Below, piece by piece: positions 1-64,000 of a stretch of 64,000 nucleotides of DNA (its first letter is position 1; the number at the start of each line of letters is the position of its first letter). The position numbers were made by a program, and so were the translations under genes. The notes beneath the pieces are model-generated. The model did no database searches. It was not told the DNA's origin and saw nothing but the letters and a program-made list of their open reading frames with translations. This DNA comes from Acinetobacter sp. XS-4 (GTDB lineage Bacteria; Pseudomonadota; Gammaproteobacteria; Pseudomonadales; Moraxellaceae): positions 3,720,001 to 3,784,000 of the forward strand of contig NZ_CP094657.1 of assembly GCF_023920705.1 (NCBI RefSeq). Reading direction: 5' to 3'.

Positions 1-862
1 ATTCATGTTACGGGAACGTTTCCCTGGTGAAGAAGAACAACGTGCAATCTATCGTCAACAGTTAAGCCACTTCGCCAATAAACCTGTGGTAATGCGGACT
101 CTGGATATTGGTGCCGATAAAGACTTGCCTTACTTCAGTATTGAAGAAGAAAACTCGGCATTAGGATGGCGTGGTATTCGTTTCACACTCGATCATCCAG
201 AGATTTTTTCATCTCAAATTCGCGCCATGCTTAAAGCCAGTATTGGTTTAAATAATTTGCATATTTTATTGCCAATGGTGACTACAGTAAGTGAAGTCGA
301 AGAAGTACTTTATTTACTTGAGCGTGACTGGATTGCGGTGCAAGAAGAAGAGCAAGTTAAAATTACCAAGCCTAAAATTGGAATTATGGTTGAGGTGCCA
401 AGCGTATTGCTACAAATTGATGAGTTTGCTGAACTCGTCGATTTCTTCTCTGTAGGTTCAAACGACTTAACCCAATATTTACTTGCGGTTGATCGTAATA
501 ATCCACATGTGGCAAACGTTTACTCGCATTTCCACCCTTCTATTTTACGTGCTTTAACTCGCCTGGTTAAAGAATGCCATGATCACAAAAAACCAATCAG
601 TATTTGTGGTGAAATGGCCGGTGATCCATTATCGGCAATTTTACTCATGGCGATGGGCTTTAATACGCTTTCGATGAGTTCGAGTAACATTTTGCGAGTA
701 CGAAAAGCAATTTGTCATGTACCTATGACAGACGCACAAAAATTACTTGATGATGTTATGAAAATGAATAATCCGCTCATTGTGAAAAGCTGGCTTGAGT
801 ATTATTTTAAAACTCACGGCCTAGCCGACATGGTCAAATCAAATCGAATCGTAAATGTTTAA
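1..862 (+). CDS. ptsP: PTS-Ntr enzyme I (phosphoenolpyruvate-protein phosphotransferase PtsP), C-terminal part
   Basis: Partial gene: the reading frame is open through the left edge, so only about 286 C-terminal residues are present. The segment is the PEP-binding TIM-barrel half of enzyme I. Visible landmarks are the RTLDIGADK strand, the GWRGIR motif, the SVGSNDLTQY stretch and the catalytic CGEMAGDP cysteine loop. This domain takes phosphate from PEP; in the nitrogen-PTS it is passed to NPr and EIIA-Ntr in the cytoplasm for regulation rather than sugar uptake. PtsP rather than sugar-type PtsI is inferred, because the N-terminal GAF domain that would decide lies outside the window. A strong hairpin with a T run follows the stop. 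Confidence 0.85.
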   Translation, partial: FMLRERFPGEEEQRAIYRQQLSHFANKPVVMRTLDIGADKDLPYFSIEEENSALGWRGIRFTLDHPEIFSSQIRAMLKASIGLNNLHILLPMVTTVSEVEEVLYLLERDWIAVQEEEQVKITKPKIGIMVEVPSVLLQIDEFAELVDFFSVGSNDLTQYLLAVDRNNPHVANVYSHFHPSILRALTRLVKECHDHKKPISICGEMAGDPLSAILLMAMGFNTLSMSSSNILRVRKAICHVPMTDAQKLLDDVMKMNNPLIVKSWLEYYFKTHGLADMVKSNRIVNV

Positions 863-869
863 TATTTAA

Positions 870-898
870 AAAAAGGAGAGCAATGCTCTCCTTTTTCT
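870..898 (+). terminator. Rho-independent terminator of ptsP
   Basis: Perfect inverted repeat AAAAAGGAGAGCA/TGCTCTCCTTTTT starting 7 bases after the ptsP stop and ending in a T run. Confidence 0.85.
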
Positions 899-1378
899 TT
901 CAAATACCTTAATAAAACTAAATATAAATTTCTTTTCACTCTTACATATACCTTACTTTTTTAAACCAAACCTTAATCGGTTTTTTAAATTAATACTGAT
1001 AATTTAATCCATTTGAAAAATAAAACTTCTACTTCTACTATAGTTAAAGAGCGTTATTAAAAGATCTTAAGTTGTTCCAGCAATTGAAGAGGTAATTCTA
1101 TGCATCGTTATTTACAAGTTTCATCTTATTTTTCCTCTTGTTTTTTAACCTTCATACAGTAAATTGGAGGAATAACAATTAAAGGAATCTGATGCATTAT
1201 TAAATAAAAAATAATGAGGCGACATCTGAGTGAAAAGAATTTTTAAACGGTTTCTCTCATCATTTGCTCACCCATTTCTTTATTTGATAAACATGAGTTT
1301 TTAAACCAGAAGTCCAGGAAAATGAGCCCTACTACTTTATCAAGAGCTCAATAATTATTACCCAGAGAGAATATAACC
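899..1378. other. AT-rich intergenic region ahead of katG
   Basis: About 480 bp with no conventional gene. It holds one 20-codon ORF with a good ribosome binding site (1100-1162, listed separately). The katG upstream region must lie here. I looked for a full OxyR four-element site and did not find a convincing one. Confidence 0.5.
1100..1162 (+). CDS. possible 20-codon small ORF
   Basis: ATG at 1100 is preceded by AAGAGG (1087-1092) at normal spacing and reads MHRYLQVSSYFSSCFLTFIQ before TAA. The peptide is hydrophobic and contains one Cys and no charged residues beyond the N-terminal His-Arg. It lies 217 bp upstream of katG on the same strand. It could be a leader peptide, a small membrane peptide or chance; only the ribosome binding site favours translation. 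Confidence 0.2.
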   Translation: MHRYLQVSSYFSSCFLTFIQ

Positions 1379-3532
1379 ATGTCAGACGAATCAAAATGCC
1401 CTTTTTCAGGTCATACAAAACCGCAAGTAACGATCGGTGGTGGTACGCCTAGTTTACATTGGTGGCCAAAACAACTACGCGTTGACTTGCTGAATCAACA
1501 TTCAGAACGTTCTAATCCACTCGGTAAAGATTTTAATTATCGTCAAGAATTTCAAAAACTCGACTACTACACACTCAAAGCTGATATCAAAAATGTATTA
1601 ACCGATTCTCAAGATTGGTGGCCAGCCGATTGGGGAAATTATACAGGCTTATTTATTCGTTTAGCATGGCATGCTGCCGGCACATATCGTATGGGCGATG
1701 GTCGTGGTGGTGCTGGTCGCGGTCAGCAACGTTTTGCACCATTAAATAGTTGGCCTGACAATGCGAGCTTAGATAAAGCACGCCGCCTGCTGTGGCCCGT
1801 TAAACAAAAATATGGTCAAAAAATATCGTGGGCAGATTTATTTATTCTTGCCGGTAATATTGCGCTTGAGTCTTCTGGCTTCCGTACCTTTGGTTTTGGT
1901 GCAGGTCGTGAAGATGTGTGGGAACCAGACAACGATGTAAACTGGGGCGATGAAAAAGAATGGTTAGCTCACCGAAACTCTGAAGCATTGGAAGGCAGCA
2001 ATCTCGCTGCAACCGAAATGGGTCTAATTTATGTAAATCCTGAAGGCCCACAAGCCAGTGGTGATCCAAAATCGGCTGCACCGTTTATTCGTGCGACTTT
2101 TGGCAACATGGCAATGGATGACGAAGAAATTGTTGCATTGATTGCAGGTGGTCATACTTTAGGTAAAACCCACGGTGCTGCCTCTGCTGACCATGTTCAG
2201 GCTGATCCTGAAGGCGGGCCAATTGAACAGATGGGCTTGGGTTGGTCAAATAGCTTTGGTACAGGTGTTGGTAAAGACGCAATCACTTCTGGCTTAGAAG
2301 TCATTTGGTCACAAACGCCAACACAATGGAGCAATTACTTCTTTGAAAACTTATTCAAATACGAGTGGGTACAAGAACGTTCACCTGCTGGTGCAATTCA
2401 ATGGGTAGCAGCCGATGCCGAGGCGATCATCCCAGATCCATTCGATCCATCAATTAAACGTAAACCAACAATGCTTACTACAGATTTGACCTTACGTTTT
2501 GATCCTGAGTTTGAAAAAATCTCTCGTCGCTTCCATAACGACCCACAAGCCTTTGCCAATGCTTTTGCCCGTGCATGGTTCAAATTAACTCACCGCGATA
2601 TGGGTCCAAAAGCACGTTATTTAGGTCCTGAAGTTCCAGCTGAAGATTTAATTTGGCAAGATCCATTACCTGTTGCTAGTGTTGTACCATCAGCTACCAG
2701 CATTGCTGATGCAAAAGCAAAAATTGTTGCGCTAGGGCTATCGGCTGGCGAGTTGGTTTCTCTGGGTTGGGCTTCAGCGTCAACTTTCCGTGGTGGAGAC
2801 AAGCGTGGTGGAGCAAACGGCGCACGTATTGCTTTATCTCCACAACGTGATTGGGAGGTAAACCAAAAAGCAGTTACGACTTTAAGTAAAATTGAAGAAA
2901 TTAAAGCCTCAACTCAACTGTCATTAGCTGATCTAATTGTGCTAGCAGGTAACATTGGTGTAGAGCAAGCTGCTCAAGCGGCAGGTTTCAACATTAGCGT
3001 TCCATTTGCCTCTGGTCGTGTTGATGCATTACAAAGTCAAACTGATGTCGAATCGTTCCAATTGCTCCTCGGCCTTGCTGATGGTTTTAGAAACTGGAAA
3101 AAAGACGGAGTCAGCGCAGCAACTGAAGCATTATTAATTGATAAAGCACAACAACTGACTTTGACTGCACCTGAGTTAACCGCATTGATTGGTGGTCTAC
3201 GCGTACTGGGAACTAACTGGGATGGTTCGCAACACGGCGTATTCTCTCAGCAGGTTGGTGTCCTCAGCACAGACTTCTTTACGAACTTACTCGACATGTC
3301 TACTGTATGGGCACCTGTTGATTCAACAAGCGAAGTATTTGAAGGCAAAGACCGCAAAACAGGCACCGTAAAATTTACTGCAACACGCAATGATTTAGTG
3401 TTCGGTTCAAACTCAATATTGCGTGCACTAGTAGAGGTTTATGCTCAAGCAGATGGTAAAGAAAAATTTGTTCAAGACTTTGTAGCGGCATGGACTAAAG
3501 TCATGAACCTAGATCGTTTTGACTTAGCTTAA
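1379..3532 (+). CDS. katG: bifunctional catalase-peroxidase KatG
   Basis: 717 residues, normal length for KatG. It degrades hydrogen peroxide by haem-dependent catalase and peroxidase activities in the cytoplasm. The distal active site [11 protein letters not shown] gives Arg94, Trp97 and His98. Tyr218 (IYVNPEGP) and Met244 complete the Trp-Tyr-Met crosslink typical of the family, and the proximal haem ligand is His259 in [10 protein letters not shown]. The C-terminal half is the usual degenerate peroxidase repeat. The start [11 protein letters not shown] is preceded by a purine-rich AGAGAGAA. Monocistronic, closed by its own terminator. OxyR control is common for katG elsewhere but I could not verify a site here. 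Confidence 0.97.
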
Positions 3533-3550
3533 TTTAAGTCAAAATCATAA

Positions 3551-3581
3551 AAGCCAGTTCAAATTGAACTGGCTTTTTTTC
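3551..3581 (+). terminator. Rho-independent terminator of katG
   Basis: AAGCCAGTTCAA/TTGAACTGGCTT stem with a one-base loop, followed by a T run, 18 bases after the katG stop. Confidence 0.85.
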
Positions 3582-3603
3582 TTAAATATAAAGTGATGTA
3601 CTT

Positions 3604-4656
3604 TTACACAGTCAATTTATGTCCTTCTCGAATGCAATAAAAAGGATTCGCAAGTTTCGATGAAGCTTTAATCGCCTGTCCCAATGCATGTTCAGGATCT
3701 TCTCGGTCTTCGTCGGTCAACTGGAAAGTTCGATAATGAATCGCAAGAGAACGATGAGCTTGTAAATCTAAATGCGCATGCACAGCATCTTGAGGGTTCA
3801 TATGAACATAACTCATTAACTTGCGAGGTTCATAAGCTCCGATTGGAAGCAATGCAACACGTGGTGCGCCATAACGCGTATGGATTTGCTTAAAATGCCC
3901 CGCATAACCCGTATCACCAGCAAAAAAACAATGGCCTGTTTTAGCTACAACCGAAAAGCCGCCCCAGAGCGCTTTATTCTGGTCGCGTAGACCGCGACCG
4001 GAGCCATGCTGTGCAGGTGTATAGATTATTCTTAATTCGTGATATGGAATTTCTTGCCACCAATCCATCTCGATCACATGAAACTCTTTGGGTAAATAAA
4101 AGCCATTCCCGAGTCCAGTGTAAATCGGCATTGCAAATTTCTTATGCAGCCACTCAAGCGTAGCCAAATCCATGTGATCATAATGATTATGGCTGAGTAG
4201 AACACCATGAATCGTCGGCAATTGTTCTAATGCAAAACCTGCTGGACACACACGGCGAGGTCCACGACCCTGTGAAGGGCTTGCATAATCACACCATACA
4301 GGATCGGTAATAAAGTTATAAGGCCCGATCTGAATCAATACCGTTGCATGCCCAACAAACCAAACTTGCCAATCATCTAAATCCGCCTGAGGACGATTTT
4401 GGGGCAATGCCACAGCTGTATTTACACGGGTATCGTATTCATTTTGAATATCAACGTTCCATGTAAAAGACTCACGCGTAACTAACCAACGTAATAGCTC
4501 TTTTGAGCCTCTAGCCGGCGATTTAGGCTGTTGGTTATAAAAACGTGTATCAGATTCACGCCCTGACTCGGGATGATAAAAAGGAGGTTTTATCCATGTA
4601 TGCGTCCAACAGGACTGAGTCGGCAATTGATATGTTAATGTCGGCTTGTCTTTCAT
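3604..4656 (-). CDS. MBL-fold metallo-hydrolase (UlaG/NAPE-PLD-like)
   Basis: 350 residues of metallo-beta-lactamase fold. The zinc signature HNHYDH is near residue 155, with further ligands suggested by the QHGSGRG and FAGDTGYAGHF stretches. A long N-terminal segment before the VWFVGHATVLIQ strand resembles the NAPE-PLD/RomA/UlaG branch rather than glyoxalase II or beta-lactamases. No signal peptide is evident, so it is probably cytoplasmic. The substrate cannot be told from sequence; relatives hydrolyse phosphodiesters or lactones. It converges with katG and has no operon partner. Confidence 0.8.
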   Translation of the reverse strand: MKDKPTLTYQLPTQSCWTHTWIKPPFYHPESGRESDTRFYNQQPKSPARGSKELLRWLVTRESFTWNVDIQNEYDTRVNTAVALPQNRPQADLDDWQVWFVGHATVLIQIGPYNFITDPVWCDYASPSQGRGPRRVCPAGFALEQLPTIHGVLLSHNHYDHMDLATLEWLHKKFAMPIYTGLGNGFYLPKEFHVIEMDWWQEIPYHELRIIYTPAQHGSGRGLRDQNKALWGGFSVVAKTGHCFFAGDTGYAGHFKQIHTRYGAPRVALLPIGAYEPRKLMSYVHMNPQDAVHAHLDLQAHRSLAIHYRTFQLTDEDREDPEHALGQAIKASSKLANPFYCIREGHKLTV

Positions 4657-5314
4657 GGGCTTTTCTATGTTTTAGCATCGGCAGAATGGATGTGTTCAGG
4701 TTTCTATCTTAACAATTAAAACAAATTAAGCTATGGCACTTACACTTATTTATCATATAAATATCCCTTTTATTGTAGTCGTAGCCAACATAAGTTGAAT
4801 TAGATTGCCATAAAAAATACATAGATGTGTTGGGTTTATGCGTCGATAATTACCATTCTTATTAAGAGCACTTGCATAACATAACAATCATTAGTCACGT
4901 GAAATGGCCAGAGAGTTACTCAATGTTGCCTTGGGAGGTCTTACTTTTCTAACTAAAAATATTTTGACAGCTTACTAGAACAAAATTTTTAGTAACACTT
5001 ACAGCTGATTCATTCTGACAGAATTTATATTTTATAATATTAATGTACTCTTCTTCATTTTTGCATAATATGAGAATCTCCAACATTAATATTTAAAACA
5101 TTTAAATATTTCTTTGATTAAGTAAAAATAATGTATTTAATCTCTAATAATTAATATATTTTATGAATTACTAGAACTTATATTTATATATTAAATGTTT
5201 AATGAAAATTAAAATTCCATTTATTTTATAAATACCTAAAGTACCTTCACGCTATATCCCTTTATGCTTTATACTTCACACAAATCATAGTAAGACATTT
5301 TTTGGATTAGTCTT
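4657..5314. other. very AT-rich 658-bp intergenic region
   Basis: No supported gene. GC drops to roughly 10-13 percent between about 5100 and 5220. A TTGACA hexamer at 4964-4969 is followed at once by an inverted repeat TTACTA-N12-TAGTAA (4972-4995), which resembles a promoter with an operator, but no gene follows for 320 bp. It may hold the LysR gene's own control region, a decayed gene or a small RNA start. Confidence 0.4.
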
Positions 5315-6220
5315 ATGGAACTACGCCATCTCCGATATTTCATTACCGTTGCTGAAGAATTAAATTTTAGTAAAGCCGCTCTTAAACTTTTTACAGCACA
5401 ACCCTCCCTTAGCCAACAGATTAAAGATTTAGAAGAAGATGTTGGAGTACGACTTTTAAATCGCACTAAACGTAAAGTTGAGTTAACCGAAGAAGGTGTC
5501 GTCTTTTTAGAACATGCTCGTCTCACCCTTGCTCAAGCTGAAAAAGCAGTTGCTCTGGCACGACAGGTTTCTAAGGCTAAGCAGCAACTGTTACGTATTG
5601 GTTTTGTCCCCATTGCAGAAATGAAAATTTTCCCTTACGTTCTTCCTAATCTGCGATTACAGCACCCCGATCTCATCATTGAACTATCTAACCTAAACAA
5701 TACTGAACAACTTAAATCCTTAAAAAAAGGTGAGTTAGACATTACCTTTACTCGAGAAAATACAGATACCGATGAGATCCAAAGCCAATTTGTTTTGACT
5801 GAACCTCTGATTTTTTTACTCCCAAAGAATCATCCACTTACTCAGTATGACCGAATTCCTGTCCATGCCTTACAAGGTGTTGACTTTATTATCCCTGCTG
5901 CCGAGCAGTCACAAACATTACATAACACTATTTTAGACTTTGCCAAAACTCACAATATTGACCTGAATATTGTCCAAAAAGCAGATAGCATGTTATTTAA
6001 TATTAACTCTATTGGCTCTGGATTAGGTTGTACAATTTTACCTGCCTACGTTGCACCTTTAGGAATCAAAAATACAGTAGTTCGCCCGCTCGATATCGAG
6101 TTACCAACATTGGATTTATTCGTAAATTACCGTAAAAACTCACAGTCTTTAGGCGTCCAAAAATTCATTGACCAACTCACTAAAGTATTTCATCTGGATA
6201 AAAACTTAAATCACACTTAA
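5315..6220 (+). CDS. LysR-family transcriptional regulator (BenM/CatM-like subgroup)
   Basis: 301 residues. The N-terminal winged helix (MELRHLRYFITVAEELNFSK...QPSLSQQIKDLEEDVGVRL) and the periplasmic-binding-like effector domain from about residue 90 are complete. The opening MELRHLRYF and overall length resemble the BenM/CatM branch that senses aromatic catabolites, but the target is unknown. No divergent gene lies next to it, unusual for LysR regulators, so its target may be the DUF1345 gene downstream or distant. It lies in strikingly AT-rich DNA, which could mean transfer or decay of a former divergent partner. Confidence 0.88.
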   Translation: MELRHLRYFITVAEELNFSKAALKLFTAQPSLSQQIKDLEEDVGVRLLNRTKRKVELTEEGVVFLEHARLTLAQAEKAVALARQVSKAKQQLLRIGFVPIAEMKIFPYVLPNLRLQHPDLIIELSNLNNTEQLKSLKKGELDITFTRENTDTDEIQSQFVLTEPLIFLLPKNHPLTQYDRIPVHALQGVDFIIPAAEQSQTLHNTILDFAKTHNIDLNIVQKADSMLFNINSIGSGLGCTILPAYVAPLGIKNTVVRPLDIELPTLDLFVNYRKNSQSLGVQKFIDQLTKVFHLDKNLNHT

Positions 6221-6264
6221 TCAAGAAAGCTATATTTTATTTTAAAGCTATGATTAATAAGAAC

Positions 6265-6310
6265 ACCTTTGTAAAAGGTATGAGTAAATAATATTTTTTA
6301 TTTACTTTAT
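6265..6310 (+). terminator. weak hairpins after the LysR gene
   Basis: Two successive hairpins, ACCTTT-gta-AAAGGT (6265-6279) and AGTAAATA-N8-TATTTACT (6283-6306), lie about 45-85 bp past the stop. They are AT-rich with only a poor T run, so termination is tentative. Confidence 0.35.
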
Positions 6311-6485
6311 ACTTTTTATAAACAGTTTAGCCTGTACTTTGTTCTATTTTATCTAATCGGCAAAAGAAAATATCTCTTAAATACAATTTAAAATCTCGGA
6401 ATAAAAACCATATAAAACTGGATATTATTTTAACCATTTAATAAAAAATAATATATTTTCTAGCTAGTAAAAGGAGATTAGGAAA

Positions 6486-7163
6486 ATGGTTGCAGTATTT
6501 CAACATCTTGGACGTAGTGTACTAAACCGCCCTCATTTCTTTATTGCTTTATTCATGGGATTTATTACAGCAACTATTCTGACATGGTTAACCTCATGGA
6601 AATGGTCAACTGTTTTATTAGTCAGCTGGAATACTTCCATTAGTATATATTTACTACATGTTTGGCAGCTCATGAAAAGTGCTGATCATTCACAAATGCA
6701 GCAGCAAGCCCAAAAACAAGACGAAAGCAAATGGGTCATTATGCTGATTGTTTTATTGGCTCTAACCATGTGCCTAGTTGCTATTTTAATACAGCTCTCA
6801 CAGCTTCCTTCTGAGCATTCTGCAAAGTTAGGACACGTCGCTTTAGCTTTACTCACCATTGTTTCTGCATGGCTTTTTATGCATACCGTTTTTGCTCTAC
6901 ATTATGCTCATGATTTTTACATGGCTTTATCTAGAAATGAAGAAAACGGTGGTTTAGATTTCCCAGGAACAAAACAGCCCACCTACCCTGATTTTCTATA
7001 TTTTAGTTATATCATTGGGACTTCTGCTCAAACTGCCGATGTTTCGATAACCACCAAACATATGCGTCTTTTAAACTTATTTCACGCAGTGTTATCTTTT
7101 GGGTTTAATACCACCATTTTAGCGATCTGTATTAACGTTGCTGCTGGCTTTATTACTAACTAA
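6486..7163 (+). CDS. DUF1345 integral membrane protein
   Basis: 225 residues with about five to six hydrophobic helices (roughly residues 15-60, 80-103, 115-140, 195-222). The patterns LSRNEENGGLDFPG and YPDFLYFSYIIGTSAQTADVSIT are typical of DUF1345, an inner-membrane family of unknown function; the latter resembles ion-channel pore segments. AAGGAG at 6471-6476 supports the ATG. It is downstream of, and codirectional with, the LysR gene, but 265 bp of AT-rich DNA separates them, so cotranscription is doubtful. Confidence 0.85.
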   Translation: MVAVFQHLGRSVLNRPHFFIALFMGFITATILTWLTSWKWSTVLLVSWNTSISIYLLHVWQLMKSADHSQMQQQAQKQDESKWVIMLIVLLALTMCLVAILIQLSQLPSEHSAKLGHVALALLTIVSAWLFMHTVFALHYAHDFYMALSRNEENGGLDFPGTKQPTYPDFLYFSYIIGTSAQTADVSITTKHMRLLNLFHAVLSFGFNTTILAICINVAAGFITN

Positions 7164-7181
7164 AACTTGTATTTAAAAAAT

Positions 7182-7207
7182 AAAAAAAGTCACCCAAATG
7201 GGTGACT
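7182..7207 (-). terminator. terminator of the GST gene
   Basis: AGTCACCC-AAAT-GGGTGACT stem. Read on the minus strand it ends in seven T, just after the GST stop at 7223. It may also slow plus-strand transcripts from the DUF1345 gene. Confidence 0.75.
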
Positions 7208-7222
7208 CTGAACAGCATAGGT

Positions 7223-7828
7223 TTACAACAATGAACCCATAGTGCTTTGTTTTAAGCCTTCGCGTAGTTTGATAGTTTCAACATAACGCGTAATGGCAGG
7301 ATGGGATTCAATCGCACCCATTTTCAATTGCCATAACAGCATTGCTCCGACACTTACATCTGCAGCAGTAAATTGTTCGCCACACACATACGGATTTGCT
7401 TCACTAAGCCCTAGTACTAAAGCTTTGTAAGCATCGTTGTAATCACCATAACCCACAAACATTTTTTGCTCAGGCGACACATCTATTCCGAGAGCTTTAT
7501 CAACACCAGCAGCTTCCCATGGACCTGCCATCACAAATAACCAGCGATAGTACAAACCACGTTTAGGATCATCTAGTGCAGGAGCTAATCCCTTATCGAA
7601 AAATTTATCAGCCAGATAAGCACAGATTGCACCTAACTCATAAATCACGACATCACCATCTACCAATACTGGCACTTTCCCAAAAGGGTTAATTTTTAGA
7701 TATTCTGGTGTTTTCATTTCAGTCTTGTATTCGACTTCAATACGTTCACACTCAACACCTAATTCGACTAAAAGCCAGTCGATCACAACACCACGTGATT
7801 CTTTGTTAGTATAAAGTTTAAGGCTCAT
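7223..7828 (-). CDS. glutathione S-transferase family protein
   Basis: 201 residues. The N-terminal thioredoxin-like domain (MSLKLYTNKESRGVVIDWLLVELG) includes the cis-Pro element NPFGKVPVLVDGD and the glutathione gamma-glutamyl contact near YELGAICAYLA. The alpha-helical C-terminal domain (about 85-200) contains the N-capping-box-like FTAADVSVGAML. Likely cytosolic conjugation or reduction with glutathione; substrate unknown. The WYL regulator immediately upstream on the same strand (about 50 bp) may control or be cotranscribed with it. Confidence 0.88.
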   Translation of the reverse strand: MSLKLYTNKESRGVVIDWLLVELGVECERIEVEYKTEMKTPEYLKINPFGKVPVLVDGDVVIYELGAICAYLADKFFDKGLAPALDDPKRGLYYRWLFVMAGPWEAAGVDKALGIDVSPEQKMFVGYGDYNDAYKALVLGLSEANPYVCGEQFTAADVSVGAMLLWQLKMGAIESHPAITRYVETIKLREGLKQSTMGSLL

Positions 7829-7877
7829 TTTTATGGCTCCTTGTTTATCTTGGAACCTAGTCTACAAAACCTCTTTG

Positions 7878-8570
7878 TCAGTTTTTGTCAGTAGTCTGCG
7901 ATTCTTGTGCCCACCACTGTTGAAATAGTTGTTGCTTAAATGATGGATATAATTCTTGGCTTAAACTCAGCTGTTGAATACGGTCGATTCTAAAATGTCT
8001 AAAATCCTGCCTGAGTTCACACCATGCAGCCAACACAATTTTGTCGTTAAAATATCCCAAGGCAAAAGGCCACAAGGTTCGGACACTACTTCGTTGCTGT
8101 TCATCATGATAATGCATCGAAATTTTGACTTGCTGGCGAATAGCTAAACGTACTTGTTCGACTTGATTTTCATCGACAGGCAGCCATGTATTAAATGCTC
8201 TTAAAGTCGTTTGCTGCAACAAATATTGCCGATGTTCAGGCAAAACAGAATTCAATTTAGCCAATATTGATGTAGATGCTGATTGTAACGCTTGATCTGG
8301 CACACTCTTCAACCAATACAACGCCAAAAAAATAGCTTCGACTTCATTTTCATTGAGTGTCATTGGTGGCAGTACAATATCTTCTTTCAGCTGAAAACCT
8401 ATACCTGCCGATGCCTCAATGGCTACCCCTTGTTCACGTAAACTATCGATATCCCGATAGATACTTCGGACACTAATTCCAAGACGCTCAGCGAGAACTT
8501 GTGCGGTGATTGGGTAACGCGCTTCGCGAAGTTGTTGTAAAAGATTTAATAGACGAATAGAACGACTCAT
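7878..8570 (-). CDS. YafY-type HTH/WYL transcriptional regulator
   Basis: 230 residues. The N-terminal DeoR-like helix-turn-helix (RLLNLLQQLREARYPITAQVLAERLGISVRSIYRDIDSL) is characteristic of the YafY group. It is followed by a WYL-type ligand-sensing domain (about residues 135-215, with WPFALGYFNDKIVLAAWCELRQDFRHFRIDRI). WYL domains often bind nucleic acid or nucleotides and regulate stress or defence genes. Here it sits directly upstream of the GST gene in the same direction, so that gene is the likely target or partner. The target site is not identified. Confidence 0.88.
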   Translation of the reverse strand: MSRSIRLLNLLQQLREARYPITAQVLAERLGISVRSIYRDIDSLREQGVAIEASAGIGFQLKEDIVLPPMTLNENEVEAIFLALYWLKSVPDQALQSASTSILAKLNSVLPEHRQYLLQQTTLRAFNTWLPVDENQVEQVRLAIRQQVKISMHYHDEQQRSSVRTLWPFALGYFNDKIVLAAWCELRQDFRHFRIDRIQQLSLSQELYPSFKQQLFQQWWAQESQTTDKN

Positions 8571-8601
8571 TTTTCTCTTCTTATTGTTTTTAAATTTGAA
8601 T

Positions 8602-8623
8602 AAGGGGGAATTATATCCCCCTT
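8602..8623 (-). terminator. candidate terminator of the rluC-HAD transcript
   Basis: AAGGGGGA-N6-TCCCCCTT inverted repeat just beyond the HAD stop (minus strand). The downstream run is only TTATTCAAATTT, so efficiency is uncertain. Confidence 0.45.
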
Positions 8624-8636
8624 GTACTGCTTTAAA

Positions 8637-9311
8637 TTAAACTAGATCTACAGCAGGTAACTGAGCATAACCCTTTAAGAAATGATGAAGCTCTTGAACA
8701 TCTTTGGCAATGGTTAAAGGCTGGAACTGTTGTAGCACTTCAACCGAATGCACGCCATAGCCAACACCAATACGCGGCATGTTTAACCGCTGAGCCATCT
8801 CAAGATCATAGCTACTATCACCAATCATTACCGCACGTTCAACACTCACACCAGTGACTGTTAATATCTCTTGCAACATGAGTGGATCTGGTTTCGATCG
8901 AGTTTCATTGGCCGCTCGAGTCACATCAAAAAGATGAGTACTCTGTGTTTTTGCGATTACACGATCTAGCCCACGACGGTTTTTACCCGTCGCGACTGCA
9001 AGTTTTAAACCTTGCGCTTTTAAATCATGTAAAAGCTCAGCAACACCATCGAACCATGCATCATTTGTAGAGTTAGCAATATAGTGATCACCATATGCTT
9101 TTAAAATTGAGTCATGTAACTCAGGTGCTTCTGGAAATAGGGTTTGCATAACTTCAGGCAAGCCTAAACCAATAATACTTTTTGCTGCTTCATCGGTTAA
9201 AGGCAATTCATGTTGTTCTGCAGCATGTTGCAAGCTAGCAACAATCTGTCCAACAGAGTTATATAAAGTCCCATCCCAGTCGAAAATAACTAATTCGGTT
9301 TTTAGACTCAT
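8637..9311 (-). CDS. HAD-IA family hydrolase (phosphoglycolate-phosphatase-like)
   Basis: 224 residues with all HAD motifs: DWDGTLYNS (nucleophile and acid/base Asp) near residue 10, the ATGKNRRGL Thr motif near 108, Lys in TRSKPDPLM, and the acidic GDSSYDLEMA near 167. The cap between motifs I and II is the small alpha-helical C1 type of phosphoglycolate phosphatases. The start overlaps the rluC stop (ATGA at 9308-9311), so it is translationally coupled to rluC, an arrangement I recall from Pseudomonas as well. The substrate is probably a small sugar phosphate; not proven. Confidence 0.9.
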   Translation of the reverse strand: MSLKTELVIFDWDGTLYNSVGQIVASLQHAAEQHELPLTDEAAKSIIGLGLPEVMQTLFPEAPELHDSILKAYGDHYIANSTNDAWFDGVAELLHDLKAQGLKLAVATGKNRRGLDRVIAKTQSTHLFDVTRAANETRSKPDPLMLQEILTVTGVSVERAVMIGDSSYDLEMAQRLNMPRIGVGYGVHSVEVLQQFQPLTIAKDVQELHHFLKGYAQLPAVDLV

Positions 9312-10240
9312 TTTGCCACTCTCAAAGCCTTTAATAACTGGGTCATGTCTTCTGGCAACGGTGCTTCAATCGGTGGATAACCCGGAATATCTAAACGCAT
9401 CGCATGTAAACATAGACGGCGTGCTTCAGGGCCAGTGTACGCAGTCGTATGTCCATATTTATCGTCACCAATCAGCGGGTGTCCAATGCTTAAACCGTGC
9501 ACACGAATCTGATGAGTACGACCTGACAAAGGTGATGCATGGATCAATGTTGCATTTTTAAAGCGCTCTGCTACAACCCATTCAGTTTTACTTGGTTTGC
9601 CATCTTTAGTCACACGCACACGACGTTCGCCATTTGCCAACTCATATCGCAATAAAGGTGCATCAATCAGCTGTTTATCTAAGCTCACTTGACCTTTAAC
9701 AATCGCAGCATAAGTTTTACGAATTTTGTGCTCACGCAACATATCTTGTAGTTGTTTTAATGTGCTACGTTTTTTACTAATCATGACCAGACCTGAAGTA
9801 TCACGGTCAATACGATGAATAAGTTCTAAATATTTTTTGCCCGTCGCTGCACGTAATGCCTCAATCAGACCATATGCCATACCACTACCACCATGGACAG
9901 CAATGCCTGAAGGCTTGTTAACAACTAATAGACCTTCATCCTCATACACCACACGGCTTAATAAGCCTTGTGCCACACTGTCACTGACAGGAGCGGCTGT
10001 TTCATCTTTTTGTTCGTAACGAATTGGAGCAACACGAATCTGGTCGCCAATCTCAAGTTTAGTCTCAGCTTTTACACGTTTTTTATTTACTCGAACCTGA
10101 CTTTCACGAATCAAACGATAAATACGACTTTTAGGTACACCTTTTAAACGCGAGAACAGGAAATTATCAATTCGCTGCCCTGCTTGATGTTCATCCACCT
10201 CAAACCAAGTGACACTTTGCCATTGCTGTGTAGAATTCAT
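9308..10240 (-). CDS. rluC: 23S rRNA pseudouridine(955/2504/2580) synthase RluC
   Basis: 310 residues. An N-terminal S4 RNA-binding domain (about 15-75: GQRIDNFLFSRLKGVPKSRIYRLI...) precedes the RluA-type catalytic domain with catalytic Asp in HRIDRDTSGLVM (near residue 146) and RTHQIRVH near 242. It converts three uridines of 23S rRNA to pseudouridine. Placement divergent from rne over a long leader is the conserved gamma-proteobacterial arrangement and supports RluC over RluA or RluD. Confidence 0.93.
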   Translation of the reverse strand: MNSTQQWQSVTWFEVDEHQAGQRIDNFLFSRLKGVPKSRIYRLIRESQVRVNKKRVKAETKLEIGDQIRVAPIRYEQKDETAAPVSDSVAQGLLSRVVYEDEGLLVVNKPSGIAVHGGSGMAYGLIEALRAATGKKYLELIHRIDRDTSGLVMISKKRSTLKQLQDMLREHKIRKTYAAIVKGQVSLDKQLIDAPLLRYELANGERRVRVTKDGKPSKTEWVVAERFKNATLIHASPLSGRTHQIRVHGLSIGHPLIGDDKYGHTTAYTGPEARRLCLHAMRLDIPGYPPIEAPLPEDMTQLLKALRVAK

Positions 10241-10961
10241 ACTAATATTTAAACCTGAAATTTTGCTAAATTTGATTAATAAATGACCGTTTAGCTTAGT
10301 TTTTTCACAAGAAATCTAAGCTTAGCCCATAGGCAGATGCTGCAAGGTTTGATATAGTCAGCGCACGGATACCGCCGTAAGTGAACATCTAATAGGGAAT
10401 TTCCCTGATTGAAACCTCAATCAAAATGATGCTTTCACCATCAGCTCGGATAGGTCCTAAAGAATTATGCCGACGCCGAAGGCTTATTATATCGGCAAAA
10501 TGACAAACTGTTGCGTTTAATTCAGTTTGTTCAAAAAAATATGTTACCAACTCTAGTTGGTTATGGAACGTAAACTGATACACATCAGACAAATCGCTCC
10601 TTAAAGTTGCCTTCAGGCTAAAGCGTTGATGCATTGGAACTGCCGAAAGCACCGATACGATGAACATTCCGTATCAAACTTCCAAAAAGAAGTCACTTCG
10701 CGCTCAATGACAGTGAAAGTCATTAACCAATGCACCGCTCACCCGCCAGTGAAGCACTAAGGAAGTCCGATTTAAAGGTTGAAGCAGTATTGCCTACATC
10801 ACAGACGAGAATCGAAGTTAAGGCTAAATGTAGCCGGTAACAGATGACTCAGACCACAAATATTTTGAGATCTGGGAAATGATCCGTCATGTGCGATGTT
10901 CGTTCAGAACCTTTAAGTTTGTGCGATATGTTTGTGTGGGTCACTATTAGGTGTCACACCC
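10241..10961 (+). ncRNA. long structured 5' leader of rne (putative autoregulatory element)
   Basis: About 720 bp separate rluC and rne. A -10-like TATAGT at 10353-10358 would start an RNA near 10365, giving a leader of about 600 nt. Perfect hairpins on the plus strand include AGGGAA-T-TTCCCT (10394-10406), TGATTG/CAATCA (10406-10423), ACAAACTG-N12-CAGTTTGT (10503-10530) and ACCAAC-TCTA-GTTGGT (10546-10561). RNase E controls its own mRNA through leader structures in enterobacteria (rne5) and pseudomonads (rne-II). An analogous Moraxellaceae element here is an inference. A 92-codon antisense ORF inside it is probably a shadow of the structure. Confidence 0.6.
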
Positions 10962-13900
10962 ATGAAACGTATGTTGATTAATGCAACTCACGCAGAAGAA
11001 GTCCGCGTTGCACTTATCACTGGTAATCGTCTTTACGATTTTGATTTAGAAAATCGTACCCGAGAACAGAAAAAATCCAATATCTATAAAGGCCATGTAA
11101 CCCGCGTAGAACCGTCTTTAGAAGCTGTGTTTGTTGAATATGGCGCAGGCCGTCAAGGCTTCTTGTCTATGCGTGAAATTGCGAATAGCTATTTCCAAGC
11201 AGACCCGCGACAAACTTCAAACATTCGTGAACTCATCACTGAAGGTACTGAATTACTTGTTCAGGTTGAAAAAGAAGAACGTGGTAACAAAGGCGCTGCC
11301 CTTTCTACATTCATTTCACTTGCAGGACGTTATTTGGTTCTTATGCCAAACAACCCGAAAGGCGGTGGTATTAGCCGTCAAATTTCAGGTTCTGTACGTG
11401 AAGAATTAAAAGAAATTTTAGCTTCTTTAAATTTACCTCGCGGCATGAGTGTTATTGTGCGTACCGCAGGTATTGGCCGTACTCAAGAAGAATTACAGTT
11501 AGATTTGCAGCATTTGCTTGACCTTTGGGCACAAATCCAAGGCACAGCAAGTTCTGGTCCGTCTCCAATGCTTGTTCACCAAGAAGCTGGTGTAGTCACT
11601 CGTGCTATCCGCGATTACTTACGTGATGACGTTGCAGAAATTTTAATTGATAGTGAACAAGCCTATAACGAAGCTTATAACTTTGTTAAAGCAGTTATGC
11701 CTCGTCAATTAGACAAACTTAAAACTTATACTTTAAATGAGCCATTGTTTGCTCATTTTGGTATTGAAAGCCAAATTCAAACTGCTTACGAGCGTGAAGT
11801 AAAACTTCCTTCTGGTGGTTCAATCGTAATTGACCAGACTGAAGCTTTAGTTTCAATCGACATTAACTCTGCGAAATCAACTCGTGGACATGATGTTGAA
11901 GAAACTGCGCTTAATACAAACTTAGAAGCAGCAGAAGAAATTGCTCGCCAACTTCGTCTTCGTGACATTGGTGGTTTAGTTGTGATCGACTTTATTGACA
12001 TGACTAAAGAACGCAACCAACGCATGGTTGAAGCAAAACTTCGTGAAGCAACGCAAAGCGACCGTGCACGTATCCAGTTTGGCCAACTCTCTCGTTTTGG
12101 CTTAATGGAAATGAGCCGTCAGCGCTTACGTCCATCACTTGAAGAAGCAACTGGATATGTATGCCCACGCTGTCATGGCACGGGTATGGTTCGTGACTTA
12201 CGTTCACTTTCGCTTTCAATTATGCGTAAAGTAGAAGAAATCGCACTTCGTGAACGTCATGGTGAAGTCCAAGTAGAAGTTCCTGTTGAAATTGCAGCGT
12301 TCTTACTTAATGAAAAACGCCATAGCCTTGTTTATTTAGAACAAACTTCTAGTGTTCGTGTGACTATTTTACCTCACCCGCACTTAGAAACACCTCACTA
12401 TGAAATTCAGTACAATCCAGATGGATTTGCACCATCTAGCTATGAGCGTACTGAAGCAACTCGTTCAAGCGAGAAAGAGTTAGGTTATGAATCTTCTGAA
12501 TGGCATTTAGAAGAAGCAGATCATGGCCATGCTCATGCAGCTCCTGCTGCAAATAACGCAGCTGGTCAAAAGAAAGCAAATCAAGCAGCTCAACCTTCTG
12601 CTGCTCAGCCAAGCACTCAAAAAGCAGCAAGCCCTCTTGCATGGTTAGAGAACCTTTTTGTTCAAAAACAAGCTAAAACTATTGACCAATCTCGTTCAGC
12701 ACAAAATGCTGCTGCGACAATTGAACAAATGGTTAATACTGGCGCTGTAAGCCGTGGCCAGTTTGGACAAGTTGTAGTACCGCCAGTTGCTGAAACTGTT
12801 CCAGCACCATCTAATAATGCTTACATTTCACAATCTCCGGCTAAACAGGACGTTCGTGAAAATGTTGAAAAAGACGATAAAGTACAACAACGTCCAAACA
12901 ACAAAAAACGTAAGCACAAAGAGCAACGTGAACAACATCATCATGCTCAAGAACCACAACAACTGCAGCAGCAACAGCCACAACAGGTTCATGAAGAAGT
13001 TGTACAGTTATCACGTCAAGAACAACGTGAGTTAAAACGTCAACAAAAACGTCAGCACCCTGATCAGTCACATCCACAACATCAAAATGATGGACAACAA
13101 ACTGAAAATGCTGTGCCGCGTCGTGACCGTAATAACCAACAACGTCCGAACCGTCCAAATCGCCACCGCGATCCAAGCGTATTGAATGAAAATCAAAATG
13201 CGCCGGCGGCACCAGCAGTTGTTGATGAGAAACAAATTAAGGTTAATTTGATTGATGCTCCAAAGCATGAAGTCATGAATACAGCCTTAGTGATCAATGT
13301 TGATCAGGCACAAAGCGAGATTATTGCTTTAACTCCTGAGCAACATGTTGAACGTACTGAAACAGCACCTGTTGTTGAAGTCGCTCAAGAGTCAGCTCCA
13401 GCACCTGTTGCTGTTGTAGAAGAGACCGTAACTGCTGAAGTAGAAGCAACTACGACTCCTCCTGCAGACAACAAAACTCAACCGCAAATCCAACGTGCGA
13501 GTAATGACCCTCGTATGCGTCGCCGTGAACAACGCAACGCAAAACGTGCTAAAGCTGCGGTACCTTCTATTGCCCCATCGCAAATTCCAACTTTGGCGCA
13601 ATATACGATTGGTAGCTTGATTCGTCATGTTTATGGTGAAGATTGCACAGTATTGATTGAACAGTTTGGTTTAGTTCCAACATTCAATCGTGCATTGCAG
13701 AAGTTTGCAGATCAGTACACAAGTACTCTAGCAACTGAAGTCGTGTCTGATGCTGAAGACAAGAAGCCTGTTACTCGTGATGCAGAGCTTCCAAGCAACA
13801 AACCGTCACAAGAAGTAGAGCCTGCGCCTGTACTTGCATTGACGCCACAAAAAGAGCAAACACCACGTGTTGCTAATGATCCACGTGAGCGTCGTCGTTT

Positions 13901-14294
13901 AGCAAAACTTGCTGCTGAACAAGCTTTTGAGCAAGTTAAACAACAACACTCTGCACCAGAAGAGGCTGCTCCTGTAGCTCCAGCTGTTGAAGAAGCTGTG
14001 GTTGCTCCGGTTGCTGAAACACAAGCACCTGTTGAGTCAAAACAACAACCGCTTGAGCTTGATCAGGTTGCTGAAGTAGCGCAAAGTGAAACAACTGTAG
14101 TTGAAGCTCCTGTTGTGAAACAACCGAAAGCATCGACAAGAGCAAAAGCAGCTACAGAACAAGCAGTAGCACCAGCAGAAGCTACTTCAGAGGTTGAATC
14201 AGATGATTCTAAGGCAGATCTGGACAAACCAAATCGCCCTCCTCGCCGTCCTCGTGGTCGTCCACCAAAGAAAGCAAATCCTGTAGCTGAGTAA
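10962..14294 (+). CDS. rne: ribonuclease E
   Basis: 1110 residues from the canonical start [19 protein letters not shown] at 10962; an upstream in-frame TTG at 10932 is not needed. It is the endoribonuclease of the RNA degradosome, for mRNA decay and rRNA/tRNA maturation. The catalytic half has an S1 domain (about 35-120), DNase I-like domain with acidic residues in [12 protein letters not shown] (near 300) and [13 protein letters not shown] (near 343), and the zinc link CPRC (Cys401, Cys404). The C-terminal half is low complexity: a Q/H/R-rich basic stretch (about 620-740), two NDPRxRRR motifs, A/P/V/E-rich linkers, and a final [11 protein letters not shown] segment resembling an AT-hook. 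Own terminator follows. Confidence 0.97.
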
Positions 14295-14324
14295 ATCATT
14301 TGCTCAATTGCAGCTAATTTAAAC

Positions 14325-14357
14325 AAACCTAGTCATTTCGATGACTAGGTTTTTTTT
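14325..14357 (+). terminator. Rho-independent terminator of rne
   Basis: AAACCTAGTCAT-TTCG-ATGACTAGGTTT stem with a stable UUCG-type loop and a run of T. Confidence 0.9.
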
Positions 14358-14485
14358 GTTATTTTTAAACAATTAGGTTGATTGCACTAGAAGAAAAGTT
14401 TTAAAAGCATGGTGAACCATGAAAAATACTGTACTTTTGCCAACGCAACCTTTTTTGGATTGATCGAAAAATAAATAGGATTGAT

Positions 14486-16327
14486 ATGAGCCAGACAACA
14501 CAGACCGATATCATTACGCTTGGTGATGTTGCAACAAGACTTCCTAGCTTCATCCCCAAGGTACCCCATATCCTGAATGGTCTTAAACAGGCTTACTTAA
14601 GAACAGCAAATACACCAACAGGATTAGGTGTGGCTTTTGAAAAAGCTGTTAAGCGAAATCCGCAAGGTATTGCATTATTATTTGAAGATCAAAGTTACTC
14701 ATATGAAGTTTTAAACGAATGGGCTAACCAGATTTCTCATTACTATCTCTCTCTCGGCGCACGTAAAGGTGACGTAATCGCCGTAATGGTTGAGAACCGT
14801 TCTGAGCTTATCGCTACGATTGTAGGCTTAGCTAAAATTGGGGTAACTATTGCGCTTGTTAATACCTCTCAAGTAGGTAAGGTCCTCGCTCATAGTATCA
14901 ATCTTGTAAAACCAATTGCCGTAATTGCAGGTGAAGAAGTTCGAGCAGTCATTGATGAAATTCGTCAGGACCTCAATGTTCCCAAAGACCGTTTCCATTG
15001 GTTCGCAGATCAGGCTACACGTCAAGATGCGGGAACAGCACCTCAAGGTTATGCCAATCTTGCAATAGAAATTGATCAATTTCCAAAATTTAACCCATCG
15101 ACTACGCAGTCTGTTCATGGGAATGATGGCCTGTTTTATATTTATACCTCTGGCACTACAGGCTTACCGAAGGCTGTTATTTTCAAACACAGTCGCTGGA
15201 CGCTCGCATATGGCACCTATGGTCACATTTTAAACCTTGGCCCAGATGATGTGATGTATGTAACTTTACCGCTTTACCATGCAACTGGTGTAGTAGTTTG
15301 CTGGTGTGGTGTGATTGCTGGAAGTTCGACCCTTGCAATTCGACGTAAATATTCAACCAGTGCGTTCTGGAAAGATGTTCAGAAATTCAATGCCTCTGCA
15401 ATTGGCTATGTAGGAGAGCTTTGCCGCTATTTAATGGATGCCCCTACAACAGAAATTGACCGTGCCCACCGCGTAACCAAAATGATCGGTAACGGCATGC
15501 GTCCAAACATCTGGGATAAGTTCAAACAACGTTTTGGTGTGCAAGAAGTTCTTGAGCTTTATGCCTCAAGTGAAGGCAATGTCGGGTTTAGTAATATTTT
15601 TAACTTTGACAACACCGTAGGTTTCTCTCCTACGCCATATGCCATTATTGAGTTTGATAAAGAGAAAAATGAACCTGTCCGCGATAAAAAGGGCTGGTGT
15701 AAAAAAGTTAAAGCAGGTGAAATTGGTTTGCTGGTCGGTAAAATTACCAGTCGCTCCCCTTTTGACGGCTATACAGACCCAGAAAAGAATAAATCTGTGA
15801 TTATGAAAGATGTCTTTAAAAAAGGTGATTCATATTTCAACACAGGTGACCTTGTTCGTAATATTGGTTTCCGTCATGCCCAGTTTGTTGACCGCTTAGG
15901 TGATACCTTCCGCTGGAAAGGCGAAAATGTATCTACTACTGAAGTTGAGAACATGGTTTGTGAGTATGACAAAATCGCTGAAGCAGTGGTCTATGGGGTA
16001 GAAATCCCAAATACCAATGGTCGTGCTGGTATGGCAGCAATCACACTTGCTGATGGTGCTGAGTTAAATGAGTCTGATTTAACCGAAATGGTCACTATAT
16101 TTAAAAAATGCCTACCTGCTTATGCCGTACCCGTGTTTTTACGTGTGCAAGCTAAAGTTGAAACAACTGGTACTTTTAAATATCAAAAGAATAAATTGAA
16201 GGAAGACTCGTTTAATCCAAGCAAAACTTCTGAACGTTTACTCGCTTTATTACCTGGTGCGAACAGTTATTGTGACGTCACAACTGAAATTTTTGACAAC
16301 ATTCAGGCATATAAATACCGTTTTTAG
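14486..16327 (+). CDS. long-chain acyl-CoA synthetase (AMP-forming, FATP-like)
   Basis: 613 residues. The ATP/AMP-binding P-loop YTSGTTGLPKAV is near residue 228. The A5-type ELYASSEGNVGFSN and the FNTGDLV and DRLGDTFRWKGENVSTTEVE hinge motifs near 452-490 are intact. A Lys near the C-terminus (TGTFKYQKNKL) is the adenylation lysine. It activates fatty acids to acyl-CoA for beta-oxidation or lipid synthesis. The EGN rather than TE pattern and the C-terminal YKYRF resemble the very-long-chain/FATP branch, not classical FadD. Monocistronic by position. Confidence 0.92.
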   Translation: MSQTTQTDIITLGDVATRLPSFIPKVPHILNGLKQAYLRTANTPTGLGVAFEKAVKRNPQGIALLFEDQSYSYEVLNEWANQISHYYLSLGARKGDVIAVMVENRSELIATIVGLAKIGVTIALVNTSQVGKVLAHSINLVKPIAVIAGEEVRAVIDEIRQDLNVPKDRFHWFADQATRQDAGTAPQGYANLAIEIDQFPKFNPSTTQSVHGNDGLFYIYTSGTTGLPKAVIFKHSRWTLAYGTYGHILNLGPDDVMYVTLPLYHATGVVVCWCGVIAGSSTLAIRRKYSTSAFWKDVQKFNASAIGYVGELCRYLMDAPTTEIDRAHRVTKMIGNGMRPNIWDKFKQRFGVQEVLELYASSEGNVGFSNIFNFDNTVGFSPTPYAIIEFDKEKNEPVRDKKGWCKKVKAGEIGLLVGKITSRSPFDGYTDPEKNKSVIMKDVFKKGDSYFNTGDLVRNIGFRHAQFVDRLGDTFRWKGENVSTTEVENMVCEYDKIAEAVVYGVEIPNTNGRAGMAAITLADGAELNESDLTEMVTIFKKCLPAYAVPVFLRVQAKVETTGTFKYQKNKLKEDSFNPSKTSERLLALLPGANSYCDVTTEIFDNIQAYKYRF

Positions 16328-16399
16328 TTCATTTTTTAGCTAAACAAGAGGAAATCGTGCTTTTTATAGGCAATCATGCAAATGTTTTTGATTTACCTC

Positions 16400-16427
16400 T
16401 TGTGTTAGTTGAATAACTTGCTAAAAT
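16400..16427 (+). promoter_or_regulatory. candidate promoter of the tRNA-Lys pair
   Basis: TTGTGT at 16400-16405, 16-bp spacer and TAAAAT at 16422-16427, about 20 bp ahead of the first tRNA. Consistent with a sigma-70 promoter; assigned by eye. Confidence 0.5.
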
Positions 16428-16447
16428 ACGCGACATCAAAACGATAC

Positions 16448-16523
16448 GGGTCGTTAGCTCAGTTGGTAGAGCAGCGGACTTTTAATCCGTTGGTCCCGCG
16501 TTCGAGTCGCGGACGACCCACCA
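16448..16523 (+). tRNA. tRNA-Lys (TTT)
   Basis: 76 nt with encoded CCA. The acceptor stem GGGTCGT/ACGACCC, anticodon loop CTTTTAA with anticodon TTT, and T loop TTCGAGT all fold as a standard cloverleaf. Confidence 0.98.
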
Positions 16524-16544
16524 CTTATCTGTTTTGACCTATTT

Positions 16545-16620
16545 GGGTCGTTAGCTCAGCTGGTAGAGCAGCGGACTTTTAATCCGTTGGTCCCGCGTTC
16601 GAATCGCGGACGACCCACCA
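16545..16620 (+). tRNA. tRNA-Lys (TTT), second tandem copy
   Basis: 76 nt, 21 bp after the first copy and nearly identical. It differs at one D-loop base (AGCTGG for AGTTGG) and one T-loop base (TTCGAAT for TTCGAGT). CCA is encoded. Probably cotranscribed with the first and closed by the terminator that follows. Confidence 0.98.
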
Positions 16621-16626
16621 AATTCT

Positions 16627-16657
16627 AAAAAGCCTCTCACTGCGAGAGGCTTTTTTT
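16627..16657 (+). terminator. terminator of the tRNA-Lys operon
   Basis: AAAAGCCTCTC-actgc-GAGAGGCTTTTTTT hairpin directly after the second tRNA. Confidence 0.9.
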
Positions 16658-16683
16658 ATTGTTATCTTATTTTAGTTTCATGA

Positions 16684-17580
16684 CTAAAAGATGACGATGC
16701 ATTTCTTATATAAAATATCTTTAACCCAATTCATAAAGATTTCTAAACGTTTAGGAATATAGCTTCGGTTCGGATATAAAATATTGAGTGGCAAAGATTG
16801 AGCAGTATGTGCACTTAGCACTTCAACCAAGGTTCCTTGCTCTATTTTATCCTGAACATCGTAGTATGGAAGTTGAATAATCCCTAAGCCAGCACAAGCC
16901 GCTGCAACATAGGCTTCTGTATTATTTACACTTAAAGCACTATCAATCATCACTGTTCCATTTTGATATAAAAATATACCCTGCTTTTCTCCTACAGCGC
17001 CCGCATAGTTAATGAGTTTGTGCTGAGATAGATCTTCTAATTGTTCAGGAACACCGTACTGTTCCAAATAATGAGGACTTGCACAGTTCACCATAATCAA
17101 ATTGCCAACGAACTTCGCGATCAAGCTACTATTCTCTAGCTGCCCCACCCGAACAACACAATCGATTCCCTTCTCGATCAAGTCAGTGATGTCATCTGAG
17201 CTATTCAGTTGTAAATGGATATCTGGATAACGACTATAAAAATCGGGAAGTTCAGGAATAATCACTTGATGCACAACTCGGCTGGGCATTGAAATTTTTA
17301 GCGTGCCACGGTAATGCTGCTTTTGCATTTGTATGAGTTGTTCAAGCTGCTCATAGTCAAATAATAGGTTTTGACATTCGGGCAATATTCTTTGTCCATC
17401 TTGAGTGAGGCTTACTTTGCGCGTAGTTCGATGAAATAACCGAACACCATAGTGAGTTTCCAGTTGCTGAATTGCACTCGTCACTGTCGAGCGAGGTAAA
17501 TCAAGCTGATTTGCCACTTCACTAAAGCTTTGCCGTTTAGCGACTTCTGTAAAAATAAAAAATTGCTGCAACCGATCCAT
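16684..17580 (-). CDS. LysR-family transcriptional regulator
   Basis: 298 residues. The N-terminal winged helix (MDRLQQFFIFTEVAKRQSFSEVANQLDLPRSTVTSAIQQLE) and effector domain are complete; the RSTVTSAIQ recognition helix is the type seen in the CrgA-like branch. It is divergent from the SDR gene at 17693 with a 112-bp shared control region, the classical LysR layout, so the SDR gene is its probable target. Confidence 0.92.
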   Translation of the reverse strand: MDRLQQFFIFTEVAKRQSFSEVANQLDLPRSTVTSAIQQLETHYGVRLFHRTTRKVSLTQDGQRILPECQNLLFDYEQLEQLIQMQKQHYRGTLKISMPSRVVHQVIIPELPDFYSRYPDIHLQLNSSDDITDLIEKGIDCVVRVGQLENSSLIAKFVGNLIMVNCASPHYLEQYGVPEQLEDLSQHKLINYAGAVGEKQGIFLYQNGTVMIDSALSVNNTEAYVAAACAGLGIIQLPYYDVQDKIEQGTLVEVLSAHTAQSLPLNILYPNRSYIPKRLEIFMNWVKDILYKKCIVIF

Positions 17581-17692
17581 TTAATTGTTCGTATTTCCTG
17601 AATAGTTAAACCAAACTAGCATAATTGATCAAAAATTACCGCCAATCTAGACTAAAAACACATTAAAACAAGTCATCATAGGAACAATCATC

Positions 17693-18448
17693 ATGGCAAT
17701 TCATACTCTTAAAGATAAAGTTGTACTGATTACAGGCGGTGCAAAAAACTTAGGTGGACTTATTAGCCGTAAATTTGCAGAACAAGGTGCAAAAATTGCA
17801 ATTCACTACAATAGCGTTGAAACTCAAGCAGATGCAGAACAGACACTCTCAGATGTAACAGCATTCGGTGTAGACGCTGTTTTAATTCAGGCAGATCTAA
17901 AGGATATTGATAATATTGAAAAGCTCTTCTTAGACACTAAACAACATTTTGGTGGAATTGATATTGCTATTAATACAGTTGGGAAGGTTTTAAAGAAATC
18001 GTTTTTAGACACCACAGAACAAGAGTTTGATAGCATGAGCGATATCAACTCAAAAATTGCCTATTTCTTTATTCAATCGGCGGGTCGTCATTTAAATGAC
18101 GGCGGAAAGATCTGTTCAATCGTTACATCTCTTCTTGCAGCTTACACTGGGCTGTATTCAACCTATGAAGGCTTAAAAGCACCTGTTGAGCATTACACTC
18201 GCGCTGCATCCAAAGAGTTTGGTGATCGCCAGATTTCTGTGACTGCTGTTGCACCTGGCCCAATGGATACACCATTCTTTTATGGACAAGAATCTGCCGA
18301 GGCAGTGGCTTACCACAAATCAGCTTCAGCTTTAGGTGGGCTTACCAAAATTGAAGATATCGAATCTCTAGTTCGCTTTTTGGTGACCGATGGTTGGTGG
18401 ATTACAGGTCAGACAATTTTTGCAAATGGTGGCTACACCACTCGCTAA
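17693..18448 (+). CDS. SDR-family oxidoreductase
   Basis: 251 residues, the size of a classical short-chain dehydrogenase/reductase. A cofactor-binding turn TGGAKNLGG is near residue 15 and catalytic Tyr and Lys lie in YEGLK near 161, preceded by Ser in CSIVTSLL. The C-terminal GQTIFANGGYTTR matches the usual FabG-like ending. NAD(P)-dependent carbonyl or alcohol oxidoreduction; substrate unknown. Divergently paired with a LysR regulator that probably controls it. Confidence 0.9.
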   Translation: MAIHTLKDKVVLITGGAKNLGGLISRKFAEQGAKIAIHYNSVETQADAEQTLSDVTAFGVDAVLIQADLKDIDNIEKLFLDTKQHFGGIDIAINTVGKVLKKSFLDTTEQEFDSMSDINSKIAYFFIQSAGRHLNDGGKICSIVTSLLAAYTGLYSTYEGLKAPVEHYTRAASKEFGDRQISVTAVAPGPMDTPFFYGQESAEAVAYHKSASALGGLTKIEDIESLVRFLVTDGWWITGQTIFANGGYTTR

Positions 18449-18452
18449 AATC

Positions 18453-18485
18453 AAAAAGCCGCATTTGATAATGCGGCTTTTTCTT
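18453..18485. terminator. bidirectional terminator between the SDR gene and hemW
   Basis: AAAAAGCCGCAT/ATGCGGCTTTTT stem between convergent stops (18448 and 18493), with A/T runs on both sides. Confidence 0.85.
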
Positions 18486-18492
18486 TGCTTTA

Positions 18493-19647
18493 TTATAAAA
18501 ACTCTTCAAGCACGGAGTTCAAGAAAATATGCCCTTGCTCTGTACAAGCCAAACGAGAACTATCCTCTACCAGAAGCTTTCTAGCTCTCAGTGAAGTGAG
18601 TACCTCGTTTAAATGATCTAAGCTTAAGCCTGTTCGCTGTTCATATAACTCAGCTTTTACCCCATCATTTAGACGTAAAGCATTCATCATAAACTCAAAA
18701 GGTAGCTCTTCTGCCTCAATCTTTTTCATTTGCAAGTGTTCAGCAGGAACCTTAGCTAAATAGTCTTTTGGCAAACGAGTCTTCTGGAAACGATACACAC
18801 CATCGGGCCGTGTCACTTTGCCATGTGCACCTGCCCCAATCGCAAGATAATCACCAAATTCCCAATAATTCAAATTATGTGCTGAAGGCAGCTCTTTACG
18901 CCATGCCGAAACTTCATAATTTATAAAACCATTTGCCTTAAGATATGCCTCACCCTGCTCTTGAATGTCTTCAAGCATTTCATCTTGCGGTAAAACGGGT
19001 TGAGTACGGAAGAAAACGGTATTCGGTTCAATGGTAAGTTGATACCAACTAATATGAGTTGCGCCACTTTCTACAGCAAGCTTGAGATCATAGAGCGCCT
19101 GCTCTAGCGTTTGCTCAGGCAAACCATGCATTAAGTCTACATTCACTCGCTTAAAGCCAGCCTGCTTTGCTTGTTGAATCGCTTCAATTGCATTGTTTGC
19201 AGAATGAATACGGCCAAGCTTTTGCAAATGATCAGTATCAAAGCTCTGAACACCTATCGATAAGCGATTAATGCCAGCCTCTAAATACCCTGCAAATGGG
19301 TCATGCTCTACCGTTCCCGGATTTGCCTCTAAGGTAATTTCGCAGCCATCTTCAAATTTAAGCAATGACTTAAGTTCTGCAAATAACCATACATAACCCT
19401 GTGCCGAAATCAGTGAAGGGGTTCCACCACCAATAAACACACTATGAATTGGGCGTCCCTGTGCCATTTCTAGTTGAGTTTCAAAGTCGGCGACCAACGC
19501 TTTTAAATAGGTTTGCTCAAGTTCTGACGAAAGTGCTCCATCTGGTACAGCATGCGAGTTAAAGTCACAATATGGACATTTACGCACACACCAAGGCATA
19601 TGGATATATAAAGATAAAGGAACAGAAGCAGGGTTTAATACGGCCAA
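18493..19647 (-). CDS. hemW: radical SAM haem chaperone HemW
   Basis: 384 residues. The radical-SAM cluster motif CVRKCPYC is near residue 21, followed by CDFNSHA as in HemW rather than in true HemN. GGGTPSL near 74 and the SIGVQSF motif near 150 fit. Formerly annotated as coproporphyrinogen III oxidase; the family is now regarded as a haem-trafficking protein for respiratory enzymes. Converges with the SDR gene. Confidence 0.92.
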   Translation of the reverse strand: MAVLNPASVPLSLYIHMPWCVRKCPYCDFNSHAVPDGALSSELEQTYLKALVADFETQLEMAQGRPIHSVFIGGGTPSLISAQGYVWLFAELKSLLKFEDGCEITLEANPGTVEHDPFAGYLEAGINRLSIGVQSFDTDHLQKLGRIHSANNAIEAIQQAKQAGFKRVNVDLMHGLPEQTLEQALYDLKLAVESGATHISWYQLTIEPNTVFFRTQPVLPQDEMLEDIQEQGEAYLKANGFINYEVSAWRKELPSAHNLNYWEFGDYLAIGAGAHGKVTRPDGVYRFQKTRLPKDYLAKVPAEHLQMKKIEAEELPFEFMMNALRLNDGVKAELYEQRTGLSLDHLNEVLTSLRARKLLVEDSSRLACTEQGHIFLNSVLEEFL

Positions 19648-19763
19648 GGAGCAGGTCCAATTTACACAATATTTCTATTTTAACATGACTGCATCAATGG
19701 GCTTATGAAAACATACCTTAATTGCTTTAGACTAAATTTAAACATTATTAAATACTGATAAAA

Positions 19764-20225
19764 ATGATGAAATTCTCTAGTCAACTTTTCCTGATCTTAC
19801 CCTTAGCTATGGGAATCGGTGTTGCCATGGCTTTTCAGACCGCAATTAATGCTCAACTGCGCGAGCAACTACACTCACCCTTACAAGCAGCTTTATTATC
19901 ATTTTTCATAGGTACTATTGTTTTAGCGATTATGGTTTTCTTTCAAAGTGCCGAGAAGCCCTCTTTAAGTGAAATATCAAATATTCCATGGCTTCTTTGG
20001 ACTGGAGGATTTCTTGGGGTTTATGCAATCAGCATGAGCATTTATACTGCACCTAAGCTTGGTTTTTTAACCTTTACAGGGCTAGTCGTTTTTGGGCAAA
20101 TCGTTATTTCTATGTTACTTGATCATTTTGGTTGGTTGGGCACAGAAAAGACACCTGTTACATGGCAACGGTTTCTTGGTGGAGTCATCATCTTTGTCGG
20201 TGTGGTACTCACTTTGCAGCGTTAG
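19764..20225 (+). CDS. DMT-superfamily membrane protein (YdcZ/DUF606 type)
   Basis: 153 residues with five hydrophobic segments, beginning FSSQLFLILPLAMGIGVAMAFQTAINAQLRE. That pattern and the ISMLLDHFGWLG ending are characteristic of DUF606, half-size drug/metabolite transporters that dimerise in the inner membrane. Substrate unknown. It is followed after 32 bp by abeM on the same strand, so the two may form an operon. Confidence 0.85.
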   Translation: MMKFSSQLFLILPLAMGIGVAMAFQTAINAQLREQLHSPLQAALLSFFIGTIVLAIMVFFQSAEKPSLSEISNIPWLLWTGGFLGVYAISMSIYTAPKLGFLTFTGLVVFGQIVISMLLDHFGWLGTEKTPVTWQRFLGGVIIFVGVVLTLQR

Positions 20226-20257
20226 CTTCATTTTTATATTTAAAAAGAGTACCTTTT

Positions 20258-21604
20258 GTGTCGAATGTCACATCTTTTCGGTCTGAATTAAAACAACTCT
20301 TCCACTTAATGCTACCGATTTTAATTACCCAGTTTGCTCAAGCAGGATTCGGGTTAATTGACACTATTATGGCTGGGCATTTATCTGCAACCGATTTAGC
20401 AGCAATTGCTGTAGGGGTCGGTTTGTGGGTTCCAATCATGCTCCTGTTCAGCGGCATTATGATTGCAACTACACCCTTGGTAGCCGAAGCAAAAGGCGCA
20501 AGAAATACAGAGCAGATCCCTGTCGTTGTTCGTCAGTCATTGTGGGTTGCTGTCATTTTAGGTGTACTGGCAATGCTCATTTTGCAGCTTATGCCGTTTT
20601 TCTTGCATGTGTTCGGCGTACCAGAGAGCTTACGACCTAAAGCAAGCTTGTTCTTGCATGCAATTGGTTTAGGTATGCCAGCTGTGACCATGTATGCAGC
20701 GCTACGTGGCTATTCAGAAGCATTAGGCCATCCACGCCCTGTCACAGCTATTAGCATATTAGCCTTAGTTGTGTTGATTCCTCTTAACATGGTTTTTATG
20801 CATGGATTAGGGCCAATACCTGCTTTGGGTAGCGCGGGCTGTGGTTTTGCAACATCCATTTTACAGTGGCTCATGCTAATTACTTTAGCTGGCTATATTT
20901 ATAAAGCCTCAGCTTATCAAAACACATCTATTTTTAGCCGATTTGATAAAATTAATATGGCTTTAGTTAAAAGAATTTTACAGCTTGGTCTACCAATCGG
21001 TTTAGCTGTGTTCTTTGAGATTAGTATTTTTAGTACAGGTGCATTGGTCCTTAGCCCACTTGGTGAAGTGTTTATTGCTGCACACCAAGTCGCAATTTCC
21101 GTTACCTCTGTGCTGTTTATGATTCCGCTTTCACTAGCCATTGCCTTAACTATCCGTGTCGGTACTTATTATGGTGAAAAGAACTGGGCTGCAATGTATC
21201 AAGTACAAAAGATTGGTCTCAGCACAGCAATATTTTTTGCCATATTAACCATGACTTTTATTGCTCTAGGCCGTGAACAAATTATCTCGATTTATACTCA
21301 AGACTTAAACGTAGCTCCTGTTGCAATGTATTTACTTTGGTTTGCAATGGCATATCAGTTGATGGATGCATTACAAGTAAGTGCCGCAGGCTGTTTAAGA
21401 GGTATGCAAGATACTCAAGCACCCATGTGGATTACGCTCATGGCATATTGGGTAATTGCTTTCCCTATTGGGCTTTATTTAGCACGTTATACCCATTGGG
21501 GCGTTGCTGGTGTTTGGCTAGGTTTAATTATTGGTTTAAGCATTGCTTGTGTTTTATTACTCTCACGGCTTTATTTAAATACCAAACGTTTAAGCCAGAC
21601 CTAA
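20258..21604 (+). CDS. abeM: MATE-family multidrug efflux pump AbeM
   Basis: 448 residues from a GTG start at 20258 (VSNVTSFRSELKQ). The longer open frame from 20132 overlaps the upstream gene and lacks a membrane-like N-terminus. AAAAAGAGT at 20242-20250 is the ribosome binding site. Twelve hydrophobic helices follow, with the MATE duplicated fold. Length and sequence agree with AbeM of Acinetobacter as I remember it. AbeM is a proton-coupled inner-membrane pump exporting fluoroquinolones, dyes and aminoglycoside-type cations. The upstream DMT gene may be cotranscribed. Confidence 0.93.
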   Translation: MSNVTSFRSELKQLFHLMLPILITQFAQAGFGLIDTIMAGHLSATDLAAIAVGVGLWVPIMLLFSGIMIATTPLVAEAKGARNTEQIPVVVRQSLWVAVILGVLAMLILQLMPFFLHVFGVPESLRPKASLFLHAIGLGMPAVTMYAALRGYSEALGHPRPVTAISILALVVLIPLNMVFMHGLGPIPALGSAGCGFATSILQWLMLITLAGYIYKASAYQNTSIFSRFDKINMALVKRILQLGLPIGLAVFFEISIFSTGALVLSPLGEVFIAAHQVAISVTSVLFMIPLSLAIALTIRVGTYYGEKNWAAMYQVQKIGLSTAIFFAILTMTFIALGREQIISIYTQDLNVAPVAMYLLWFAMAYQLMDALQVSAAGCLRGMQDTQAPMWITLMAYWVIAFPIGLYLARYTHWGVAGVWLGLIIGLSIACVLLLSRLYLNTKRLSQT

Positions 21605-21636
21605 TAAAAAAGCCGATGTTTCATCGGCTTTTTTTC
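21605..21636. terminator. bidirectional terminator after abeM
   Basis: AAAAAAGCCGATG/CATCGGCTTTTTTT stem between convergent stops at 21604 and 21638. Confidence 0.85.
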
Positions 21637-21637
21637 A

Positions 21638-22888
21638 TTATGCAGACTTTGCTCGCGGGCTTGCTCCAATTTGCCAGACAAAGGGTAAATCGGTACGGTT
21701 CACTTCCCAATCGCCAATCACCTTTTCTTTATAAATGAGTGGATTATGAGAAGAGACTGTTCGTGCATTACGCCAGAAACGGTCAAGTTGTTTGACCTGA
21801 CTACTTGCCGATGCACCTAAAGCGTTAAATAACTGGCTGGTTAAATCCAATACCAAATTAGAAATCACCACCTGCCCTTGTGCCGACTCAAGTTCTGCAT
21901 CTACATTAAACTGATGTTCTTTCACCTCTAACTCACTAAAGTGACTTTCATAAGCCTTCTGTAAGGCTTCTGCTGTTTTAATCGTAATTGCTAGACTTCC
22001 ATAGGCTTGAGCCGAGGCTTTACCCACCACCTGTAAAACTTGTGGGTCGTGACGAACAAGGTCCCCATTACCATGACTAAAAATACGCTTTCGCTCACGT
22101 ATTTCTTGGCTAAAAGTTTCGACCGCAGCATGCGCAATCCCTGTTAGCGTTGCAAGGTGGACAACCTGATAAAAAGCAGTTTGATATTTAAAACGCTGGT
22201 CGAATGGAATAAGGTGCGAAGCTGGTAAATGCACCTGATGCACTTTTAAAGTACCACTGCCCGTTGTCTTTTGACCAAAGCCATCCCAATCATCAATCAC
22301 ACTTACCCCAGTTTCATGGCGATAAATAGCAGCAATCACATGACGGTCATTCACTTCATCGTAAGCAAATAAATCGATCCAGTCAGCAAAGATACTTCCT
22401 GTTGAATAGTACTTTTCACCATTCACCACCAAGTTGCCCGAAGCATCTTTGGTTACTCGTGTAACGACATCACCAATCTGTACATTTCCAACTTCGGTCC
22501 ATGCGTTTCCAACTAAATCACCTTGTACAAAACGCTGAAACCAGACTTCCTGCGAATGCTCTTTATGGGCAACTAAGCGGTCTTCAACAAAAGCAAAGTG
22601 TCCACGCAACGCTTGCACAATATTCGAATCTGCTTGCGCCAATTCTGCTAGAAGCTGAAAAAGTTGTGGCAATGATACCCCATCTCCACCATATTTAACG
22701 GGTACCCGTACTGCACCTAATTTGAGTTCTTTTAACCACTGAATCGGTTCAAAAGGTAAGATTCGTTCTTTTTCCCGTTGAATTGCACCTTGGGCAATTT
22801 TTTCAAAAACTGGACGAAATCTACTTGCTACCTTTTCATAATCGGCGCCTACCGATAGCTCTTCTAATTCAATTTGCGTAATTGTCAT
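21638..22888 (-). CDS. acyl-CoA dehydrogenase-fold flavin oxidoreductase (DszC/SfnB-like), copy 2
   Basis: 416 residues with the acyl-CoA dehydrogenase fold. The helical N-domain is followed by the beta-domain element GNAWTEVGN and the DWDGFGQKTTGSGT motif (near residue 205). The C-terminus has LDRFWRNARTVSSHNP (near 368), the RNART signature of DszC/SfnB enzymes, which use reduced flavin and oxygen on organosulfur compounds rather than acyl-CoA. It lies 32 bp downstream of a paralogue in the same direction, so the two are probably one operon. Likely role: sulfur scavenging, or oxidation of another small molecule. Confidence 0.85.
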   Translation of the reverse strand: MTITQIELEELSVGADYEKVASRFRPVFEKIAQGAIQREKERILPFEPIQWLKELKLGAVRVPVKYGGDGVSLPQLFQLLAELAQADSNIVQALRGHFAFVEDRLVAHKEHSQEVWFQRFVQGDLVGNAWTEVGNVQIGDVVTRVTKDASGNLVVNGEKYYSTGSIFADWIDLFAYDEVNDRHVIAAIYRHETGVSVIDDWDGFGQKTTGSGTLKVHQVHLPASHLIPFDQRFKYQTAFYQVVHLATLTGIAHAAVETFSQEIRERKRIFSHGNGDLVRHDPQVLQVVGKASAQAYGSLAITIKTAEALQKAYESHFSELEVKEHQFNVDAELESAQGQVVISNLVLDLTSQLFNALGASASSQVKQLDRFWRNARTVSSHNPLIYKEKVIGDWEVNRTDLPFVWQIGASPRAKSA

Positions 22889-22920
22889 CTTTATTCTCCT
22901 AATCTTATTTTTTCTTCACT

Positions 22921-24168
22921 TTAGCTCCATGCATGACGAGGTGGATGGATGCCATTGAGGTAGTAATTACCGACAATGTGATATTTCCAACGCACTGGAT
23001 CATGCAAGGTGTGAGTACGCGCATTACGCCAATGGCGGTCCAGATTAAGCTCTGACAAAGTAGAACGTGTTCCAGACAACTCAAAAAGCTTATTCGCTGC
23101 TAAAATCGCAACTTCTGTAGTGAGTACTTTTGCTTCAGCAACTAGCAATGTCGCTTGATTTACATGTTCTTCTGTTGTGTCGGCAATCGCTTGATCAATC
23201 GCATCTCCTGCTAAATCTAATACTGCTTCTGCTGCACGCAGTTTTATTTTTAAATCACCAATATTTGCAATCGTATAGGGGTCATCACTGGCTTTTTCCA
23301 AACCTGAATCGACCCATGCACGACTATGATTTTTGACATAGTGAATTGTTTCTTCAATCGCACCACGTGCAATACCAGCATCAACAGCAGCTTGAATAAA
23401 TTGTGAAATTGCACCTGCTGGTGTAGGACGTTCGAAAGCCTGATAAATCGGAATTAGATATTCTTCACGTACTGGAACTTGATTAAGTTCAACGGTCCCA
23501 CTGGCTGTGGTTCTTTGCCCGAAACCAGACCAGTCATTAATAATATTCACTCCTGAAGTTTCCCGAGGAACTAGCGCCGCATAAGGCTGCCCTTGTTCAT
23601 TCACAGCGACAATTGGAACCCAATGTGCCAGCAATGCGCCTGTTGCAAAAAACTTCTTCCCATTAATTTCATAACCGTGCTCGGTCTTTTTTAATGTGGT
23701 AGTGAGGTCAGCCACCGTTTTGCTATGTTTTTCCGAAAATGCATTGCCAAAACGAATTCCTCTCAATACTAAATTAAAGAAGAACTGTTGTTGTTCTGGA
23801 CCTGCATCAAGACGTAAATGCTCAATAAAAGCCAAGTGATTTTGGGGAAGCTGTGCAAGAGATGGATCAACACTCGCAATTGTCTTGATGACCTCAGCCA
23901 AGGTTCGATATTTGACTTGTGCACCACCAAATTGCTTAGGAACCGTAATGGCCCATAAGCCGCTTTGTGAAAACTGTTGAATTTCATTTAGAGGTAAACG
24001 GCGCTCCTTGTCTCGATCGGATGCTTCGTGTGCGAACTCTTGCGCAAGTTGTTTAGCAACCTCAATTGCTTCTTCATCAGAACGAATAATATGCGCATCT
24101 TTTGACTGCTCAAACACAGATAAAGGAACCGCCTGAGACCGCCCATGGGCTGAACTTAAACTTGTCAT
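22921..24168 (-). CDS. SfnB-family sulfur-acquisition oxidoreductase, copy 1
   Basis: 415 residues, paralogous to the next gene. Shared motifs are GNAFSEKHS, DWSGFGQRTTASGT (near residue 210) and LDRHWRNARTHTLHDP (near 382). The family is linked to sulfur starvation in pseudomonads and depends on reduced flavin supplied by a separate reductase; none is encoded nearby. First gene of a two-gene minus-strand operon. Up to the ATG at 24168 the 255-bp gap to the divergent ABC1 kinase must hold its promoter. Confidence 0.87.
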   Translation of the reverse strand: MTSLSSAHGRSQAVPLSVFEQSKDAHIIRSDEEAIEVAKQLAQEFAHEASDRDKERRLPLNEIQQFSQSGLWAITVPKQFGGAQVKYRTLAEVIKTIASVDPSLAQLPQNHLAFIEHLRLDAGPEQQQFFFNLVLRGIRFGNAFSEKHSKTVADLTTTLKKTEHGYEINGKKFFATGALLAHWVPIVAVNEQGQPYAALVPRETSGVNIINDWSGFGQRTTASGTVELNQVPVREEYLIPIYQAFERPTPAGAISQFIQAAVDAGIARGAIEETIHYVKNHSRAWVDSGLEKASDDPYTIANIGDLKIKLRAAEAVLDLAGDAIDQAIADTTEEHVNQATLLVAEAKVLTTEVAILAANKLFELSGTRSTLSELNLDRHWRNARTHTLHDPVRWKYHIVGNYYLNGIHPPRHAWS

Positions 24169-24424
24169 AACTTTTGTTATCTCTATTTTTATTTAACCTG
24201 CTATTCACATTAGCACCAAAAAAACAGACACTTTATAGATATTAAAGCTTTGTTTATGAAATGGATTTTCACAAGCTTTTCACATTTTTTACTATAAAAA
24301 TAACATTTTGTTTTTCGAAAATTTTCTTACATGAGATAAACAATTTCATATAGGCTTTTTAAGCTTTGTCACCTATGATCAAAACTAGGCAATATTATGT
24401 TGTAGTCAATGAGGTATCGAAGAT

Positions 24425-25723
24425 ATGGCAAAGAATGCAAGTTCACCCGGCAAACGATTTATGAAACTTGCAGGAATGACCGCGAGCATTGCAACGAAAA
24501 CCGTTTCTAACTCGATTCGAAACTTGACCGCAGACGAAGAGCAAAAGCTGGCTTCAAAAACCAAGTTATTTCAGGATATTGGTTTGCAAATTGCCGACAC
24601 CTTAGGTGAAATGAAAGGTGCCGTCATGAAGGTCGGCCAAATTGCATCTCAATATAAAGATATTTTCCCACCCGAAGTCGCTAAAGCAATTTCAAAGTTA
24701 CAACGCCAAGCCCCAGCGATGCCTTTTGCTGCTATTCAACAACAAGTTGAACGTGAGCTTGGAAAACCGCTCAATGTTGCCTTTAAATCTTTTGATCAAG
24801 AACCTTTTGCAGCTGCTTCAATTGGCCAAGTCCACAAAGCTACTCTGCCTAGTGGCGAACAAGTTGTAGTGAAAGTTCAATACCCTGGTGTTGATGAAGC
24901 CTGTGAAAGTGACTTAAAACAAGTGCGTTTAGCACTTCGTTTAATGGGTGTACTTAAAATTGATAAAAAGCTACAAGATCAGCTTTTTGCAGAAATTCAA
25001 GATAGTCTTTCAGCAGAACTTAACTATGAAATCGAGGCTCAAAACCTTGAAGTTTTTAAAACATTTCATAGCCAGTTAGATGACAAAATTATTATCCCTA
25101 CTGTTTATAAAGATTATTCTTCAAGACGTATTTTAACCTTGAGCCTCGAACAAGGTGACAGCATTGAAACTGCCAGTGTATGGCCTATCGAAATTCGAAA
25201 CACGATTGGACGTCGTTTGATTCGTGCTTTAGGTCAGGAAATGTTCTTTTTAAAACGTTTTCACTGTGACCCTCACCCGGGTAACTTTGCCTTCCGCCAA
25301 GATGGCAGTGTCATTATTTATGACTATGGCAGTGTTAAAACGCTTTCCAATGAAATTGTGTATAGTTTCAAACGATTGGTAAATGCAGCTCGTCATGAAA
25401 ATATCGAGCTTATTGAAACAGAACTGCTTGAACTACACTCTCTTGCTGAAAAAGGTAAGTTCCCGAGTGATCTATATAAGCTCTGGATTGAAGTGTTATT
25501 ACGTCCGCTTAATACCACCTATGATTTTGCCGAGAACTCATCCCACCATGATGGTATGTTGCTTGTGAAAAAATCTTTGAAGTACTGGGATGTCTTTAAA
25601 CCATCGCCAGATACGCTTATGGTTAATAGAACCATTTCAGGACATTACTGGAACCTGATTCACTTAAAAGTACATGACAACCTTAGTCATTTATTTGAAG
25701 AACTAGTCCCCCCTTCTAACTAA
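24425..25723 (+). CDS. ABC1/UbiB-family atypical kinase
   Basis: 432 residues. The family-specific KxGQ motif (MKGAVMKVGQIASQ near residue 66), the Ala-rich loop AAASIGQVHKA (near 131), the VVVKVQYPG lysine strand and the HCDPHPGNF...YDYGS catalytic and metal loops (near 282-303) are all intact. DYG replaces the usual DFG. UbiB relatives support ubiquinone biosynthesis, but this lacks the C-terminal membrane helices of true UbiB. It is closer to the soluble AarF/ABC1 proteins. Function in this organism is unproven. Confidence 0.87.
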   Translation: MAKNASSPGKRFMKLAGMTASIATKTVSNSIRNLTADEEQKLASKTKLFQDIGLQIADTLGEMKGAVMKVGQIASQYKDIFPPEVAKAISKLQRQAPAMPFAAIQQQVERELGKPLNVAFKSFDQEPFAAASIGQVHKATLPSGEQVVVKVQYPGVDEACESDLKQVRLALRLMGVLKIDKKLQDQLFAEIQDSLSAELNYEIEAQNLEVFKTFHSQLDDKIIIPTVYKDYSSRRILTLSLEQGDSIETASVWPIEIRNTIGRRLIRALGQEMFFLKRFHCDPHPGNFAFRQDGSVIIYDYGSVKTLSNEIVYSFKRLVNAARHENIELIETELLELHSLAEKGKFPSDLYKLWIEVLLRPLNTTYDFAENSSHHDGMLLVKKSLKYWDVFKPSPDTLMVNRTISGHYWNLIHLKVHDNLSHLFEELVPPSN

Positions 25724-25772
25724 TTAAATTTTAAGTCAGTGTAACCTTTATGGGGTACATTGACTTTTTAAT

Positions 25773-25787
25773 TGTTATGTTATAACA
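25773..25787 (+). promoter_or_regulatory. Zur box upstream of rpmE2
   Basis: TGTTATGTTATAACA differs at one base from the gamma-proteobacterial Zur core TGTTATANTATAACA, and contains the perfect palindrome ATGTTATAACAT. It lies 35 bp before the type B L31 start, a known Zur target class. Confidence 0.7.
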
Positions 25788-25822
25788 TTTCTTTAATCAA
25801 AAATAATTTAGGACAATCTCTC

Positions 25823-26077
25823 ATGCGTAAAGATATTCATCCTGCTTATCAACAAGTGTTATTTCATGACACCAATGCAGATGTTTACTTCTTAATTGGC
25901 AGTACTCTTCAGTCTAAACAAACCAAAGAATATCAAGGACAAGTCTATCCTTATGTAACCCTTGATATTTCAAGTGCATCTCACCCTTTCTACACAGGTG
26001 AAGTACGTCAAGCAAGTAACGAAGGCCGTGTTGCAACCTTTAATAAACGCTTCGCTCGCTTTAATCGTAAGAGTTAA
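25823..26077 (+). CDS. rpmE2: type B 50S ribosomal protein L31 (zinc-independent)
   Basis: 84 residues from ATG 25823 ([28 protein letters not shown]). The upstream in-frame ATG at 25772 would overlap the Zur box and lacks the conserved start. Type B L31 lacks the CxxC zinc motif, and no Cys is present at all. Under zinc limitation it replaces the zinc-containing L31 on the ribosome and so frees zinc. AGGACA at 25810-25815 is the likely ribosome binding site. A terminator follows. Confidence 0.95.
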
Positions 26078-26115
26078 TCTTACGTTAAGATTTGAGCAAT
26101 ACACTTAAATCATTG

Positions 26116-26157
26116 GAAGCCTAAGACTATCTCCTCCACTTAGGCTTCTTTTTTTTA
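26116..26157 (+). terminator. terminator of rpmE2
   Basis: GAAGCCTAAG/CTTAGGCTTC stem (26116-26125 and 26139-26148) followed by eight T. Confidence 0.85.
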
Positions 26158-26183
26158 TGTGTATTTTTTCGATCTTTTTATGT

Positions 26184-26209
26184 TGTGTATAAAAGAGAAC
26201 TTATCCACA
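26184..26209. promoter_or_regulatory. pair of inverted DnaA-box-like 9-mers
   Basis: TGTGTATAA at 26184-26192 and TTATCCACA at 26201-26209. Both match TTATNCACA (one reversed) with 8 bp between them, 120 bp upstream of the HopJ-family gene. Confidence 0.35.
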
Positions 26210-26329
26210 ACTTATATAAAAACTCTTCTTATTTTTCCCGCAACTCATCAATTTTTTGCATTCGCCGAGCTTTCAAAGTTGTTATTCGATGCTATCCTTG
26301 AACCCTCATTTAATAGGAAGTTTAAGATA

Positions 26330-26662
26330 ATGGCACAAGAGTTACTTGCACAATTACAAGCAGGCACAGCAAAATTTTCAGACGTTTTAGCTCATATTGA
26401 AGCACGTTACCAACATACTCCAACGGCTTTTCAAAATGGTGCACAGCTTAATGCTGCGACTGAAAATCAAGGCAGTGCAAAAGTTTTCTCTTTTGCCAAG
26501 TTACAAGGTTTAGACCAAGCACAAACTTTGAGTTTATTTGCAGAACACTACGCATCTGTATTGGCTACTCCTGAGGGCACTGATCATCAAAATATTCGTC
26601 AGTTTATGCAAAATGGTTGGAATGGTGTGAAGTTTGAAGGTCAAGCTTTAACTGAAAAATAA
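26330..26662 (+). CDS. HopJ-family small protein
   Basis: 110 residues from ATG 26330 (MAQELLAQLQAGTAKFSDVLAHIEARY) with AGGAAG at 26315-26320. The longer open frame from 26159 has no ribosome binding site and runs through promoter-like sequence. Motifs FSDVLAHIEARYQHTPTAFQNG and NIRQFMQNGWNGVKFEG are hallmarks of the HopJ family. Despite the name (a Pseudomonas type III effector), the family is widespread in bacteria without type III secretion, and its role is unknown. Confidence 0.85.
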   Translation: MAQELLAQLQAGTAKFSDVLAHIEARYQHTPTAFQNGAQLNAATENQGSAKVFSFAKLQGLDQAQTLSLFAEHYASVLATPEGTDHQNIRQFMQNGWNGVKFEGQALTEK

Positions 26663-26753
26663 TAAGTGCTAGTAAGTAATGTCTTAAATTAGAAGATTGT
26701 CACAACAGAATTTTTTCAGTGACGTTCTATATCTAGACTAGCCTTCGGCTCGA

Positions 26754-26878
26754 CCTACTTTTCTTTTGGAAAAAGTAGGCAAAACCATTTTCATCAACAG
26801 AACCTGTTCACTGTTTACACTTATCAAGTATCTTGCAAAAACAAGATATAGCTGATTTCAGTCAGGCTGTTGATGACT
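26754..26878 (+). repeat. structured dispersed repeat, copy A
   Basis: Three nested or adjacent stems: hairpin CCTACTTTT/AAAAGTAGG (26754-26779); outer stem TCATCAACAG/CTGTTGATGA extended by CCTG/CAGG with an AA bulge (26791-26876); inner hairpin TATCTTG-CAAAAA-CAAGATA (26829-26848). It aligns along its length with copy B at 50942-51066, with compensatory changes in the stems. Confidence 0.8.
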
Positions 26879-26942
26879 TTAACGCGTATCAAATCCCAGA
26901 AATAAATCAGAAGTTTTTAATTCATCATTTACTATCGTGACA

Positions 26943-27035
26943 AGCGGCATGGATGCCGCTGTTTTGCTGTGCTACATGGATGTAGCATCAGCGAAACAAA
27001 AGATTTTTGCTTACTTTTGATCTTTCAAAAGTAAG
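26943..27035 (+). repeat. palindromic hairpin cluster (GG-turn hairpins)
   Basis: AGCGGCAT-GG-ATGCCGCT (26943-26960) and GCTACAT-GG-ATGTAGC (26971-26986) are perfect palindromes sharing a CATGGATG core. The second lies inside an outer stem TGTTTTGCTG/CAGCGAAACA (26960-26998). CTTACTTTTG-N6-CAAAAGTAAG (27010-27035) follows and mirrors the first hairpin of copy A. Confidence 0.75.
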
Positions 27036-27114
27036 GTATGCCTATACAAATGGTCTTGGAGAGTATGTAAAACAGAGGCCGTGCAGTATATCCCTATCCT
27101 TAAACATCGGAATA

Positions 27115-27495
27115 TCAGTTGCCTGCCACCCAATAATAAGTCGCCAACCCCAAGCACGTAAAAATTAATGATCCAATTAAATGGATAGAAATCCCCAATA
27201 TCGCCATTCCCAATTTGCCACTTTGTAATAAAGTCACAATCTCAATTGAGAACGTTGAAAACGTAGTTAAAGCACCACAAAAACCCGTAATCACAAAGAG
27301 CTTATAGTTCGGGCTTAAATCACTTTGAGCAAAGTAGGCAATTGCAAAACCAATAATAAAACCACCGACTAAATTAACAGTGACAGTGCCAAGTGGAATT
27401 TGTGGGTAGATCGGGTTGAGTTTTAAGCCTAGAAACCAACGCAACCATGCCCCTAGAACTGAACCTAAAGCAATTGAAAGTAGAGAGTAATACAT
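27115..27495 (-). CDS. crcB: fluoride ion exporter CrcB/Fluc
   Basis: 126 residues with four membrane helices. The family motifs GSVLGAWLRWFLG, GTVTVNLVGGFIIGF and GFCGALTTFSTFSIE are present. Fluc proteins form dual-topology dimers in the inner membrane that let fluoride leak out of the cell. A GGGG-type ribosome binding site precedes the ATG. The riboswitch at 27618-27681 on the same strand provides fluoride-dependent control. Confidence 0.96.
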   Translation of the reverse strand: MYYSLLSIALGSVLGAWLRWFLGLKLNPIYPQIPLGTVTVNLVGGFIIGFAIAYFAQSDLSPNYKLFVITGFCGALTTFSTFSIEIVTLLQSGKLGMAILGISIHLIGSLIFTCLGLATYYWVAGN

Positions 27496-27617
27496 AAGAC
27501 TACCCCTTTAGATAGACGCTAAAAGAGCAAAAAATAATGAAGGAAAATATAACATGGCGTACTCCAAAAATAAGCAGAGTACGCAATAACCTACGTACCC
27601 AGCGATATAAATACATG

Positions 27618-27681
27618 AGGGTAACGTAGGCATCATTAGCCAATACGGCGGTTTTTCAGAGGAGGAATGCCATCTCCCCGT
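27618..27681 (-). promoter_or_regulatory. fluoride riboswitch (crcB motif)
   Basis: On the minus strand the leader reads GGGGAGATGGCATTCCTCC (27679-27661), then an ACCGCC segment and ATGATGCCTAC (27636-27626). These match the conserved GATGGNNTTCCNCC core and the TGATGNCNCCTAC-like 3' part of the fluoride aptamer, as I remember it from Pseudomonas syringae. It ends about 120 nt before the crcB start. Confidence 0.88.
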
Positions 27682-27731
27682 TTTAAGTATATTAGATCAT
27701 TTTGAATTTGATTTAAATATACTTTTTCAAA

Positions 27732-28142
27732 TCATGGTCGTTCAGCAAATTGTGGTAAATCACCCTGAATACAGTCCCACTCTGCCTTAGAAGCTGCAAA
27801 AATATGCATTGTCGGCTTTTGGTTTAATGGGGTATCAAGTGTCCCTATTCTTAAACGGTATAATTCAGGCTGTCCATCACGCGAACTAATCAAAGGTGAA
27901 CCACATTCACTACAGAACCAGCGGTACACACCTTCCACAGCAAATTTTTTGACTAAGTTTTCACCTTGGGTGATTTTAAAATCTGCGCTATTGATAGGAG
28001 CATTAGTTGCAAATGCTGTTCCGTTCGCTTTTCGGCAGCGTTGGCAATGGCATTGAATAATATCTCCGATACCGCCTTTAATTTCATAGCGAATACCCTG
28101 ACATAAACAACTTCCCTGATAGACTGGCGATGCTTGAGACAT
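27732..28142 (-). CDS. GFA/CENP-V-fold zinc protein
   Basis: 136 residues. The zinc-binding set CLCQGIRYE, CHCQRCRKANG and WFCSECGSPL is complete and typical of the GFA (glutathione-dependent formaldehyde-activating) family. Most such proteins are not shown to act on formaldehyde; the substrate here is unknown. Its stop is about 50 bp upstream of the fluoride riboswitch, but it has no obvious link with fluoride. Confidence 0.9.
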   Translation of the reverse strand: MSQASPVYQGSCLCQGIRYEIKGGIGDIIQCHCQRCRKANGTAFATNAPINSADFKITQGENLVKKFAVEGVYRWFCSECGSPLISSRDGQPELYRLRIGTLDTPLNQKPTMHIFAASKAEWDCIQGDLPQFAERP

Positions 28143-28219
28143 GTTTTCGTAAATCCTATTATTATTGATTGCTCAAAAATAACACTTTTCACATATCAAA
28201 CATAGCACCAAATTAGTTG

Positions 28220-29416
28220 TTATTTTTCTAAGAATGAATGCACACCTTCACCAGCCGCTCGCCCTGTGGCAAAGCATGCAGTAAGTAAGTATCCGCCCGT
28301 AGGGGCATCCCAATCCAGCATTTCACCACAGCAAAACACACCTGAGATTTGTTTGAGGCTCAAGTTTTCAGTTAATGCTTTTTGCTTAATACCACCAGCA
28401 CAGCTAATCGCTTCTTCGATGGGTCTAAAGCCCTCTAACTTGATTTGAAGTGCTTTAATTTGCTGAGCCATAACATCTGGTTGGCTCCATAACGCTTTAT
28501 CAACGACTTCTCTAATTAAGTTAATTTTAGCTGTGTCTAAACCTGCTTTACGCCAGATATTAGTGAGCGATTGTTTTTTACCACTTTCTAATTTCTTAAC
28601 TAGCACTGATAGCTCAACATCAGGCAACAAATCCAAAAACAAATTTAAGCTCTTCCCTTGTTTTTGTTGTTCTCGTAAAGCTCGTCCGAGTTTATAGATA
28701 ACGCCACTCTCTAAACCATAGTGAGTAATTACAATATCTCCATGTGTAATCTGGCTAGGTTCAACCCACGCATTGATACGTTTTAAAGGTTCACCAAAAC
28801 AGCTTTCCATAAAAGTAGACCACGCGTGCAATACACCTGCATTACTTGGTTGGAAAGGCTCAACATTAGATTGATCAACCCATTGCTGCCATGCACCATC
28901 ACTACCTAATTGTGACCAAGACACCGCACCGCAGGCCAATACAACCGCATCATATTGCTGGGTAAAAGTTTCAGCATTCTGATTTTGTAAAGTCACTGCC
29001 GTACCTTTCAAATCAATACAACGATGACGATAAAAGAATTTAACTTGCTGCTCTGCTAAGCGTTTTAGCCAAGCACGCAGTAAAGGTGCCGCTTTCATTT
29101 CGACAGGAAAAATGCGACCTGAAGTACCAACGTAGGATTCAATCCCCAGACTTTTCATCCAGCTTTGAATCCAGACTGCATCCCATTTTTCAACCCACGG
29201 TTTGAGCCATTCTACATGGTCATAACGTTCAATAAACTGTGCTAAAAGTTCGGCGTGCGAGATGTTTAAGCCCGTTTTACCTGCCATTAGAAACTTACGC
29301 GCAGCAGAGGGCTTTTGTTCATAGACATCAATATCATAAGCGTATTGGCTGAGCACCTCAGCAGCCATAAGACCTGCTGGGCCTGCCCCAATAATGGCAA
29401 CCCGCTTATTCGCCAT
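28220..29416 (-). CDS. TIGR03862-type flavoprotein (BaiN/RdsA-like NAD(P)/FAD oxidoreductase)
   Basis: 398 residues from ATG 29416 (MANKRVAIIGAGPAGLMAAEVL). The open frame extends 11 codons further into trmB-like sequence, but the Rossmann GAGPAG motif right after this Met argues for the internal start. The AGKTGLNISHAE motif near residue 46 and the C-terminal CAGGIKQKALTENLSLKQISGVFCCGEMLDWDAPTGGYLL are characteristic of the family. FAD-binding; substrate not assigned. It overlaps the upstream methyltransferase by 11 bp, so the two are probably cotranscribed. Confidence 0.85.
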   Translation of the reverse strand: MANKRVAIIGAGPAGLMAAEVLSQYAYDIDVYEQKPSAARKFLMAGKTGLNISHAELLAQFIERYDHVEWLKPWVEKWDAVWIQSWMKSLGIESYVGTSGRIFPVEMKAAPLLRAWLKRLAEQQVKFFYRHRCIDLKGTAVTLQNQNAETFTQQYDAVVLACGAVSWSQLGSDGAWQQWVDQSNVEPFQPSNAGVLHAWSTFMESCFGEPLKRINAWVEPSQITHGDIVITHYGLESGVIYKLGRALREQQKQGKSLNLFLDLLPDVELSVLVKKLESGKKQSLTNIWRKAGLDTAKINLIREVVDKALWSQPDVMAQQIKALQIKLEGFRPIEEAISCAGGIKQKALTENLSLKQISGVFCCGEMLDWDAPTGGYLLTACFATGRAAGEGVHSFLEK

Positions 29417-30044
29417 GTGTTTGCCCTTGCAATGGCGCGAATTCATCAAATCGAGTTTTATAACCCTCAGGCTTGGTCATAATGAGCTGCTGGCAAAGCT
29501 CACTGCGCTCTAAATACTTAATCTCAAAATGTGTACGTGCAGACGTTTGAGCAATTTTTTCTTTTTGGTAAGGCAGCTTCCATACATTTAATAACTGATG
29601 CTCTGCCTCTTCAATATATTCAGGAATGTTACTTGCCAGAGTAATGGTTCCACCTGTTTGCAGACGCGAGATTAAGAACTCGAAAAATGGCATATTTAAC
29701 CAGCGCTGTGCTGGATTATGTGGTTCTGGATTTGGGTAGAGAATAAAGAAATGTTCAACTTGAGCAGGATGTAAAGCATGCACTACCCAAGGTAAAGCAT
29801 CTGCATGTACAGGCATCAAGTTATCTCTTGGTTCCAAACCATGCTGTTTTTGCATTGCTAAGTATTTTTCTCGGGTTCGTTCAATTGCATACAACGTGTG
29901 CTGTGGCTGTTGCCCACTAAATAGCAAAGCATGTTTACCCTTGCCCGCTCCAATTTCTACACAAATTGGGGTATTTTCAATTGGGGTAAAATCGCGAGGC
30001 GCTTGCATACGTTGTGCTTGAAATTGACGAATCGGCATAATCAC
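29406..30044 (-). CDS. TrmB-like SAM-dependent methyltransferase with a degenerate catalytic motif
   Basis: 212 residues. The SAM-binding strand and loop CVEIGAGKGKHALLF (near residue 28) and overall length match TrmB, the tRNA guanosine-46 N7-methyltransferase. The TrmB signature normally reading PDPWPKKRH is here YPNPEPHNPAQRW (near residue 103), which loses the conserved Asp and Trp and the basic patch. It may be a specialised paralogue with a different substrate, with a normal TrmB elsewhere. Overlaps the flavoprotein start downstream. Confidence 0.75.
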   Translation of the reverse strand: MIMPIRQFQAQRMQAPRDFTPIENTPICVEIGAGKGKHALLFSGQQPQHTLYAIERTREKYLAMQKQHGLEPRDNLMPVHADALPWVVHALHPAQVEHFFILYPNPEPHNPAQRWLNMPFFEFLISRLQTGGTITLASNIPEYIEEAEHQLLNVWKLPYQKEKIAQTSARTHFEIKYLERSELCQQLIMTKPEGYKTRFDEFAPLQGQTHGE

Positions 30045-30131
30045 ATCAAACTAAATAAAAATCGGCACAAGTCTAACAAGTCACCTGACTTTTGCCTAAT
30101 CTATTTCTCTTCACTTTGAGGATATCGCTTT

Positions 30132-30326
30132 ATGCCACGTACATTCCCCTGCCCACGTTGTGGTGAACCAAGCGTTTGGGAAGGTAATGAATTTCGTCCG
30201 TTTTGTTCTGAACGTTGTAAATTAATTGATTTAGGCGCTTGGGCAAACGATGAATATAGACTGCCTACCCAAGATGCTCCTCAGCAAAACAAGGGTAGTC
30301 AAAATGAAGATGATTATGAGGATTAA
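30132..30326 (+). CDS. yacG: DNA gyrase inhibitor YacG (zinc-binding)
   Basis: 64 residues. [19 protein letters not shown]...C supplies the four zinc cysteines (CxxC, CxxxC) and [15 protein letters not shown] follows, all diagnostic of YacG. It binds GyrB and inhibits gyrase in vitro in E. coli. The acidic C-terminal tail NEDDYED is usual. TTTGAGGATATCG ahead of the ATG gives the ribosome binding site. Confidence 0.94.
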
Positions 30327-30967
30327 CCTGCTTTACCGGCGACAAAAGGGTTAAATTGCTTTTCATAGCCAATGGTACTCATTGGACCATGTCCAGAAAT
30401 AAACTGAGTATCATCTGGCAAACTAAAACATTCACGTTTAATCGATTCAATCAACTGCTCATGGTTACCACGTGGGAAGTCTGTTCGTCCAATCGAACCT
30501 TTAAACAGAACATCGCCTGTCCAAAGTAAGCCATGGTTTTTATTATAAAAAACCACATGTCCTGGCGTGTGCCCCGGTGCAAAGCGTACTTCAAACTCAT
30601 CTTCGCCAAGTTTTAGTACTTCGCCGCCTTCAAGCCATTGATCGACTTTGACAGGTTGTGGAATTGGAAAGCCATAACGTGCTGATACTTCCTGAATCAT
30701 ATCTAGCCAGAACTGGTCCTCTTTGTGTGGGCCAATAACCGGAACGCTCCATTCTTTGGCAAGCTCACCTACTGCTCCTGCATGATCTAAATGCCCATGA
30801 GTTAGCCATAGAGCCCTCACTTTTAAACCTAATGCTTCTACTTCTTTTTTCAAAACAGCAGCATCACCACCCGCATCAATCAAAACTGCTTCTTTCGTTT
30901 CACTGTCCCAAACAAGGGAACAATTTTGAGCAAATGCAGTAACAGGAACAATTTTGACTTGCAGCAT
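30323..30967 (-). CDS. MBL-fold hydrolase (glyoxalase II-like, YcbL type)
   Basis: 214 residues. The binuclear zinc motif THGHLDHAG is near residue 56, with HTPGHV near 133, GDVLF near 152 and the C-terminal [12 protein letters not shown] histidine. The size and absence of the glyoxalase II C-terminal domain place it with YcbL-like thioesterases. It overlaps the yacG stop by four bases (convergent). Likely a thioester or lactoylglutathione hydrolase in the cytoplasm. Confidence 0.88.
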
Positions 30968-30990
30968 AAAAACCTCTGGCTAAAACGCAA

Positions 30991-32007
30991 TTAACGGTGG
31001 GCTAAGGTATGGGTAAGGGCATCAAGATTAGCCTGAACTAAACCTGCAAGCAAATCAATATGAGCCTGATCGCTATTTAAAGCTGGAATATAAGCATAGC
31101 TACCACCACCTGCTTCTTGAAACAACTCTGCGTTTTGAATAGCTAACTCTTCAAGTGTTTCTAAACAATCGGCAGAAAAAGCTGGGCTTAATACCTGAAC
31201 AGATTTAACGCCTTGCTTCGCCCAATCTTGTAAAAGCTGGTCTGTATAAGGCTTGACCCATTCTTGTTTTCCAAAACGTGATTGGAAGCTAATTGCCCAT
31301 TCATCATCTTTTAAATGTAAGGCTTCAGCGACTAGCTTTGCTGTAATGCGACAACGATCTGCATAAGGGTCGCCTTTGTCTGCATACGGCTGTGGAATAC
31401 CGTGAAATGACATCAACAGCTTTTCAGCTTTACCATGCTGCTCTTGGTAGGCTAAAACGCTTTCTGCCAAGGCTTGAATAAACATAGGATGCTGATAATA
31501 GTCTTTAATAATGGTCAGACCTGGCAAGTTCCGCTGAGCTGGAATCCACTTGGCAAATGCATCATATAACGGCGCTGTAGACGTTGCAGAATATTGAGGA
31601 AACAAAGGCAATAAGATGACATGTTCTTGTGGGTTAGCCGCCAATTTTTCTAAAACTGCATCAATACCCGGATTACCGTAAGTCATTGCGGTTAAAACAG
31701 TTAAATCAAACTGTTTATTTTCTTGCTCTAAATAAGCCTGCACACGTTTGGTTTGTTCAAACACAATTTCGCGCATTGGCGAGTCTGTTGACCATACCGA
31801 AGCATAGGCATGCGCCACTCTTTTCGGGCGAAAAGGTAAAACAAACAGATTTAAAATAATCCACCAAATGAATTTTGGTATTTCAATCACGCGTGGATCA
31901 GATAAAAACTGTTTTAAAAAACGGCGCACCGCAGGCGCAGTCGCCTCATCTGGTGTGCCTAAATTCGCTAAAATGACAGTAACTTTCGGTTTTTGTTCAA
32001 ACGACAT
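30991..32007 (-). CDS. hemH: ferrochelatase HemH
   Basis: 338 residues. [19 protein letters not shown] at the start, [13 protein letters not shown] near 138 and the catalytic His in [16 protein letters not shown] (near 202) are all present. The C-terminal metal-site Glu is in [15 protein letters not shown]. It inserts Fe2+ into protoporphyrin IX, the last step of haem synthesis, and is membrane-associated. It lies 23 bp upstream of the MBL hydrolase on the same strand, so cotranscription is likely. Confidence 0.95.
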
Positions 32008-32080
32008 GAGTAAATGCCTTTCAGTTCATCTTATGACACTAATGTAACAGTTTTCAGTGTCATATATAAATTGAATCGCT

Positions 32081-33085
32081 CTAAGCTTTTAATCGAACGC
32101 CTCGATGATTCCATTTATAGCTAAGCAATATCTTTTGAGCTTTAGTGGTTAGTTTCCATAGGCCATATGATTGTTCAGTTTGCGTTGGAACAATCCAGCC
32201 TTGTGATTGCATTTGATTTTTAATTCGAAATAGTGCCTTGTGATTAATCTGTGCACAGGCCACCGCATGTGCACGAGGTAATTCCTGACGGGCATCTTCT
32301 AAGCCTGCCTGATTTAAATATTCATTCAGACAAATTCCAAAATTCTCTTCTGGCACAGCTGTTTCAAAGCGCTTTGCCAGCACGCTTAACAACTGAGACC
32401 ATGTCATTTGTCTCTGTCGTTTCAGCTCTTTGAAGTTGCCATCCTGAAATGCTTGAATCTGATATTCAAATGCAAAAATATCTTGCGGTGCAACTTCGTT
32501 TAACTGCACTGATGGCTCGGTTACTCGCTGTTCTAACTGCAAAATTTTACTTCTTAATAGTCTAATTTCGTCTTCCAACTGCTGAGCTTGATGAGCAGGA
32601 ACCCAACCTTGCCCCATATGTTGCTCAACCATTAAAGGGATATTTAAACGGACAGCCAACTCCAATTCACGTGGAGTCTTAAAGTAAAAAATATGCTTTG
32701 CTTCGTGTAATAACTTTTTTCTAAATACGAGAAATTTATCTTTAAGTTGTGGATGTGTTTCTTGTAAATCTATTTCACGGCTTTCAGGCTGTTCATGCAT
32801 GAATACAATAATAGGTTTAGCCTGACTTAACGCGTATTCATATTCTAAAGACAGATAACTCACACCAGAAATCGATTGCTCTCCATACTGACTTCCTAGA
32901 AGTAAGATTACATAATCACATTCATCAATTTGTCGACGTGCAAGTGTGGTCGTTAAAGGTGTTCGATGTTCTAGCCCCCAAGCAAAGAAACCCATTCCCA
33001 CCAAGGTTTGAGACAAAACCATTCGCTCTGGCTGCATATCGCGGCCAGACGTTGAAATAAAAATCTGATAGCGTGTATCGAGCAT
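32081..33085 (-). CDS. DUF4062-domain protein, orphan
   Basis: 334 residues from ATG 33085 (MLDTRYQIFISTSGRDMQPER), with AAAGGG seven bases upstream; the open frame has 7 extra codons. Residues 1-150 are DUF4062, a TIR/SEFIR-like Rossmannoid fold (YQIFISTS, CDYVILLLGSQYG, LSLEYEYALSQAKPIIVFMHE). A coiled coil (about 165-195, LEDEIRLLRSKILQLEQRV) follows, then a helical region and a possible winged helix at the C-terminus (about 280-334). DUF4062 usually heads STAND NTPases or signalling or defence proteins, but here it stands alone between hemH and murI. Function unknown. Confidence 0.8.
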   Translation of the reverse strand: MLDTRYQIFISTSGRDMQPERMVLSQTLVGMGFFAWGLEHRTPLTTTLARRQIDECDYVILLLGSQYGEQSISGVSYLSLEYEYALSQAKPIIVFMHEQPESREIDLQETHPQLKDKFLVFRKKLLHEAKHIFYFKTPRELELAVRLNIPLMVEQHMGQGWVPAHQAQQLEDEIRLLRSKILQLEQRVTEPSVQLNEVAPQDIFAFEYQIQAFQDGNFKELKRQRQMTWSQLLSVLAKRFETAVPEENFGICLNEYLNQAGLEDARQELPRAHAVACAQINHKALFRIKNQMQSQGWIVPTQTEQSYGLWKLTTKAQKILLSYKWNHRGVRLKA

Positions 33086-33203
33086 AACAATACCCTTTCG
33101 CCTCATGATCTGTATGTGACTTAAAATCAGCCAAGATCATGAACCGCCCCAAATAAAATAATAAATATAAAAAAACACTATTTTCTAAATGATATCAAAA
33201 AGA

Positions 33204-34070
33204 TCAGTTCAGATTATGAAGTGTCCAAGTTAACTCTTGTGGAATCATATGTTCTAAAACAGGTTGCAGTGCCTCGGCATTATTACCGCTGACATAACAT
33301 TCAATACGTGCAACATTCTGACCTATTTGGTCACATAATAACGCATTTTTTATTAAAATACGGGCTGTTTGTCGGGCAACTGCTAACCCTGAGTCAACCA
33401 GTGTGAATTGGTTATCAAAAAGATGATGAATTGCTTCATTTAAGAAAGGATAATGCGTACAACCGAGCACTAAATAGTCTGCACCTTGCTCAGCGGCAGG
33501 CTGTAAAACCTCTTTTAATGCGTTTAAACACACCTCACCCATTTGCTGCCCCGCTTCCACACAAGGCACAAGTTCAAGACTGGTTAAAGTCATGACTTTA
33601 ACTCCTGCTGGAACAGCAAACTTCTCGACAACATCTTTAATAAGTTGCCCACGAAAAGTAGCAGGTGTTGCCAACACGGCAACCACTTTAGAACGTGTCT
33701 GTAATACGGCAGGTTTTAATGCGGGAACTAAACCAACAATTGGAAAGTGTTCACCATAATGCTCACGCAAATGATCAAGGCTAAATGCTGAAGCGGTATT
33801 ACAGGCAACCACCGCAATTTTACAACCTTGGCGGTATAACCAATCAACGGCGCGAGCTGTGAGCTCTCTAATTTCTTCATCAGAACGAGGGCCATAAGGA
33901 ACGTAGGCTGTGTCGGCATAATACACAATACGTTCATTCGGCAAATGTCTAGCTATTTCTGCTGCGACCGACATTCCGCCAATTCCTGAATCAAAAATAC
34001 CAATTGGGGCATCTGCTGATGCTTTAGGCATAGGTTCTAGATTGGTAAACAGAGGTTGTATGGCGGTCAT
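33204..34070 (-). CDS. murI: glutamate racemase MurI
   Basis: 288 residues. Both catalytic cysteines are present in ACNTASAF (near 88) and GCTHYPFLN (near 203), with the phosphate-loop-like FDSGIGGMSV near 26. It makes D-glutamate for peptidoglycan in the cytoplasm. Start uncertain: ATG 34070 gives a 20-residue extension before the conserved core, and ATG 34031 (MPKASADAPIG) is also possible. Neither has a strong ribosome binding site. Confidence 0.95.
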   Translation of the reverse strand: MTAIQPLFTNLEPMPKASADAPIGIFDSGIGGMSVAAEIARHLPNERIVYYADTAYVPYGPRSDEEIRELTARAVDWLYRQGCKIAVVACNTASAFSLDHLREHYGEHFPIVGLVPALKPAVLQTRSKVVAVLATPATFRGQLIKDVVEKFAVPAGVKVMTLTSLELVPCVEAGQQMGEVCLNALKEVLQPAAEQGADYLVLGCTHYPFLNEAIHHLFDNQFTLVDSGLAVARQTARILIKNALLCDQIGQNVARIECYVSGNNAEALQPVLEHMIPQELTWTLHNLN

Positions 34071-34116
34071 AGCTGTACTGAAGTGTCAGAAAATTTCACT
34101 TCCTAAAGCTTAAACC

Positions 34117-34728
34117 TCAAGTGCCTAATTGCAAGAACAAATTACCACTTTTTAACTCTAAAACGGTTTCACCATTCTCTTTTTCGATGAGTGTTCCATA
34201 GTTCACTAAGTGATAAAAAGACTGGCGTTGAATAAGCGCATTAATTCCAAATCGGACATGTACGTAAGGACGTAACTCCCCTGCATATTCACGCATAAAA
34301 ATTGGATGTTCAGCATCAACCAAAATCACATCTTGATTGGTCGTGGTCAGTTGTAAAAATTGATCACCTGAAATTTCAACTTGATCGACCTGATTGACTA
34401 ATAAAGGTTCATCTTCAACCTCAATTTCAATTTGTTCTACGGGGGTTTTCAGGTAGAATTTCCCTTCTTCTTTCCATAGGACTTTGGTAAATAGATCTAA
34501 TAGAGCTTGGCGCTTAATTAATTGACCTTCGTGCCACCATTCTCCATTGGCTTTAACCGTCAAATCCATTTTGCCGCAATGCTTTGGATGCCACTGCTCT
34601 AAAGGTGGAATTGACCTTTTGTGACTTTGCTGTACACCTTTTAAGTATTGTGCAATGTTCATTAAGTTTTTATCATCAGATAACGGTATTTTTCCCATAT
34701 CCGATGGGGAATTATTTTGATTTACCAT
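34117..34728 (-). CDS. DUF1285-family protein
   Basis: 203 residues. The stretch NGEWWHEGQLIKRQALLDLFTKVLWKEEGKFYLKTPVEQ and the FMREYAGELRPYVHVRFGINALIQRQSFYHLVNYG region match DUF1285, a small soluble beta-rich family of unknown function found in proteobacteria. No membrane segments or signal peptide. It is 46 bp upstream of murI on the same strand. Confidence 0.85.
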   Translation of the reverse strand: MVNQNNSPSDMGKIPLSDDKNLMNIAQYLKGVQQSHKRSIPPLEQWHPKHCGKMDLTVKANGEWWHEGQLIKRQALLDLFTKVLWKEEGKFYLKTPVEQIEIEVEDEPLLVNQVDQVEISGDQFLQLTTTNQDVILVDAEHPIFMREYAGELRPYVHVRFGINALIQRQSFYHLVNYGTLIEKENGETVLELKSGNLFLQLGT

Positions 34729-34914
34729 AGTTTATGCCTTGCTGACGAAAAAATATGACGACTCAGCCAATTGGCTAGATCATGGTTTAAAACTATACTA
34801 GCCAAAACGATAAAAGGCACAATAGCATATTTGCGCCTATGGATTAAAACACTCACGGCAGCACCGAATTTCTGAATATGACGGTTGCCACCTTTAAGTA
34901 TTGAGGAGTCCTAC

Positions 34915-36627
34915 ATGGAACACATCGAACGTGAATCGATGGAGTTTGACGTTGTCATCGTAGGTGCAGGACCTGCCGGTCTGTCTGCTGCGATTAAGAT
35001 CCGTCAATTAGCGATTGAAAATAACTTACCCGATCTTTCTGTTTGTGTAGTTGAAAAAGGCTCTGAAGTAGGTGCGCATATCTTGTCTGGTGCTGTGCTT
35101 GAGCCACGTGCCATCAATGAACTTTTCCCGAACTGGAAAGATGAAGGCGCGCCTCTTAATGTCCCTGTCACTGAAGACAAAACATTCTTCTTACTTTCAG
35201 ACACCACCTCAAAAGAAGTACCTCACTGGATGGTTCCTAAAACCATGCACAACGATGGTAACTATGTGATCTCTTTAGGTAACGTTGTACGCTGGTTAGG
35301 TCAAAAAGCTGAAGAATTAGAAGTTTCGATCTTCCCTGGCTTTGCTGCATCTGAAGTACTTTACCATGAAGACGGTACTGTAAAAGGTATTCAAACTGGT
35401 GACATGGGTATTGGTAAAGATGGCGAACCAACGCATAACTTTACTCCGGGCTATGAACTTCACGCTAAATACACTCTCTTTGCTGAAGGTTGCCGTGGTC
35501 ATTTAGGCAAACTCCTAATTGCAAAATACAACCTCGATAAAAATGTTGATCCACAGCACTACGGTATCGGGATTAAAGAGCTTTGGGAAATTGACCCAGC
35601 AAAACATAAGCCGGGCTTAGTCATGCACGGCGCTGGCTGGCCATTGGCTGAAACAGCTTCTTCCGGTGGTTGGTGGTTATACCACGCTGAAAACAACCAA
35701 GTGACTTTGGGTATGATTGTGGACTTGTCTTATGAAAACCCACACATGTATCCATTTATGGAAATGCAGCGCTGGAAAACTCACCCACTGATTAAACAGT
35801 ATTTAGAAGGTGGTAAGCGTATTTCTTACGGTGCACGTGCTGTAGTGAAAGGCGGTTTCAACTCATTGCCTAAATTGACTTTCCCGGGCGGCTGCTTGAT
35901 TGGTGATGATGCAGGTTTCTTAAACTTTGCAAAAATCAAAGGCTCACACACTGCCATGAAATCAGGCATGTTATGTGGTGAAGCTGTATTTGAGGCGATT
36001 GCTGCTGGTGTAGAAAAAGGCGGTGACCTTGCCATTGCACGCGTTACCGAAGGCGAAGATTTATTCACTAAAGAATTAACCTCATACACTAACAAATTCA
36101 ACAACAGCTGGTTAAAAGAAGAGCTTTATAACTCTCGTAACTTTGGCCCAGCAATGCATAAATTTGGTCAGTGGATGGGTGGTGCATTTAACTTTATCGA
36201 CCAGAATGTCTTTAAAGTGCCATTCACTTTACATGACTTGAAGCAAGACTTCGCTGTATTGAAAACCGTTGATGCAACTAGCTTCAAGCCAAACTATCCA
36301 AAACCGGATGGCAAGCTTACATTTGACCGTTTATCTTCTGTGTTTATCTCTAACACGGTTCATGAGGAAAATCAGCCAGCTCACTTGAAGCTTACTGATC
36401 CGTCAATTCCAGTGAACGTAAACTTACCGAAATGGGATGAGCCTGCACAGCGCTACTGCCCTGCTGGTGTTTACGAAATCATGGAAGATAATGATGGTTC
36501 TAAACGCTTCCAGATTAACGCAGCGAACTGTGTTCACTGTAAGACCTGTGACATTAAAGACCCATCTCAAAACATCACATGGGTAACGCCAGAAGGCGGC
36601 GGTGGTCCGAATTACCCTAATATGTAA
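34915..36627 (+). CDS. electron transfer flavoprotein-ubiquinone oxidoreductase (ETF-QO)
   Basis: 570 residues from ATG 34915 (MEHIERESMEFDVVIVGAGPAG) with GAGGAG at 34903-34908; the frame is open 10 codons further but has no ribosome binding site there. Domains: N-terminal FAD Rossmann (GAGPAG), central quinone-binding membrane-associated region, and a C-terminal 4Fe-4S ferredoxin domain with CPAGVYE and CVHCKTCDIKDP (about 519-550). It passes electrons from acyl-CoA and other dehydrogenases via ETF to ubiquinone at the inner membrane. Confidence 0.96.
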   Translation: MEHIERESMEFDVVIVGAGPAGLSAAIKIRQLAIENNLPDLSVCVVEKGSEVGAHILSGAVLEPRAINELFPNWKDEGAPLNVPVTEDKTFFLLSDTTSKEVPHWMVPKTMHNDGNYVISLGNVVRWLGQKAEELEVSIFPGFAASEVLYHEDGTVKGIQTGDMGIGKDGEPTHNFTPGYELHAKYTLFAEGCRGHLGKLLIAKYNLDKNVDPQHYGIGIKELWEIDPAKHKPGLVMHGAGWPLAETASSGGWWLYHAENNQVTLGMIVDLSYENPHMYPFMEMQRWKTHPLIKQYLEGGKRISYGARAVVKGGFNSLPKLTFPGGCLIGDDAGFLNFAKIKGSHTAMKSGMLCGEAVFEAIAAGVEKGGDLAIARVTEGEDLFTKELTSYTNKFNNSWLKEELYNSRNFGPAMHKFGQWMGGAFNFIDQNVFKVPFTLHDLKQDFAVLKTVDATSFKPNYPKPDGKLTFDRLSSVFISNTVHEENQPAHLKLTDPSIPVNVNLPKWDEPAQRYCPAGVYEIMEDNDGSKRFQINAANCVHCKTCDIKDPSQNITWVTPEGGGGPNYPNM

Positions 36628-36687
36628 TTCCTTGCGACACGGCAAAGCGTTGCTTTGCTAGCCATGTCTCATATCCAAACATGTAAT

Positions 36688-36717
36688 AAAAAAGCCTCGA
36701 TTATTCGGGGCTTTTTA
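36688..36717 (+). terminator. terminator of ETF-QO
   Basis: AAAAAGCCTCGA/TCGGGGCTTTTT hairpin with a T run 60 bp after the stop. Confidence 0.8.
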
Positions 36718-36728
36718 GTGGAATTTGC

Positions 36729-37109
36729 TTATTGAAAAGGTGGTATTTTGGCTACGTTTAAATTGAGGTTCTTTTTATAGAAAATAAATGAGCCTAATAA
36801 AAACAGGCCAAGAAAACCAAAGTTTCGTGCTAAATCGAAGTACCAAACTGACTTACCAAACAATAAATCAATAACTAACATAAGCCCCATAAAACTTGCA
36901 TGTAAAATCAAACTCATCTTTATTTTTGGTTCGGGAGCAAAATATGTATTTCTATAACCCAACAAAATTGAGCCAAAAATAACAACAGTAACCAAAATAA
37001 TGACAGCAACAGTTTCAGATAACCAAGAGGTTTCTATTTGTAATAAACCAGCAATACAGAAAAACCAAATAAAAATAAATAAGCTTCGTTTCACAAAATA
37101 TTTAATCAT
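36729..37109 (-). CDS. small hypothetical membrane protein
   Basis: 126 residues with four hydrophobic segments (about 8-24, 33-50, 66-82, 95-111) and a basic N-terminus MIKYFVKRS. I do not recognise the family; it looks like YbhQ/YrdB-style small membrane proteins. A loose Fur-like ATAAGAATCATTAT sits in the upstream DNA near 37146-37162, too weak to call. The coding frame has no competing ORF. Confidence 0.65.
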   Translation of the reverse strand: MIKYFVKRSLFIFIWFFCIAGLLQIETSWLSETVAVIILVTVVIFGSILLGYRNTYFAPEPKIKMSLILHASFMGLMLVIDLLFGKSVWYFDLARNFGFLGLFLLGSFIFYKKNLNLNVAKIPPFQ

Positions 37110-37203
37110 TTTTATACGTCATTTATACACATCATTTTATAGATTATATAATGATTCTTATTTGTAAAAAATTATCATTTCAAATTAAATTTGAATTATT
37201 AAT

Positions 37204-37230
37204 GGCTTCTAATCGTCGTTATTAGAAGCC
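37204..37230 (-). terminator. hairpin downstream of the TusA-like gene
   Basis: Perfect GGCTTCTAAT/ATTAGAAGCC stem with a 7-base loop, 11 bp past the stop. The following run is AT-rich but not a pure T run, so it may act as terminator or 3' stabiliser. Confidence 0.55.
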
Positions 37231-37241
37231 TTATTATTCTA

Positions 37242-37499
37242 TTACCCTTTCTTCACTAAGTAATGAAATTCTTTATGACCATTTTCATCTAAGCATTCTT
37301 CTTGCAACAACAACTCATGGCCTAAATGCATACAAAATTTAGGAATATCCCACGAGGTCGAATTATCTGTTGCGAAGACTTCAACCACATCCCCAGATTT
37401 AGATTTGCGGATGGCTTGATGCAACATCATGACAGGTTCCGGACAACGTAAACCACGCGTATTGAGTTGTACAGTAGGTGAAATGGGTTGCTCTGACAT
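37242..37499 (-). CDS. tusA: TusA-family sulfur carrier protein
   Basis: 85 residues from ATG 37499 (MSEQPISPTVQLNTRGLRCPEPVMMLHQAI). Cys in RCPEPV is the sulfur-carrying residue. The C-terminal TSWDIPKFCMHLGHELL is typical. In E. coli TusA carries persulfide from IscS for tRNA thiolation; partners TusBCDE are not in the window. A TTG five codons upstream is a less likely start. Confidence 0.9.
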   Translation of the reverse strand: MSEQPISPTVQLNTRGLRCPEPVMMLHQAIRKSKSGDVVEVFATDNSTSWDIPKFCMHLGHELLLQEECLDENGHKEFHYLVKKG

Positions 37500-37684
37500 A
37501 ACAAACTCGAACAAATAGAATTTTCACATTTTAGCATAAACAAATTACTGAGCTGTTAACTGTAACTGGCTTTTACATAACAATATACGTTTTGTCTTTT
37601 AGCTTGTTTTATAGATGCATAAGCATCTTTTCTTAGGTATGATTCAAAGTATTCATTTGATAGATTGAGTCTTTAGGAAAGATC

Positions 37685-38524
37685 ATGCAAGAGGAACCAA
37701 GTCCGTCGTGGGGAATGCGCGGCTTACGAAAATGGTTAGGCACAGCACCAGAAACCCGTGATGAATTATTAAAATTAGTCCAAAATTCACGTCGCTTTTT
37801 AGAACCAGATACTGTTGCCATGCTTGAAGGTGTTCTTGACCTTCCAGCTACAAAAATTCGTGAAGTCATGACACCACGAACAGCAATGATCAGTTTGCAA
37901 GAAGATGATCAGTTACTTGATATTCTTGATGTATTGGTCGAGTCTGCTCACTCACGCTTTCCAGTCTTCTCTTCTGATCAGCCTGATAATGTTGTCGGGA
38001 TTTTGCTCGCAAAAGATTTACTGCCGTTTCTAACTGAACCGAATACCAAAGTTGATATTCGAGTTCTTATGCGTCAACCCTTATTTGTTCCAGAAAGTGC
38101 GCGTTCCGATCAGGTTCTACGCATGTTGAAACATACACAGACTCATATTGCTATTGTGATTGACGAATATGGCTCAACGGCCGGTCTTGTTACGCTCGAA
38201 GATATTCTTGAAGAAATCGTTGGCGAAATTGAAGATGAACATGACACTGCTGATGAAGATGCTCAGTACATCGTTCCTGACAATGACCATACAGTAGCAA
38301 ATGCATGGATGGTGCAAGCACTTACACCAATCGAACATTTCAATACTGTTTTAGATGCTGATTTTTCTGACGATGAAGTAGAAACTGTCGGCGGTTTATT
38401 ACTTCAAGAGATTGGTCTGGTAAGTGATTTACAAGGTCAAACTGTTGAGCTTGGAAATTGGTTATTTACAATCGTTGAAGCAGATGCCCGCACTATTCAT
38501 CTGATTCGAGCTGTACGTCAATGA
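37685..38524 (+). CDS. corC: CorC-type CBS-pair protein (magnesium/cobalt efflux accessory)
   Basis: 279 residues. A soluble N-terminal stretch leads to two CBS domains (PRTAMISLQEDD at about 63-115 and QPLFVPESARSDQ...IAIVIDEYGSTAGLVTLEDILEEIVGEIEDEHD). A C-terminal CorC/HlyC transporter-associated domain follows. It lacks the transmembrane DUF21 domain, as true CorC does. CorC is associated with Mg2+/Co2+ handling or membrane integrity. It overlaps lnt by four bases (ATGA), the usual corC-lnt order. Confidence 0.93.
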   Translation: MQEEPSPSWGMRGLRKWLGTAPETRDELLKLVQNSRRFLEPDTVAMLEGVLDLPATKIREVMTPRTAMISLQEDDQLLDILDVLVESAHSRFPVFSSDQPDNVVGILLAKDLLPFLTEPNTKVDIRVLMRQPLFVPESARSDQVLRMLKHTQTHIAIVIDEYGSTAGLVTLEDILEEIVGEIEDEHDTADEDAQYIVPDNDHTVANAWMVQALTPIEHFNTVLDADFSDDEVETVGGLLLQEIGLVSDLQGQTVELGNWLFTIVEADARTIHLIRAVRQ

Positions 38525-40080
38525 GAGCATACTTTGAAAAGCTGTTAGATTCATCGCAACCACAAAAACAGCTTCCTTTAATTTTTCCTTTACTCATTGC
38601 TTTATTTTCAGGTGCCGTGTTCAGTTTTTCACTGGCACCTTATTATTGGTGGTGGTTGGCAATTTTATCTCCAGCCCTACTCTATGCATCACTACATAAA
38701 CGTTCGGCTAAACAAGCATTTGTTATTGGTTGGAGCTATGGCTTCGGCTTATGGTTTGTAGGCGCTTTTTGGCTCTACACTTCCATCCATGTATATGGCG
38801 ACACCAATGCTTTTCTAAGCGTGTGTATGATTGCTGTTATGGCCCTGCTTATGGGCTTATTTACCGCACTTCAGACTTGGGTTTACCGACGTTTCTTTCC
38901 TGAAACACCACTGACTTTTGCACCACTCTGGATTGTTTTCGAGTGGGCAAAAACTTGGGTATTTACAGGTTTCCCATGGCTGTTTGTGGGTTACGCTTTT
39001 ACTGAACGTTTACTCGATGGTTACGCACCTCTATTCGGTATTTATGCAATTTCCTTCGTCGTCATTGTATTAGCATGTGCTTTAGTTGAAGTTCTGCGCA
39101 AGCGTATTTTCTGGGTGATCCCATCTGCCCTATTAGTTTTAGGCGCATGGGGAGCATCATATATACAGTTTGTAAAACCTAAAGCTGCTAAACCACTTAG
39201 CGTTTCGCTGATTCAAGGTAACATTCCACAAGATTTAAAATGGTTAACTGAATATCAAGTTAGAACATTAGAAATTTATGCTGGTCTGACTCAATCTGAA
39301 TGGGGCCGTGACTTAATTGTATGGCCTGAATCATCAATTCCACTCTTCCAAACTGACATTGAACCGTTTTTGGATGCAATGGATGCACAAGCTAAAAAGA
39401 ACCACACTGCATGGGTAACTGGTGTTCCTTACTGGGATGTTACCAAATCTCATGAAGTCGGTAGCCCGCTGTATTACAACAGCATTATGGCGTCTGGTAG
39501 CGATTCAAGCGGCCTCTATAAAAAGCAGCGCCTCGTACCTTTTGGTGAATATATTCCATTATCAGGCTTACTCTCTTGGGTATTACCAGCCATGCAAAAT
39601 GATATTAGCATGAGTGGTTTTTCACGTGGCGAGAGTAACCAGAAACCACTCATGATCAAAGGGCATGCGCTTGCTGCTGCGATTTGTTATGAAGTGGCTT
39701 ATCCAAACCTTACCCGACGCAATGCAGAAGACAGCGACTTTTTGGTGACTGTATCTAATGACGCTTGGTTTACGGGTACTGCTGGACCATGGCAACATTT
39801 ACAAATGGTGCAGATGCGAGCTAAAGAAAATGGTCGCTGGTTTATTCGTGCAACCAACACCGGTGTAACAGCGTTTATTGATCAAAATGGTCATATCACT
39901 GAACAAGCACCGCTCGATAAAGAGTTTGTCTTGAGAGGCGATTTACCTGCAATGCAAGGACAAACCCTTTATAACCGTTTAGGTGATTATCCAGTGTTAG
40001 GATTTGCAGTATTACTGCTGATTTTAGGTTGGGTATATCGTCCACGTAAAGTTGACATTTCTTTTAAATCCCGCCGCTAA
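38521..40080 (+). CDS. lnt: apolipoprotein N-acyltransferase Lnt
   Basis: 519 residues. Six hydrophobic helices (about residues 18-215) precede a nitrilase-like periplasmic domain. The catalytic triad is visible: Glu in WPESSIP (near 271), Lys in LYKKQRLVPFGEY (near 338) and Cys in AAICYEVAY (near 391). It N-acylates the N-terminal Cys of lipoproteins in the inner membrane, the last maturation step. Translationally coupled to corC. Confidence 0.96.
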   Translation: MRAYFEKLLDSSQPQKQLPLIFPLLIALFSGAVFSFSLAPYYWWWLAILSPALLYASLHKRSAKQAFVIGWSYGFGLWFVGAFWLYTSIHVYGDTNAFLSVCMIAVMALLMGLFTALQTWVYRRFFPETPLTFAPLWIVFEWAKTWVFTGFPWLFVGYAFTERLLDGYAPLFGIYAISFVVIVLACALVEVLRKRIFWVIPSALLVLGAWGASYIQFVKPKAAKPLSVSLIQGNIPQDLKWLTEYQVRTLEIYAGLTQSEWGRDLIVWPESSIPLFQTDIEPFLDAMDAQAKKNHTAWVTGVPYWDVTKSHEVGSPLYYNSIMASGSDSSGLYKKQRLVPFGEYIPLSGLLSWVLPAMQNDISMSGFSRGESNQKPLMIKGHALAAAICYEVAYPNLTRRNAEDSDFLVTVSNDAWFTGTAGPWQHLQMVQMRAKENGRWFIRATNTGVTAFIDQNGHITEQAPLDKEFVLRGDLPAMQGQTLYNRLGDYPVLGFAVLLLILGWVYRPRKVDISFKSRR

Positions 40081-40081
40081 T

Positions 40082-40420
40082 TTACAATAACTTTGTACCC
40101 AGAGGTACTTCAAACTCTGGGATACAAAGTGCTACTTCACCCTCTGCATTATGAAACCCTGTCACTAAGCATTCGGACTGAATAGGCCCAATTTGTTTTT
40201 TAGGGAAATTCACTACAGCAACAACTAACTTACCCACCAAATCTTGTGGTTGATAGAGCTTGGTAATCTGTGCACTTGATTTACGCACACCCAATTCTTC
40301 ACCAAAATCTACATGCAAAATATAGGCAGGTTTACGCGCCTTTTCGAAAACTTCAGCTTCAATAATTTTACCAACGCGAAGCTCTACTTTTAAAAAATCA
40401 TTCCACTCAATTTGTTCCAT
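40082..40420 (-). CDS. CsaA-type tRNA-binding protein
   Basis: 112 residues, a single EMAP-II/Trbp111-type OB fold. It starts WNDFLKVELRVGKIIEAEVFEKARKPAYIL and contains RKSSAQITKLYQPQDLVGKLVVAVVNFPKKQIGPIQSECLV, the CsaA pattern. Binds tRNA and has been described as a chaperone in Bacillus. Convergent with lnt; one base separates the stops. Confidence 0.9.
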   Translation of the reverse strand: MEQIEWNDFLKVELRVGKIIEAEVFEKARKPAYILHVDFGEELGVRKSSAQITKLYQPQDLVGKLVVAVVNFPKKQIGPIQSECLVTGFHNAEGEVALCIPEFEVPLGTKLL

Positions 40421-40544
40421 TTACTTTTTCTCATGTTCTTAAATATCTGATTTGAAGCATATAATATGTACAAAAAAAGAAACACCCTCTTTTTATTTCC
40501 AGATTTCAAAATTCATGTTAAATTAAATCTGCTCATCAAAAAGC

Positions 40545-40558
40545 CGTAAACGTTTACG
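40545..40558. promoter_or_regulatory. 14-bp perfect palindrome (putative operator)
   Basis: CGTAAACGTTTACG, 105 bp upstream of the DUF2798 gene, in the gap after the CsaA-like gene. It has the form of a dimeric repressor site such as TetR or LacI type. No regulator gene is adjacent. Confidence 0.4.
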
Positions 40559-40663
40559 TCAATCAACGTGCCAACATACCTCCAACAATGCTTGGAGCTA
40601 TTTGTTCAAAATATTTTTATATTTTTGAATGGCACTGGCGTTTGTTGGTTTACGGAGTCAAAA

Positions 40664-40924
40664 ATGCAAAACTCAAAATCTTTGTTTAGTTTTAAAAAAC
40701 TTCCAAATCGCTACACCTCTATCGTTTTGCCTTTTCTTCTGTCCATCATTATGACTTTTGTGGTTTCGATGATCAGTACATTACGAAGTTTGGGATTAGA
40801 AGAATTTTCCATTTATATCTGGATGTCTGCATGGGCAATTTCTTGGTTAATCGCTTTTCCCACGCTACTTTTCATTTTGCCTATTGTCCGTAAAATTACA
40901 GCAATAGTGGTACAACCTGCTTAA
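40664..40924 (+). CDS. DUF2798-family small membrane protein
   Basis: 86 residues from ATG 40664 (MQNSKSLFSFKKLPNRYTSIVLPFLLSIIMTF), with CGGAG at 40653-40657; the longer frame from 40568 has no ribosome binding site. Two hydrophobic helices and the ENRY-like LPNRYTSIVLPFLLSIIMTFVVS...ISTLRSLG pattern fit DUF2798. Function unknown. Confidence 0.75.
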   Translation: MQNSKSLFSFKKLPNRYTSIVLPFLLSIIMTFVVSMISTLRSLGLEEFSIYIWMSAWAISWLIAFPTLLFILPIVRKITAIVVQPA

Positions 40925-40988
40925 CTAAAAAATAAAACGTAGATGTTTAGTATACGTTTTATTTAAAAAATTTGGTTTTAAAAGATCA

Positions 40989-41333
40989 TTAAAAAGCGAT
41001 CGATAATTGCAAAGATAAATAAGCAACTAAACTCGATAAAAACACCATTGGCACATAACGATAAGCTTTAAAAAGTAATTGCTCATATTTAGTAGATATT
41101 TGTTTAGCTTGCCAAATACTCGCTTTTAATGCGGTAAAAAAGCTCACCATCAACCATGCACTCACAATACTTAATGCGAAGAAACCAATCATAATTTGGC
41201 TACTTCCCTCTGTACTCAACCATAACTTTAATGAAACTTCGGCAATTGGCAATAAACCCAAAATCAATAGGACAGATTTGAGCATTACCCAATGGAACTG
41301 AGTCAGTTCAGCTAATATGAGAAATGCCTTCAT
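40989..41333 (-). CDS. hypothetical membrane protein
   Basis: 114 residues with three to four hydrophobic segments (about 16-34, 45-70, 91-111). I do not recognise a family. A purine-rich AAAAAGGAGAG lies immediately upstream of the ATG on the minus strand, supporting translation. It sits alone between the DUF2798 gene and gspG. Confidence 0.65.
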   Translation of the reverse strand: MKAFLILAELTQFHWVMLKSVLLILGLLPIAEVSLKLWLSTEGSSQIMIGFFALSIVSAWLMVSFFTALKASIWQAKQISTKYEQLLFKAYRYVPMVFLSSLVAYLSLQLSIAF

Positions 41334-41534
41334 TTTAATCTCTCCTTTTTAATTGAATAAAGTGCTTTTTATTTATTATGCAAAGCTTTCATTTAAATAT
41401 ATAGCTTATTTTTCTCTACATTTTAACTTTCTTGTAACTATTAAATATGGGAATAATTCTTATTATAAATCTCAAATATAATTATTAACTTTAATTTATA
41501 TTTTTCAGTTGTTTATTATATTTTTCTGATTGAG

Positions 41535-41590
41535 AGAGATTATCAATTCAAATTTATCAGTTTATCTTTTTAACTGAATTGATAATCTCT
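41535..41590. repeat. 16-bp perfect inverted repeat downstream of gspG
   Basis: AGAGATTATCAATTCA (41535-41550) and its exact reverse complement (41575-41590) flank a 24-base AT-rich loop, 14 bp after the gspG stop. Probably the end of the gspF-gspG transcript; there is no clear T run on either strand. Confidence 0.6.
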
Positions 41591-41603
41591 ATTATATTTT
41601 CAA

Positions 41604-42119
41604 TTAAGGCTGATAATAAATATCTGCATCATTACCTTCACCGCCATCTTTACCATCTGCCCCAAATGAGTACAAATCAAAAGCTCGACCATCTGCCCCT
41701 GGAATGACATATTGAACATCATTTTTCCAACTATCTTTCGGATAACCACCTTTTACATAACCACCTGGCATCCAGTTTTTTGCTGTCGCAGGTTGATTAA
41801 CCAAAGCATCTAGTCCACCTTCTTGCATAGTTGGGAAGTGTCCATTATCAAGCTTGTACTGATCTAAAGCACCTGCCACACCTTTTAATGTAATTTGGGT
41901 GGTATCAATTTTAGCTTTTTCACTACGCCCCATAACATTTGGTACGATTAACGCTGCTAACACGCCTAAAATTACAATCACGACCATAACTTCAATGAGG
42001 GTAAAGCCTGAGGCGCGTTTCATTCGAGTACCGCTCGAACGTGCCGCAAGTCCGAAAGCTACGCTTGAGGTTTTTTGAGCATCCTTAACGTGCTCTTTTT
42101 GTTTCATGACCATCTTCAT
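41604..42119 (-). CDS. gspG: type II secretion major pseudopilin GspG
   Basis: 171 residues from ATG 42119, chosen because GAG lies at suitable distance upstream. The prepilin peptidase site is G-FTLIEVMVVIVILGVLAALIVPNVMG, with a hydrophobic helix right after it. The C-terminal calcium-loop region DLYSFGADGKDGGEGNDADI is typical GspG. This start gives a leader of about 38 residues; an internal ATG at 42023 (MKRASG-FTLIE) would give the conventional 6-residue leader. GspG forms the T2SS pseudopilus. Downstream of gspF with a gap of a few tens of bases. Confidence 0.9.
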   Translation of the reverse strand: MKMVMKQKEHVKDAQKTSSVAFGLAARSSGTRMKRASGFTLIEVMVVIVILGVLAALIVPNVMGRSEKAKIDTTQITLKGVAGALDQYKLDNGHFPTMQEGGLDALVNQPATAKNWMPGGYVKGGYPKDSWKNDVQYVIPGADGRAFDLYSFGADGKDGGEGNDADIYYQP

Positions 42120-42142
42120 CATTATCTCTAATATCAAAGTTA

Positions 42143-43348
42143 TTAAATCATATTGTTCATATTTACGATTGGCAGCATAACCGCGATTACAATAACCAGT
42201 ACAATGCTTGCCATTAGAACCAGCATAAGCGGTTCAAGTAATGCCAGTAAGGTTGAAATAAATGTTGTAACCTCACGGTCTTGCATGGTCGATGCACGTT
42301 CTAACATCCGGTCCAGTTCGCCTGATGCCTCACCACTTCGAATCATTTGTACCATCATTGGTGGAAAATAACCACTGCGCTCAAGTTGTGTACCCAAGTT
42401 GCCACCTTCTGTCACACGCTCAGCTGCATGGGCAATTGAATCGCGTATGACCCAATTACTAGTCACTGCCGCACCAATTTTTAAGGCATCGACCAAAGGT
42501 ACACCTGAACGCGTCAAAATAGATAAAGTACTGGCAAATCGTGCAGAATTAATACCACGTGACAGTTTACCGAATAATGGCAATTTGAGTGTTAATCGAT
42601 CAAAAGCATAGTGCCCAGCAGTCGTTTTTAAAAATCGTACGAATGCGACTACTCCCACAACTGCAAAAATAATAATAAATACCCAAGCATGCCGAATAAA
42701 ATCGCTGGCTTTCATTAAAGCAACTGTAATCCACGGTAGAGCATCTTTGCTTTGATCAAATGTTTTTACAATCTCTGGCACAACGTAAGTCATTAAGCCC
42801 ATCACAATACCAAAGGACATCAGCATTAAAATGATTGGGTAAATCATAGCGCCCTGAACCTTCTTTTGCATGGCAGAACGGTTTTCAGTGTAATCCGAGA
42901 GCTGATCTAAAATCAGATCTAAATGCCCCGAACGCTCACCTGCTGCGACCGTTGCAATATAGAGGTCAGGAAACCGTCCAGATTGCTGCATCCCTTGTGC
43001 GAGTGAATGCCCTTCTAAAACACGAGAACGGACAGATAATAAAAGATTTTGCACATGCGGTTTTTCACTTTGCCTGCTCACCGCACGTAATGCTTCTTCT
43101 AGAGGAATTGCTGCTGCAACCAAAACAGAAAGTTGTCTGGTCATGAGTGCTAAATCATAAGCACTGAACTTTTTTTGGAATAACCCCTGACTCTGATGTT
43201 TATCTTTTTGTTCAACAGGGTCAACACTAATTGGTGTCCATGCTTTATCACGTAATTGTTGGCGAATCTGGCGTGCTGAGTCTCCCTCAAGCACTCCTTT
43301 TTGCTGCTTCCCTGAAGCATCAATGGCAGTAAATTGATATGCAGGCAT
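42143..43348 (-). CDS. gspF: type II secretion inner-membrane platform protein GspF
   Basis: 401 residues. Two repeats of the T2SSF fold, each a cytoplasmic helical bundle followed by a membrane helix, with a third helix at the C-terminus (about 168-190, 220-238, 372-395). MPAYQFTAIDASGKQQKGVLEGDSARQIRQQLR at the N-terminus and LLDALSRQSEKP-like TRQLSVLVAAAIPLEEALRA are diagnostic. It links the ATPase GspE to the pseudopilus. In Acinetobacter the T2SS genes are scattered, so gspF-gspG alone is expected. Confidence 0.93.
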   Translation of the reverse strand: MPAYQFTAIDASGKQQKGVLEGDSARQIRQQLRDKAWTPISVDPVEQKDKHQSQGLFQKKFSAYDLALMTRQLSVLVAAAIPLEEALRAVSRQSEKPHVQNLLLSVRSRVLEGHSLAQGMQQSGRFPDLYIATVAAGERSGHLDLILDQLSDYTENRSAMQKKVQGAMIYPIILMLMSFGIVMGLMTYVVPEIVKTFDQSKDALPWITVALMKASDFIRHAWVFIIIFAVVGVVAFVRFLKTTAGHYAFDRLTLKLPLFGKLSRGINSARFASTLSILTRSGVPLVDALKIGAAVTSNWVIRDSIAHAAERVTEGGNLGTQLERSGYFPPMMVQMIRSGEASGELDRMLERASTMQDREVTTFISTLLALLEPLMLVLMASIVLVIVIAVMLPIVNMNNMI

Positions 43349-43496
43349 GGTAATGTTCTAATTTTCCAAAAATAATAGTCGCTGCTGTTGCATCTATGCT
43401 ACGCAATCATTCATATTCGTTCTATAGCCTGTGTAGAATACCCAAGTCCTCTTCACGACGCTATGCCGTTTTTTAAAATTGACGAAATGAGCCTCT

Positions 43497-45725
43497 ATGA
43501 CCATAACGCCAAAGCCTGATTCAGTTGTTTATCGTGTGCGTGTAGCCGTACCTGTGCATCTGTACGACACTTTTGACTATACACTCACCGAAGCACAATA
43601 TGAACGGGCTCACGTAGGCTCACGCGTCGCCATTTCATTTGGACGCCAAAACCTGATTGGCATCATTACTGAAAAAGTAAATCCACATGAGCCATTTACG
43701 GGTAAATTTCAACTTAAAGCCATTTCTGAACTTTTAGATGAAGAACCTATTTTAGATGAACAAGTTTTAAGTTTATTGACATGGTCCGCACAATATTACC
43801 AATTTCCAATTGGTGAGGTCATGCAAACAGCTCTTCCGGCTTTATTGCGTCAGGGTAAACCGATGGATGTTTTATTCCATCTATGGAAAATTACTCCCTG
43901 TGACGATGTCGAAACTCTGCTTAAACGCTCGGTGAAGCAACAAGATGCTTATCAGATTTTAAAATTACATCCTTCGGGAACAACAGAAAATATTCTGAAT
44001 TTAAGTGGTGTAGAAACTGCAACGCTTAAAGCACTTCAAAAGAAAGGGCTGGTAGACTGTACGCTCGAACCACATGACTTTAGCCCTACACCTGTTCAAT
44101 TGGCACAAATGCCGCTCACGCTAAATGAAGATCAAAAGCAAGCGACTCAACATGTCATTAAAGCCCAGCATCAATACCAAGCATTTTTGCTCGATGGTTT
44201 AACAGGTAGCGGTAAAACAGAAGTTTATTTGCACATCATGCATGAGGTGCTAAAGCAAGGTAAACAAGTACTGGTGTTAGTGCCTGAAATTGGTTTAACC
44301 CCTCAAACTATTTCCCGTTTTAAGTCTCGTTTTAACTGTGATATTGCTTTATTGCACTCTGGCTTAAATGACTCTAAACGCTTGCAAGCATGGCAACAGG
44401 CACAAACCGGAAAAGCGTCTATTATTTTAGGGACACGATCTGCCATCTATACGCCACTGCCACGTTTGGGATTGATCATTTTAGATGAAGAACATGATCT
44501 GTCTTATAAACAGCAAGAAGGTTTCCGTTACCATGCGCGTGATGTCGCACTATACCGCGGTCACTTGCAAAACTGCCCTGTGATTTTAGGATCAGCAACA
44601 CCAAGTATTGATAGTTATTATTTGGTCGAAACTGGCAAATTAACGTCCCTGCAACTCAACAAACGTGCTGGCCATGCACTTTTGCCTAAAATGCATTTGA
44701 TTGACCTTAAAATTGTCAAAAAACAGCATGGAATCAGTCAGCCCCTTATTGAACAAATCAAACATACATTAGCTAGGAAAGAACAGGTTTTAATCTTTTT
44801 AAACCGTCGTGGCTATGCACCTGTACTGGTTTGTGAAAGCTGTGGATGGCAAGCAAATTGTCCACATTGTGATGCACATTTTACTTTGCACACCCAACCT
44901 TATTCTTATCTACATTGCCACCACTGTGGAACCATTCATCGCTTACCCGATCATTGTCCTGAATGTCAGCAAAAAAGCTTAAAAACCTTAGGGGCAGGAA
45001 CCGCTAAGGTCGAAGAACACTTACAAGAACTATTTCCAGAGTATGATGTCATTCGGGTCGATCGTGACAGTACCAGTCGTGTCGGGAGCTGGCAAAAAAT
45101 CTACGACCGTATTCATCAAAACAAACCAACAATTTTGCTCGGCACTCAAATGTTGGCAAAAGGCCATCATTTTCCACATGTCACATTGGTTGCCATTTTA
45201 GATATTGATGCAGGTTTACTCAGCGTAGACATCCGTGCGCCAGAACGTACGGCGCAGCTGATTGTACAAGTCGCTGGTCGTGCAGGTCGTGGTGAACACA
45301 AAGGCCATGTATATTTACAAACATTAAGACCTGACCATCCATTACTCACCACGCTCATCGAAAAAGATTATCGGGCAGTAGCCAAACAGACTCTTGCAGA
45401 ACGTAAAGTTGCTTTGCTGCCGCCTTATCGCTATGCAGTACTAATACGTGCAGAATCCAAAGATCGTGACTATACCTTACAATTTTTAAATGAAGCTGCC
45501 GAGCAACTTCGTCAAGTCGCTGGTGAGATTGTTGATATTTGGGGACCTATTCCAGCGCCGATGGAACGTAAAGCAGGACGCTACCGTGCCCACATGGTGA
45601 TTTTATCTGCTGACCGTGCTCGCCTACACTTTTACTTAAGACAATGGTGGTCTCAATTGGTTCATGCCCCAAGACAGCATCAACTCAGGCTATCAATTGA
45701 TGTCGATCCGCAAGAATTTAATTAG
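43497..45725 (+). CDS. priA: primosomal protein N' (replication restart helicase PriA)
   Basis: 742 residues. N-terminal fork-binding domain, helicase domain with Walker A GLTGSGKTEVYL (near residue 238), DEEH box (near 332) and motif GSATPS. Two zinc sites form the cysteine cluster (CESCGWQANCPHCDAHF...CHHCGTIHRLPDHCPEC, about 455-500). Motif VAGRAGRG is near 592. It reloads the replisome at stalled forks by binding D-loops and working with PriB/DnaT. Divergent from gspF. Confidence 0.96.
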   Translation: MTITPKPDSVVYRVRVAVPVHLYDTFDYTLTEAQYERAHVGSRVAISFGRQNLIGIITEKVNPHEPFTGKFQLKAISELLDEEPILDEQVLSLLTWSAQYYQFPIGEVMQTALPALLRQGKPMDVLFHLWKITPCDDVETLLKRSVKQQDAYQILKLHPSGTTENILNLSGVETATLKALQKKGLVDCTLEPHDFSPTPVQLAQMPLTLNEDQKQATQHVIKAQHQYQAFLLDGLTGSGKTEVYLHIMHEVLKQGKQVLVLVPEIGLTPQTISRFKSRFNCDIALLHSGLNDSKRLQAWQQAQTGKASIILGTRSAIYTPLPRLGLIILDEEHDLSYKQQEGFRYHARDVALYRGHLQNCPVILGSATPSIDSYYLVETGKLTSLQLNKRAGHALLPKMHLIDLKIVKKQHGISQPLIEQIKHTLARKEQVLIFLNRRGYAPVLVCESCGWQANCPHCDAHFTLHTQPYSYLHCHHCGTIHRLPDHCPECQQKSLKTLGAGTAKVEEHLQELFPEYDVIRVDRDSTSRVGSWQKIYDRIHQNKPTILLGTQMLAKGHHFPHVTLVAILDIDAGLLSVDIRAPERTAQLIVQVAGRAGRGEHKGHVYLQTLRPDHPLLTTLIEKDYRAVAKQTLAERKVALLPPYRYAVLIRAESKDRDYTLQFLNEAAEQLRQVAGEIVDIWGPIPAPMERKAGRYRAHMVILSADRARLHFYLRQWWSQLVHAPRQHQLRLSIDVDPQEFN

Positions 45726-45801
45726 ATGATTTGAATATCATGGTGTGAAGAAGCCTTTTTGGCTTTACACTTAAAAGAGACTAATACATTCGAGGCAATG
45801 A

Positions 45802-47646
45802 ATGTCATTCCTACTGCAAGCAACAATCTTTCTTGGAGCTTCTCTGATTTTAGTCCCTCTTGGCAAACGCCTAGGGATAGCAACAGTTTTAGGTTATTTA
45901 TTTACAGGAATACTTCTAGGTCCTAGTGTTTTAAATATTGCACATGACCCTGAAGCAATTATGGAACTTGCCGAATTCGGTGTCATTTTATTGATGTTCC
46001 TGATTGGTTTAGAACTAAGGCCACAGCGGTTGTGGGAAATGCGTGACTCTATTTTTGTAATGGGAAGTCTGCAAGTCCTCATTAGCGGTGGCGTACTTAT
46101 GCTAATCATACTATTACTCTTTAAGCAGCAGCTTTCTGTTAGCTTTGTCATTGGTTTTGCCCTTGCGCTGTCTTCTACCGCTTTTGTATTACAACTTCTG
46201 ACTGAAAAGCAGCAACTCAACACGACTTATGGTCAGCAGTCTTTTTCAATTTTGCTCTTTCAAGATATAGCGGCGATTCCCTTACTTGCCATCATTCCAT
46301 TATTGGCAGGAACAGAATCAACCCATCACGGGATCGCTTATTTTGCAGCTATTATTGCAACCTTTACGGGCTTGTTTTTGTTTAGTCGCTATGTGATGCG
46401 TCCATTCTTCCGTTTTGTTGCCAAAAGTGGCGCGACTGAGCTTATTACAGCAGTAGGATTATTTATTATTCTTGCTGTTGTCTTGCTTATGGATACCTTA
46501 GGAATTAGCACTACATTAGGCGCGTTCCTCACAGGTGTATTATTAGCAGATTCAGAATTTCGTCACGAAGTTGAAGCGAGTATTGCACCGTTTAAAGGTC
46601 TACTACTTGGCTTATTCTTTATGACCGTGGGTATGACTACCCAACTGTCCCTACTCATTGAAATGCCTTGGCTTATTATTGGTGGAGCAGTCGGCTTATT
46701 ACTCATCAAAACACTAATATTGACTGCCATTGCACGCTATAAAAAATACAGTTGGAACAATAGTTTGCTTTTGGGTACTTGCTTAGCACAAGGCGGAGAA
46801 TTTGCTTTTGTAATTTTGAGTCTTGCAAAAAGTGAGAAAATTTTAACTCAAGCTCTACTAGAGCCAGTGACCCTTATTGTGACCTTGTCGATGGTACTTA
46901 CCCCAGTGATTTACTGGATTATGGCAACTCAGGTCATTCCTCTGTTTAATAAAGAACGTCCACCTGAGTACGATGAAATTCCTCAGCAAGATAACCCAAT
47001 TATCATTGCCGGTTTTGGTCGATTTGGACAAATTATTGCGCGTATTGCCCGCCTGCAACATTTGGGCTTTACCGCAATCGACAACAATCTTCATCAAGTG
47101 GACTTTGTGCGACGATACGGCGGTAAACTTTATTATGGTGATGTGACCCAACCAGATTTACTGCGTTCTGCAGGTATTGAAAAAGCCAAAGTATTTATTT
47201 TAGCGATTGATGATGTTGAAGATTCAATGAATGTCGCTCGCCATCTCAGATTAAATTATCCAAACTTAAAGCTGTTGGCTCGTGCTCGGGACCGTCACCA
47301 TGTACATCTTTTAAGAGATTTAGGCGTGGAATACATTTGGCGTGAGACGTATTTATCCTCATTAGGTATGGCTTATCGTGCCTTGCGAGAACTCGGTATC
47401 TCTGATGAACAAGCCTATAACAATATCGAAATCTTTCGAGATTATGATGAGAAATTGCTCATACAGCAGCAAAGTATTTATACTGATGAACAGAAGATCT
47501 TTGAAACACATCGTAATGCCTTAGCCGAACTTGAGCATTTGTTTGAAAGTGATGCTCAGCAACAGGCCACATCAAAACACGATGTGAATTTAAAGCGTCA
47601 TTTACAACCAAATCGCATCGACATTACACGAGATCATCTAGAATAA
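45802..47646 (+). CDS. CPA2-family cation:proton antiporter (KefB/RosB-like)
   Basis: 614 residues. Twelve or so membrane helices in the N-terminal 385 residues form a CPA2 exchanger. A cytosolic RCK/TrkA-N domain (FGRFGQIIARIARLQHLGFTAIDNN, from about 400) binds nucleotide. That architecture fits KefB/KefC glutathione-gated K+ efflux or RosB-like antiporters. Substrate not provable. No KefF/KefG partner is adjacent. Confidence 0.88.
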   Translation: MSFLLQATIFLGASLILVPLGKRLGIATVLGYLFTGILLGPSVLNIAHDPEAIMELAEFGVILLMFLIGLELRPQRLWEMRDSIFVMGSLQVLISGGVLMLIILLLFKQQLSVSFVIGFALALSSTAFVLQLLTEKQQLNTTYGQQSFSILLFQDIAAIPLLAIIPLLAGTESTHHGIAYFAAIIATFTGLFLFSRYVMRPFFRFVAKSGATELITAVGLFIILAVVLLMDTLGISTTLGAFLTGVLLADSEFRHEVEASIAPFKGLLLGLFFMTVGMTTQLSLLIEMPWLIIGGAVGLLLIKTLILTAIARYKKYSWNNSLLLGTCLAQGGEFAFVILSLAKSEKILTQALLEPVTLIVTLSMVLTPVIYWIMATQVIPLFNKERPPEYDEIPQQDNPIIIAGFGRFGQIIARIARLQHLGFTAIDNNLHQVDFVRRYGGKLYYGDVTQPDLLRSAGIEKAKVFILAIDDVEDSMNVARHLRLNYPNLKLLARARDRHHVHLLRDLGVEYIWRETYLSSLGMAYRALRELGISDEQAYNNIEIFRDYDEKLLIQQQSIYTDEQKIFETHRNALAELEHLFESDAQQQATSKHDVNLKRHLQPNRIDITRDHLE

Positions 47647-47702
47647 CTTGAGATTTCAAAAAATGGCTATATTAAGGACTTATTCACATTGCCTAAATAA
47701 TT

Positions 47703-47734
47703 GGACAATGGGCATCAATACGCTGCCCCTGTCC
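47703..47734. repeat. imperfect hairpin ahead of hslO
   Basis: GGACA-AT-GGGCA and TGCCC-C-TGTCC arms with a 9-base loop, about 80 bp before the hslO start. Could be a leader element or a REP-like palindrome. Confidence 0.35.
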
Positions 47735-47812
47735 GGCTTGCGGCTTCGCTGCATTTCCTAAGCTTGATTAAAACGAAATAGTTATACTCTGCTTAGGGCC
47801 CTGGAGAATATT

Positions 47813-48688
47813 ATGTCTGATTTACGCCAACGCTTTTATATTGAGAACTTTCCGGTTCGTGGGGAAGTAGTTCATCTAGAAGAGGCACTACAAACTATCT
47901 TAGCTCAACGTGACTATATGCCTGCAGTTAAAATTCTGCTAGGTGAAATGTTGAGTGCGACTGCATTACTTGCAAGTACACTAAAAATCAAAGGCCGTAT
48001 CAGCTTGCAAATCCAGGCTAGCGGCACCTTTAAGTGGGCAATGGCTGAATGTAATCATTTAGGTGAAGTTCGTGCTCTAGCGGATTACGAAACGGATCCA
48101 CGCTTCATTGAAGCAGCAGATAGCAGCACAGTTCTCGGCGCTTTGGTTAATCCAGTTTTATTTATTAATATTGAACCGGAATTTGGCGAGCGTTATCAAG
48201 GGATCGTGCCGCTTGACCAAGTCACCTTAGCAGGTTGCCTGATGCAGTATTACGATTTGTCTGCACAAATTCCAACTCGCATTGTGTTAGCAAGTACGAC
48301 CAAACGCTCTGGTGGTTTACTCATTCAGCTTTTGCCACGCCACAATGAAGAAGAGCAAAAATTAGTCGATGAAGATTTATGGCCACGCTTGACCATGTTG
48401 ACTGAAACATTAAAAGCTGAAGAGCTCACCAATTTAGATGCAAACGAAATCTTATATCGTTTATATAACGAAGAAGAAGTTCGTTTACCAGAAATTGAAG
48501 CACTAAAATTTGGCTGTACATGTTCAAAAGAACGCTGTGCACATGCGCTGATTCAAATTGGTGTAGACGCTGTGCATGAAACGCTAGAGGAACAGAACCC
48601 GATTCGTATGGATTGCCAGTTCTGTAATACTCAATACACCTTTACTGCTGAAGAAGCTTTAGCATTATTTGGTGAACATTTAAGTTAA
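47813..48688 (+). CDS. hslO: redox-regulated chaperone Hsp33 (HslO)
   Basis: 291 residues. The C-terminal zinc switch CTCSKERC and CQFC (CxC-x27-31-CxxC) is intact near residues 238-272. The N-terminal Hsp33 core includes LGALVNPVLFINIEPEFGERYQGIVPL. Activated by oxidation, it holds unfolded proteins under peroxide or bleach stress. Own terminator follows at 48703. Confidence 0.96.
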   Translation: MSDLRQRFYIENFPVRGEVVHLEEALQTILAQRDYMPAVKILLGEMLSATALLASTLKIKGRISLQIQASGTFKWAMAECNHLGEVRALADYETDPRFIEAADSSTVLGALVNPVLFINIEPEFGERYQGIVPLDQVTLAGCLMQYYDLSAQIPTRIVLASTTKRSGGLLIQLLPRHNEEEQKLVDEDLWPRLTMLTETLKAEELTNLDANEILYRLYNEEEVRLPEIEALKFGCTCSKERCAHALIQIGVDAVHETLEEQNPIRMDCQFCNTQYTFTAEEALALFGEHLS

Positions 48689-48702
48689 TCGTGAAAATTT
48701 AT

Positions 48703-48730
48703 AAAAAGGCGGATATACCGCCTTTTTATT
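48703..48730 (+). terminator. terminator of hslO
   Basis: AAAAAGGCGG-atata-CCGCCTTTTT perfect hairpin 15 bp after the stop. Confidence 0.9.
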
Positions 48731-48825
48731 TGTCTGTACTTTTGATGATAATTTTCAATATCTTATTTTAGATAGGATAATATAAGGCTACTTTATAGCC
48801 TAATAAATAAGATGCTCAAAACGCC

Positions 48826-49437
48826 ATGAATTATTTTGATTATTTTCTCTTTATTTTTAGTGTAGTTATCATGATTGCGACCCCAGGTCCTGTCATGATT
48901 TTAGTTGCAAGCGCTGGACTTAAAGGAGGGTATAAAAAAGCCCTTGAAACCATTTTTGGGACAAATTTAGCATCTCTTGTCTTAATTTTTATTTCAGTAC
49001 TCGTTTTAAAAGGAGTACTGAGTGTTAACGATAGTTATCTTAATATCATTCGTATTTTAGGCTGTCTATATATTGGTTATTTAGGTTTCAGCATTCTCAA
49101 AGAAGTCATTCAGGCACCTCACCCAGAAGCAATACAGACAGTTTCAGCACAAAATGGAGGCTTTAAAAAAGGCTTCCTTGTCGGTATTTCAAACCCGAAA
49201 GATATTATTTTTTTCTCGGCTTTCTTTCCGCAATTTGTCTCTATTACACCTCAATTAAATTTAAGTCTAACCATACTGACCCTGACATGGATTGTTTTAG
49301 ACTTCCTTACTTTATCTCTGGTTTATATATTCTTCCGCCGCCTTTCTAACAGTCATTTATATCCAAAAATATTAGGCCTATGCGGTTTATTACTTTTACT
49401 TATTGCCCTTTACGGCTTATATCAAAGTTTCATCTAA
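48826..49437 (+). CDS. LysE/RhtB-family exporter
   Basis: 203 residues with six hydrophobic helices. The family motif TPGPVMILVASAGLKGGYKKAL is near residue 19 and GISNPKDIIFFSAFFPQF near 118. These export amino acids or related compounds by proton exchange at the inner membrane. Substrate unknown. Monocistronic. Confidence 0.9.
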   Translation: MNYFDYFLFIFSVVIMIATPGPVMILVASAGLKGGYKKALETIFGTNLASLVLIFISVLVLKGVLSVNDSYLNIIRILGCLYIGYLGFSILKEVIQAPHPEAIQTVSAQNGGFKKGFLVGISNPKDIIFFSAFFPQFVSITPQLNLSLTILTLTWIVLDFLTLSLVYIFFRRLSNSHLYPKILGLCGLLLLLIALYGLYQSFI

Positions 49438-49584
49438 ATCATGATGAGGTATAGGCCCCATTTACCTATACCTCTTCCTATCAATTTCATTTTTGAATAG
49501 AACAACTCTTATACAATCCAGCTTATTGAAAACTCTAAAAATCGTTTCATAATGAAATAAACCACACCATCGTGATAAAACATT

Positions 49585-50541
49585 ATGGCAAAAAATTATT
49601 ATGAAGAATTAGGGGTTACACGCAAAGCCTCTGCTGATGAAATTAAAAAAGCTTATCGAAAATTAGCTCGTAAATATCATCCTGACATCAGCAAAGAAAA
49701 AGATGCAGAAGAAAAGATGCAGGCAATTAATGTTGCCTATGACACGTTAAGCAATGCCGAAAAAAAAGCTGAATATGACCAGATGTTAGATCACCCTCAA
49801 GGTTTTAATAACTTTGGTCAGGGCGCTGCACAAGGCGGTTTTGATGGAGCACAGTTTTATCGCCAAGGTTTTACAGGTGGTGAGCAAGCAGACTTTAGTA
49901 GTTTTGAAGATTTATTTGGTCGCTTTGGTGCAGGATTTGGTGGTGGTCAGCAGCAATACCAAAGACAACAGCGTAGTTATCGTGGTGAAGACCAGCATGC
50001 CAGCATAGAGGTCGATCTTGATATTGCCTATCAGGGATCAACGCAACAGATTACCCTACAAATTCCGACTGTGAATGCTTATGGCGAGCCTGAAGTTCAA
50101 CGCAAAACCTTACAAGTCAAAATACCAAAAGGTATGAAAGAAGGTCAGCAAATCCGCTTAACAGGACAAGGGCAAAGTGGTATCAATGGCGGTGCCAACG
50201 GCGATCTTTATATTGAAATTCAGTATAAAGACACAGACCGCGTTCATGTTGAAGGCAGTGATGTCTATTTGACTGTAGATGTAGCACCGTGGGAAGCAGC
50301 CTTAGGTCAAGGTATTGAAGTAAAAACCCCGGCTGGACCTTTAAACGTCAATTTGCCTCACAACGCAAAACAAGGACAACAGCTACGCTTAAAAGACAAA
50401 GGGATACCAAATAAAACGCCAGGCCATCTCTACTTAATTTTAAATATTGTATTCCCACCAGCACATTCTGAAAAAGAAAAACAAGCCTATCAGCAACTGG
50501 CTGAAGCCTTCGCTTCATTCGAACCTCGTTCATCTCATTAG
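49585..50541 (+). CDS. cbpA: curved-DNA-binding J-domain co-chaperone CbpA
   Basis: 318 residues. The N-terminal J domain has the HPD motif ([15 protein letters not shown] near residue 35). A G/F-rich linker (about 75-130) follows, and two C-terminal beta domains lack the DnaJ zinc fingers, as in CbpA. It stimulates DnaK and binds curved DNA. The cbpM gene starts 11 bp downstream and supplies its inhibitor, confirming CbpA over a generic DnaJ. Confidence 0.94.
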
Positions 50542-50552
50542 GGAGCAAGATC

Positions 50553-50882
50553 ATGACAACCATTCATTATCGAGAAATTGTATATGACGGCCATACCTTT
50601 AGTGCGGAGGTCGTTGATGAACAATCTACATTTGATCTACAACAATTTGCTCAAGCTTGTGGTCAAAGCCCTGACTGGATTATTCAGTTAATTGAATATG
50701 ACATTTTATCAGTCGACAATACACCTGAAGCACATCAATTTATGGGTGAAGATGTTGCCCGTGCTCGTAAAGCTTATCGTCTGCAACGTGACTTTGACGC
50801 AAGTTTGGCAGCAGTTGCGGTGATGTTAGATTTGATTGATGAAGTACAACAACTTAGAAAACAGTTGAAGCATTTTCATTAG
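50553..50882 (+). CDS. cbpM: CbpA modulator CbpM
   Basis: 109 residues. A MerR-like helix-turn-helix region (FAQACGQSPDWIIQLIEYDIL) and the C-terminal helices RLQRDFDASLAAVAVMLDLIDEVQQLRKQL are typical of CbpM. It binds the CbpA J domain and blocks both DNA binding and co-chaperone activity. Same operon as cbpA. Confidence 0.93.
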   Translation: MTTIHYREIVYDGHTFSAEVVDEQSTFDLQQFAQACGQSPDWIIQLIEYDILSVDNTPEAHQFMGEDVARARKAYRLQRDFDASLAAVAVMLDLIDEVQQLRKQLKHFH

Positions 50883-50941
50883 ATTAGATAGTCACGACGG
50901 AGTCCTACTGGCACTCATTGTCTATTCCATCAGCTAATTAC

Positions 50942-51066
50942 GTTACTTTTGTTTTGGCAAAAGTAACCAAAACCATTGTCATCCACAAAACCTGTTCACT
51001 ATCCTCATTTAAATCATTATTTTGCAAAAACAATAATTTCTAAATTATGGGCAGGTTGTGGATGAC
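50942..51066 (+). repeat. structured dispersed repeat, copy B
   Basis: Perfect hairpin GTTACTTTTG-N6-CAAAAGTAAC (50942-50967); outer stem GTCATCCACA-aa-ACCTG with CAGGT-TGTGGATGAC (50978-50994 and 51052-51066); inner hairpin round the shared TTGCAAAAACAA core (51016-51037). It aligns with copy A at 26754 and sits between convergent cbpM and corA. Confidence 0.8.
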
Positions 51067-51107
51067 GCTTAGCTCGAGAAAATTTTGGAAAAAAATTCAA
51101 TAAAAAA

Positions 51108-52319
51108 TTATTTTAACCGAGTAATTTTCTCTAATTCCTTCACAGTCTGTTTAATCGGTTCATATTCCAAAAACCAAAATAAATTCATCCGATCTTGACG
51201 ATGCTGCTGAGCTAACAAATCAATGACACTTTTTTCACCACGTCCAACCAAATGCTGTCGATAAAAATAGTACAACAGAAAAATCGTACTAATGAGCATA
51301 GCACCCAGCATAATCCAGAAACCAACGGGTGATTTAAGACCAGGAATAAACTCAAAATTCATTCCATAAATGCCCGTTAAAAGGGTAAGCGGTGCAAAGA
51401 CTGCCGTGATAATTGCGAGAATCCGCATGTTTTCATTGGTTTGGTTCGCAATAGCAGAAAAATGTAAATCAATAGCCGACTGAATTGCGCTGCGTAACCG
51501 CAAAGTATGTTTCTGAATACGTTCAACATGACTCATTAAATCATTTAAACGAACCAGTAAAATATCTTGAGAATTACGGATGTGACCACCAACGACATGA
51601 TGGTAATTTTCTACAATTTCATCCCGAAATTCTTGAAGGGTTTCGATTTGTTCTTCGCATAAATTTTCGACCTGTTGAAAGGCCATATTTTCATGGAATA
51701 GTTGGTGCCACTGTTTAAAACGGCGATTACCCTGTAACAATTGCTGTTGCCAATGCTCGACTCTTCTCGTCAATGGCGAGCGGATATCAAGGTAACCATC
51801 AACCATACTATTTAACAGACGTAATGATAAATCGACGGGAGAATTCGGTAATTTACGGGTTTTGTTTTGTTCTTCTAACGTTTTACATAAAATATTTTCG
51901 AGACGTTGAATATAGTTTTCAATCGACTTATTCCCCTGCTCGCGCACACTAATCAGCACATCAGGCGTCAAAATAAAACTAATGGGTGTCGTCGCTAAAC
52001 CAAAAACACTATCTTGTGATTCTGCATGTTTAATTTCATCGTCAGGTGTGACCAATTTCTTAAAAATTAATAAGTCATATTCTTCAAGCGTATCAAATGC
52101 ACAGGGATGTTCAATATTGGCAATATCCCGCATATGAAACTCATTAATAACCACACCTGAAAGCTTTTGAATCTCTTGTTGCCATTCTTCGTTATGGTTA
52201 ACCACATCCGTTCTGACACTATCAATCCAGAAAAACTCCAGAACATGTTCACTATGCTGTTCGCGGCTTAAAAAAACATAGCCGTCGCTTTGATGGCGAT
52301 AAAAGTAATAAACCTGCAT
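51108..52319 (-). CDS. corA: CorA-family magnesium/cobalt (or zinc) transporter
   Basis: 403 residues. The C-terminal two membrane helices carry the selectivity motif YGMNFEF (GMN near residue 314). The large N-terminal cytoplasmic domain is rich in helices. It forms a pentameric Mg2+ channel. The sequence is closer to the ZntB/CorA long branch than to short CorA, so Zn efflux is an alternative. Confidence 0.88.
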   Translation of the reverse strand: MQVYYFYRHQSDGYVFLSREQHSEHVLEFFWIDSVRTDVVNHNEEWQQEIQKLSGVVINEFHMRDIANIEHPCAFDTLEEYDLLIFKKLVTPDDEIKHAESQDSVFGLATTPISFILTPDVLISVREQGNKSIENYIQRLENILCKTLEEQNKTRKLPNSPVDLSLRLLNSMVDGYLDIRSPLTRRVEHWQQQLLQGNRRFKQWHQLFHENMAFQQVENLCEEQIETLQEFRDEIVENYHHVVGGHIRNSQDILLVRLNDLMSHVERIQKHTLRLRSAIQSAIDLHFSAIANQTNENMRILAIITAVFAPLTLLTGIYGMNFEFIPGLKSPVGFWIMLGAMLISTIFLLYYFYRQHLVGRGEKSVIDLLAQQHRQDRMNLFWFLEYEPIKQTVKELEKITRLK

Positions 52320-52360
52320 ACCACAACGATCTGTTTTTGTATTACTTGCATCATGCCATA

Positions 52361-52388
52361 AAAAAAGTCCGCATCAAGCGGACTTTTT
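52361..52388 (-). terminator. terminator of pnp
   Basis: AAAAAAGTCCGC-atcaa-GCGGACTTTTT stem just after the pnp stop on the minus strand, with a T run. Confidence 0.85.
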
Positions 52389-52404
52389 CATGTCACTAGA
52401 ACAA

Positions 52405-54498
52405 TTATGCTTGTTCAATGTCTTTCATAGTCAATTTAATACGACCACGATTATCAACATCAGCAACTTGTACTTTAACTTCCTGACCTTCTTTAAGAAC
52501 ATCAGTTACGTTCGCAATACGTTCATTTGAAATTTGCGAAATGTGAAGAAGACCATCCGTACCCGGCATGATATTTACAAACGCACCGAATTCTACAATA
52601 CGGATTACTTTACCGTCATAGATCTTACCTGGTTCAACTTCAGCAGTAAGTGCTTGAATTTTTGCAATTGCAGCACGAGCAGCAGCTTTAGTTTCACCAA
52701 ATACGCGAACTGTACCATTGTCTTCGATATCAATCGCAGCCTTGGTTTCTTCTGTAATGGCACGAATCGTTGCGCCACCTTTACCAATAACATCACGGAT
52801 TTTGTCTGGATTGATGTTAATCACTTCAAATGTCGGTGCATGAGCACTGATTTCCGAACGAGCACGTGAAATTACTTTATTCATTTCATTAAGGATGTGC
52901 ATACGACCAGCAAATGCTTGGTTTAATGCAACTTCCATAATTTCTTCAGTAATACCTTCAATCTTGATGTCCATTTGAAGTGCAGTAATACCGTTTTCAG
53001 AACCTGCTACTTTAAAGTCCATGTCACCTAAGTGATCTTCATCACCTAAGATGTCAGAAAGTACTGCAAAACGCTCACCTTCTTTCACTAAGCCCATTGC
53101 GATACCAGCAACTGGTGCTTTAAGTGGAACACCCGCATCCATAAGTGATAATGACGCACCACATACAGAAGCCATTGAAGATGAACCGTTAGATTCAGTA
53201 ATGTCAGATACAATACGAATCACATACGGGAAGCGGTCAGCAGCAGGAAGAACTGCTTGAACACCACGACGCGCCAAACGACCATGACCAATTTCACGAC
53301 GTTTAGGACCAGATTCACGACCAGTTTCACCTACAGAGTATGCAGGGAAGTTGTAGTGCAACATGAAGTTGTCAGTTTTAGTACCTGACAATGTATCAAC
53401 CATTAATGCATCACGAGTATTACCCAAAGTTGTTGTTACCAACGCTTGAGTTTCACCACGTGTAAATAATGCAGAACCGTGAGCGCGGTCTAATACACCA
53501 ACTTGAACGTCGATACCACGAACAGTTTTAGTATCACGGCCATCAATACGTGGTTTACCTGACAAGATGTTGTCACGTACTGTACGGTATTTAAGGTCTT
53601 CAAATAATTCGTTTACTTCGTCAGCAATACCAGTTTCGTCATTTTCAGGAACGAACTTAGCTACAGCTTCTGCATAAAGTGCATCAAGTGCTGCATAACG
53701 ATCTTGTTTAACCGCAATCGTATATGCTTCAGAAATTTTAGCTTCGAAAGCTGCTTTTAATTGCTCAAGAAGAGCTTCATTTTTGCTTGGAGCAACCCAA
53801 GTTGATTCAACTGCACCGGCAGCAGCAGCAAATTCTTTAATTGCTTGAACAGCAATTTGCATTTCGTCATGACCGAAAAGTACAGCACCTAACATTTGGT
53901 CTTCTGAAAGCTCTTTAGCTTCAGATTCAACCATCAGTACCGCAGATTCAGTACCCGCAACCACAAGATCAAGATCACTTTCTTTCAACTGTTCAAAGTT
54001 CGGGTTAAGAACATATTCACCGTTGATTAAACCAACACGTGCGCCACCAATTGGACCACGGAAAGGAGTACCAGCAATAGACAATGCTGCTGATGTACCA
54101 AGCATTGCTGCAATATCAGCATCCATAGTTTTGTCAGAAGAAACAACCGTTGCTGTTACTTGGATTTCGTTGAAGTAACCTTCTGGGAACAATGGACGAA
54201 TTGGACGGTCAATAAGACGTGAAATTAAAGTTTCAGCTTCAGAAGCACGGCCTTCACGCTTACCGTAACCACCAGGGATACGACCCGCAGCATATTGTTT
54301 TTCTTGATAGTTAACTGTTAACGGGAAGAAGTCTTGACCCGCTTTTGCTTTAGGTTGAGCAACAACTGCAACTAAAACAGTTACGCCGCCCATTGTAACT
54401 AAAACTGTATTTGCTTGACGTGCAACGCGACCCGTTTCTAAAACGACTTGATGTTGACCGAATTGGAATTCTTTACGAACGATATTAAACATTGACAT
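52405..54498 (-). CDS. pnp: polyribonucleotide nucleotidyltransferase (PNPase)
   Basis: 697 residues. Two RNase PH domains with an alpha-helical linker, then KH ([26 protein letters not shown], near 560) and S1 ([33 protein letters not shown], near 620-690). It is a 3'-5' phosphorolytic exonuclease of the RNA degradosome. Downstream of rpsO with a 250-bp leader that carries hairpins, the conserved rpsO-pnp arrangement. Confidence 0.97.
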
Positions 54499-54632
54499 GT
54501 ATTGTATTTTCCTAATTTTATTCTAGTGAGACCCCTAAGGTTTGGCATTCAGACTACAACTATTGGTAGATAAATGACAAAGCTTAGAAGCCATCACACT
54601 AGGCCAAAAATTTTAAATAATATTAAACGCAA

Positions 54633-54658
54633 AGAAGGAGCGCACAAGCGCCCCTTCT
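54633..54658 (-). promoter_or_regulatory. leader hairpin between rpsO and pnp
   Basis: AGAAGGAGCGC-acaa-GCGCCCCTTCT: an 11-bp stem with one A-C mismatch. In the same position in E. coli, RNase III cuts the pnp leader and PNPase autoregulates. A partial T run also allows rpsO termination. Confidence 0.5.
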
Positions 54659-54750
54659 AAACATCACTTAACCTAAAATTAAGTGAAACTCTCTTTTCAG
54701 CGATAAAGCATTGCGACATGCGAAATAGCGAAAACAAAGTGAAAATCGAA

Positions 54751-55020
54751 TTAACGACGTAAACCTAAAGCACCGATCAAAGCAGTGTAACGACCGTGGT
54801 CTTTACCATTTAAGTAGTCGAGCAATTTACGACGTTGGTTAACCATACGGATCAAACCACGACGGCTGTGATGGTCGTGTTTGTGAGCTTTAAAGTGACC
54901 TTGTAAATCATTGATTTGAGCAGTCAATAAAGCTACTTGTACTTCTGGTGAACCAGTGTCATTTTCAGCGCGAGCAAATTTAGCAATGATCTCTGCGCGG
55001 TCTGCATTAGTTAAAGCCAT
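54751..55020 (-). CDS. rpsO: 30S ribosomal protein S15
   Basis: 89 residues, the exact family length. [56 protein letters not shown] is the classical S15 core. It binds the central domain of 16S rRNA. First gene of the rpsO-pnp unit. Confidence 0.98.
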
Positions 55021-55230
55021 TCGATTTCTCCGAGATGCTTAAAAAAGTTAACGATATTAATCAGTTGAGGCAACTGACTGCCGTGCATCACTACAGCAAG
55101 TTGTCTATTTTAAGGTATCTATAGGTGGATTGCAAAATTGTTTTCAGTAACTTGTCATTTTAGACACTGACACGAGCAAGTTAACCCTGCACACTACCTT
55201 TGAATAAAAAGAAAGAAGCGCGAGGGACGT

Positions 55231-56529
55231 GTGAAAATTTTTTCAACCAACACTTGTCCAGTACCGGACAATATTGAGCAAGTTATTCGTCATCAAGATG
55301 AAGTTGCTGCTGAACAGGGTGGAATGACTGAACATCAGATTCACAAAATCTGGAACAGTATAGAAGCACTATATAAAACTGGAAATTATCCACTGATTAC
55401 CTTCTGCTTACGTAGACAAGGTAAAATTTTGCTAAACAGAAGCATTGGATATGCTCAAGGGAACTCTCCGGCAGGACTACAAGAGAATGCCTTAATTGCG
55501 ACCCCAGATACGCCCGTTTGTTTGTTTTCAGCATCGAAGATGATTACTGCTATGTTAATTCATCTATTAGATGAAAAAGGCGAAATAAATTTGCTTGATC
55601 CTGTGAGCTACTATATTCCCGAATATGGTGTTAACGGCAAGCGCCGTGCGACTATCTTTCATTTATTAGCACATCGTGGCGGTATTCCCTATATTGATGG
55701 CGATGTCACACCCGAACTATTATTTGATAAAGATGAAATTTTAAAACGTTTATATGCTGCCAAACCTGTATCTCCTGCTGGTAACCATCTTGCCTATCAT
55801 GCTGTGACGGCGGGTTATATTTTAGGAGAAGTAATTGAACGTGTGACGGGACAAGATTTACGTGAATTTGTACATCAAACTATCGAAAAACCGATGGGAA
55901 TGCCTTATTTCAATTATGGTTTAAAGCCAGAGTACCGCTCAGAGGTTGCCTTAAATTGTGCAACGGGTCTACACCCTCGCCTTGGCACCGATCACTACCT
56001 CAACCATGTATTAGGTGGAGGGTTGCAACTTGCAGTTGATGTGACTAACGACAACCGCTTTATGGACACAATTTGCCCTGCTGGCAATATCTATACCAGT
56101 GCAGAACAAGCTGGACGTTTCTTTGAAATGCTTTTAAGTGGGGGAAGCTATGGCGGTCAGCAAATCTTCAGTGAGAAAACGATTTTTAGAGCAACTCTAC
56201 CAACCACAGGCGTTAACATTGATCGTACTTTATTAATTCCAATGCGCTATGCATTAGGTCCAATGTTAGGCAGCAATCCAGTTGGTTTATTTGGCCCAAT
56301 GACGGGGCAAGCTTTTGGCCATTTAGGGTTCTCCAATATTTTATGTTGGGCCGACCCTGAAAGAGATATTAGCGTTTCACTATTAACAACAGGAAAATCT
56401 GTCGTGGGAACACACCTTCCTGCTTTAGCCAACGTGCTTTATCAAATTTCAACTCAATGTCCACGTATTCCTAGAGATCAACGCCGATCTTTGTTTGGTA
56501 GCGACTCTCATGAAACTGACTTAGTGTAA
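55231..56529 (+). CDS. serine hydrolase of the beta-lactamase/esterase fold
   Basis: 432 residues, GTG start at 55231 (VKIFSTNTCP) with AGCGCGAGGG a few bases upstream. The class C-like SxxK motif is Ser100-Ala-Ser-Lys103 (FSASKMITAM), with Tyr in LAYHAVTAGY (near 190) as the second catalytic element and a HLG-type motif (FGHLGFSN near 366). No signal peptide, so probably cytoplasmic; esterase or lipase activity is more likely than beta-lactamase. Divergent from rpsO. Terminator follows. Confidence 0.85.
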   Translation: MKIFSTNTCPVPDNIEQVIRHQDEVAAEQGGMTEHQIHKIWNSIEALYKTGNYPLITFCLRRQGKILLNRSIGYAQGNSPAGLQENALIATPDTPVCLFSASKMITAMLIHLLDEKGEINLLDPVSYYIPEYGVNGKRRATIFHLLAHRGGIPYIDGDVTPELLFDKDEILKRLYAAKPVSPAGNHLAYHAVTAGYILGEVIERVTGQDLREFVHQTIEKPMGMPYFNYGLKPEYRSEVALNCATGLHPRLGTDHYLNHVLGGGLQLAVDVTNDNRFMDTICPAGNIYTSAEQAGRFFEMLLSGGSYGGQQIFSEKTIFRATLPTTGVNIDRTLLIPMRYALGPMLGSNPVGLFGPMTGQAFGHLGFSNILCWADPERDISVSLLTTGKSVVGTHLPALANVLYQISTQCPRIPRDQRRSLFGSDSHETDLV

Positions 56530-56535
56530 ACAAAT

Positions 56536-56567
56536 AAAAAACCCAAGCATTTCTGCTTGGGTTTTTT
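56536..56567 (+). terminator. terminator of the serine hydrolase gene
   Basis: AAAAAACCCAAGCA-ttc-TGCTTGGGTTTTTT perfect hairpin seven bases after the stop. Confidence 0.9.
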
Positions 56568-56752
56568 GCGCTGTAGTTTTTGTTTATCGTGTTATTTCTG
56601 TTTTTATTATCGTTAGTGAGATGCTAGTCACATCTTTCTTGTTGTTTTAACTCACTTCCAGTGTCTTTGTTTCTATTTCCTTATGTGATGTATTGTGACA
56701 CATCCAATTATGAAGAAAAGTAGTATTTTTCTTATCATCATGTAAGCAAAAA

Positions 56753-56820
56753 CGTACAGGTCTGTCTAATATTTAATATATAACGGCTTTTACACCTTAC
56801 CGTACAGTTCTGTATAACAG
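56753..56820. repeat. pair of operator-like direct repeats
   Basis: CGTACAGGTCTGT (56753-56765) and CGTACAGTTCTGT (56801-56813) differ at one base and each contains the palindrome ACAG-NN-CTGT. The second runs into CTGT-ATA-ACAG (56810-56820). Between them is AATATTTAATATATAACGG, which could be a promoter. Confidence 0.5.
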
Positions 56821-56981
56821 ATAACTTAACAATTCACAGGAAAAATGGCTGCCTAAAAATCATATTATAGATAAATATATTGATTTTATTGATATAATTT
56901 TTGAAGAGAAACCACACTAAATATAGGCTTAAACCTGAACTTTTCTGAGAATTGTTTAGAAGTAAATAAAATCGAGAATAT

Positions 56982-57175
56982 AAAAAAGCCCTGTAGTCTC
57001 TCCCAAAACTACAAGGCTTAGCGGCTGTAAGTTTCCTCTTTATACACCTACATCATTGTAAGTTCGCAGTCTCTCGACTTAAGCTATTATTATTGTGCGA
57101 TTTTGCCCGACATTCCTTGCCAAGCTCGTTGTGTGTTTATAATCTCAAAAACGTTGGGTGTACTCTAGCAGCAAA
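56982..57175 (-). ncRNA. candidate small RNA or structured recD 3' region
   Basis: On the minus strand a strong terminator (AGCCTTGTAGT/ACTACAGGGCT with loop and T run, 57019-56982) lies about 210 nt past the recD stop. Within the interval, GCTG...TACACC (57172-57152) can pair with GGTGTA...CAGC (57048-57024). A promoter-like TTACAT-N17-TGCTAG lies upstream on the minus strand (about 57191-57163). It could be a separate sRNA or a long 3' UTR; I do not recognise it as 6S, tmRNA or RNase P RNA. Confidence 0.35.
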
Positions 57176-57229
57176 TATCTCGAATCTATGTAAGCTTTTT
57201 CTTACAAGGGTAAAAATATTAAGTTTGCC

Positions 57230-58993
57230 TTAACGAACTAACCGATTAACTTTCTGAACCAAACCACTTTTCCGTGTCGTACGCACTGTAAATGACTGTA
57301 GTAAAGCTTCTGGATGAACCAAAAGACTCACTACTTTTTTAGCGCGTGTAATCGCAGTGTAAATAAGCTCTTGGCTTAATAAATTCTTTGCAGCCTGATC
57401 TAAAACAACGGCAGTATGTGTAAATTCAGAACCTTGTGACTTATGAATCGTTAAAGCGAATGCACTTTGGATACTTTTAGGTAATCGATTTGCAGCTACC
57501 CATTTATTCAAACTTGGAAAATATACTTCAAACTGCTGAGGCTGAGTTCTATGTTCAAAACACAAACCAATGTCACCATTTGAAATACCGAGCTGATAAT
57601 CGTTATAAGTCATCATTACTGGACGACCGACATACCATCCCCCTGCTGTCACTATTGAAAGCTGTTGTTGTATCCAACGCTGCGCATATTGATTTAACTG
57701 CTGCAACCCAAATGGGCCATGACGGACCGCCGTTAAAATACGATAGTCATCAAATGCTTTTACTACATTTTGGACCTGTTCAATTGAGCGTTCTTCTTTT
57801 AAATAATTTTTTAGGCTTTTTATATATCCTTGGAAACCGAGCATGAGCTTCTGATAATAAATTTCGACTTCTGCGTGATTCCCTTCTGGCAAATACTCAA
57901 GCTGAACCACATCTGGCATGTCATTTTGTAAAACTACAGGCTTTAATTCAGAAACCTCAACAATATCAATTTCAAACTGCTGCAAAACCGCTACATGATC
58001 TTGTTGATAGGTTTGTGCTTGAATAAATTTAGCAACCTGCCCAATCAACGCCCCTTCAGCAAAACGGCGACTGGTTTGTAATTGTACTCTGTTGTCAGCC
58101 AACACCTGTATTTGTTGCAAGTCAGCAAGAACTGCTCCGACATCGACGGAAGCGAGCTGATTTGCATCTCCTAATAAAATAATTCGACAAGACTCTGGCA
58201 CCGCTTCAAATAGAAGAGTGGCTAGATTTAAATCCAGCATAGAAGCCTCATCCACAACAATCACGTCATAAGGAAGTTGTTGTTTTTGATTAAACCGCGG
58301 TGTTTGGCTATGTCCCATTCCCAACAAACGATGAATCGTTTGCGTACCCTGATTTCTGAGCTCTTCACTCATTAATCCAGACTCAAGCAGTTTATGGTCG
58401 TTAAATGAGTTTTGTAATGCTTCTTGCATGCGCTGTGCCGCTTTACCCGTTGGAGCAGCCATCGCCACACGAATATGCGGAATTGCTTGGCTCAGCACAG
58501 CAATAATACGTGCAAGCGTATAAGTCTTCCCTGTCCCCGGCCCACCCGTAATAATACTCAGGCTCTGCCGAGCAACCATTTGTAAAGCTGCCTGTTGATG
58601 CGGGTCTGTGAGTAGGTCTAAGTAGTCATCACAAGATACAGGTTGAATTAATTGTTGCTTTAATCGACAAATTTGTTCTGCAAGTCGTTGCTCTAGGTGC
58701 CAATATCGGTATAATGCCAACCCCTGCTCATCGTAGACGCATGGGGCAACATTTGAGGTTGCTTGATCGGCAGATATAGCAAGCTGACCAAGTGCTGCAA
58801 TTTGCTCAGAACTGATATCAATACAGCTATCGCCTTGTAAGCTCGCTTCAATAAGCTGCTGCAAGTAAGAAGTGGCTTCTGGCCCTTGCGATTGCTCAGT
58901 AAATGGAGCCTGATTTAAGAAGTTACTCCACGTTGTTAACCAGCTTAAATCGGCTTGTTCAGAGCTATTTATATTGTCCACACACTTATCCAC
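57230..58993 (-). CDS. recD: exodeoxyribonuclease V subunit alpha (RecD)
   Basis: 587 residues. Helicase SF1 motifs: Walker A GGPGTGKTYTL (near residue 150), VDEASMLDL (near 248), LGDANQLASVD and the C-terminal HKSQGSEF and YTAITRAKK. It is the 5'-3' helicase of RecBCD. The start is GTG at 58993; an in-frame TAG lies directly upstream. The GTG is embedded in the 12-bp DnaA-box-like array. Follows recB with a 96-bp gap. Confidence 0.95.
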   Translation of the reverse strand: MDKCVDNINSSEQADLSWLTTWSNFLNQAPFTEQSQGPEATSYLQQLIEASLQGDSCIDISSEQIAALGQLAISADQATSNVAPCVYDEQGLALYRYWHLEQRLAEQICRLKQQLIQPVSCDDYLDLLTDPHQQAALQMVARQSLSIITGGPGTGKTYTLARIIAVLSQAIPHIRVAMAAPTGKAAQRMQEALQNSFNDHKLLESGLMSEELRNQGTQTIHRLLGMGHSQTPRFNQKQQLPYDVIVVDEASMLDLNLATLLFEAVPESCRIILLGDANQLASVDVGAVLADLQQIQVLADNRVQLQTSRRFAEGALIGQVAKFIQAQTYQQDHVAVLQQFEIDIVEVSELKPVVLQNDMPDVVQLEYLPEGNHAEVEIYYQKLMLGFQGYIKSLKNYLKEERSIEQVQNVVKAFDDYRILTAVRHGPFGLQQLNQYAQRWIQQQLSIVTAGGWYVGRPVMMTYNDYQLGISNGDIGLCFEHRTQPQQFEVYFPSLNKWVAANRLPKSIQSAFALTIHKSQGSEFTHTAVVLDQAAKNLLSQELIYTAITRAKKVVSLLVHPEALLQSFTVRTTRKSGLVQKVNRLVR

Positions 58994-59042
58994 CTAGTTT
59001 TCCACACGCTTGTCCACATGGTTGTAGACAGGTTTATCCACA
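58974..59042 (+). repeat. array of six DnaA-box-like 9-mers at exact 12-bp period
   Basis: On the plus strand: TTGTCCACA (58974), TTATCCACC (58986), TTTTCCACA (58998), TTGTCCACA (59010), TTGTAGACA (59022) and TTATCCACA (59034). The last is a perfect DnaA box (TTATNCACA); four others have one mismatch and the fifth has two. It spans the recB-recD gap and the recD GTG start. Confidence 0.75.
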
Positions 59043-59089
59043 TGCCAAATATTTGTTAATATTGAAATTACATACTTTATCAGCATTTT

Positions 59090-62000
59090 TCATGCAATTT
59101 TATCCTCAGCAAAATACCCTAAAATGGCATCAAGACGTAGAATAAACTCAATGCTAGGTTGCCAGTAATAATACCCCTGCCCAGCTTCACCATTCATGCC
59201 ACGTAAATAAAGATAAGTTGCCCCACCTAAGTGTTGCTCAATCTGATAATCCTGCATTTTGACTTGCAAATACCGATGTAATGCAACGAGATATAAACCT
59301 GCCTGTAGCCAATAACTTGCTAAAGACATACTTTGAGCAATGCTATCGCTACAATAATCTGCAAGATCATCACCTAAATAATTACTTTTATAATCGGCAA
59401 TGTGGTAACGCTGCCCATCAAAATAAACCAAATCGATAGAGCCATTGAGATAACGTGCTGAACGTGCTTCAAGTAATTCAGGCATATTCAAACCATACTC
59501 AGCAAAGAGTTGCTGAATACGTGTCATTGCTAAAACCCGATCTGACAATGCCAAATAAAAAGGAAACTCTGACAAATACTGCTCTTGTTGAAGCTGATTT
59601 AGTCGGAAACCTTGATAAAGCGGTGTTCGCAAAATATCTTTCAACCACTCAGCAACTGACTGGTATAGCAGATTTTCGGCATCTTCTTCCTCTGGGAAGC
59701 TCTCTATATATTTATTAAGTAAATCTTGCCAAAGACTACTATAGTCATTTTTAAAACGACGACGTATTTCACTTACCCAGTCATCTAAACATTGAAAATC
59801 GATATGCTCAAATATTTCATGCAAGAAATTACCGGCAAGCGTTCCTCGAGGAAAATTACTCTTGATCCAGTCAATCGGCTGAGCACTGATTGCTTCAGCA
59901 GTGTTAATTAAGTCCAATTCATCTTCTGCTAATACAACATCATTGCTCTGACTGGCCAATAAATCTGTGCCAGCCTTATGTTTTAAATGCTGTGCCAAAT
60001 AACTGAAACTGGTTTTACCACGTGAATAAAAACGTTGTTCAGGAAATCGTTGTGCTTGTATTTCAATAATACTTGTTTGTTTGGCTAAATGAATTGCCTG
60101 TGGGATTTGCTCCAAAACCATTTCATCTGTACAGCAACGGTGCTGAAAAGGCTCAGTCCTATTTTTCCAAAACGCGAGGCCTGATACTGATTTACCATCA
60201 CTATCTTGTAAAAGTGCATAGACGCGGTGGCTTGCTCGCGTTAAAGAGACATACCAAAGACGATTCTGTTCAGCAAGCGCTCGTTCTTCGTGCTGTTTAA
60301 GTTCAACTTCATTCAAATAAGTCTTATCAGCAATTGCAACTACACGTTGAGTTAAGGTCTGACTTGAGTCTGGTTGGACTACATCTTGGGTCGAAAAATT
60401 GAGAGTTTTGTTGTTTTCTCGAAAGGGCTTATCTGCACTTAATAAGAAAACAATCTTAAATTCCAGTCCTTTTGATTGGTGAATTGTCATGAGCTGAACA
60501 CCAGCTTCACTCGACAATTTACGCTCTAACTCCCAATCACGATCGAGAGGAGAACCTAACTGTTTGAGATACCAATGATAGAGGTTTTGTGCACCTGAGT
60601 ATTTCTCGCTGTGCTGACTCAAAATTTCAGTCAAATGACGCAAGTTCACCACAACCCGTTCATTATCTTTACTTTGGGCAGCGACCAAATTTTGCCATAT
60701 ATCAAACTGGATTAAGCATTGTTGCCATGCAACTAAAAAGCCTTGAGCGGACCACAACTCTCTAATGGTATCAAAACCAGTCATAAACTGGCTTAATCCT
60801 TCGGCTGTCTGCTCAAGCTGCAAGAGTTGTTTTAAATCCATAGCAAATAGACGGCTAATTAAAGCTCGCTTCACTTTTGCCTCATCGTAAGGATGAAGTA
60901 TGGCAGTCAGCAAAGCACCAACGTCTTGCGCAACTGTGCAATCGAAAACACTTCTTTTTGAGGGCCTCTTAACCCGAATTCCTAAACGCTCTAGCTCATA
61001 TTGAACTTTATCAAGTCCATCATGGTTACGGGACAATACCGCAATATCATCTTCGTTTAGAGTTTGAGTCTGAGCATCTTTTTGAAAATATAGCTCTCCA
61101 GCATGTGACTGGTTGAGTAGATCTCGAATCTTCCAAGCAACTTGCTGAGCCTCTGTTTCTTTATCTTTGAGCATGAGCCAGCGTAAAGGATGAGGATTAT
61201 GATTGTTGTGCTCAATCAGTACAGGATGAGGTCGAGTTCCCGCTCGAATTGGGTCATATTGAACCTCTTCACCAAAATCCATTTGTCGTTGAAATAAGGC
61301 ATCAACCACTTCAACCAGATCAGCAACGGAACGATGGTTATGAATTAACTTATATTCACGACCATGTTTGGTTTGAATATCTTTATAGGCATTTAAAAAG
61401 GTGAGCATATCCCCACCACGAAAACCATAAATCGCCTGTTTACGGTCCCCTACCATAATCATGCAACCTTTTTGGTAGCGCTCTGGATGGCGCCAAATGC
61501 TCGCCAGCATGTCGTCTTGATCTTGGTTAGTGTCCTGAAATTCATCAACCAAAATTAAGGGATAACGCGCCTGCACAAACACTGCGAAACGCTGTCCCTG
61601 TTCACCTTTTAAAGCTTCAGAAAGTGTGCGAATTTGCTGAGAAAAAGTAGTTTCACCTTTATTTTGTAAAACCTGCGGCAAACGTTTTTTAACTTCTACA
61701 CACAAATAAGCTTTTAAAAAAATATGAAGCTGGTCGAACTGCTCAGCGTAGTTTTTCAGCACACCAAATAATTGTTGTATCTGCTGAACTGTAGGATGCT
61801 GATAGAATCCATCTGAAATTTCAGCAGGACATTTCTTAAAAACTTTTTGATCAGCAAGTTGACCTAAAAACTTAAAAACAAGTTCACGCTGTGCTGTCAA
61901 AGACCCATCAAAAACTAAAATACTGTCGCTTTGCGTTAGAACTTGCAAAAGCTGCGGTAAACACTCGCTAAATAATTTGTTAAACGCCCCATTACGAAAG

Positions 62001-62788
62001 ATTGTGCCGCTCACATGCTTATAGTGTTCGCCATCAAGCTGGTAATAGTTCTCTAAAAGGCTTAAGTCAATTTCTGTTGCCAACTGTTTGAGCTGAGCAA
62101 GTTGTTCAAACTGAATCGTTGGCTTTTCAGGAAGCTTAAAATGAGCCGAACTAAAATTAAGTGAGTCTTCGACCAGTTTGACAAAACTATCGACACTTTT
62201 AAGTTCACCTGCCAGATATAAGGCATCAATCACAGTCTGAGGTTGAGCCTGTATCCATTCACGCAAAACATCATGAATCAGTTGTCGGCTATAAGTTTTG
62301 GCATCATCGGTAATTTGAGCACGTTCAATTTTGCCACTCTCAAAAGCAAACTCACGTAACAGTTTTTGGCTAAAGCTATCGAGTGTCCCGACAAATAACT
62401 CGTCTAACTGATCGATGACCAGTTTTAAACGTTCACACGCATAGGCAATACGCGTCGCAAAGCTTTTTAAAATATGTTGGAGTAATAAGTCAGGTTCTTG
62501 CTCGGCCTGCGTAAGCAATTCGTGTTCTGTAAAACTGCGCTTGGTCTCTAAGTAACGATACGTTTCGACCAAACGGGCACGAATACGGCTTTTTAACTCA
62601 GCAGCGGCAGCACGGGTAAACGTGGTCGCAATCACTTGTCTAGGCAAATACTTTTCAAGAAAGATACGGACCATCAAACTTGATAAGGTATAGGTTTTTC
62701 CTGTACCTGCCGAAGCCTCAATTAAGTGTAAGCCACTAAATTCAATATCAATAATAGGTTGATAAGACACCTGTACTCTTGAGTTCAT
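59090..62788 (-). CDS. recB: exodeoxyribonuclease V subunit beta (RecB)
   Basis: 1232 residues. N-terminal UvrD-type helicase (Walker A EASAGTGKTYTL at about 25, VDEFQDTNQDQDDM near 415, GDRKQAIYGFRGGD near 448). C-terminal RecB nuclease domain (IADYKSNYLGDD, catalytic Asp and Lys near 1120). It forms the 3'-5' helicase and the nuclease of RecBCD for double-strand-break repair. It starts three bases after the recC stop. Confidence 0.97.
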   Translation of the reverse strand: MNSRVQVSYQPIIDIEFSGLHLIEASAGTGKTYTLSSLMVRIFLEKYLPRQVIATTFTRAAAAELKSRIRARLVETYRYLETKRSFTEHELLTQAEQEPDLLLQHILKSFATRIAYACERLKLVIDQLDELFVGTLDSFSQKLLREFAFESGKIERAQITDDAKTYSRQLIHDVLREWIQAQPQTVIDALYLAGELKSVDSFVKLVEDSLNFSSAHFKLPEKPTIQFEQLAQLKQLATEIDLSLLENYYQLDGEHYKHVSGTIFRNGAFNKLFSECLPQLLQVLTQSDSILVFDGSLTAQRELVFKFLGQLADQKVFKKCPAEISDGFYQHPTVQQIQQLFGVLKNYAEQFDQLHIFLKAYLCVEVKKRLPQVLQNKGETTFSQQIRTLSEALKGEQGQRFAVFVQARYPLILVDEFQDTNQDQDDMLASIWRHPERYQKGCMIMVGDRKQAIYGFRGGDMLTFLNAYKDIQTKHGREYKLIHNHRSVADLVEVVDALFQRQMDFGEEVQYDPIRAGTRPHPVLIEHNNHNPHPLRWLMLKDKETEAQQVAWKIRDLLNQSHAGELYFQKDAQTQTLNEDDIAVLSRNHDGLDKVQYELERLGIRVKRPSKRSVFDCTVAQDVGALLTAILHPYDEAKVKRALISRLFAMDLKQLLQLEQTAEGLSQFMTGFDTIRELWSAQGFLVAWQQCLIQFDIWQNLVAAQSKDNERVVVNLRHLTEILSQHSEKYSGAQNLYHWYLKQLGSPLDRDWELERKLSSEAGVQLMTIHQSKGLEFKIVFLLSADKPFRENNKTLNFSTQDVVQPDSSQTLTQRVVAIADKTYLNEVELKQHEERALAEQNRLWYVSLTRASHRVYALLQDSDGKSVSGLAFWKNRTEPFQHRCCTDEMVLEQIPQAIHLAKQTSIIEIQAQRFPEQRFYSRGKTSFSYLAQHLKHKAGTDLLASQSNDVVLAEDELDLINTAEAISAQPIDWIKSNFPRGTLAGNFLHEIFEHIDFQCLDDWVSEIRRRFKNDYSSLWQDLLNKYIESFPEEEDAENLLYQSVAEWLKDILRTPLYQGFRLNQLQQEQYLSEFPFYLALSDRVLAMTRIQQLFAEYGLNMPELLEARSARYLNGSIDLVYFDGQRYHIADYKSNYLGDDLADYCSDSIAQSMSLASYWLQAGLYLVALHRYLQVKMQDYQIEQHLGGATYLYLRGMNGEAGQGYYYWQPSIEFILRLDAILGYFAEDKIA

Positions 62789-62791
62789 GTC

Positions 62792-64000
62792 TTACTCCGA
62801 ATGTTGAAATTGAAAAACCGGATGATACAGATCATACGCAAACTCATCACAAGCATGTTGAAGCAAAGCTTGCGCATCTTGTTCTTGTAAAATAAAGCTC
62901 CAGTCTCGATGCAACTTGCAAGCTTCATTTTGAGTCATATCCATTGTGGTAAATGACCCTGTTTCATTCCAGTATTTTAACAGCTCAGTGTAGCTCTTCT
63001 CATCCAGTTTTGCTTTTTCTGCCTGATTTGTTGTTTCCCACTGATATGCTTTGGCTTTTTCTAATGGCTTTAATAATAAGGCTGCTGGTAGAACCAATGG
63101 TTGTTGCTGTGCATGACGCCAGATTTTAAACCATGGCTGTAAATATTGCCGAGCTTGCTCAGAACTAACACCACTACAAATCACTGTTTGATCGCTAAAA
63201 ACCACAATACGACGTTTTTCAGCTCCTGCACTTCCCTCATTCAAATAAGCTAACCAAAGTAAGTGTTCCAACCAGACTTTCGCGCGTCTTTTTGCTCGGG
63301 CACTTGAAGGCTCCATACTCACCCAATCCTGAGTTTCAGACTTTGGAACAGTAATATTCATGTGAAGCTGCTTAGCAATGCGCCAAACACGCTGAGTCGT
63401 TTGTGTCACTGATGGTGCATATTGATGAAGGCGTTCAAGCAAACATTCTTGCTCAAACACACCTTGTTGCCATGCGCTGTATTTGACTTTGCCTACAGGC
63501 AACTGATCAATTAATACTTCAGGTTGTGCGTGCTGTTCAAATTGTTGTAAAAAATGTCGAATCGCATAGCGCCCTAAACCATCTAACAATAAAGGTTCAT
63601 TTTGGTCGAGCACTCCGACACTTCCTAAGTTTTCTACTCCTAAAGTTTTCAAATATAACCGTGCAGGGAACGTCACATCTTGTATCCACTGCTGGCTCTC
63701 TAAAACCAGCATATCAGGGGCTTGCAGCGGATAGGTCGTATTCGCCCAAGGTTGACGGTTTCCTGAGACTTGCTGAATTTGTGAAGCAACCTTAAACCAG
63801 TGATCTTGGTAACGGATCACACTTTTTTCTACAGTAAAACCTTTCCGGTCGAAGGGCTGTAAATCATGTAGGTGATAGAGTTGTATTAACTGTGATGGAA
63901 TCTCAATCCCTTCCACATCTACGTTCTCAGGTACATCGTCTTCAGCTTTCACAATCAAGGCAAGGTGTTCACGGAACTCTTGAAGAATGCTGGAAGGTTC
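62792..64000 (-). CDS. recC: exodeoxyribonuclease V subunit gamma (RecC), C-terminal part
   Basis: Partial gene: the frame is open to the right edge, leaving about 402 C-terminal residues (EPSSILQEFREHLALIVKAEDDVPE...). The inactive nuclease-like C-domain carries FHPVFQ-like LYHPVFQFQHSE at the end and QPFDRKGF near the start of the segment. RecC recognises Chi and holds RecB and RecD together. First gene of the recC-recB-recD unit in the visible strand order. Confidence 0.93.
   Translation of the reverse strand, partial: EPSSILQEFREHLALIVKAEDDVPENVDVEGIEIPSQLIQLYHLHDLQPFDRKGFTVEKSVIRYQDHWFKVASQIQQVSGNRQPWANTTYPLQAPDMLVLESQQWIQDVTFPARLYLKTLGVENLGSVGVLDQNEPLLLDGLGRYAIRHFLQQFEQHAQPEVLIDQLPVGKVKYSAWQQGVFEQECLLERLHQYAPSVTQTTQRVWRIAKQLHMNITVPKSETQDWVSMEPSSARAKRRAKVWLEHLLWLAYLNEGSAGAEKRRIVVFSDQTVICSGVSSEQARQYLQPWFKIWRHAQQQPLVLPAALLLKPLEKAKAYQWETTNQAEKAKLDEKSYTELLKYWNETGSFTTMDMTQNEACKLHRDWSFILQEQDAQALLQHACDEFAYDLYHPVFQFQHSE

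Follow-up and report, generated by a model that had tools for sequence, protein, structure and literature searches.

What reads the six DnaA-box-like 9-mers that lie across the junction of recB and recD in Acinetobacter sp. XS-4, and what are they for? We examined them within a stretch of 64,000 nucleotides (the window; positions 3,720,001-3,784,000 of a genome of 4,171,404 bp), and then across related genomes and at further sites of the same build.

A phased array at the recB-recD junction

The six 9-mers resemble TTATCCACA and occupy 58974-59042 of the window on the plus strand, in a single orientation and with a 12-bp spacing; Tandem Repeats Finder recovered the 12-bp array at the same position. 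Taken in order from 58974 to 59034, their mismatches to TTATNCACA number 1, 1, 1, 1, 2, and 0. An earlier note on this DNA had described six boxes in one orientation with this period and these mismatch counts, as well as a minus-strand TAG at 58994-58996, and all of this was reproduced. At the slot of the weak box at 59022, relatives carry mainly TTATAAACA or TTATAGACA on the plus strand, and at the offset of the possible extra weak box at 59077 other loci have TTATCTACA.

Single DnaA-like boxes with at most one mismatch are not enriched in the window (100 found, 90.6 expected in shuffles), so the signal of the recD array is its phase. Triplets at a 12-bp pitch, with at most two mismatches, number 12 in the whole genome and one in the reversed control; the 12 comprise four in the recD array, four in a second array behind rpe, and four at scattered places. 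By its sequence, the recD array is a DnaA-box cluster outside oriC, with several fitting 9-mers beyond chance. An array-like match at 44858-44914 lies within coding sequence, apparently that of the zinc-binding region of PriA, and was discounted as part of the recD array. By eye, a 24-codon ORF can be traced in another frame of the recD array, a by-product of an array period divisible by three.

A Shine-Dalgarno-like AGGTGG stretch lies 8 nt upstream of GTG 58981, which aligns, by reading, with a GTG that follows GAGGA in relatives. Of the two, GTG 58981 is more likely than GTG 58993 to be the recD start, and the earlier view that GTG 58993 is the only plausible start is on these grounds probably wrong. 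The names recB, rpe, nrdA, and priA are presumed, in part from the first reading of the window or the look of the translations; the identity of dnaA was checked by alignment.

Table 1. Coordinates of the recB-recD junction and of sites with the same pitch elsewhere in the genome. Plain positions refer to the window.
Feature	Sequence	Position	Strand	Remark
recD		57230..58981	-	likely start GTG 58981; listed ORF begins at GTG 58993
Box	TTGTCCACA	58974..58982	+	1 mismatch; contains likely recD start GTG 58981-58979 (minus strand), inferred from relatives
Box	TTATCCACC	58986..58994	+	1 mismatch; overlaps recD Shine-Dalgarno-like AGGTGG (by eye)
Box	TTTTCCACA	58998..59006	+	1 mismatch
Box	TTGTCCACA	59010..59018	+	1 mismatch
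Weak box	TTGTAGACA	59022..59030	+	2 mismatches to TTATNCACA
Anchor box	TTATCCACA	59034..59042	+	perfect; 5'-most unit on recD coding strand
IHF-type motif	TAACAAATATTTG	59046..59058	-	1 mismatch to consensus WATCAANNNNTTR
Possible extra weak box	TTATCAGCA	59077..59085	+	2 mismatches
recB		59090..62788	-	upstream gene; stop codon 47 bases before anchor box
Far-side box	TTATCCTCA	59100..59108	+	same direction as array; in last recB codons (Glu-Asp-Lys)
rpe array		L024:2993-3061 (G000:C1:3473992-3474060)		6 units, directly behind rpe
nrdA-upstream pair	TTATCCACA-nnn-TTATCTATA	L028:2400-2420 (G000:C1:3381899-3381919)		

Conservation of the array in Acinetobacter

Conservation was assessed in a junction set made up of the best 80 of the 95 recD loci found, all named and drawn from Acinetobacter and its family. 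We found three to seven in-phase units at the recB-recD junction in 77 of the 80 loci: three units in 36, five in 10, six in 28, and seven in 3. The three junctions that have no array (L120, L125, and L130) are short or overlapping. A chain score of at least 6 was reached at period 12 in 77 of the 80 junctions and at periods 9, 10, 11, 13, 14, and 15 in none, and the score never exceeded 3 in 3,899 control windows (874 + 3,025). Among the best 80 of 95, the nearest named loci, with 94-96% RecD identity, belong to A. calcoaceticus, A. pittii, A. lactucae, and strain WC-141.

The anchor unit matches TTATNCACA in 72 of the 77 arrays and is a perfect TTATCCACA in 62. With duplicate sequences removed, pairs of arrays with three, five, and six units differ on average, per column, by 0.026, 0.083, and 0.052 in their boxes and by 0.419, 0.469, and 0.264 in their spacers, a comparison that left out the three arrays of seven units. 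The boxes of the array are conserved, and the spacers drift. The coding strand of the short form reads TGTGGATAA-ctt-TGAGGATAA-ctg-TGTGGAAAA; here the middle unit also serves as the ribosome site, and the likely GTG start falls within the final one. Because these two units serve double duty, the anchor is the sole free evidence in the 36 of 77 loci with three units.

The short core pattern is present in 140 of 175 Acinetobacter genomes, with zero in the reversed-control columns; it misses the window's genome and close relatives although the array is present there, in a differing form. Across the order, a strict array pattern matched 13 genomes out of 293, of which two belong to Acinetobacter, and outside this genus such arrays are rare by pattern. 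The recD loci examined from other families (L055-L058) have no array upstream of recD, whether or not recB is the neighbor.

An IHF-type motif and a far-side box

With the loci aligned on the anchor, an IHF-type motif occupies a constant position, from 16 to 4 bases ahead of that box. Relative to the consensus WATCAANNNNTTR, as given in the available part of PMC10380432, the 77 loci show no mismatch in 5 cases, one in 62, two in 9, and four in 1, and the commonest departure is an A in place of the T at position 3. At most one mismatch is thus seen in 67 of 77, against background rates of 0.1% in other parts of the loci and 0.3% when spacers are shuffled. The A. baylyi locus L092, with five units, fits the consensus perfectly. 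Judged as a sequence match, a putative IHF site accompanies the DnaA-like boxes at recD, as is expected of a datA-type locus.

In the window, boxes in one direction flank this motif. Because the loci are related, counts of the far-side box and of the Glu codon beneath it are not independent events: a box with at most one mismatch occurs between -76 and -17 in 49 of the 77 loci and is absent in 28, the mononucleotide-shuffle rate being 2.4%; it sits at -66/-65 in 45 loci, always in the same direction and mostly inside the last recB codons; long-array loci that encode E-D-K/N use GAG, the Glu codon that creates the box, in 36 of 39; short-array loci have GAA at the corresponding position in 9 of 9; and GAG makes up 1,296 of the 3,917 Glu codons across the recB stretches examined. 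At the A. ursingii locus L094, an earlier recB stop leaves the far-side box (66 bases before the anchor) outside the gene, and the box is retained.

Sites of the same pitch at rpe, nrdA, and dnaA

A second 12-bp array of five to six units follows rpe in 12 of 15 same-genus loci, the window's genome included, and precedes a terminator-like hairpin recognized by eye. The rpe array is followed at +22 by an IHF-like motif, with at most one mismatch in 8 of the 12 loci and two mismatches in 2; it is absent in the other 2. By pattern, the rpe array is found in 99 of 175 genomes, of which at least two (G014 and G102) have the match at recD instead; the control gave none. At L155 of genome G008, about 108 bases after the rpe stop, extra sequence parts the stop from the array, and the array is intact.

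Of 21 nrdA loci, 19 carry an upstream pair of boxes at the 12-bp pitch, with fixed boxes and a free spacer. The form TTATCCACA-nnn-TTATCTATA, again with the spacer free, occurs without mismatch in 156 of 175 genomes and in none of the controls, its position relative to nrdA having been checked in the 21 loci. In E. coli, nrdAB is regulated by DnaA, according to the available text of PMC8203912. Two other genera of the family have a 12-bp triple upstream of dnaA, consisting of three perfect boxes in one (G370, L180:1501-1533) and of two perfect boxes with a weaker one between them in the other (G246, L181:154-186), and a single weak box pair at this pitch is present in the oriC region of the genome that contains the window. 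To our knowledge, no protein other than DnaA connects oriC, nrdA, and TTATCCACA. The IHF-type motif at its fixed offset, together with the same 12-bp architecture at rpe, nrdA, and dnaA, makes DnaA the very probable reader of the recD array and suggests that IHF takes part there as a likely partner.

A DnaA-like box was also observed between convergent genes at about 2834-2870 of L025 (G000:C1:2771833), in an arm of an inverted repeat that is probably a terminator.

The distance from recD to dnaA is 326-418 kb in the nine genomes with chromosome-size contigs, or 0.19-0.24 of half the chromosome. The recD site is origin-proximal, as datA is, which is weak evidence; the distances of rpe and nrdA are also conserved, so the position is not diagnostic of datA, and we set it aside as proof.

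Genomes that lack the sites

The recD, rpe, and nrdA patterns are all missing from 13 of 175 genomes, all of them among the 19 without the nrdA pair; absence here means absence by pattern, and G015 and G020 keep degenerate recD arrays. We considered an altered DnaA as the cause. Except in the divergent G165 and G166, domain IV of DnaA is largely unchanged in these 13 genomes, and TTATCCACA boxes lie upstream of dnaA in 11 of the 13, the other two offering 62 (G041) and 0 (G166) upstream bases; this explanation was rejected. Loss of IHF was likewise rejected, since all 23 genomes tested, the 13 pattern-less ones included, have an IhfA that scores above the cut-off of its family. These data imply that the genus can do without the sites at recD, rpe, and nrdA, which tend to vanish together, and shared descent may be part of the reason for their joint absence.

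Function of the recD array

We lean toward reading the recD array as a site of datA-like DnaA control, with a possible throttling effect on recD. The recB-recD spacer would then hold a conserved nucleoprotein site of DnaA and IHF. DnaA would take the strong anchor box and cooperatively fill the weaker same-direction boxes at the 12-bp pitch, and a bend introduced by IHF just upstream would let DnaA on the far-side box, at the end of recB, touch the filament. The most likely job of such a complex would be that of a datA-like sink and/or a platform for ATP hydrolysis by DnaA, replicated soon after initiation, and the rpe array would be its partner in DnaA control. Because the filament would cover the recD start inside an operon that is transcribed, it would, when occupied, probably dampen recD too.

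The same proteins could instead work as a local operon switch, with DnaA and IHF on the array blocking RNA polymerase or hiding the recD start, so that the ratio of RecD to RecBC tracks the state of DnaA and the DnaA pool is affected only incidentally, if at all. We regard this as possible but rather unlikely as the main role. It draws on the fact that the array spans the recD ribosome site and start in nearly all array-bearing loci and is transcribed in the sense direction, on the 12-bp pitch shared by the nrdA promoter region, and on E. coli, in which DnaA near the asnC terminator and IHF at datA hinder transcription, as described in the accessible text of PMC10950094. The recD array itself fits both readings, which are not exclusive of each other. 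What separates them is the rpe array: it is built alike but stands behind its gene and before a hairpin, with no obvious start codon or promoter, and so fits DnaA control better than gene control. For this reason we favor, on balance, DnaA control as the main role of the recD array.

Two further explanations dispense with DnaA. The repeated UGUGGAUAA might be read in the mRNA, for example by CsrA, whose motif is GGA, over the recD start. The recD and rpe arrays are indeed sense-oriented in transcribed DNA and rich in GGA triplets, but GGA is not present in every unit, and the GGA-less slots TGTTTATAA and TGTTGATAA are nonetheless conserved as boxes. The nrdA pair is antisense and far upstream of its gene, the RNA folds no better than shuffles (z 0.30), and a search of Rfam with 57000-61000 gave no match at the gathering score and one match below its gathering score. 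An mRNA element would also leave the IHF-type motif and the arrays upstream of dnaA unexplained, and we consider it improbable. The earlier note had offered, besides its proposal of a DnaA array, that the units are an x-V-D-K tandem repeat expanded in the coding sequence of an ancestral longer RecD. On this view, the codons of the repeat would have drifted. The period is a multiple of three, no stop interrupts the frame across the array in 66 of 77 loci, and the units vary from three to seven, all of which speak for a coding repeat. Against it, the frame is closed by stops at two different slots in the remaining 11 of 77 with the boxes retained, the likely recD start codon lies at the end of the array, and the same layout recurs in noncoding DNA at rpe, at nrdA, and upstream of dnaA. 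A coding origin as the main cause is therefore very improbable. Of the interpretation in the earlier note, the idea of a DnaA array is supported and withstood the refuting condition set there, as the array is kept in relatives with its box sequence conserved where the V-D-K frame is broken; the tandem repeat as main cause is not supported, and the exclusive choice of GTG 58993 is probably wrong. The note's suggestion that the array could titrate DnaA or tie recD to replication is sharpened by the neighboring IHF-type motif and by the sites at rpe and nrdA.

A bolder form of the DnaA-control reading, which we offer tentatively and think rather doubtful in full, would place an Acinetobacter datA inside the recBCD operon. 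There, a DnaA-IHF complex would inactivate or sequester DnaA just after initiation and, through its seat on the recD start, lower RecD, and the recD, rpe, and nrdA sites would form a genus-wide network. Its code would be a strong DnaA box with weak boxes at exactly 12 bp. If this were true, each initiation would be followed by a RecBC-like phase, nuclease-poor and recombination-prone.

Whether a DnaA-inactivating locus of the datA type exists outside the enterics is, as far as we know, an open question. A search of the open-licence literature, in which "datA" also matches "data", returned among the matches listed no DnaA array at recD and no Acinetobacter datA. The recD site is a precise candidate of this type outside the enterics, kept across most of a genus and accompanied by a partner array, and A. 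baylyi ADP1 is a naturally transformable laboratory strain of this genus. The site further suggests that the initiator DnaA is coupled directly and physically to the composition of RecBCD, and its 12-bp architecture suggests a simple sequence rule for finding DnaA filaments.

Comparison with known systems

In E. coli, datA lies 0.47 Mb from oriC and comprises one IHF site and essential boxes in one direction (PMC5742627), through which it makes DnaA hydrolyse ATP (PMC5742627; PMC10950094). So far as the available parts of these two sources describe it, the layout of datA resembles that of the recD site in its single IHF-type site, its strong and weak same-direction boxes, a box beyond the IHF site (as seen at recD in the window and in 49 of the 77 loci), its origin-proximal position (about 0.2 of the replichore), and its being transcribed through. 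The recD site differs in its exact 12-bp tandem pitch and in an IHF motif only 3 bp from the array; it also lies inside recBCD and has a sister array behind rpe, whereas datA lies behind a tRNA operon. A locus of the datA type would further be expected to promote hydrolysis of DnaA-ATP together with IHF and, when deleted, to cause extra initiation.

At E. coli oriC, according to the portion of PMC4451416 available, a strong box recruits DnaA to weak one-direction boxes on a single face of the helix, and IHF draws a distant box toward the DnaA array. The arrays R1-IHF-R5M and R4-C1-I3-C2-C3 described there likewise have a strong box beside same-direction weak boxes and an IHF site between far box and array, and the gap between R4 and C1 is 3 bp. 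The recD array departs from them in having 3-bp gaps throughout, compared with 2 bp within the oriC arrays, and in lying away from the origin. The DnaA-box clusters that restrain initiation in B. subtilis and Streptomyces are also away from oriC, as excerpts of PMC5742627 have it; unlike them, the recD site has an IHF-type motif. The E. coli nrdAB promoter, finally, has DnaA boxes upstream of nrdA (PMC8203912, in the part available), where Acinetobacter has a pair with the pitch of the recD array; at nrdAB the boxes belong to a promoter region, whereas the recD array covers a start codon inside an operon.
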